Shown: piece after piece, positions 1 through 32,974 of the stretch
How the letters are laid out: every line of letters begins with the position of its first letter
Numbering within the stretch: the first letter of the stretch is position 1
DNA from: Archaeoglobi archaeon
Lineage (GTDB): Archaea; Halobacteriota; Archaeoglobi; Archaeoglobales; Archaeoglobaceae
NCBI GenBank assembly: GCA_029259455.1
Contig: JAPDIT010000079.1
Location: 1 to 32,974 of the forward strand
Direction: 5' to 3'
DNA: 32,974 bases
Translations under genes and position numbers: made by a program
The notes under the pieces: model-generated
The model's input: the letters and a program-made list of their open reading frames with translations, nothing else
Database searches by the model: none
What the model was told of the DNA's origin: nothing

Positions 1-114
1 TCAGTTGCAGAAAACTTCGGACTGAAGTTCATAAGGGCTGTGAGCAGAAGAGGTCTGGCCGTTAAGATCGTCCTGGGTCTGTTGGCTTTCAACTTCTATC
101 AGCTGATGGGGTGA
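1..114 (+). mobile_element. C-terminal fragment of an IS4/IS5-type (DDE) transposase, truncated by the window edge
   Basis: Frame +1 is open from base 1 to the TGA at 112-114: SVAENFGLKFIRAVSRRGLAVKIVLGLLAFNFYQLMG*. The ending resembles DDE transposase C-termini. Only 37 residues are visible. Confidence 0.5.
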
Positions 115-376
115 TGGGAACTATGGTTAACAAATTTTTTGCTGTGCTACAAAACTTTTTCTACTTATTTCGATTAAAATTTAATTATTAAATCTTAAGG
201 AAGTTCTCAAAATCATTTCAAGTAAGAATTGCTACTCTTGCAACCTGAAAAGGGAAACTGAGAGAACGGTTCCCATGACTTATCCAAAAATCTAAGCCCG
301 AGGCAGCGAGTTGTGAGGTTTTGAAGGACATTGCGAGACCTGAAAAACTTATTAAATTTCAACCCTCTAAAATTTT

Positions 377-793
377 ATGGAGTATGAGGAAATTCTCAAC
401 ATCGTCGGTTCTGCCCCGTGGTACAGGCTGATTGGCATGACTCCAAAGTTGGTTGGAGATAGAGTCGTTGTCGAGATGGAAATTGACAAAGACAAGCACA
501 TTCAGGCTCTCGGCGCAACTCATGGAGGAGCGATTGCCAGTGTCCTCGATTCTGCCATCGGTCTCAACATCAACAAAGAGATAGCTATGACTGGCAAGAC
601 TGCCGTAACAGCACAGCTAAACATCCACTACATTCGACCAGTTACAGAAGGAAAGATCGTGGGTGTGGGAATGCCGGTGCATATTGGCTCCAAAGTAACG
701 GTTGGTTACGGAGAGGTTAGAACGGAGGACGGGGAGCTCGTTGCAACGGGAACGGCAACTTTCTACATAATCGACAGGAAGTTCAGGGATTGA
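377..793 (+). CDS. PaaI-family hotdog thioesterase
   Basis: 138-aa ORF with the hotdog-fold pattern ATHGGAIASVLDSAIGLNIN...TAQLNIHYIRPV. Confidence 0.85.
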   Translation: MEYEEILNIVGSAPWYRLIGMTPKLVGDRVVVEMEIDKDKHIQALGATHGGAIASVLDSAIGLNINKEIAMTGKTAVTAQLNIHYIRPVTEGKIVGVGMPVHIGSKVTVGYGEVRTEDGELVATGTATFYIIDRKFRD

Positions 794-1547
794 GCAATTC
801 TTCCTTTACTTTCTTTAAGTATTCCACAACCCCGTCCACAGCCTCCGCAAGAATCTTTGAGTTATCGTACTTTTCGACAATTTTCTTCAGCCTCTCCTTT
901 TCCCAGTCCCTCATCTCTTCAGCAATCTCAACCATTTTCGGGAAGGCTCTGACGATGTTGTCAACAATCGTGACATCAGCCATTCTAGCGGTTCTGGAGA
1001 GAGGGTTCAAATCTACTGCTATCACCTTCTTTCCATGTTTCTTCAGAATCTCACACCTGTCCCCATCCTCCAATGGCACGAGGACAACATCGGCGATATA
1101 TATTCCCCTGCTGTCAACTATTCTTCTCGCCGATTCAAGGCCTTCAAGCTCGGCGTCGCCTGCGGCAAGCACTTCAATCCCATACCTCTCAAGGTAGTTC
1201 TTGATTTTCCCGACCCTCTCAGGGGTGTGGTGAAAAACATTGATTTCCACTTTTGCATTTACGAGTTCTGCGAGCCTCTTTGTTTCTTCTGGAACCAGAA
1301 CTGCCGTGTTACCATTTACGGAGATAACTGGATGCTTTGCAAGGAGCATTAACGCCACCGCAGCTCTTTCAGCCTTCAAAGCGAAGTTTCTGGTAGTTTC
1401 GCCGAGGATGTAGTCAAAAGCCTCCCCTCTGCCGTGAGCTATTAGTCCCTGCATTGCAGTAACCCCTAATTGTACTCCTTCAACCAGCTTTTCTCTCATT
1501 ACCAATGATTCGTACCTGGGATGGCTCTTTGGAATCTTTTTCATCAC
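783..1547 (-). CDS. 4-phosphopantoate--beta-alanine ligase (archaeal phosphopantothenate synthetase, DUF137/COG1701)
   Basis: IPKSHPRYESLVMREKLVEGVQLGVTAMQGLIAHGRGEAFDYILGE is the family signature. Confidence 0.85.
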   Translation of the reverse strand: MMKKIPKSHPRYESLVMREKLVEGVQLGVTAMQGLIAHGRGEAFDYILGETTRNFALKAERAAVALMLLAKHPVISVNGNTAVLVPEETKRLAELVNAKVEINVFHHTPERVGKIKNYLERYGIEVLAAGDAELEGLESARRIVDSRGIYIADVVLVPLEDGDRCEILKKHGKKVIAVDLNPLSRTARMADVTIVDNIVRAFPKMVEIAEEMRDWEKERLKKIVEKYDNSKILAEAVDGVVEYLKKVKEELLNP

Positions 1548-2188
1548 CCCACCTCAAGGAAGTCTGCGAGCTCTTTCAGGGATTCAAAAACGTAATCTGC
1601 GTGATGGATAAAAGACTTTGCCATCTCCTTGTTTCTCTCTGTCAATATCAGAGCCGTTTTTGTTCCAGCAGCTTTCCCCGAAAGAAGGTCGAATAGAAAA
1701 TCTCCAACCATCAGAGCCCTTGAAGGTCTGACATCGAACATCCTCAACGCCAGAATGAGTGGTTCTGGAGAGGGCTTAGGTTTTGCATCTTCTCTCCCAA
1801 AGATAAAGTCGAAATTGAAGCCTAGCCTTTCGGCCACTATCTCAGCACTCTTTCTGCTGTTTCTCGTAATCACACCTTTTATGACATCAAGCCCGTTAAC
1901 AAGCTCTACAGCGTAGTAAGCAGGTCTCGCTTCCATCGCACATCTTAACTCGTAGCTCTCAAGAATTCTGAACATTTTCTGTCTTCTCTGTACATCGCTC
2001 TCTTCCATTATCGACTCCAGAATGAACCTCTTCTCAATTCCAAGTCTTCTCCTTATCTCGTCGAAGGGTATGTTGAGCTCGATAAGCGTGCCGTCTAAAT
2101 CAAAGGCAATAAGTTCAAATTTTGAGGAGTTCTCTGAACTTTCTGGCCTCCTTAGCTGGATTTCCTGATTCATAAATACCCCTCCCAA
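1544..2188 (-). CDS. HAD-superfamily phosphatase
   Basis: FDLDGTLIE motif I, ...VITRNS..., [11 protein letters not shown] and MVGDFLFD motif IV. Confidence 0.85.
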
Positions 2189-2744
2189 CTATAATTCCAT
2201 CGGCATACTTTACAGCCTCCACACTGCCCTTCTGGGCACCTATTCCGGGACAGAGAATTTCCATGTTGCCTGCGACTCTCCTTATCTCCTTCAACCTCCC
2301 AATTCTTGTAGAAGGAGCTATAAGACCTTTACATCCGACTTCTCTGGCCTTCTCAACGATTTTTAACGAAACAGCACTCATGAACTCCTCCCCTCCGGGA
2401 CTGCTGAGTTCTGTCACAACGTAAACCTTTCCTCCGTATTCTCCGGCAACTCTGCAGACCTCCTTAAGCGTATCGCTGCCAACGAAGCCGTGTGCGATCA
2501 CCGACTCAGCTGAATTCTCAAAGGCAATTTTCGCTATCAGGGAACTCGTGTACGGAATGTCGGCGATCTTGAAATCCGCTATAACGGGTTTAATTTTGGA
2601 GAGCTTTTTTATCACACCTATACCAGCTGAGAGAACAAGGGGGTAGTTGACCTTTATTCTGTCAACATATTCCTCAACGCTTCTTGCTATTTCAAAGGCT
2701 TCTTCTTCATTGAGAACGTCAAGGGCCAGTATTAGCTGTTTCAT
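2115..2744 (-). CDS. pyrF: Orotidine 5'-phosphate decarboxylase
   Basis: [16 protein letters not shown]...[18 protein letters not shown]...[27 protein letters not shown]. Start moved from the track's 2792 to the internal Met at 2744, which gives the standard N-terminus. Confidence 0.9.
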
Positions 2745-2806
2745 CGAGGAATGTTGAATGTGGGTAAAAATTACTTTTCCTTCCAAAAGCAATCCGGAGC
2801 AACAAC

Positions 2807-2812
2807 TTTATA
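2807..2812 (+). promoter_or_regulatory. Putative TATA box for the first moeA
   Basis: TTTATA about 25 bp upstream of the ATG at 2835, consistent with a leaderless archaeal transcript. Confidence 0.4.
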
Positions 2813-2834
2813 CCGTTGTGCACGACCATGCATA

Positions 2835-4079
2835 ATGGTTAGGGAAAAGGGTTTCTGGAAAAGGGAGAGGGTTGGTGGGGCCCTCAACAGTTTGCTTGGA
2901 AAGATTAAGGTGCTTGGTACTGAATATGTTAACGTTTACAACCTCAACGGCCGTGTTTTGGCCGAAGATATTGTTGCAGGCTTTGACATTCCGCGATTTG
3001 ACAGGGCGGCGATGGATGGTTACGCTGTAAGGGCTGAGGACACGTTTGGCGCCTCCATCAACAACCCAATCATGCTCGAGCTTGCTGGCAGTGTGGAGAT
3101 TGGAGAGACGCCTGAGGTAAAGGTGGGTCAAGGGAAAGCTGTGAAGATAATGACTGGAGCGATGATGCCCGAAGGAGCCAACGCGGTCGTCATGCTTGAG
3201 CACACAAGGGTGAATGGCGACTTCATTGAAGTCTTGAAGGCTGTGACACCAATGAAAAACGTTTCAAGAAGAGGAGAGGATATAAAAGAGGGCGAGGTTG
3301 TCCTGAGAAGGGGAGAGATTCTCCAGCCTCAGGATGCTGGGGTTATTGCATCTCTGGGGATTGAGAGAGTCAGGGTTTACCGGAAACCGAGAGTGGCTGT
3401 CATCACTACCGGAAATGAACTTGTAGAGATTGGTGAAGCAGTTGAGGGAGCGAAAATATACAACTCCAACAATCCGATGATATGCAACGCCCTCCTTGAG
3501 TTTGGATTTGAAGCGATTTCAATGGGGATAGCGAGAGATTCAACTGAAGATATACGGGATAAAGTCAGTAAAGCGCTAAGGTTTGATGCGGTTGTGATAA
3601 CAGGAGGAACTTCTGTCGGCTCCAAGGACCTCGTTCCTGAAGTTATTGAAGAGATGGGAGAGGTTGTATTTCACGGCGTTTCAATGAAGCCCGGGATGCC
3701 AACTGCAGCCGGTGTTGTTGATGGAAAGCCTGTTTTCATGCTCCCGGGCTCTCCGGCAGCAGCTTTACTTGGATTTTACACCTTCGCTGTTCCAGCTCTC
3801 TACAGGATGATGAACGTGAAAATTGTTGCAAGGAAGTGGAGCAGACAGAGAGGAATCCTGCAGGGAAGAATTCCGTCAGAGATTGGTGTGAGAGGAAACG
3901 TGAGAGTTTTCTGGGAAGACGGGAAGGTTTACCCGATAAGGATCTCGGGTTCGGGAGTTCTCAGCTCTTTCGTAAGAGCGAATGCCTTGCTTGTCGTGCC
4001 CGAGGAGAGGGAGGGCTACGAGGAGGGTGAGGAGGTAGAGGTTACGCTTTTGAGGGATGTAACAGAGGTGTTCGAATGA
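2835..4079 (+). CDS. moeA: Molybdopterin molybdenumtransferase MoeA
   Basis: DRAAMDGYAVRAEDT, GEDIKEGEVVLRRG, PRVAVITTGNELVE, GGTSVGSKD and MLPGSPAAALLGF motifs. Start moved to the internal ATG at 2835 (MVREKGFW). Confidence 0.9.
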   Translation: MVREKGFWKRERVGGALNSLLGKIKVLGTEYVNVYNLNGRVLAEDIVAGFDIPRFDRAAMDGYAVRAEDTFGASINNPIMLELAGSVEIGETPEVKVGQGKAVKIMTGAMMPEGANAVVMLEHTRVNGDFIEVLKAVTPMKNVSRRGEDIKEGEVVLRRGEILQPQDAGVIASLGIERVRVYRKPRVAVITTGNELVEIGEAVEGAKIYNSNNPMICNALLEFGFEAISMGIARDSTEDIRDKVSKALRFDAVVITGGTSVGSKDLVPEVIEEMGEVVFHGVSMKPGMPTAAGVVDGKPVFMLPGSPAAALLGFYTFAVPALYRMMNVKIVARKWSRQRGILQGRIPSEIGVRGNVRVFWEDGKVYPIRISGSGVLSSFVRANALLVVPEEREGYEEGEEVEVTLLRDVTEVFE

Positions 4080-6040
4080 GGAAGGTTTTCAGAGATGTTG
4101 TAACAATTGACGAAGCCCGAAATCTGCTTTTCAACCACTTCACCCCAAAAAGAGCCGTTGAGACCGTTCCGCTTCACCTCGCTGTGGGGAGAGTCCTGGC
4201 AAAGGATGTTTACGCTCTCACCGACGTCCCACCTTTCGACAGAGCAACAATGGACGGCTACGCTGTCAGGGCTGAAGACACATTCACTGCCGAGGAAGAC
4301 AACCCAGTTATTTTGAAAGTCACAGGAGTGATTGAGGCTGGAAAAAAACCAGAAATTGAGGTTAATAGAGGAGAGGCTGCTGAAATAGCCACAGGAGCCA
4401 TGATGCCGAAGGGTGCAAACGCTGTGGTAATGGTAGAGTACACAAGGAAGAGGAGGGATGAGATTGAGGTATTCAAGCCAGTCTCTCCTGGAGAGAATGT
4501 AATGTATGCTGGAAGCGACATAATGGCGGGAGAGCTGATAGCCAGAGAGGGTTCGAAGCTGACACACAGAGAAATCGGTGTTATGGCTGCATGCGGGATA
4601 AAAGAGGTTGAGGTTTACAGGAAGCCAAGAGTTGCAGTAATCTCAACAGGAAATGAGCTGGTTAGCCCAGGAGAGAAGCTCGTGGAGGGAAAAATATACG
4701 ACGTCAACTCCTACAGCCTAGCTGCAGCTGTTGAGGAGAATGGCGGGGAAGCGATTTTAATTGGCATTGCGAGAGATGATGAAGCGGAGATGCGCAGAAT
4801 GATTGACAAAGCTCTCAGAGAGGCTGACATTGTTATGACAAGTGGGAGCACTTCTGCGGGAGCCGGGGATGTGATGTACCGCATTCTGGATGAGTTCAAT
4901 CCGGGTGTAATAGTTCACGGCATCGCTATAAAGCCCGGAAAGCCAGCCATCATAGCGGTGAGTGACTCAAAACCAATTTTTGGGTTGCCGGGATATCCGA
5001 CCTCTGCCATGACAGTTTTTGAGGTTATGGTAGCGCCGGTAATAAGGGAAATGGCCGGAATTTCGGAAAGTGAGATGACGAGGCTAAAAGCAAGGCTCGC
5101 TTTGAAGGTTTTCTCGGCAGAGGGAAGGAGAGAGTTTCTTCCGGTAAACGTTGTGGAGGGTGCTGAGGGTTACTCAGCCTATCCTGTGAGCGGCTCATAC
5201 AGCGGAGCTGTTACCGCCTTTGCCTTCACAGACGGCTTTGTTGAGATTCCCGAAAACGTTGTCATGCTCGAAGAAGGGGAAGAGGTTGAGATTAGGCTCT
5301 TCAGCCAGCTCAGACCTGCGGATTTGATGATAATAGGGAGCCACTGCGTTGGTGTGGACATTCTTCTGTCAATTCTGCGGGAAAAGAAGCCTTACATGAG
5401 CAAGGTTATAAACGTCGGCTCTACAGGTGGGATTCTTGCCGTAAAGAGGGGTGAGGCTGATATTGCCGGCACTCACCTGCTTGACGAGAGTGGAGTTTAC
5501 AACGAGCCGATTATAAGAAAATACGGTCTAAGGAACGTGCTGCTGGTCAAGGGTTACTTAAGGGAGCAGGGGTTGATAGTTGCAAGAGGTAATCCCAAGA
5601 GAATTCGGGGGTTTGAGGACTTGCTGAGGGAGGATGTGACCTTCATCAATCGCAACCGGGGAAGTGGGACGAGGATTCTGACAGACATGTATCTCAAGGA
5701 AGTTGCTGAAAAGAGGGGTGTGAGCTTTCAGGAACTCATTGCTTCAATCAAAGGCTATACAGTTGAGGCGAAAACTCACACTTCCGTTGCAGTTGCGGTG
5801 GCAAGCGGGAAGGCTGACGTTGGAGTTGGAATAAAGAGCGTCGCGGTGAACTATGGCCTGGATTTCATACCGCTAAGAAGCGAGGAGTACGATTTCCTTA
5901 TAAGGAAAGGCAGGATGGAAAAGGAAGCTGTGAGGGACTTTCTGGATTGTCTGACTTCGGAGGAGTTTGCCAGCAGGCTTCAGAAAGTTGATGGTCTGGA
6001 AGTCTATGATAGAACCGGAGAAGTTGTGGAGATCGAGTGA
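4076..6040 (+). CDS. MoeA fused to a C-terminal periplasmic-binding-protein-like (COG1910-type) domain
   Basis: Residues ~1-400 carry MoeA motifs (DRATMDGYAVRAEDT, STGNELVSPGE, SGSTSAGAGD, GLPGYPTSAMT). Residues ~420-654 read as a PBP-like domain (IIGSHCVGVDILLSIL...INRNRGSGTRILTDMYL...ASGKADVGVGIKSVA). Confidence 0.88.
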   Translation: MRKVFRDVVTIDEARNLLFNHFTPKRAVETVPLHLAVGRVLAKDVYALTDVPPFDRATMDGYAVRAEDTFTAEEDNPVILKVTGVIEAGKKPEIEVNRGEAAEIATGAMMPKGANAVVMVEYTRKRRDEIEVFKPVSPGENVMYAGSDIMAGELIAREGSKLTHREIGVMAACGIKEVEVYRKPRVAVISTGNELVSPGEKLVEGKIYDVNSYSLAAAVEENGGEAILIGIARDDEAEMRRMIDKALREADIVMTSGSTSAGAGDVMYRILDEFNPGVIVHGIAIKPGKPAIIAVSDSKPIFGLPGYPTSAMTVFEVMVAPVIREMAGISESEMTRLKARLALKVFSAEGRREFLPVNVVEGAEGYSAYPVSGSYSGAVTAFAFTDGFVEIPENVVMLEEGEEVEIRLFSQLRPADLMIIGSHCVGVDILLSILREKKPYMSKVINVGSTGGILAVKRGEADIAGTHLLDESGVYNEPIIRKYGLRNVLLVKGYLREQGLIVARGNPKRIRGFEDLLREDVTFINRNRGSGTRILTDMYLKEVAEKRGVSFQELIASIKGYTVEAKTHTSVAVAVASGKADVGVGIKSVAVNYGLDFIPLRSEEYDFLIRKGRMEKEAVRDFLDCLTSEEFASRLQKVDGLEVYDRTGEVVEIE

Positions 6041-6106
6041 GTATTTGAAAATCTGATTGAATGGAAATCCAAGAATTTTGATTTTAAATCAACATTAATA
6101 ACGAAA

Positions 6107-6116
6107 AAAATATATA
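6107..6116 (+). promoter_or_regulatory. Putative TATA element of the corrinoid methyltransferase gene
   Basis: AAAATATATA about 25-30 bp upstream of the ATG at 6141. Confidence 0.45.
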
Positions 6117-6140
6117 GAGAGTTATTGTCACAACGTAACA

Positions 6141-8036
6141 ATGAAGGAGCTGCTAGAAAAGTTAGCTAAAGCAGTTGATGCAGGAGATGCGGAAAATGCA
6201 AAAAAGCTTGCTAAGGAGGCAATTGATGCAGGTGTAGAACCGTTGGAGATTATCGAATGGTTAATCAAAGGAATGGATATCGTCTCTGAAAAATACGAGA
6301 AAGGTGAGTATTTCATACCTGATCTGCTAATTGCCGCTGAAGCGTTTTATGCTGCCCTTGATGTAATCAAACCGCTCACCAAAGCCGCGCCTAAAAAAGT
6401 GGGCAAAGTAGTAATAGGTGTTGTAGAGGGGGACATCCACGATATAGGCAAAAACTTAGTAAAGCTCCAGTTGATAGCGAAGGGTTTTGATGTAATTGAC
6501 CTCGGAAGAGATGTCCCGCTAGAGGAATTCGTCAAGGCTGCAAAAGAACATAAGGCCGACATAGTTGCGATGTCTACACTTATGACGACTACTATGCCAG
6601 GAATGGAAGTTGTAATAGAGCGACTAAAGGAAGAAGGGATTAGAGATAACGTGAGGGTAATTGTCGGTGGTGCACCTGTAAGCGAGGAGTTTGCCAAAAG
6701 CATAGGAGCGGATGCATACAAACCAAATGCAACTGAAGGCGCGAAATGGTGCGTTGAGGCTGTGAAAACATTACCACCACCTGAAGAGAGGTGGGTAACA
6801 CCGCTCATCGAATCAAAAGCCCTTGAATACCGCAGAGAAATTGCTAAACGACCACCAAAAGTAGGGGTTGACATCGGTCGCCTTACAGCCGAGAAAATCA
6901 TGCAAGAGGTGGAGAAAGGAGTTGTACCAAAGAAAGCCGAGACTATGACACACGCAGAAAGAGTGCTGTCAGCAGTCGCAGATATGAAAGTTGACAGACT
7001 CCCAGTTTATCCAATAGCCTGTGCAGTTTTGAGAAAATTCTTACCGTGTACCTACAGAGAGTTCTGCACGGATCCAGAGAAGTACGCAGAGGTTATGGCT
7101 GTTGCTGCAAAGTATCTGGACTTCGATTTTGCAGTCGGCTTTTGGGACTTAAGCGTAACAGCTTCAGATCTTGGAGCGGGAGTGAGATTTCCCGAAGAGA
7201 ATACCCCAGCCGCAGAAGAACATTTGGAGGAGTATGAAAAAATTGAGGTTCCCGAAGTTAAACCGGGTACGCGTGCGTATGCATTGATACAGGCAAGTAA
7301 AAAGGCCAGAGAGAGGCTTAGAGAGTATAACATGCCATTTCTCGGTTTCATAGAGGGGCCGCTGTTAACTCTAACACAGCTAATGGGAACCGAGAGAGTG
7401 TTGGAAGACATGAAGAATAATCCCCGTGTAGTACACAAAGCTCTGGAGAAGACTACTGAATACTGCTGCGAAGTGACCAAGAAGTTCTTCGAAGAGGATG
7501 CGTGTGAAATGCTTTGCGTAGATTACCTCTGGTCCAATGATGTGATTATAGACTCGGACATGTACTGGGAATTCGAGGGGAAATACGTTGTGAACAAGCA
7601 TCTTCAGACATTCAAGCAATATGGGCAGCCTCTAATAGTCCACAACTGTGCAGATGCACCACACTACGAAATTCAGATAGGAAAATTCGAAGCTTTGGCT
7701 TTCAGTTACTGCTACTACCCGCACCAGAGGGAGAAAGGTTCTAAGAATTATGCAGATCTGATACCCAAATGGGCTGACAACTGTGTCCTTGTAGGAGAAC
7801 TCATGCCCTACAAGTTCCTCGATAACTCTGCTGAGGGTTTGACAAGAATTGAGAGGGAGACAAAGGAGTTGCTTGAGGGAGTGCTAAATGCATTGAAGGA
7901 GAGTGGCCACCAGTCGCGCTACATAATATCAACAGGGTGTGAAGTTCCACCAAATGGCCCCTTAGACACGGTAAAGAAGATGATAGACGTCGTTAAAGAA
8001 GTGGGGCCAGAACTGCAGAAAAAGATAATCGGGTAA
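6141..8036 (+). CDS. Corrinoid protein / UroD-type methyltransferase fusion (MtsD/F/H-like architecture)
   Basis: N-terminal MtaC/MtbC-like cap and B12-binding motif EGDIHDIGKNLV. C-terminal MtaA/MtbA-like UroD domain starting MTHAERVLSAVADMKVDRLPVYP, with a candidate Zn ligand set HNC...GCE. Confidence 0.9.
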   Translation: MKELLEKLAKAVDAGDAENAKKLAKEAIDAGVEPLEIIEWLIKGMDIVSEKYEKGEYFIPDLLIAAEAFYAALDVIKPLTKAAPKKVGKVVIGVVEGDIHDIGKNLVKLQLIAKGFDVIDLGRDVPLEEFVKAAKEHKADIVAMSTLMTTTMPGMEVVIERLKEEGIRDNVRVIVGGAPVSEEFAKSIGADAYKPNATEGAKWCVEAVKTLPPPEERWVTPLIESKALEYRREIAKRPPKVGVDIGRLTAEKIMQEVEKGVVPKKAETMTHAERVLSAVADMKVDRLPVYPIACAVLRKFLPCTYREFCTDPEKYAEVMAVAAKYLDFDFAVGFWDLSVTASDLGAGVRFPEENTPAAEEHLEEYEKIEVPEVKPGTRAYALIQASKKARERLREYNMPFLGFIEGPLLTLTQLMGTERVLEDMKNNPRVVHKALEKTTEYCCEVTKKFFEEDACEMLCVDYLWSNDVIIDSDMYWEFEGKYVVNKHLQTFKQYGQPLIVHNCADAPHYEIQIGKFEALAFSYCYYPHQREKGSKNYADLIPKWADNCVLVGELMPYKFLDNSAEGLTRIERETKELLEGVLNALKESGHQSRYIISTGCEVPPNGPLDTVKKMIDVVKEVGPELQKKIIG

Positions 8037-8044
8037 TTTTCTAA

Positions 8045-9586
8045 ATGATTGCAAATATCGACCATAGACTGCTTGAAAGGCTCCAATTAGAGGAGGCTTT
8101 CCTTGCTGAAGTCGAAAGTGTGGCAAGTGAGATTAGATCCATTATAAAGCCCTCATTTGGCCCTCAGGGTAGATTTAAGTTGATCATTAATCCTGCAGGC
8201 GATTCTTACCTAACAAAAAAAGGTAAGAACATAATCAGAGAAAGCAACTTCCTACACCCTGTAGCAACAATATTGGAGGGTCTTGCCAAGGCTCTGGATT
8301 GTGAGTGCGGAGATGGAGTGAAAACAGCACTAATGATTTCGTGCAAACTTCTTGAAAATGGTATAGAGCTAATCAGACGTGGGATACATCCAAAAATTAT
8401 CATAGAAGGCTACAAGCAAGCGTTAAACAAATCTTATGAAATTCTTGAGTATCTCTCTAAGAGGGTTGGTAAGAGGGAAGAGGATCACCTGACCAAGGTA
8501 GCCATCACAGAGCTGATAAATGGAAACCTAAGTGAAAGTGATGCTGCTAAGCTCTCAAGCTGCATCGTTAGAGAAGTTAAAAGAATTTATCGAGATGAGC
8601 ATAACTTGGTGGATCTAAATAAAATTAAGACTGTCAAAGCAAAAGGTGCGGGGGAGGCAGCTTTTACTGACGGACTGATAATCAGCGAGCGGCCTTACCG
8701 GGTTGATGCTCCGAAAGTGGTTAAAAATGCCAAGGTGGCGGTTCTGAGTTCAGAAATAAAAATTAAAAAAGTTTCAAATTCAAAAAAGTCTGTAATAAGC
8801 TCGGATCCGGAATTCTCAAAAGAATACGAGAGCTGGAAAAGAAACAAGTTGTATGTAGTGTTTGAGAAAATAACGGACACTGGAGCAAACGTTGTGGTCT
8901 GTGGAGGAGATATAGATCCAGTTGTAGAATTCTTACTTACTAAAAACAACGTTTACGTGCTAAAGAAAATCAAAAAAAGAGACTTAGAGTTGATATCTCA
9001 GGTAACAGGAGCAAAAATTACTGTAGTCGAGGATTTAAGACCCGAAGACTTGGGGTTTGCCGAGCGTGTAGAGTTGATTAAAATAAGCGACGAATACATG
9101 ACGCTCGTTAGAGGATGTGAAGAAGAAATTAGCACATTGGTCATAAAAGGTTCTTCAAAGCAAACTACCGACAGAATCGAAGAGGCTGTGAATAGCGCAA
9201 TCAACTCGGTGGCATTTGTCTTGGCATATAGTAAGGTAGTTCCAGGTGGAGGAGCAACTGAGACCGAAATAGCTTTAGCACTGAGAGAATACGCAACCAC
9301 ATTGGATGACAAAAAAAGCTTGGCTGTGGATGCAGCTGCAGATGCATTCAAAGAAGTGCCAAAAACGTTAGCTGAGAATTCGGGAAGGGATGCTTTAGAA
9401 GTTCTATCCGATTTGATGAGTGCTCACGTTAAAGGCAAAATTTTTGCTCATATTGATGTAAACGGAAAGCTGAATACAGATGAAGATGTAATTGAACCCT
9501 TCTACGTGAAAGCCCAAGCAGTGGTTAGCGCATTTGAGGTTGCGCACCTTCTTTTAAATGTAGATGCAATAGCGCTGAAGAAGTGA
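8045..9586 (+). CDS. Divergent group II chaperonin (thermosome/TCP-1 family) paralog
   Basis: Aligns by eye along its length with thermosome: KPSFGPQGRFKLI, CGDGVKTALMISCKLL, RGIHPKIIIEGYKQAL, VPGGGATETEIALALREYA, VPKTLAENSGRDALEVLSDL, VIEPFYVKAQAVVSAFEVAHLLLNVD. Canonical GDGTTT and NDGAT motifs are altered. Confidence 0.9.
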   Translation: MIANIDHRLLERLQLEEAFLAEVESVASEIRSIIKPSFGPQGRFKLIINPAGDSYLTKKGKNIIRESNFLHPVATILEGLAKALDCECGDGVKTALMISCKLLENGIELIRRGIHPKIIIEGYKQALNKSYEILEYLSKRVGKREEDHLTKVAITELINGNLSESDAAKLSSCIVREVKRIYRDEHNLVDLNKIKTVKAKGAGEAAFTDGLIISERPYRVDAPKVVKNAKVAVLSSEIKIKKVSNSKKSVISSDPEFSKEYESWKRNKLYVVFEKITDTGANVVVCGGDIDPVVEFLLTKNNVYVLKKIKKRDLELISQVTGAKITVVEDLRPEDLGFAERVELIKISDEYMTLVRGCEEEISTLVIKGSSKQTTDRIEEAVNSAINSVAFVLAYSKVVPGGGATETEIALALREYATTLDDKKSLAVDAAADAFKEVPKTLAENSGRDALEVLSDLMSAHVKGKIFAHIDVNGKLNTDEDVIEPFYVKAQAVVSAFEVAHLLLNVDAIALKK

Positions 9587-9588
9587 AC

Positions 9589-10131
9589 TCAGTCAATCCC
9601 CACCAGAATCGTGCCCAAGGATTTATCATCAGCGGGCACATTCAGCAGTTCTTTTAGGTATAAGTCTGCAGGGGCAGAGGGGCTTGCAGCAACAGCCCCA
9701 TACCTGGACAGTTCTGGAATTTCAAGAGGGAGTATGCAAACTGTAAACTCTCCCCTCTTTTCTTTCATCAGCGTTAGTTTATCTCTGTAAAAAACCAAGT
9801 TGCCTATCACAAGTTCACCCCTCGCTTTCATCTCCTTTAGTTCCCTTTCATCATAGCAGTCTTCACCAACCACCTCACCCTCACACAAGATTTTCAGAAG
9901 CTTTTTCGGCCATACGAAGTTTACATCTGTGGCGCAGACAAAAACATGCCTCTTTCTCAACACTTCCTTTAGCCCCAAATTCTGCCCCCTACCCAATCCC
10001 ATTAATATCTTCCTTTCCGCTTCCCTTTCCAATACCTCGACCTTCCGTTTTTCTTCATCTCCCAGCAGAGCTACCTTTATTATGCCTCTAACCCCTTCAA
10101 GTATCTTCCCAAACTCTTCAATATTAACCAT
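9589..10131 (-). CDS. Uncharacterised 180-aa protein adjoining the ramA-like gene
   Basis: Complete ORF abutting the 3' end of the ramA-like gene, with convergent neighbour 2 bp away. Contains CATDVNFVWPKKLLK and AASPSAPADLYLKELL. Family not recognised. Confidence 0.7.
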   Translation of the reverse strand: MVNIEEFGKILEGVRGIIKVALLGDEEKRKVEVLEREAERKILMGLGRGQNLGLKEVLRKRHVFVCATDVNFVWPKKLLKILCEGEVVGEDCYDERELKEMKARGELVIGNLVFYRDKLTLMKEKRGEFTVCILPLEIPELSRYGAVAASPSAPADLYLKELLNVPADDKSLGTILVGID

Positions 10132-11811
10132 CTAACCACCTTTATCGCAGCACGAACATTTGCTGCCGTGATGACAAGAAACTGCCTCATTCAAAAGCTG
10201 CTTGAAGTCAAGGACTTTCTCTGAACAAACTTTCTGACATCTCAGACAAGACATCCCGTTACAGAGATCTGTCCTGATTGATATTTGGTAAGCTGAACCT
10301 TTCCTCATAATTTTAAGCGCTCTCTCTGGACATTCCTTTTCACATTTTCTACATCCAGTACAGCCTTCAATTTCCGTGACCAGTGGCATACCCACGTCCC
10401 AAACTACACGAAGTCCCTTTTTGCCTATAACACCTATATCCTTCTCAAACAGTTTGTGAACTTCAGCGTGAGTTACTTCTTTCGATAGCGATGACCGAAA
10501 TCCGTACTTTTTCAGCCAAGAGTCGTATCTCTCTATTGGCATTCCCTGCAGCCAGTACGACAACTCAAGAAGGTAAATCTGTTCGAAGATTTTCGACGTT
10601 GCAAACATGATGTGAGTAGCCCTTAATTCATTGACAATTGTCTGAAGTTTATCCAGCATTTCTGGATTCGCAACAAGTTCTCGAGCCATTGCTAAAGAGG
10701 TATTTCCTACTTGGACAATTTTACTAACGCTACATGGAACCAGTCCAACTTTCTGAGCTTTGTGAGCGTCCACATAGAATCCGGATGCTCCAGCCATATA
10801 CATAGTCCCGACTTCATCAATTGATATCCCTGCCTCTTCTGCTAAGGTAATGTGTCCTGCCCTAATAGCCCCTATTGCTTTTCCGGCTTCGATCAAGTCG
10901 TTTTCAGTGAAGTAAAGACTGTCCTGAAGATAAATTCTTCTATCGGGCGTGTTTATTCTCGGTAGTGATATTAAGCCGCTTCTTATGCCCTCTTCCAAGA
11001 TTGCAATAACACCCGTTCCCGTTACGCCAACTGCTTTACCATGCATTGGACCCGAATTCAGTAAACTTCCGGATCTCGGATCTACAATGTCTCCGGGCTG
11101 AGCGACCAGTTCGTTATCCAAAACGTAACATCTCCAACCCCCATTTTCAGCATTAACATCAGATATTGCTCCAGAAGTCGCAAGCATACCTCTCTCTATA
11201 TGCTGCCCCTCTATGGCGGATCCGGCGGCAGCTGATCCCGTGTATATCTCATCGCCAACCTTCAACGCCATCTCCGCGTTAGTACCGTAATCCGTAGCTA
11301 AGGCTATTCCTTTCTCTTCCAAGAAGCCTCCTTTAACCATCATCGCCAAAGCGTCAGCACCAACTTCATGCTTAATTGCCGGAGGAACGAGAACTTCCGC
11401 ACTCGATCTTACGGCCAATCCCAGTTTCCACGCCTCCACAACTGCAGCATCTCGCTTTGGTGGTCTAACACCCTCTTTCTCTAATTTACGCTTTCCTGCC
11501 CACGCTAGGTCTCTAATCTCAATATTCTGAAAGATTGAGAGCTGGCATGGATTGCCGCACACCGCTATTCTTTCCACCCGACTTAGCTCGATGTCCAGTT
11601 GTTTTAGCAATTTGTTTATTGCCGCTACAACTATGAAATGAGCTGTATCTCTTCCGACCTCCAACGCAAAGTGTAGATGATCCATAACATTGGCGCCCGG
11701 TAACGGATGGCGGGCGGTAACGGCAGTAGAGACTACTTCACCAGTCTTTAAATCTACGGCCTGAGCTCTGAAACCACTAGTTCCCAAATCTAAAGCAATA
11801 CCATATTCCAT
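10132..11811 (-). CDS. RamA-like ATP-dependent reductive activator of corrinoid proteins (ASKHA fold + two 4Fe-4S clusters)
   Basis: MEYGIALDLGTSGFRAQAVDLKTG start, ATDYGTNAEMAL, YMAGASGFYVDAHKAQKVGLVP. C-terminal CTGCRKCEKECP and CNGMSCLRCQKVC Fe-S motifs. Confidence 0.9.
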   Translation of the reverse strand: MEYGIALDLGTSGFRAQAVDLKTGEVVSTAVTARHPLPGANVMDHLHFALEVGRDTAHFIVVAAINKLLKQLDIELSRVERIAVCGNPCQLSIFQNIEIRDLAWAGKRKLEKEGVRPPKRDAAVVEAWKLGLAVRSSAEVLVPPAIKHEVGADALAMMVKGGFLEEKGIALATDYGTNAEMALKVGDEIYTGSAAAGSAIEGQHIERGMLATSGAISDVNAENGGWRCYVLDNELVAQPGDIVDPRSGSLLNSGPMHGKAVGVTGTGVIAILEEGIRSGLISLPRINTPDRRIYLQDSLYFTENDLIEAGKAIGAIRAGHITLAEEAGISIDEVGTMYMAGASGFYVDAHKAQKVGLVPCSVSKIVQVGNTSLAMARELVANPEMLDKLQTIVNELRATHIMFATSKIFEQIYLLELSYWLQGMPIERYDSWLKKYGFRSSLSKEVTHAEVHKLFEKDIGVIGKKGLRVVWDVGMPLVTEIEGCTGCRKCEKECPERALKIMRKGSAYQISIRTDLCNGMSCLRCQKVCSEKVLDFKQLLNEAVSCHHGSKCSCCDKGG

Positions 11812-11966
11812 GCTCTACCACCTTGCTTAGTTTATATTTTATAATTTTTGTTAACCATAGAACCCAATCTCAGAGAGTTCCAGATCTCACCCAAAATATC
11901 CATTTCTGTAAAGTATTTAGAACATCTTAACTGGAAAGTAGAAGTTCTCAACTCAGAAAGATCAAG

Positions 11967-12677
11967 CTAATCCAGAATACCCATGCAGAGCTTCTCGAAC
12001 TTCTCGTGCTCCAGCAGATCAGAAGCTTTTCCGTTGAAGGCAACTCTACCGCTTACGAGCAGATATGCATCATCACTGATCTCCAAGGCTCTCTGCACAT
12101 TCTGTTCCACAAGCAGAATCGTCAGCTTCAGGTCGTCTCTAAGTTTGACTATTCTGTCGAAGATGAGCTCTGCAAATTTTGGTGCGAGCTGAGCGGTGGG
12201 TTCATCAAGCATCAGAACATTTGCCTTTCTCACCAACGCTGTTGCCATTGCGAGCATCTGCCTCTCTCCACCGCTAAGCGTACCGGCCTTTCTTTTCATG
12301 AATTTCTGGAGTTCGGGGAAGACATCCAGAGCGACATCTATTCTATCTTTGACCTCACTTTTGTCCACAGTGTAAGCCGCTATTCTCAGATTCTCCTCAA
12401 CCGTAAGGTTGGCAAAGACGTTATCAGTCTGGGGGAGATATGCTATACCCATTTTCGTTCTTGCATGGGGTGGATGGTTTGTGATCTCCCCTCCATTGAA
12501 AAACACCTTCCCCGAGTGAATTGTTGCAAGGCCAAAGATCGATTTCAGCAGTGTCGACTTACCGGAGCCGTTAGGGCCAACTACCGCGGTAATCTTGTTC
12601 TTTCCTATATCTGCATTTACGTCGAACAGGATGTGAAGTTCCTTATATCCTGCATTCAACTTCTCTGTCCTGAGCAC
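11967..12677 (-). CDS. livF: Branched-chain amino acid-type ABC transporter ATP-binding protein
   Basis: Walker [10 protein letters not shown], signature LSGGERQML, Walker [14 protein letters not shown]. Ordered with livG and the SBP gene. Confidence 0.9.
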
Positions 12678-13416
12678 CCAGATACACCTCCACCACTTTC
12701 GGATTGTTCAGGATGTCTTCTTCCTTGCCTTCTGCAATCACACTGCCATTGGCCATTACATATATGTAGTCTGTGTATTTAAGCACTATGTCCAATCTGT
12801 GCTCGATGATAAGAAAGCTTACCCCCATCTTTTTGAGCTCAACAAATCTGTCGAGCATATCATGCGATAACATCGGGTTAACACCGGCTATCGGTTCATC
12901 CATGATGATGAGCTTAGCATCCTTCATCATCGCTCTAGCCACTTCAAGCAGTTTCAGCTGTCCCCCACTCAGGTTCTGAGCCTCAGAATCCCACAGATGG
13001 TCCAACTTTAGAAATTCAAGTATCTTGAAGGCTCTCTCTACTACCTCCTCCTCTCTTTTCAACCATCTTCCAGTAATTGCATTCAAGATGCTCTCTCCAT
13101 ATCCTTCCGGAGCTATCAGAAGGTTTTCAAGGACTGTCATCCTCTTCAGCGGTTGTGGAATCTGGAAGGTTCTCACTATGCCAAGTCTGCTGATTTCGTG
13201 AGGTGGTTTGTTGGTTATGTCCACACCTTCAAAGAAAACTTTCCCCTCGTCTGCCTTGTAGAAGCCTGAGACTGTGTTGATGAAAGTGGTCTTACCACTC
13301 CCGTTCGGGCCTATAACAAGAGTTATACTGCCCTTTTCCACTCCTATGTTAACCCTGTTTAGGGCTTTAAGACCATCAAAAAATTTGGAAAGATTACGGG
13401 TTTGAAGGATTTTCAT
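12643..13416 (-). CDS. livG: Branched-chain amino acid-type ABC transporter ATP-binding protein
   Basis: [64 protein letters not shown]. Confidence 0.9.
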
Positions 13417-13422
13417 GTCTTA

Positions 13423-14775
13423 TTATCTTCTCCTTATCAAGTAAGCACCCGCCAGCACACCCACGACTGCAAGAGCAAGCTCGAAACCTGGAGTTCTCTT
13501 CTGTTCTGTGGCTGGTGGTGCTGGAGCTTCAGGCTTGTGAGCCCACTCTACCTTGTTTTCACTGTACTTCCACACTCCAAGCTCTTCCCACTGTCCGTCG
13601 ATTACTCCGTATATCCTGTACTCCGGTACAACTCTGTCATTGTACTCGTCCAGTCTTATCTCACCGCTCACCGGTTCTACACCGTACTTGCCTGAGCTAT
13701 AATTTACTGCAACCTTTGGTATGGTTTCTGCCATTGCATCTGCATCATAACTTCCTCTGTTTTCAACTACTTCAACATAACTAAGGGCGAGAACCCATGC
13801 AGCGTCGTAAGCATTTAGACCATAAGATTTTGGTGTTCCTCCGTACTTTTCAGAGTATAGCTCTACAAGTTCCTCGTAGCTTTCTCCGCCCCTCTGTTCC
13901 GAAACGGTGCTTACTAGACGCACTCTTGAAGCTTTTTCTGGCACCTCTTCAACAACTTTTGAACTCTTTGCTGTACCATCACAGCCGATCCACCACACGC
14001 TGAAAAGAACAGAGTCATCCTTTGTTTGAGCCATTATTGTCGCAACTTCCTCATAACTAAAGGCAACTACTGCAATTTCATTGTAGTCGTACTTCTTGGC
14101 CAGTTCGTTTACAGCATTTTCAAGCGAGGCAATGTATGGTGAGAAGTCAGTTGGTTTTGGATTGTCTGGATACTCAATTGAGGATGGGTGCACCTCAATA
14201 CCTATCTTCTCGAATTCCATTCTTCCATATTCTTCCAGACCCTTGCCCCACGCATTGCCGACGTATGTTATCACGACAGCCTTGATACCAAGGTCTGATG
14301 CCAATTTCGCTATAGCCTTTGTCTGGAAGGCATCAGTTGCTACAAACCTGAAAACGTATTTCTTGTCCTCAGGTTTCGTAGCGCCTATATATTTCGGTGC
14401 GGCAGTAGAAGAGGGTGAGATTACGACCATCTTATTGGAGTTCACGAAGTTCAGTATGTTTTTGACCTCGCCGCTACCCATTGGACCGATGACAAGATCC
14501 CACCCGTCAGAATGTAACTGCTGAACTCTCTCCAGAGCCAGTTTTGGATCGACTTTTGTGTCTTCATATCTGAATGTAACTGTGTACGGTAGATTTTTGG
14601 ACTCAAAATATTCGTTTATCTTCCCTTTTGCTATTTCCAGACAGTTCTTGATATCTTGCCCGTATGTTGCGAGGTCCCCAGACAGGTCAGCAAGGACACC
14701 AATCTTTATTTCCTCTGCTGATGCTGTTGGCAGCATTACTAACACTGCAAACAACACAATCAGTTTCTGTCTCAT
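13423..14775 (-). CDS. Branched-chain amino acid-type ABC transporter substrate-binding protein with PGF-CTERM anchor
   Basis: Signal peptide, then IKIGVLADLSGDLATYGQDIKN...; LivK-like type I PBP. C-terminus TPGFELALAVVGVLAGAYLIRRR matches the PGF-CTERM pattern. Confidence 0.9.
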   Translation of the reverse strand: MRQKLIVLFAVLVMLPTASAEEIKIGVLADLSGDLATYGQDIKNCLEIAKGKINEYFESKNLPYTVTFRYEDTKVDPKLALERVQQLHSDGWDLVIGPMGSGEVKNILNFVNSNKMVVISPSSTAAPKYIGATKPEDKKYVFRFVATDAFQTKAIAKLASDLGIKAVVITYVGNAWGKGLEEYGRMEFEKIGIEVHPSSIEYPDNPKPTDFSPYIASLENAVNELAKKYDYNEIAVVAFSYEEVATIMAQTKDDSVLFSVWWIGCDGTAKSSKVVEEVPEKASRVRLVSTVSEQRGGESYEELVELYSEKYGGTPKSYGLNAYDAAWVLALSYVEVVENRGSYDADAMAETIPKVAVNYSSGKYGVEPVSGEIRLDEYNDRVVPEYRIYGVIDGQWEELGVWKYSENKVEWAHKPEAPAPPATEQKRTPGFELALAVVGVLAGAYLIRRR

Positions 14776-14825
14776 GTTGTAGAGATATCGTTAATATTTT
14801 AAAACTTTACCGAACCCAACGAATT

Positions 14826-15746
14826 ATGAATGTTATAGAAGGAGCTATTGTTTATTCAAATTTGTTAGTGTTATTAAGTATAGGTTTGACTATAACATAT
14901 ATCACAACCGGAGTACCAAACTTCGCACAAGGATCGTTTGCAGTGTTGGGGTCATACGTTGCCTTAACGTTACTTCGCTTCTGGGCAATTCATCCTTACT
15001 ACTCCATACCGGTTGCTTTTGTTTTTGGAGGGTTTTTCGGAGTTCTCGTTTACCTTTTAATGCTTCGGCCATTAATAGAGAGAGGTGCATCAGTTGTAAT
15101 TTTAATGATTTCAACACTGGCGCTGGATTTAATTTTATTAGGAGGCTTTGGAGCGTACTCGGGATTTCTTGCAGAATCAACACATAAATTAGCAACAAAG
15201 TTCATCTTCACCCAATACGATTTCGATATTTGGCAGTTTTCAGGCATCCTCTTTGTCTCACTTGCAGTCATATTTGTTGTATTTTCTGGCTTGTTTTTGC
15301 TCCTCTACAAGACAAAGTTTGGTGTGGCTTTGAGGGCTTCAATGGAGAATCCAAGCTTGGCAGAAGTTATGGGAGTCAATGTAGAATATACAAGAATCTT
15401 CTCATGGTTCCTGTCGGGTTCCTTAGCATCTGTTGCTGGCACATTACTACCTTTTAGACAGGAGATTGTACCACTAACTGGTGCTTTGATCATAGTGTCG
15501 ATATTTGCCTCCAGTATTGTTGGCGGTCTTAGCAGCATTATTGGTGCAGTGATTGGTGGATACATCATCGGCTTTTCCGAGTCATATTTGACTTACCAGC
15601 TTTCCTTAGTGCTTGGCGCTTATGTTTTAGTCTATAGCAAGGTTATCTCGCTGATTGTGCTGGTCATCATGCTGTTAGCCGCTCCAAGGGGTATTACCGG
15701 CTTAAAGTGGGGGAGAGCGATATGGAAGAAATCATCCTTACAATAG
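14826..15746 (+). CDS. livH: Branched-chain amino acid-type ABC transporter permease
   Basis: MNVIEGAIVYSNLLVLLSIGLTITYITTGVPNFAQGSFAVLGSY. Start moved from the track's 14664, which would overlap the divergent SBP gene, to 14826. Confidence 0.88.
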   Translation: MNVIEGAIVYSNLLVLLSIGLTITYITTGVPNFAQGSFAVLGSYVALTLLRFWAIHPYYSIPVAFVFGGFFGVLVYLLMLRPLIERGASVVILMISTLALDLILLGGFGAYSGFLAESTHKLATKFIFTQYDFDIWQFSGILFVSLAVIFVVFSGLFLLLYKTKFGVALRASMENPSLAEVMGVNVEYTRIFSWFLSGSLASVAGTLLPFRQEIVPLTGALIIVSIFASSIVGGLSSIIGAVIGGYIIGFSESYLTYQLSLVLGAYVLVYSKVISLIVLVIMLLAAPRGITGLKWGRAIWKKSSLQ

Positions 15747-16750
15747 CCCTCTGGTTCGGGCTTTACACAATAGTAACGTTGAGTCTGAACCTTGAATACG
15801 GGTTTGCAGGAATACCAAACTTTGGAAGAGCGCTTGCAGTACTGATGGGTGCTGTAGCTGTTGGTGGAGTTGTCAACAGGTTGCTGATCTTGCTCTTTGG
15901 GATAGAGGGTGATCTGATTACAGCCAGTGCACAGGTCAGGAGTATTATGAATGAGATGATTTCTTCCAATCCTGCGTATGGTATAGGAATGTTATTACTT
16001 TACCTTCTTGTTGCAGCATGTCTTGGGGGTATCACTGGGGCTTTGTTTATCCTTCCAAGCGCAAAACTTTCCGAAGATTACCTTGCCATCACGCTGCTTG
16101 CCATAAGTGAAGTTATGTTCATGGTTTGTAACTACGATACGGGAATAATAGGTGGTTACTACGGCGTATCGACACCAGATGTGCTATCATTTATACCTGG
16201 AGAAAGGAGGATGCTTGCGTTCACCCTAATAACTCTGTTTGTGGCTATTGCTGTTTATATTTTGATGGAAAGGATCACAAATTCCCCATTTGGGAGGCTA
16301 CTGAGAGCTATGAGAGAGAATGAGTCTGTGGTTAAGGCGACAGGTAAAAATATTATGATTCTCAGAATAAAAGCGACTTCCATTGGTTCTGCTATAGCAG
16401 CTCTTGCAGGTGCGCTTTATTCTTTGTACTCCGTCAATGTCATAGCAACAAGCTTTTCGAGAGTTGAATGGACGTTTTACCCATTCCTGATGGTGCTACT
16501 CGGTGGTGCGGGGAATAACAAGGGAGTTGTGATAGGAACGTTTACTTTCGTTTTGGTGAAAGTTCTGCTCACAATATACAAGCACGAGATTAGGGTATTA
16601 ATGAACTTACCCTTCGAGGCTGTCTGGCTTGAATACATCCTCTTCGGCCTGCTTATGTACTTCGTTTTGCTTTACCGACCTGAGGGGTTGATCAAGGAGA
16701 GACCGATATTCTCAAAAGTCATCTTGGAGAAGGTAAAGAAGAGGGCATGA
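15722..16750 (+). CDS. livM: Branched-chain amino acid-type ABC transporter permease
   Basis: Polytopic protein: LYTIVTLSLNLEYGFAGIPNFGRALAVLMGA ... GSAIAALAGALYSLY. Start placed at the internal ATG (MEEIILTIALW). Confidence 0.88.
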   Translation: MEEIILTIALWFGLYTIVTLSLNLEYGFAGIPNFGRALAVLMGAVAVGGVVNRLLILLFGIEGDLITASAQVRSIMNEMISSNPAYGIGMLLLYLLVAACLGGITGALFILPSAKLSEDYLAITLLAISEVMFMVCNYDTGIIGGYYGVSTPDVLSFIPGERRMLAFTLITLFVAIAVYILMERITNSPFGRLLRAMRENESVVKATGKNIMILRIKATSIGSAIAALAGALYSLYSVNVIATSFSRVEWTFYPFLMVLLGGAGNNKGVVIGTFTFVLVKVLLTIYKHEIRVLMNLPFEAVWLEYILFGLLMYFVLLYRPEGLIKERPIFSKVILEKVKKRA

Positions 16751-17142
16751 AAATTGAGTTTGTAGAGGATGACGGGGTGGTAATAGAGCTTGATGGTAGG
16801 AGCCATTATATCAGAGCGTCCTATCTCGGGTTTAAAGATAGGAAGGTTTTGCTCTGCCTCGACTTTTCCTCTCCCGCAGCATCCGAGCCTGTCAAGACCT
16901 TTTTAAAAAGCTACTCCAGAATAAGAGGGGCAAGGTATGCGGTTTTGATTGGCAGAGACTGCAGGTGGATTTACGATAACCATTTAATGCGAGAAGTTGA
17001 CGAAATTGAGGAAAGAGCTGTGGAGATCAGAGCTGATGAGAAGGACTACAGGATTGCCGCAGCCTTCTACGCCTTAATTCACTGCGAGTGTGGTGATGCG
17101 GATGAAGGTAATCGCGTTTGTGGGTTACCCCGTGAGCGGTAA
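16747..17142 (+). CDS. Uncharacterised 131-aa protein
   Basis: ATGA overlap with livM, 3' overlap with the next gene; family not recognised. Confidence 0.55.
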   Translation: MKIEFVEDDGVVIELDGRSHYIRASYLGFKDRKVLLCLDFSSPAASEPVKTFLKSYSRIRGARYAVLIGRDCRWIYDNHLMREVDEIEERAVEIRADEKDYRIAAAFYALIHCECGDADEGNRVCGLPRER

Positions 17143-18061
17143 GAGCACAGCATCTCAGGTTGCAAGGGAGCTTGGACTGCCGGTAGTTGTGATGGGCGAT
17201 GTTGTCAGGGAGAAGGCTTTGAGAAGGGGTTTGGAGCCTACGGATGAGAATCTAGGAAAAGTGGCAAGAGAGCTGAGGGAGAAAGAGGGGATGGACGCAA
17301 TAGCTAAGAGATGCATTCCGAAAATCAGGAAGCTCTTAAAGGAGCACGGGGTGGTTATTGTTGATGGGATAAGAGGTGTGGCTGAGATCGAGAGGTTTAA
17401 GAGAACTTTTGGTGATGATTTTATCCTCATAGCCATCGAGTCTCCGCTGGAGTTGAGATTCGAGAGGGCCAAGATGAGAAAAAGAAGCGATGACGTCTCA
17501 AGCATTGAAGATCTGAAGGAGAGAGACAGAAGGGAAGAAAGCTGGGGCCTGAAAGAAGCCATGGAGATGGCAGACTTCACTGTTGAGAACACGGGCAGTT
17601 ATGAGGACTTTGTGGAGAAGATAAGGGAAATTCTGATTAAGCTGACAAGAAACGTTGAAATTGAAATCAGGACGAAGGTTCATCCAACTGAAAGCGAGGA
17701 GAAGGTTGTTAAAGCGATCAAAAACATTTTCCCTGATGCAGAAATCGAGATTCGGGAGGATGGGGAGGTTTACGGTAGAGCTTACAGCCTTGAGAGGTTC
17801 AGAGAACTCTTAAGGAGGCAGAGAATCCTTGACACGGCAAGGAGTGAAATTCTGAAAAGGAGGGATGGTAATGAAATTACGCTTTACTTGAACAAGCAAA
17901 CTGCGACGGTTTCAAGGATAAACTTCTGCGATGAGGATGCTATCCTCTCTCCAATAAAGGTTACCTTCAGGCTGAACAACGTTCCCTTTTCGAGATTTCT
18001 GGATTACACTGCACCTAAGACGAAGGATGGCAGACCTGTTAAAGAGATTGAGAGGCTATGA
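17102..18061 (+). CDS. UPF0200/UPF0201 fusion: P-loop nucleotide kinase-like domain plus RNA-binding-like domain
   Basis: MKVIAFVGYPVSGKSTASQVARELGLPVVVMGDVVREKA (P-loop), then EIEIRTKVHPTESEEKVVKAIKNIFPDAEIEI (UPF0201). Confidence 0.88.
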   Translation: MKVIAFVGYPVSGKSTASQVARELGLPVVVMGDVVREKALRRGLEPTDENLGKVARELREKEGMDAIAKRCIPKIRKLLKEHGVVIVDGIRGVAEIERFKRTFGDDFILIAIESPLELRFERAKMRKRSDDVSSIEDLKERDRREESWGLKEAMEMADFTVENTGSYEDFVEKIREILIKLTRNVEIEIRTKVHPTESEEKVVKAIKNIFPDAEIEIREDGEVYGRAYSLERFRELLRRQRILDTARSEILKRRDGNEITLYLNKQTATVSRINFCDEDAILSPIKVTFRLNNVPFSRFLDYTAPKTKDGRPVKEIERL

Positions 18062-18546
18062 ACGCAATTCACCGCATTCTGATGTCCACAGACGGCTCGA
18101 TTACGGCCATAATTGAGGCAGTAACTCAGAAAAAAGTTGAGGTTGAAACTCTGGAGCAGAAGGTAGTCAGGGCAGATAAAGAGCTTGCAGAACTTCTTGA
18201 AGTCAATGAAGGGGATGAGGTGAACTACCGGGTTGTATATCTCAAGGCTGACGGAGAGATTTACGCAAAGGCCATTTCCTTTACACCTTTGAAAAGGCTT
18301 GAGGACAGGTTTAAGGAAGATCTGATGAAGGCTGACATCCCTATCGGCAAGATTATGAAGAAGCACAACATAGAGGCGAGGAGAGAGATAAGATGGAGCA
18401 GAGTTGAGGATGCTGACCCAAAACTTGCAGAGGAGCTCGGAATTAATGATAAGAGGGTGATTTCAAGAAACTACAACATCATACACCGCGGAAAGGTTCT
18501 CATAAACATTACGGAGTTCTTTCCGGTTGAGAGGTTTAAAGTGTAG
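18058..18546 (+). CDS. DUF98 chorismate lyase-like / UTRA-like fold protein
   Basis: HRILMSTDGSITAIIEAVTQKKVEVETLEQKVV ... NIIHRGKVLINITEFFPVERF. Confidence 0.7.
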   Translation: MNAIHRILMSTDGSITAIIEAVTQKKVEVETLEQKVVRADKELAELLEVNEGDEVNYRVVYLKADGEIYAKAISFTPLKRLEDRFKEDLMKADIPIGKIMKKHNIEARREIRWSRVEDADPKLAEELGINDKRVISRNYNIIHRGKVLINITEFFPVERFKV

Positions 18547-18748
18547 TTTTTTATTGAGAAAAATTGGGGAAAGTTTTGATAGTCTTCCCCTACCAAATTA
18601 AACGTAAGGATGCCCTTCGACGAAGTTCTTCACCCCCCCCTTCAGGAGCAATTCTTTTTCCAGAGGGTATAGGTCTCAGTGGGGAAACATCTAGAGAGGA
18701 TTTTTTATTAACCTTAATATGAAGAATGGTTAAATAAGAGGTCGCTCG

Positions 18749-19690
18749 TCAGTTTTCGGCTTCAGGATGCAAATACGAAGCAACTACTTCAACAGCCTCA
18801 GCAAGCCTGTATGACGGTCGGCTTATGATGTCCGCATCGACAACGTAAACTCTGCCCTCTTTAACGGCTTTAATTCCGCTAAGTCTCTCGTCACTCACAA
18901 CCCACTCGTAAACCACATCTCTCTCTCCTCCCATCCCGGAACCGCTGCTGACCAGTATCACGTCAGGATTTGCCGCTATCAGATCTTCAACGCTCACAGT
19001 TCTCCATCCTTCAAAGTTAAAGACGTTCTCGCCTCCAGCAAGCCTTATTACTTCATCGATGAACGTATTTTTGCCACTAACCCATATTGGATCGTACCAC
19101 AGGATGTGGGCAACTCTCACCCTCGTTTTATCCCTCACTTTCTCCCTGACTCTTTCAATCTTCTCAAGCATCTCGTTGACAAGCTTCGTGGCGTTCTCCT
19201 TCTCTCCAGTCGCCACTCCAATCAGAACGATGTCCTTCATCACATCTTCAACAGTTTTCGGGTCAAAGGCTACAACATTCAACCCCATCCTTCTGAGCGT
19301 TTCTATATTCTCAATACCGTTTCCGTAGGAAGCTACGACGAGGTCTGGATTAAGGGAGAATATCTTTTCTATGTTTACCGTGGTGTAACCGCCAATGCTC
19401 ACAAGTTCCCCCCTCTCCTTCTTCTCGACAACCTCTGGTGGATAATTGCAGTAATCCGTCACCCCCACAACTCTATCCCCTGCACCTATCGCAAAAAGAA
19501 TCTCCGTGTTGCTGGGAGCAAGAGAAACTATTCTTTGCGGATTTCCTTCCGAAATATAGTAGCCTGTGTCGTCAACAGGTGTGGCGTTGAAGATTTCCGT
19601 CAGGTTAAATGATGCTTCCTCCTCTGGAGGTTTGGATGTGCAGAGGGGTAGGAGGATAGCGATTAAAAGAAATACGGCAAGCTTCCTCAT
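18749..19690 (-). CDS. btuF: Cobalamin ABC transporter substrate-binding lipoprotein
   Basis: Lipobox-like LLPLCTS; PQRIVSLAPSNTEILFAIGAGDRVVGVTDYCNYPPEV; cobalamin-type class III PBP. Downstream of btuC, btuD and cbiZ. Confidence 0.88.
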   Translation of the reverse strand: MRKLAVFLLIAILLPLCTSKPPEEEASFNLTEIFNATPVDDTGYYISEGNPQRIVSLAPSNTEILFAIGAGDRVVGVTDYCNYPPEVVEKKERGELVSIGGYTTVNIEKIFSLNPDLVVASYGNGIENIETLRRMGLNVVAFDPKTVEDVMKDIVLIGVATGEKENATKLVNEMLEKIERVREKVRDKTRVRVAHILWYDPIWVSGKNTFIDEVIRLAGGENVFNFEGWRTVSVEDLIAANPDVILVSSGSGMGGERDVVYEWVVSDERLSGIKAVKEGRVYVVDADIISRPSYRLAEAVEVVASYLHPEAEN

Positions 19691-22119
19691 ACTCTCCCCC
19701 TCAAAAGTGCTGCAGTTAAAGTTAATGCTACAACAACCGCAACTGAAGAGAAGCCCGGAGTGACTGGACTTTCGGGTGTAGCCGTTGTTACGGTTGCTGC
19801 TGAAGCGGTTGCTGTAACGGTTGCGGTAGCCGTCATGGTAGTTATGGTTGCAGAGGGGGTAACACTAACTGTAGCGAGAGAGGCATTCACCTTGATGGGA
19901 TGCGGCTCTCCGAGCAGTGCCACGATTGCGGAGACCGTCATGTAGCCCGGATTGGATGTTTGGTACTTAGTATATCTAAAATAACCCTCTTCTGCCTGTA
20001 GGCTGAGGAGGTGGTCGACTACACTTGTGTTGTTTCTCTTCCATTCAGCTGGATTTATGCCTGCTGCAACAAGTGCTTGTATGGTCCAGGAATCGCTGCC
20101 GGCATTGCTTGCCGAGTTTCCGAAGTATCTCATCCCCCCGTCATTGTTCTGGCCTGTTTTTAGGTAATCCAGCGCTTTCTTGATTACAGGCGAATCTTTT
20201 GGTTCTCCAGCAGCTATCAATGCCTGTATTGCAGCGGCAGTATCGTCAAAGTCGCTCTCCTCTCCCACGCTCCATGAAAATCCTCCGTCAGCATTTTGGT
20301 GCGATTTTAGCCATTCCGCCGATATGGACACATTTTCACCTACAGATGCTAAGGCCATTATTCCCCAGATGGTTTTGTACATGAAATCACCTATCTGACC
20401 GTTCTCCTTTACGTAGGACTTCAGCTTGCTCACGAGGTCAACTCCTGCAAAGTTTCTGGGATTCTCATCTGCGTAAACCAGAGCAAGTATAGTTCTAGCG
20501 TAGTCTTCAGCCCCCATGGTGTCCATCTCGCCTCTCAGCCTCTCCCTTATGAAATCAACCGGACTTTTACCGTTCTTAACCCACTCGTGGGGGTCTTCAC
20601 CTGCCGCAACTATGGCCATGATCGCCCATGCCGTAGCGGAAATGCTGCTGCTCTCCCCCAGATTTGCAAACCCACCGTCCTCATTTTGAATGGTTTTGAG
20701 CCATTCAAGGGCTCTCTGTATTCTCTCATCCGTCGCATTGAGAGGGAAGTCGTCCCACTTGATTGCGATGGCAAAAACGCTGAATGAATTAGTCTGGGCT
20801 GAGAAGTAGAGGTATTTATCATCCTCTCCTGTCTTTTCTGTTGGCAGCTCAAACCAGCTCTCGTTGTACTTCATTAAGACTACTTCTTTGCCCTCTGCAA
20901 CATCCTTCGAAACTCTGAAGTCGATTTTTGCACTCACCGACTCATTTGCCTCAATCTCGAACCACCTGTAAAAAGTCCCGTAAATAACTCCCGGAGGTAT
21001 GTGGCACTCGGAAATGGCAATCTCAGCAGGTTTTTCCGACTGGAAGGTTAAAGCAGTAATGGAAAAGTTCGCCACAACCTCTTCGGATGGTATTACCTTG
21101 GTCTTCCCGGGCTGGATTGCAATTACCTGCTCTGTGGAGTTCAGCTTAATCCCTGCCTTGCTGACGTTTACGGTCTTCGTAACGGTGTCAGACAGTCCGT
21201 CATTGTCGAAGACTGTGAGAGAGACCTCATACTCGCCCGGAGCTGTGTAGGTGTGGGTTACGGTCATCCCCCTCCCGCTTTTTCCATCTCCAAAGTTCCA
21301 GATGTAATCCGTTATCTGCCCATCATCGACCGATTTGGAGGCGTTGAACACAACCTCCTCTCCGGCAGTTGGATTGCTCGGAGAGAAAGTGAAGTCGGCA
21401 AAAGGCGGAACTTTTGACGGCCAGACCATGCTAACGGTGATTTCGTAATTATCCCCTATGTCTATGTATATCCTGTAGGGTGAATTTTCGGGAGTGTCGC
21501 TCATGCTGCGGGAGAAGTACCAGATTATCCTGTCTCCGGGACTTACTCTGAAATCGGTTGCCGCAACGCCGGGCAAAGGCTCATCGGGATAGTTGACCCA
21601 GTACATCCAGCCTGAAGTGTCGCCGATGTCACCTTTGCACAGATTCTTCACGCACTTGACGAAAATCCCCCAGTCCGTGAGTTCGGGGGTGATTGTAAAG
21701 TACAGGATTTCGCCAGCCTTTTTCAGCGCTCCGTATGCCGTTCTCCACTCCACATTCTTGCCGAGAACCTCAAAGGTTCCGTAGGGGAGAACGTGCTGAC
21801 TGCTCCCTCCTCCCCCACCTCCTCCTCCACCACTGCTGCAGGTTTTGATCTGGATGGTTTTGCTAACCTTCTCATCTCCAGCGATGGCAGTTATGAGAAG
21901 CTCTCCTTTAACTCTCGGCTTGAAGTATGCAGGTAAAGATGGCGAGGCTTCGGAAAAAATCGGGGTTCCCGAGTTCATTCTGAAAATTATTATTGCATTC
22001 CCGTCCGTCGTCACAGTGACCTTCTCTCCAACACATCCTCCGCTGACCGAGAGGGTCAAAGCAGAGGCCAAGGGAAGCAGGAAAATTAAGGTAATGATTG
22101 CAAATATTCCGCGAAGCAT
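19687..22119 (-). CDS. Secreted transcobalamin-like protein: DUF4430 + PKD + PGF-pre-PGF + prenyltransferase/terpene-cyclase-like alpha/alpha repeats + PGF-CTERM
   Basis: Signal peptide; Gly9 linker; SGWMYWVNYPDEPLPGVAATDFRVSPGDRIIWYFS (DUF4430); FADFTFSPSNPTAGEEVVFNASKSVDDGQITDYIWNFGDGKS (PKD); repeats ALEWLKTIQNEDGGFANL / EWLKSHQNADGGFSWS / DYLKTGQNNDGGMRYF; C-terminus TPGFSSVAVVVALTLTAALLRGRV. Confidence 0.85.
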   Translation of the reverse strand: MLRGIFAIITLIFLLPLASALTLSVSGGCVGEKVTVTTDGNAIIIFRMNSGTPIFSEASPSLPAYFKPRVKGELLITAIAGDEKVSKTIQIKTCSSGGGGGGGGGSSQHVLPYGTFEVLGKNVEWRTAYGALKKAGEILYFTITPELTDWGIFVKCVKNLCKGDIGDTSGWMYWVNYPDEPLPGVAATDFRVSPGDRIIWYFSRSMSDTPENSPYRIYIDIGDNYEITVSMVWPSKVPPFADFTFSPSNPTAGEEVVFNASKSVDDGQITDYIWNFGDGKSGRGMTVTHTYTAPGEYEVSLTVFDNDGLSDTVTKTVNVSKAGIKLNSTEQVIAIQPGKTKVIPSEEVVANFSITALTFQSEKPAEIAISECHIPPGVIYGTFYRWFEIEANESVSAKIDFRVSKDVAEGKEVVLMKYNESWFELPTEKTGEDDKYLYFSAQTNSFSVFAIAIKWDDFPLNATDERIQRALEWLKTIQNEDGGFANLGESSSISATAWAIMAIVAAGEDPHEWVKNGKSPVDFIRERLRGEMDTMGAEDYARTILALVYADENPRNFAGVDLVSKLKSYVKENGQIGDFMYKTIWGIMALASVGENVSISAEWLKSHQNADGGFSWSVGEESDFDDTAAAIQALIAAGEPKDSPVIKKALDYLKTGQNNDGGMRYFGNSASNAGSDSWTIQALVAAGINPAEWKRNNTSVVDHLLSLQAEEGYFRYTKYQTSNPGYMTVSAIVALLGEPHPIKVNASLATVSVTPSATITTMTATATVTATASAATVTTATPESPVTPGFSSVAVVVALTLTAALLRGRV

Positions 22120-24026
22120 CAGCTCACCTCGCAGCTTACTGGGCCATAGATGTGGATGGGATTTCCGGGATACTCGCTAAACCTGTAAACTCCTGCGTAG
22201 AGGTTATATCTTCCAGTACCGGCGAGCTGTGGAATGTGGATAAGCACCGGAACTCTCAGCTCCTCTCCAGCATTAAGACGGAAGGTTGAGATGCCCGCTA
22301 TTGCCTCTCCCTCACTACTTACTCCGCTCACGACCACGACATACCAATCAGTTGTAGTTGCCGAAACGTTCACCCATGCAGTTGCGTTTCCTCCCCTCTC
22401 TCCATCTGAAACTGTCAGCGATTTTATCTCCACGGGTTTCAAGATGTTAATGTTGATTTTAATCACATACTCTGAGTCTGCGGGAGTTTGAGGCCAGCAA
22501 CCGTAGTACCATATTAGTGTATCGTTATCTTTAAGCAAGTAGCTGTCAGCCCCCACCTGAGGCATGTCCTCCTCTGGATAGTTGACCCAGTACATCCAGC
22601 CGCACCATCCCTCAGACGCAATTCCATTGATAGACTCAACATACACCCCATAGGTGGAACTATTTACAACTACATCGAAACTACCCAATTCACTCGCATT
22701 TATTAGAGCGTATAGGGCAGAAATTCCGCTAATCTCTTTTTGAGATCCATCTTTCAGACTAATTGTAACATTTTCAGGTGCTAGAGTTACAGAACCTTCC
22801 CACATAAGCGAGAAATTTCCAAACGCATAGACATTGCCATTATCTGCACCAACGAAAAGTTTTCCTCCCCATACAAAAGGCGAAGACATACACCACTGTT
22901 TCAAATCATAACTCCACGCTAAACTTCCATTTTCGAGATAAACTGCATAAAGTGTTCCATGTTCAGTGTTCGTTGTGAAAAAGACATAATCTCCTGCTAT
23001 GATTGGCGAACCTCCAACATCCCCGTTCAACCCATCATTTCTGTCAAACTCCCATACTAATTCATGATCACTTACGCGATAGCACAGAACAGAATCGTTG
23101 TTGTCTAGAGTCCATCCTTGATCCCCTTTAGTTCCAACGACAACGTAACCATTTCCGACTGCAGGTGTTATTCTCCATACCCCATTTCTTCCGGGAAGTG
23201 CTACATTCCAAGATAAATTTTCGGGATCAGTCAAGTTTACTGCATAGAGTTTGCACTCACCCGAACTGTCAGTAGTTGTGAAGAATGCAAAACCTTCTCC
23301 AATAGCAATACCTCCCACTATTGCTCCATCTACGGGATATTTCCATAGCACATTTCCAGTACTTTCGTTAATTACCACAAACTCGTGCTGACCACTTTCA
23401 TTTCCTGCAAAGAATATTTTGCCATTATAAGCTGAGGGAGACGTATAATAGCTAACTACATCACCATCCCACACTACTCTCTTATTTCCCTCAAAATCAA
23501 CAGCATAAAGAGTGCCAGTTGTCGAGGCTAGGATATAAACCGTATTGTTGTAGACCAGAGGGTGCGAGTCTACATGCCACCAACCGTCTATATATTCATT
23601 AACTACTACTGCCCACCTGACAGAGAGTTCGTTTTCATCTAAAGCGTAAAGCCAACTTTGTTGCTCATTTGAGATGTTAACTGCATGTACAAACACCACC
23701 CCATCTGAAATTGCGGGAGCAGTTCTACCATAAAAAACTCCAGTCAGATTGGCCACTTCTGTTCCGTTTGAAGCATAAAGCTTGAAAATACCAAGCTCAC
23801 CGTTATTCGGACTCATTGAAGGCACAGTCATGACATAAACAAAACTATTTGTGGCTACGATCGGGCTCTCAATGAAGTTAGAAGTTAGCTTTTGCATCCA
23901 GATTAAATCTTTGCCATCTACCGCAGTAAAATTCCCCGTCCTCTGTCCATCCCCGTGAAACGTGGTGGCGTTAGCTGTTGCAGTAAGCATGACCAGCAGG
24001 AAGGAAATCAAGACAATTCTCCTCAT
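22119..24026 (-). CDS. Secreted PQQ-like beta-propeller protein with C-terminal DUF4430 domain
   Basis: Signal peptide; propeller blades such as GTLYAVDFEGNKRVVWDG, GTLYAVYLENGSLAWSYDL and GNVYAFGNFSLMWEG; then EGWCGWMYWVNYPEEDMPQVGADSYLLKDNDTLIWYYG. Confidence 0.85.
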   Translation of the reverse strand: MRRIVLISFLLVMLTATANATTFHGDGQRTGNFTAVDGKDLIWMQKLTSNFIESPIVATNSFVYVMTVPSMSPNNGELGIFKLYASNGTEVANLTGVFYGRTAPAISDGVVFVHAVNISNEQQSWLYALDENELSVRWAVVVNEYIDGWWHVDSHPLVYNNTVYILASTTGTLYAVDFEGNKRVVWDGDVVSYYTSPSAYNGKIFFAGNESGQHEFVVINESTGNVLWKYPVDGAIVGGIAIGEGFAFFTTTDSSGECKLYAVNLTDPENLSWNVALPGRNGVWRITPAVGNGYVVVGTKGDQGWTLDNNDSVLCYRVSDHELVWEFDRNDGLNGDVGGSPIIAGDYVFFTTNTEHGTLYAVYLENGSLAWSYDLKQWCMSSPFVWGGKLFVGADNGNVYAFGNFSLMWEGSVTLAPENVTISLKDGSQKEISGISALYALINASELGSFDVVVNSSTYGVYVESINGIASEGWCGWMYWVNYPEEDMPQVGADSYLLKDNDTLIWYYGCWPQTPADSEYVIKININILKPVEIKSLTVSDGERGGNATAWVNVSATTTDWYVVVVSGVSSEGEAIAGISTFRLNAGEELRVPVLIHIPQLAGTGRYNLYAGVYRFSEYPGNPIHIYGPVSCEVS

Positions 24027-24111
24027 GCTACAGCAATCCGAATTTCAGTTAATAAAGTTTTCCAAATTATTTGATGCAATATAAAATATATTTGATTTGC
24101 TACCACAGCGC

Positions 24112-24678
24112 CTACCACCTTGCCAGACTCTCCTTAACAGCCTCTTCGACGCATTTCCACAGCTTCCGCCCCACTTCGCTCGCTGGCCCTGAGTACCTGT
24201 GGTATCTGCCTTTCTGAGTGCAGAGCACGACAACAGCATCGGTGTTCGTGCCAGTGAAGTTGTGCCCGGCTTCAAGCAAAGCTTTCGTTTTTGCTTCAGT
24301 TGTGGTTATGATCGCGTTTAGCATTGCTGCCCTGCTCATCCTGCACTCAAAAACAGCTATGACGTTTATCGTCCCCACCTTCTCGTTGGGGTTCAGCACC
24401 CCTGCTGTGGCAAATACCGTCACCTCTCCGCAGCTTCTCACGCTCAGGTTGTCCATCGGCACAGAAGTTAGCAGGCCAAAATACGATTTCAGCCCGTAGG
24501 CTCTCGCAACCTTCCTGAGGTATTCAGCAGCCTCCATCGAGTAAAACTCGTCTGAGACGGTGTGGTTGAAGGCATGCTTAACTCTCCCCCACCCCCCAAG
24601 CAGACCTGTGCTCACACCGAAAAAGTCTCCTGAAACGATCAAAGTATTACCATCAACCCAGTAGTTTTCGTACGGCAT
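24112..24678 (-). CDS. cbiZ: Adenosylcobinamide amidohydrolase CbiZ
   Basis: VTVFATAGVLNPNEKVGTINVIAVFECRMSRAAMLNAIITTTEAKTKALLEAGHNFTGTNTDAVVV is characteristic of CbiZ. Confidence 0.9.
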   Translation of the reverse strand: MPYENYWVDGNTLIVSGDFFGVSTGLLGGWGRVKHAFNHTVSDEFYSMEAAEYLRKVARAYGLKSYFGLLTSVPMDNLSVRSCGEVTVFATAGVLNPNEKVGTINVIAVFECRMSRAAMLNAIITTTEAKTKALLEAGHNFTGTNTDAVVVLCTQKGRYHRYSGPASEVGRKLWKCVEEAVKESLARW

Positions 24679-25870
24679 CCAGAACCTCCTTTTCCCTTTT
24701 CACAACCACGGCTCTTTCCAGAATCTCCCTGTAAAGCTTCTCTGCCTCTTTCCCGACGAAATTTCTTTCCTTGAAGGGAGTTTTATCTACCACAACAAGC
24801 TTGTTAAGTTTTGCAGCATACATCGCCGCCTGCAAGTTCTTGAAATTCCCCATTCCAAAGCTGAGGTCTGCGAGAACAACAGCATCGCTATTCTCGATAA
24901 CCTCAATATTTTTCCTGTGAGAGGAATCACTTATCGGAGAAAAAGGGGCTTCGTCAATAACCTCTCCGAGCTCAACAGCTACTTCCCAATCAGAATCTAG
25001 GACGTTAACAACACCTGCTGAGACTTTGTAGCCAGCATCCCTGAGCATGTGGAGAATCTCCCTACCACTCCCACCACCGCAGATGACGTGAACCCTCTTC
25101 AAACCATTCGGAACCTTCAGCTTTGGAGCAATGTAGACACCCCTTCCATACCTTCTGACAACCACATCAGCCCCGAAAACGTTCCTTATGCTCTCCTCAT
25201 TTATGACATCCTCCGGCCTGCCAGCATACACAACTTTTCCATCCTTAACCATCAAAATGCGGGTGGCGAATGATGAGGCGAGGTTTATGTCGTGAATCGC
25301 GACTATTGCTGCTTTCCCCTCCTCAACCTTGCTCTTTACAATCTCCATTATCTCAATCTGCGCGGCAATGTCGAGGTGCGCTGTGGGCTCATCTAGCAGC
25401 ATAACCTCAGGCTGCTGGGCGAACACCCTCGCAAGCATGACTTTCTGCCTCTCCCCACCGCTCAGCTCCGAGAAAATTCTGTCGGCCATGTTCTCCATCC
25501 CAACTTCCTTCAACGCCTCCATGGCTGCTCTGTAATCATCTTCCCCCGGCCTCTTCAACCCGCTCAAATATGGAGTTCTGCCGAGCATGACGATATCAAT
25601 GACCCTGAGGTTCGCTAACGGTGTATCCTGAGGAAGGAAGCCGAGCTTTCTTGCAGCCTCTTCGACACTTCCAATTTCTTTGCCATCGAGCAAAACCACC
25701 CCTCTCAGAGGTTTCAGCACTCCGAATATCGTTCTAAGCATCGTTGTCTTACCGCTTCCATTCGGGCCAAGCAGAGCCAGCAGTTCTCCTTCCCCAACCT
25801 CGAAGGTGACATCCTTCAGCACATCCCTGCTTCCGAGAGTTACCGTTACCCCTTTAACCACAAGCCTCAT
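24653..25870 (-). CDS. btuD: Cobalamin ABC transporter ATPase with a ~155-aa C-terminal Rossmann-like extension
   Basis: [51 protein letters not shown]. Extension begins around KVPNGLKRVHVICGGGSGREILHMLRDAGYKVSAGVVN. Confidence 0.9.
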   Translation of the reverse strand: MRLVVKGVTVTLGSRDVLKDVTFEVGEGELLALLGPNGSGKTTMLRTIFGVLKPLRGVVLLDGKEIGSVEEAARKLGFLPQDTPLANLRVIDIVMLGRTPYLSGLKRPGEDDYRAAMEALKEVGMENMADRIFSELSGGERQKVMLARVFAQQPEVMLLDEPTAHLDIAAQIEIMEIVKSKVEEGKAAIVAIHDINLASSFATRILMVKDGKVVYAGRPEDVINEESIRNVFGADVVVRRYGRGVYIAPKLKVPNGLKRVHVICGGGSGREILHMLRDAGYKVSAGVVNVLDSDWEVAVELGEVIDEAPFSPISDSSHRKNIEVIENSDAVVLADLSFGMGNFKNLQAAMYAAKLNKLVVVDKTPFKERNFVGKEAEKLYREILERAVVVKREKEVLDAVRKLLG

Positions 25871-26835
25871 ACCGACCTCCTCATCAGCAGGTAAAGGAAG
25901 AACGGTCCACCGAGCATTGCCGTTATCGCTCCAATCGGCAACTCCCCGCTCGTTGAAATCCTCGCCACAACATCTATGACCGGCATGAACGCTGTGGAGA
26001 GGAGTATTGTGGATGGGAGCAGCTTCTGATGCTCCTCTCCAACCAGAATCCTCATCGTGTGAGGGACTATTATCCCAACAAAACCAATTACACCGCTGAT
26101 TGCCACGGTTGTTGATGTTAAGAGAGCCACAACAGCTATCAGAGACTTCCTGAATCTTTCAACGTTTATACCCACAGCCGCAGCGTGCTCATCACCCAGC
26201 AGCAGAGCGTTGAGGTTCCATGAAGTGAATAGAAGGTAAGCAAGCCCGGCGATTGTTATAGGCAATGCGAAAAGAACTTCCTCGAAGAAGGGGTTCGAGA
26301 AGCTTCCCATCAGCCAGAAAACAACCTTGTGCATGCTCTGAGCTGAGAAGTAAATCAGAACGGAAGTCAGACCGGAAAAGAAGCTCGCTATGGCAACACC
26401 AGCCAGAAGGATTGCATATGTCTGGTCGCGAAACTTGGATGATGAGCCTATCAGATAGACAACGTAGGCAGTAAGAAGGGCGGAGAAGAAGGCAAGTCCT
26501 ATTCTTGAGTAAATCGTCTCCATGGAGAGAGCTACTGACAAGGCAGCGCCTACACTCGCCCCGCTCGCCACGCCGAGAACGTATGGTTCTGCGAGAGGGT
26601 TTCTGAATAAGGCCTGCATTGCAGTACCTGATGCTGAAAGCGAGGCTCCTGCGATTATCGCCACCAAATATCTCGGCAGCCTGTAGTCGAGAACGATTTT
26701 CATCGCAGTTTCATCAGCATTTCCTGAAATAACGTCAAAAAGATAACCGTAACCCCCGCTACCAACTCCGAGAGAGAGAATCAAGGCCAGAATGTTGAGT
26801 GCCAGCAGGATTACTATAGCACTGCCGAATCTCAC
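25867..26835 (-). CDS. btuC: Cobalamin ABC transporter permease (FecCD family)
   Basis: RLPRYLVAIIAGASLSASGTAMQALFRNPLAEPYVLGVASGASVGAAL; GFVGIIVPHTMRILVGEEHQKLLPSTILLSTAFM. Confidence 0.9.
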   Translation of the reverse strand: MRFGSAIVILLALNILALILSLGVGSGGYGYLFDVISGNADETAMKIVLDYRLPRYLVAIIAGASLSASGTAMQALFRNPLAEPYVLGVASGASVGAALSVALSMETIYSRIGLAFFSALLTAYVVYLIGSSSKFRDQTYAILLAGVAIASFFSGLTSVLIYFSAQSMHKVVFWLMGSFSNPFFEEVLFALPITIAGLAYLLFTSWNLNALLLGDEHAAAVGINVERFRKSLIAVVALLTSTTVAISGVIGFVGIIVPHTMRILVGEEHQKLLPSTILLSTAFMPVIDVVARISTSGELPIGAITAMLGGPFFLYLLMRRSV

Positions 26836-26875
26836 GAAGTCAAATTAATTGGTCATTAGATAAACTTTTTCCGAA

Positions 26876-27535
26876 CTAAATTCTTCTTCCCCTCACCCTG
26901 TCAATGTCGAACTTTGCCTTCTCGCTGACATGCATTACTGCAAGTGTTCCGGCCATAACAGGATCGCTTATCACGACGTCAGCAACATCGGGAACACTGC
27001 CGAACATGCTGAGCGAGATAACCCTTATACCGCTCTTTTTCAGCTTCTTTACCTCCTCTGTTATCTTTCCGCCCATTATACCGCCTGCAAGCACAAGAAC
27101 CTCCGCCCTGTGAAGCCTTGAGACCGCCTTAACTGCTTCAGCAATCTCTTCCTCACCCACAATGGGCATGGTGTCAACGCTTATCCTTTCTCCCCTCAAA
27201 TTGTGTCTGTCCGCCTCGCTTATCGCGCCTATGGCTACCTGCGAAACTAAAGCTCCTCCACCCAAAATTATTACCCTCTTCCCGAAAACCCTCTCAAAGG
27301 GCTCCTCCTCCTCAACCTCTAAAATGTAATCAAACGCTTTAACCCTCTCAACGATTTTCTGGAAGTCCCCTCCTTCAATCTCGAAATAGATCAGAGCTTT
27401 TCCCTCATGTTCTCCGTGCTTTATCAGAAAGGTCTGGGCGAATGTGATGTTCCCTCCTTCCTCTGCTATTATCGTCGTCAGATCTCTCAACACTCCTATT
27501 TTGTTTTCCGCAATAATTCTTAGCCCCCTCAGCAT
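26876..27535 (-). CDS. ACT-domain regulatory protein (COG2061/DUF5612-like)
   Basis: N-terminal ACT domain (LRGLRIIAENKIGVLRDLTTIIAEEGGNITFAQTFL), then a conserved domain with GGGALVSQVAIGAISEADRHNLRGERISVDTMPIVGEEE. Confidence 0.75.
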   Translation of the reverse strand: MLRGLRIIAENKIGVLRDLTTIIAEEGGNITFAQTFLIKHGEHEGKALIYFEIEGGDFQKIVERVKAFDYILEVEEEEPFERVFGKRVIILGGGALVSQVAIGAISEADRHNLRGERISVDTMPIVGEEEIAEAVKAVSRLHRAEVLVLAGGIMGGKITEEVKKLKKSGIRVISLSMFGSVPDVADVVISDPVMAGTLAVMHVSEKAKFDIDRVRGRRI

Positions 27536-27789
27536 CAGAACTTCGCCCCTGTCAGCGTTTTAGTCTCACTCACACCATCGATTGCCCTTATCTTGTTGAC
27601 TACCACATCGCTGAGCTCCTCGAAGCTTTTCACAACAACCTTGGCGATCAGGTCGTATTCTCCGAAGAGGGGATAGAGCTCTTCAACTTCTTCAAGTGCT
27701 GCAAGAGCATCGTAAACCTTTCTTTCCTTGCCAGGTGAGACCTTTACAAGCACAAACCCAAGGGCCATGAATTGAGTAACCTCTGACAA
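27535..27789 (-). CDS. Stand-alone Lrp/AsnC ligand-binding (RAM) domain protein
   Basis: 84 aa: GFVLVKVSPGKERKVYDALAALEEVEELYPLFGEYDLIAKVVVKSFEEL; no HTH domain. Confidence 0.85.
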   Translation of the reverse strand: MSEVTQFMALGFVLVKVSPGKERKVYDALAALEEVEELYPLFGEYDLIAKVVVKSFEELSDVVVNKIRAIDGVSETKTLTGAKF

Positions 27790-27797
27790 TTTTAACT

Positions 27798-28262
27798 TTA
27801 TCCAAAGAAATGCTTCCAGATTTTATCCTTCAGATGATGAATGTTTTTCACAGCCTTCCCTTTTTCCCCAATCATTTCGCTTCCATTGCAGAGGGCCAAA
27901 CCAACTGCAATAGGGCTGTCTTTACCCTCTACGGTGACGTAAACAAAATCTCCTTCCTTTGTCCTCTCATCCACATAAACGATGCCCGGTTTCATCACAT
28001 CTGCACCGTTCATAATAAACTTCAGTGCCCCCTCGTCAACTGTGACCCTGTACTTCTCGGGCCTGAGCTTCATTACACCATAAACTGATAGATAGTATCT
28101 TCCTCCGTAGTTGATCAGCAGAGGCTCGTTGTCAGCCAGAATCACCTTGATGTTGCCGAAATTTACTTCATCCATATCTCCCTCAACTTCCACGCCAGCG
28201 GTCTCCTTAATCTCTGCTCTGACTTTTTTAGCTTCCTTTTTCCTGAGCCTTCTTCGTCGCAT
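27798..28262 (-). CDS. PUA-domain RNA-binding protein (COG2016, MCT-1/Tma20-like)
   Basis: VTVDEGALKFIMNGADVMKPGIVYVDERTKEGDFVYVTVEGKDSPIAVGLAL is a PUA domain. Confidence 0.8.
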   Translation of the reverse strand: MRRRRLRKKEAKKVRAEIKETAGVEVEGDMDEVNFGNIKVILADNEPLLINYGGRYYLSVYGVMKLRPEKYRVTVDEGALKFIMNGADVMKPGIVYVDERTKEGDFVYVTVEGKDSPIAVGLALCNGSEMIGEKGKAVKNIHHLKDKIWKHFFG

Positions 28263-28367
28263 GGTTCATTTTAGGGTTTACGTAAATAATAAACTTTAAC
28301 TCCAAGTACCAGTCCGAACAGTCTGCAAAAATCAAAAAATTTAAAGATGTAACTGCAAAGCAAGCAC

Positions 28368-29021
28368 ATGAACCTGATTTTTCTCGGCCCACCTGGAGCG
28401 GGTAAGGGTACGCAGGCAAAGAGAGTGGTTGAAAAATACGGTATTCCGCAGATTTCTACCGGTGATATGCTGAGAGAGGCTGTTGCCAAGGGTACAGAGT
28501 TGGGTAAAAAGGCCAAAGAGTACATGGATAAGGGAGAGCTTGTGCCGGATGAGGTAGTTATTGGAATAGTCAAGGAGAGACTTCAGCAGCCTGATTGCGA
28601 GAAGGGGTTCATTCTTGACGGATTTCCGAGAACTCTTGCTCAGGCAGAGGCTCTAGACGAGATATTAAAAGAGCTGAACAAGAAGATAGACGCTGTTATC
28701 AATGTCGCTGTTCCTGAAGAGGAGGTCGTGAAGAGAATCACCAACAGAAGAACGTGCAGAAACTGCGGAGCTATTTATCATCTTATATACGCCCCTCCCA
28801 AGGTGGACAACAAGTGCGACAAGTGCGGAGGAGAGCTTTACCAGAGGGACGATGACAAGGAGGAGACTGTGAGGGAGAGGTACAGAGTTTACAGGGAGAA
28901 CACGGAACCGCTCATTGACTATTACAGGAAGAAAGGCATACTCTATGACGTTGATGGAACAAAAGATATAGAAGGAGTCTGGAAGGAAATAGAGGTGATT
29001 CTTGAAAAAATTAAATCCTGA
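28368..29021 (+). CDS. adk: Adenylate kinase with zinc-binding lid
   Basis: [51 protein letters not shown]; lid CRNCGAIYH...[14 protein letters not shown]. Confidence 0.95.
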
Positions 29022-29727
29022 TTCTTTTTTCCTTTATTTTGCCCTCAAGCCAGTCAGCGATAAAGTTTACGACTCTTTCGTCCTGTCTTAGGAAGTGGTC
29101 TCCCTCCCCAACCTCAACGAATGTCTTGGGCTCCTTTGCGAGATTGTAAAGGGTCATACCGCTCTCGAAAGGCACGATACTGTCAAGTTTACCATGCACG
29201 ATTAGTTTCTCAACATTGACATCTCCAATCCATTTTTTGGGCTCAATTTCGGAGAACTCCTTCAAAAAAGAGTTTCGAAAGTCTTCAAAGCTACCGATTC
29301 CATTCAGAATGTTTTTCATACGGGCGTTTTCGTAAATCATTTTCAGAACCTGATCGCTGAAGAGGTTTATGCAGCAAGGAGAGGAGACAACAATGAGCTT
29401 TTGAAGGTTTTTCATTTCAACTGCTGCTCTTACCGCAACAGCCCCACCCATGCTGTATCCGAGAACGCTAACCTCCTCAAAATTTTCTGCTATTGTCAAC
29501 AAATCCTCTACCCACGATTTGAGGCTGAAATGTCCATCACTCAGACCGGTTCCTGAAAAGTCAAAAATTACGGTCGGAAAACCACGTTTAGAAAATGAAT
29601 GAGCAAGATCTGTGTAACTCTTCTCAACCACTGAACCTGGCTCGTAGGGCAATCCGTGACAGACTAATAATGCCTTCTCTACCTGTATCCTCGCGAAGAT
29701 ACTACCAATCTTCTTATCTAGGTGCAT
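29011..29727 (-). CDS. Alpha/beta hydrolase
   Basis: [13 protein letters not shown]..., nucleophile elbow [34 protein letters not shown]. Confidence 0.85.
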
Positions 29728-30104
29728 TACCTCAATCCAACGAGCTTCTCCAGTTCTTCAAGATCTTTTTCAATTTTCTTTATTTCCTCTTTTTTGTTCT
29801 GGACGAGTTCCGAAACAATTTCTTTCAAGTCTCTAGTAAGCTTGTAGCATTTAAGCGGTCTACCCTTGCCCTTCTTCTTGATCTCCCTTTCTTTAACCCA
29901 GCCCCACTCTTTCAAGTCTTTCATTGCCAGACTTACTTCAGGCTGTCTGAGGTTTGCTGCCCTCTCTATGTCTCTTGAAACCGCTTCACCCGCTTTTGCA
30001 AGAAAGACTACTACTTTTGCTATATTTCTGTTCAGGCCAGTTTCTGATAGTAGCTGGACGATTCTCTCTTCTTTTTCAGTTAGCTCTTCAACCATATGGT
30101 TCAC
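29727..30104 (-). CDS. Winged-HTH transcriptional regulator with C-terminal coiled coil
   Basis: IVQLLSETGLNRNIAKVVVFLAKAGEAVSRDIERAANLRQPEVSLAMKDLKEWGWVKEREI; the gene adjoins the hydrolase gene. Confidence 0.8.
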   Translation of the reverse strand: MNHMVEELTEKEERIVQLLSETGLNRNIAKVVVFLAKAGEAVSRDIERAANLRQPEVSLAMKDLKEWGWVKEREIKKKGKGRPLKCYKLTRDLKEIVSELVQNKKEEIKKIEKDLEELEKLVGLR

Positions 30105-30280
30105 CCCCAGTTACAGTTAGTGTTACATTTTTTACTTATACTAAGGACTATATAAATTTTTTTGCATTTAGGTATTTATCTAATATCCAATCGCTATTTT
30201 GTTAGATAAATCATTAAAGGGAAATATTATAAAGCCAATAACTCACTAACGTCCTGATAAAAAAGGAGCACTTTAGACAA

Positions 30281-30305
30281 TCCCAGAACTCGTACGAATT
30301 CGGGA
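30281..30305. promoter_or_regulatory. Candidate operator palindrome upstream of the degraded acyl-CoA dehydrogenase
   Basis: TCCCaGAACTCGTACGAATTCGGGA: CGTACG core with near-symmetric arms (one bulge, one mismatch). Confidence 0.4.
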
Positions 30306-30404
30306 GAAGTTTTAGCATGCAGTTTTAAATACTATCTTTGAAATTCAGTCAAAAAGGAAAAATTAACAAACTATAGTTAAGAAAATGCTCAGAGGTGTTG
30401 CAAG

Positions 30405-31443
30405 ATGCTTGAAAACAACGCCCTTCTGACTGAGGAGGAGATAAAAATAAGGGAGGAAGCTAAGGAGCTTGTTAATGCTATTGATCCCGAACTTTTGAGG
30501 AAAATGGACAGAGATGAGGTTGATATCCCCTTCGAATTTCTGGAGGAAGCGGCGAAGAGAGAAATGCTTGGATTGAGGTTCCCTGAAGAGTACGGCGGGA
30601 GGGGGCTGAGCTGGACTGCTGAGAGTGTGGCTGTTGAGGAAGTTGGAGTCTTGGGGAACGGAATTGGATGCAGCTACGCGATGGTGAGCATTGTTGGAGA
30701 AGCCATATACCGCTTCGGGGCGCGAAGAGGTCCATCGCCGGAGGAAAGGTGGCAGACTTCTACCTGATTTACGCCAGAACTGATCCGAATGCTCCCGGAC
30801 ATAAAGCCCTTACCGCTTCTCTGGTTGAGAGGGATATGGGTGTTGAGATCGAAGAGATCTACAACCTGCTCGGATTCAGGGGGGATGGGGACGGCAAGGA
30901 TAGTCTTCAAGGATGTCGAAGTGCCAGATGAGTACAGAGTTAGTGAGGTTAATGGGGCGAGAGAGGTTTTCAACAGGATGATGATTCCAGAAAGGCTAAC
31001 TTCAGCTGCTGGTGCGCTCGGCACTGCGAGGGCAGCTCTGGAAGTTGCCGTAAAGTATTCCGACAAGAGAAAGGCCTTCGGCAGGAAAATTAGGGAGTTT
31101 CAGGGAGTTAACCTCATGGTGGCTGAGGCGATAACGAAGCTTGACGCAGTAGGGCATTAACATACAACGCCGCGAGGGCCGTAGACTTATACGATGCTGG
31201 GAAAGGGCCCAATCCAAGAAGGTTGGTGAGCGAGGCGAAGTACTTTGCAACGGATGTTGGATGGGATGTGGTCAATAAAGCGATGCAGATTCTTGGCGGG
31301 ATAGGCTACACCCAAGTTTACCCGGTTGAAAGGATGCTTAGGGACATGAGACCTACAAGATGATTAGGCTGCCGTCAAAAGACAGGGATATGGAGAAGGA
31401 CGCAATGGACTGGTACAAGGAGTGGGAGAAAGTTTACGAGTAA
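30405..31443 (+). pseudogene. Acyl-CoA dehydrogenase pseudogene (several frameshifts and at least one internal deletion)
   Basis: Homologous segments lie in successive frames: 30405-30767 (N-terminal), ~30735-30880 in another frame ([48 protein letters not shown]), ~30880-31150 ([73 protein letters not shown]) and 31154 onward ([66 protein letters not shown]). The region after YRFGA appears deleted. Confidence 0.9.
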
Positions 31444-31461
31444 ATTTTTTATTTTTCCTTC

Positions 31462-32544
31462 TCAAAGCAATCTCCTCGGTATTAACCCCTGCATGAGCAT
31501 ACAGTCCGCAATAACCAGCGCGACCATTGCCTCAACAACTGGCACAGCCCTGGGAACTATACAGGGATCGTGCCTACCTTTCACGCTTATCTCCACCTCC
31601 TCCATTCTCTCGTAGTCAACTGTTCTCTGCGTCTTTGAGATGGACGGTGTGGGTTTTATCGCAGCTCTAAGAACTATATCCTCTCCATTGGAAATTCCTC
31701 CCAGAATTCCACCTGCGTTGTTTGTTAAAAAGGCTATTCTACCGTCCCTCAAAACCAGAGGGTCGTTGTTCTCACTCCCTCTCCTTCTTGCAGCCTCGAA
31801 GCCAGCTCCAATCTCCACACCCTTTACCGCCGGAATGCCCATGACCGCATATGCAAGATACGCATCGAGTTTGCCAAAGACTGGTTCTCCCAAACCGGCG
31901 GGGGCATTTTTGACTACAACCTCAACAACACCCCCAACGCTATCCCCTTCACCCATTGCATCCTTTAACCTCTTCTCAGCCTCTTTCTCTGCCTCTTTGT
32001 CCGGCATCCTTAGGGGGCTCTTCTCTGCTTTTTCAAAAGCCTCTTCTGGGTCGTTTATCCTGCATTCAACACCTGCAATTTCCTTGGCATATCCCAACAC
32101 CTTGACACCGTACCTCTTCAGTAGCAATTTCGCCATCGCCCCGGCAGCGACCCTTGCTGCGGTCTCCCTTGCCGAAGCTCTCCCTCCACCCCTCCAGTCC
32201 CTTATCCCAAACTTTGCCCAGTAGGTGTAATCAGCATGTCCGGGCCTGAAAACAGTCTTCAACTCTTCATACGCTTTCGAGTCAACATCAGTGTTCCATA
32301 TAAGCATTGAAATCGGAGTGCCAGTCGTTAGGCCTTCAAAAACTCCCGAAAGAATCTCCACCCTGTCAACTTCTTTCCTCTTCGAGGCATACTTCCCCCC
32401 TGGCCTCCTTCTTTCCATCTCTTTTCGAATGAAATCTTCGTCAACTTCAAGTCCGGAGGGGAAGTTATCAACTACACACCCAACAGCCTTCCCGTGACTC
32501 TCCCCCCAAGTCGTGACCCTTAAGAAAAATCCGAAGGTGTTCAT
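31462..32544 (-). CDS. aroC: Chorismate synthase
   Basis: [100 protein letters not shown]. Confidence 0.95.
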
Positions 32545-32732
32545 TCTCCTTCTCTATCAGCTATAAGCTTTCCACCAACACCTACATTCTCTGCCGGAGG
32601 TTCGTGCAGCAGAATAGTTATCGCACTCTTATCCATACCGTAGATTTCTGCACACACCTCTGTGAGCTTTTCCACGAACTTTCTCTTCTTCTCAACATCA
32701 AGTTTCGGTCCGTAAACTATCAGGACTGGCAT
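32541..32732 (-). CDS. 4-oxalocrotonate tautomerase family protein
   Basis: The internal Met at 32732 gives [44 protein letters not shown], with the catalytic Pro directly after Met. Confidence 0.8.
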
Positions 32733-32809
32733 AGAATTCGTTATACCGGAATAATATAAGAGTTGCTGTTGATTCTGTACGCTGTAGTATCCCACCTATG
32801 TTGGAACCC

Positions 32810-32974
32810 TTACACCTCCTTCCTTTTTAGCATAAAGTAGATGCAGACCAGCATTTTCCTTGCTGTGGCTACAATAGCTATGTTATGTCCCCTCCTCCTC
32901 TTTATTCTGAGATAGAAGGAGCGGAGGTAGTCGTCATGCCTTATTGCCACATTTGCACACTGGATGAGGATCCA
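32810..32974 (-). mobile_element. C-terminal fragment of an IS110/IS116/IS902-type transposase, truncated by the window edge
   Basis: Complement reads open from base 32974: WILIQCANVAIRHDDYLRSFYLRIKRRRGHNIAIVATARKMLVCIYFMLKRKEV*. The ANVAIR...LRSFY.R...G...AIVA.ARK.L..IY.ML pattern is typical of Transposase_20 C-termini. Missing from the ORF track because the start lies outside the window. Confidence 0.8.

Follow-up and report, generated by a model that had tools for sequence, protein, structure and literature searches.

The window analyzed here, a stretch of 32,974 nucleotides from the metagenome-assembled genome (MAG) of an Archaeoglobi archaeon, carries a cluster in which a divergent chaperonin follows a corrinoid methyltransferase and is itself followed, on the opposite strand, by a small conserved protein and a RamA-type activase. 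The genes of the cluster, the ATP-site residues of the chaperonin and the more distant corrinoid genes are as follows:

6141..8036, + strand: fused corrinoid and UroD-type methyltransferase (MtsD/MtsF/CmtA-like), 631 aa, the proposed client (from Pfam and identities)
8045..9586, + strand: divergent group II chaperonin, 513 aa (from PF00118, the AlphaFold2 model and its TM-score to Mm-cpn)
8219..8221, + strand: K59 in place of the catalytic Asp64 of Thermococcus KS-1, TNDGAT loop (mapped by alignment to 1q3r)
8306..8326, + strand: CGDGVKT, with the Mg-binding D90 retained and K93 in place of T98 of GDGTTT (motif comparison and residue mapping)
8525..8527, + strand: N161 in place of the nucleotide-sensing Lys165 (residue mapping)
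9194..9196, + strand: S384 in place of the catalytic hinge Asp393 of T. KS-1, D386 in Mm-cpn (residue mapping)
9589..10131, − strand: conserved protein, 180 aa, tail-to-tail with the chaperonin and between it and RamA (62–64% identical in JdFR-41)
10132..11811, − strand: RamA-type corrinoid reductive activase, 559 aa (TIGR04270, 785.6 bits against a cut-off of 500; RACo_C_ter)
18749..26835, − strand: corrinoid salvage and uptake genes on the same contig, 7 kb beyond ramA (supporting context)

The methyltransferase combines Pfam B12-binding_2, B12-binding and URO-D domains in one chain and is 77% identical to its counterpart in Archaeoglobus sp. JdFR-41 and 53 and 50% identical to the MtsD-position and MtsF-position proteins of Methanosarcina acetivorans, respectively. 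Its methyl acceptor may differ from that of the methyl-sulfide:CoM case, since no McrA was found in JdFR-41 or in the window's own MAG, which is 55% complete. The 180-aa protein occupies the same place in the JdFR-41 cluster, has no match in Pfam, NCBIfam or PDB sequences, and yields a poor AlphaFold model (pLDDT 59). The salvage and uptake region encodes a BtuF-type Peripla_BP_2 protein, DUF4430 proteins, CbiZ, an ABC ATPase and a FecCD permease. Directly upstream of the methyltransferase cluster, at 2751–6040, lies a tandem MoeA pair, the second member of which is fused to a PBP-like domain.

The chaperonin reading frame agrees exactly with the earlier note in coordinates, frame and length, and so does its spacing: 8 nt separate the methyltransferase stop, which ends at 8036, from the start codon at 8045. 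The product had been described as resembling group II chaperonins along its length, and this is borne out by a Pfam search, in which PF00118 (TCP-1/cpn60) spans residues 30–510 (393 bits, E 2e-117), and by the modeling and thermosome alignment that the note had proposed. An AlphaFold2 model built with 27 relatives has the three-domain chaperonin fold (pLDDT 85.3, pTM 0.80), and the closest solved structure is Mm-cpn 5w79 (TM 0.90, 33% identity). A putative built-in lid (helical protrusion) keeps its insertion length in the alignment to 1q3r, but residues 243–251 are modeled at pLDDT below 50. As previously noted, the protein is devoid of a Gly/Met-rich tail and ends in ...VDAIALKK. A GroEL-type (group I) identity is rejected by scores of 47–75 bits against curated GroEL cut-offs of 352–582. 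Between the window and JdFR-41 genes, codon positions 1, 2 and 3 differ at 34, 23 and 59%, the pattern of purifying selection, and the JdFR-41 chaperonin has lost the same ATP-site residues in an intact frame; these two observations reject chance, drift and a decaying pseudogene. The window ORF is a real, full-length group II chaperonin.

The ATP site, mapped via alignment to the Thermococcus KS-1 thermosome (1q3r), is heavily remodeled. The altered motifs GDGVKT, TKKGKN and GPQGRFK all read as first described; S384 at the hinge Asp and N161 at the K165 position had been overlooked. Lys at the T98 position is common to the corrinoid-linked relatives. Compared with archaeal thermosomes (Mm-cpn, Thermococcus KS-1, T. 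acidophilum), the window protein shares the full-length fold, the lid-length insertion and the nucleotide-motif residues GDG, GPxG and GGG, whereas it is missing D64, D393, K165 and the C-terminal tail and scores below the cut-off of every NCBIfam thermosome model (NF041082, 360.7 vs. 450 bits; NF041083, 365.2 vs. 400; TIGR02339, 364.1 vs. 671). The Mm-cpn D386A variant binds ATP without hydrolyzing it and retains little function in E. coli (PMC5019054). The same hinge Asp, matched by family numbering, is absent from the window protein, yet here the loss is natural, combined with that of a second Asp, and maintained by selection. Because both catalytic Asps are replaced and D386A behaves as it does, the window chaperonin is predicted to be hydrolysis-dead, and it may still bind ATP. 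The earlier proposal of weak or no ATPase activity thus stands, as a prediction from K59, S384 and N161, for the window protein and falls for the whole family, since the Methanosarcinaceae relatives (members tabulated) retain both catalytic Asps; within the clade, Archaeoglobi form a variant branch. Since Methanosarcinaceae retain the complete ATPase site and Archaeoglobi do not, hydrolysis would seem either not to be the shared essential feature or to be supplied by other subunits.

Used as a single query against 85,488 species genomes, the window chaperonin gave no match; an alignment of five relatives, searched against the same genomes, recovered 34 loci. In genome searches, the nearest relative is that of JdFR-41 (G013; 55–57% identity), in a cluster that matches the window in its fused methyltransferase, chaperonin, small protein and RamA, with 12 bp separating the methyltransferase from the chaperonin; this locus contains Ns, and several of the genomes compared are MAGs. 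The Methanosarcinaceae relatives are 33–37% identical. In a tree of 45 rows, the chaperonins of the window and of JdFR-41 group with the Methanosarcinaceae copies at 100/100, and housekeeping thermosomes fall on the other side (100/98). A long branch, a CGDG[TV]K motif and the missing Gly/Met tail are the hallmarks of this group, which forms a chaperonin clade of its own and accompanies fused corrinoid/UroD methyltransferases across genomes.

JdFR-41 carries two ordinary thermosome genes besides its clade chaperonin; in the window's own MAG, 55% complete, this chaperonin alone was detected. The protein could be a non-hydrolyzing, client-specifying subunit of a mixed thermosome, which co-assembles with housekeeping alpha and beta subunits into rings that prefer the methyltransferase; its length, its fold and the retained GPxG, GDG and GGG residues suit a normal subunit. 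However, the clade has a long branch and motifs of its own, and its genes sit by the client rather than by thermosome genes, so we consider a mixed ring unlikely, albeit worth keeping in mind.

The searches also returned sequences outside this clade. Motif-pattern matches in five genomes (G019, G637, G676, G677, G679) proved not to be chaperonins. Two related archaea with two McrA genes each (G036, G037) encode further divergent chaperonins (L033 891–2429, L034 4051–5184, L035 3–1229), which neighbor a C-terminal piece of UbiD together with NicO, a pair of genes resembling molybdenum hydroxylases, and an ABC ATPase. The L033 protein, in G036, has both TKKG (as TKKGEK) and CGDGTK, and its branch is too long for placement. 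Long divergent chaperonins of 600–621 aa with SSNAYS in place of the TNDG loop occur in two related genomes (L043 279–2141, L044 2–1801), and two genomes of one family carry thermosome genes with one in-frame TAG each (G040:C3:30171-31676, G049:C61:21573-23078), where TAG recoding is possible.

The association with corrinoid methyltransferases, which the earlier note had drawn from position only, is upheld by conserved neighborhoods and co-occurrence in Archaeoglobi and Methanosarcinaceae and, where other corrinoid enzymes are the partners, in Lokiarchaeota. In the survey for fused corrinoid/UroD methyltransferases that the note had suggested, which covers 113 Methanosarcinaceae genomes, 47 carry the clade chaperonin and 52 the fused methyltransferase; 46 genomes have both, one the chaperonin only, six the methyltransferase only, and 60 neither (Fisher p 8e-24, a value that overstates independence because the chaperonin copies are related). 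Nearly all chaperonin copies in this family (57/60) lie 0.2–3.1 kb from a fused methyltransferase, all on the same strand and 52 with the methyltransferase upstream; for the remaining three, no methyltransferase was found on the contig. The neighborhood is thus conserved elsewhere, in these 57 copies and in JdFR-41, and the link survived. In several of the six methyltransferase-only genomes, the coordinates place the methyltransferase near a contig end that cuts off its downstream side; G150, also among the six, has a CGDGTK motif on another contig. Among the 34 loci recovered across species genomes, 30 have a methyltransferase within 6 kb; of the other four, three are cut by contig ends (L057, L067, L082) and one (L081) is a Lokiarchaeota cluster. 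In the class Archaeoglobi, the fused methyltransferase occurs in two of 59 genomes, and in those genomes of the class that were searched for the chaperonin, close relatives occur in none but these two. G004, presumably A. fulgidus, a species with an unfused corrinoid methyltransferase system, has two ordinary thermosomes only and no clade chaperonin, which counts against a dedicated client.

These data make a strong case, from sequence comparison, for a link between the chaperonin and corrinoid methyltransferases. No report of a link between a chaperonin or Hsp60 and these enzymes was found in the literature; passing mention in subscription mts papers is possible. The link rests mainly on gene position, and operon linkage can mean co-regulation rather than a physical client relation: a thermosome copy might have been caught in a methylotrophy operon through stress co-regulation, its position carrying no client meaning and the window copy drifting. 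We find this highly improbable, given that the pairing spans about ten Methanosarcinaceae genera in several gene orders and two Archaeoglobi genera and recurs in Lokiarchaeota with different corrinoid enzymes, that the window copy is under purifying selection, and that in three Methanosarcinaceae genomes the coordinates place housekeeping thermosome copies more than 100 kb from the methyltransferase.

In five Lokiarchaeota genomes (L081, L132, L133, L134, L135), a related chaperonin starts 36–116 bp after a gene for a RACo-type activator, with MttB and/or corrinoid-protein genes nearby in four of the five loci. In each of the five proteins, Lys occupies the position of D64 and D393 is gone. 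At two more Asgard loci (L136, L141), the chaperonin next to MttB, a corrinoid protein and RACo is altered to a lesser degree. In a tree with a GroEL outgroup, the Lokiarchaeota and Asgard copies join the euryarchaeal clade at 93/98.6 on long branches, which is suggestive, though not proof, of a common origin of the corrinoid-linked chaperonins in the two groups. The catalytic Asps were probably lost independently in the Archaeoglobi and Lokiarchaeota lineages, because Methanosarcinaceae and the Asgard copy L123 retain them.

Activators are frequent neighbors beyond Lokiarchaeota as well: in many Methanosarcinaceae clusters the chaperonin lies directly behind a hydantoinase-like ASKHA gene. 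These positions would suit a scaffold or regulator of reductive activation that does no folding and holds the corrinoid protein together with RamA or, in Methanosarcinaceae, with ASKHA, and a scaffold would tolerate ATPase loss most easily. The complete ATPase site of the Methanosarcinaceae copies, needless in a pure scaffold, and the position of the window's RamA on the opposite strand argue against such a role, leaving it rather improbable.

The genome that we take to be M. acetivorans C2A (G132) contains two clade chaperonins, behind mtsD- and mtsF-type genes at 1.019 and 5.412 Mb. The two proteins (L139 8825–10429, L140 9800–11404) are 97% identical and the adjoining Mts-type proteins 55%, as if one chaperonin type served both MtsD- and MtsF-type proteins; the disparity in identity also resembles gene conversion. 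The third Mts-type gene of this genome has no chaperonin within 196 kb, another point against a dedicated client. The second cluster consists of a regulator, the methyltransferase, the chaperonin and a CobW-like protein, then corrinoid/methyltransferase genes, and matches the published order msrC-mtsF-mtaCB2 (PMC11619418). Of the contiguous clusters regulated when HdrED is depleted, MA4384 (mtsF)–MA4394 is the longest (PMC11619418), and the clade chaperonin falls within this interval. M. acetivorans has five group II chaperonin subunits, as compared to three in M. mazei and M. barkeri, and their substrate spectra have been left open (PMC6420498). The extra subunits, METAC4 and METAC5, go back to Maeder et al. 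(2005), "Novel chaperonins in a prokaryote", as cited in PMC5220055 and PMC6420498. We infer that they are the two clade members, because the genome holds exactly two and these are 97% identical to each other. Like the window protein, they belong to the clade (100/100), have the CGDG[TV]KT motif, lack the Gly/Met tail, and sit in an mts-type cluster; the window protein is only 35% identical to them, and both M. acetivorans proteins still have the two catalytic Asps.

On balance, we favor, with somewhat more confidence than doubt, a client-dedicated chaperonin that would fold corrinoid methyltransferases or load them with cobamide and that, in Archaeoglobi, would do so without ATP hydrolysis. 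A corrinoid protein is the most likely client because the conserved companion of the gene is a corrinoid enzyme or its activator, and specifically the client would be the corrinoid methyltransferase encoded by the adjoining gene. The chaperonin would bind newly made or unfolded corrinoid protein and offer it a shielded chamber or platform where the corrinoid domain could close around cobamide; cobalt reduction by RamA or the hydantoinase-like ASKHA activase would follow. The Methanosarcinaceae copies probably run a normal ATP cycle. The window protein may act by ATP binding alone, as a holdase or scaffold, or as a non-hydrolyzing subunit in a ring with ATP-active subunits.

Dedicated chaperones for corrinoid enzymes exist: PceT serves reductive dehalogenases, and its gene, like that of the window protein, is kept beside a corrinoid enzyme. 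PceT is trigger-factor-like and binds the Tat signal peptide, whereas the window protein is a chaperonin. Judging from the chemistry, we prefer cobamide loading over plain folding. In vitro, cobalamin was loaded into another corrinoid protein, MtoC, in refolding solution (PMC8630106), which makes closure of the domain on its cofactor within a chamber a chemically sensible proposal. Relative conservation of the apical, client-binding domain does not exceed that of housekeeping thermosomes (A/E ratio 0.84 vs. 0.85), and the sequence thus offers no independent sign of client specialization.

A broader reading, which we offer as speculation with the odds against it, is that these proteins constitute an ancient archaeal class of client-dedicated, cofactor-insertion chaperonins for corrinoid methyltransferases, in which hydrolysis was lost independently in Archaeoglobi and Lokiarchaeota to leave a cobamide-loading chamber that only binds ATP; the divergent copies beside UbiD and molybdenum-hydroxylase genes may then serve other cofactors.

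Chaperonins are regarded as generalists; in a family that tracks one enzyme class across genomes, nature would provide a one-client system. Two lineages that have naturally lost both catalytic Asps would reveal the capabilities of a chaperonin that does not hydrolyze ATP. The preferred role also suggests a possible answer to an old question: M. acetivorans has two group II subunits more than its relatives, with unknown substrates (PMC6420498), and both of its clade members sit by mtsD- and mtsF-type genes; because this organism is genetically tractable, the idea is directly testable.
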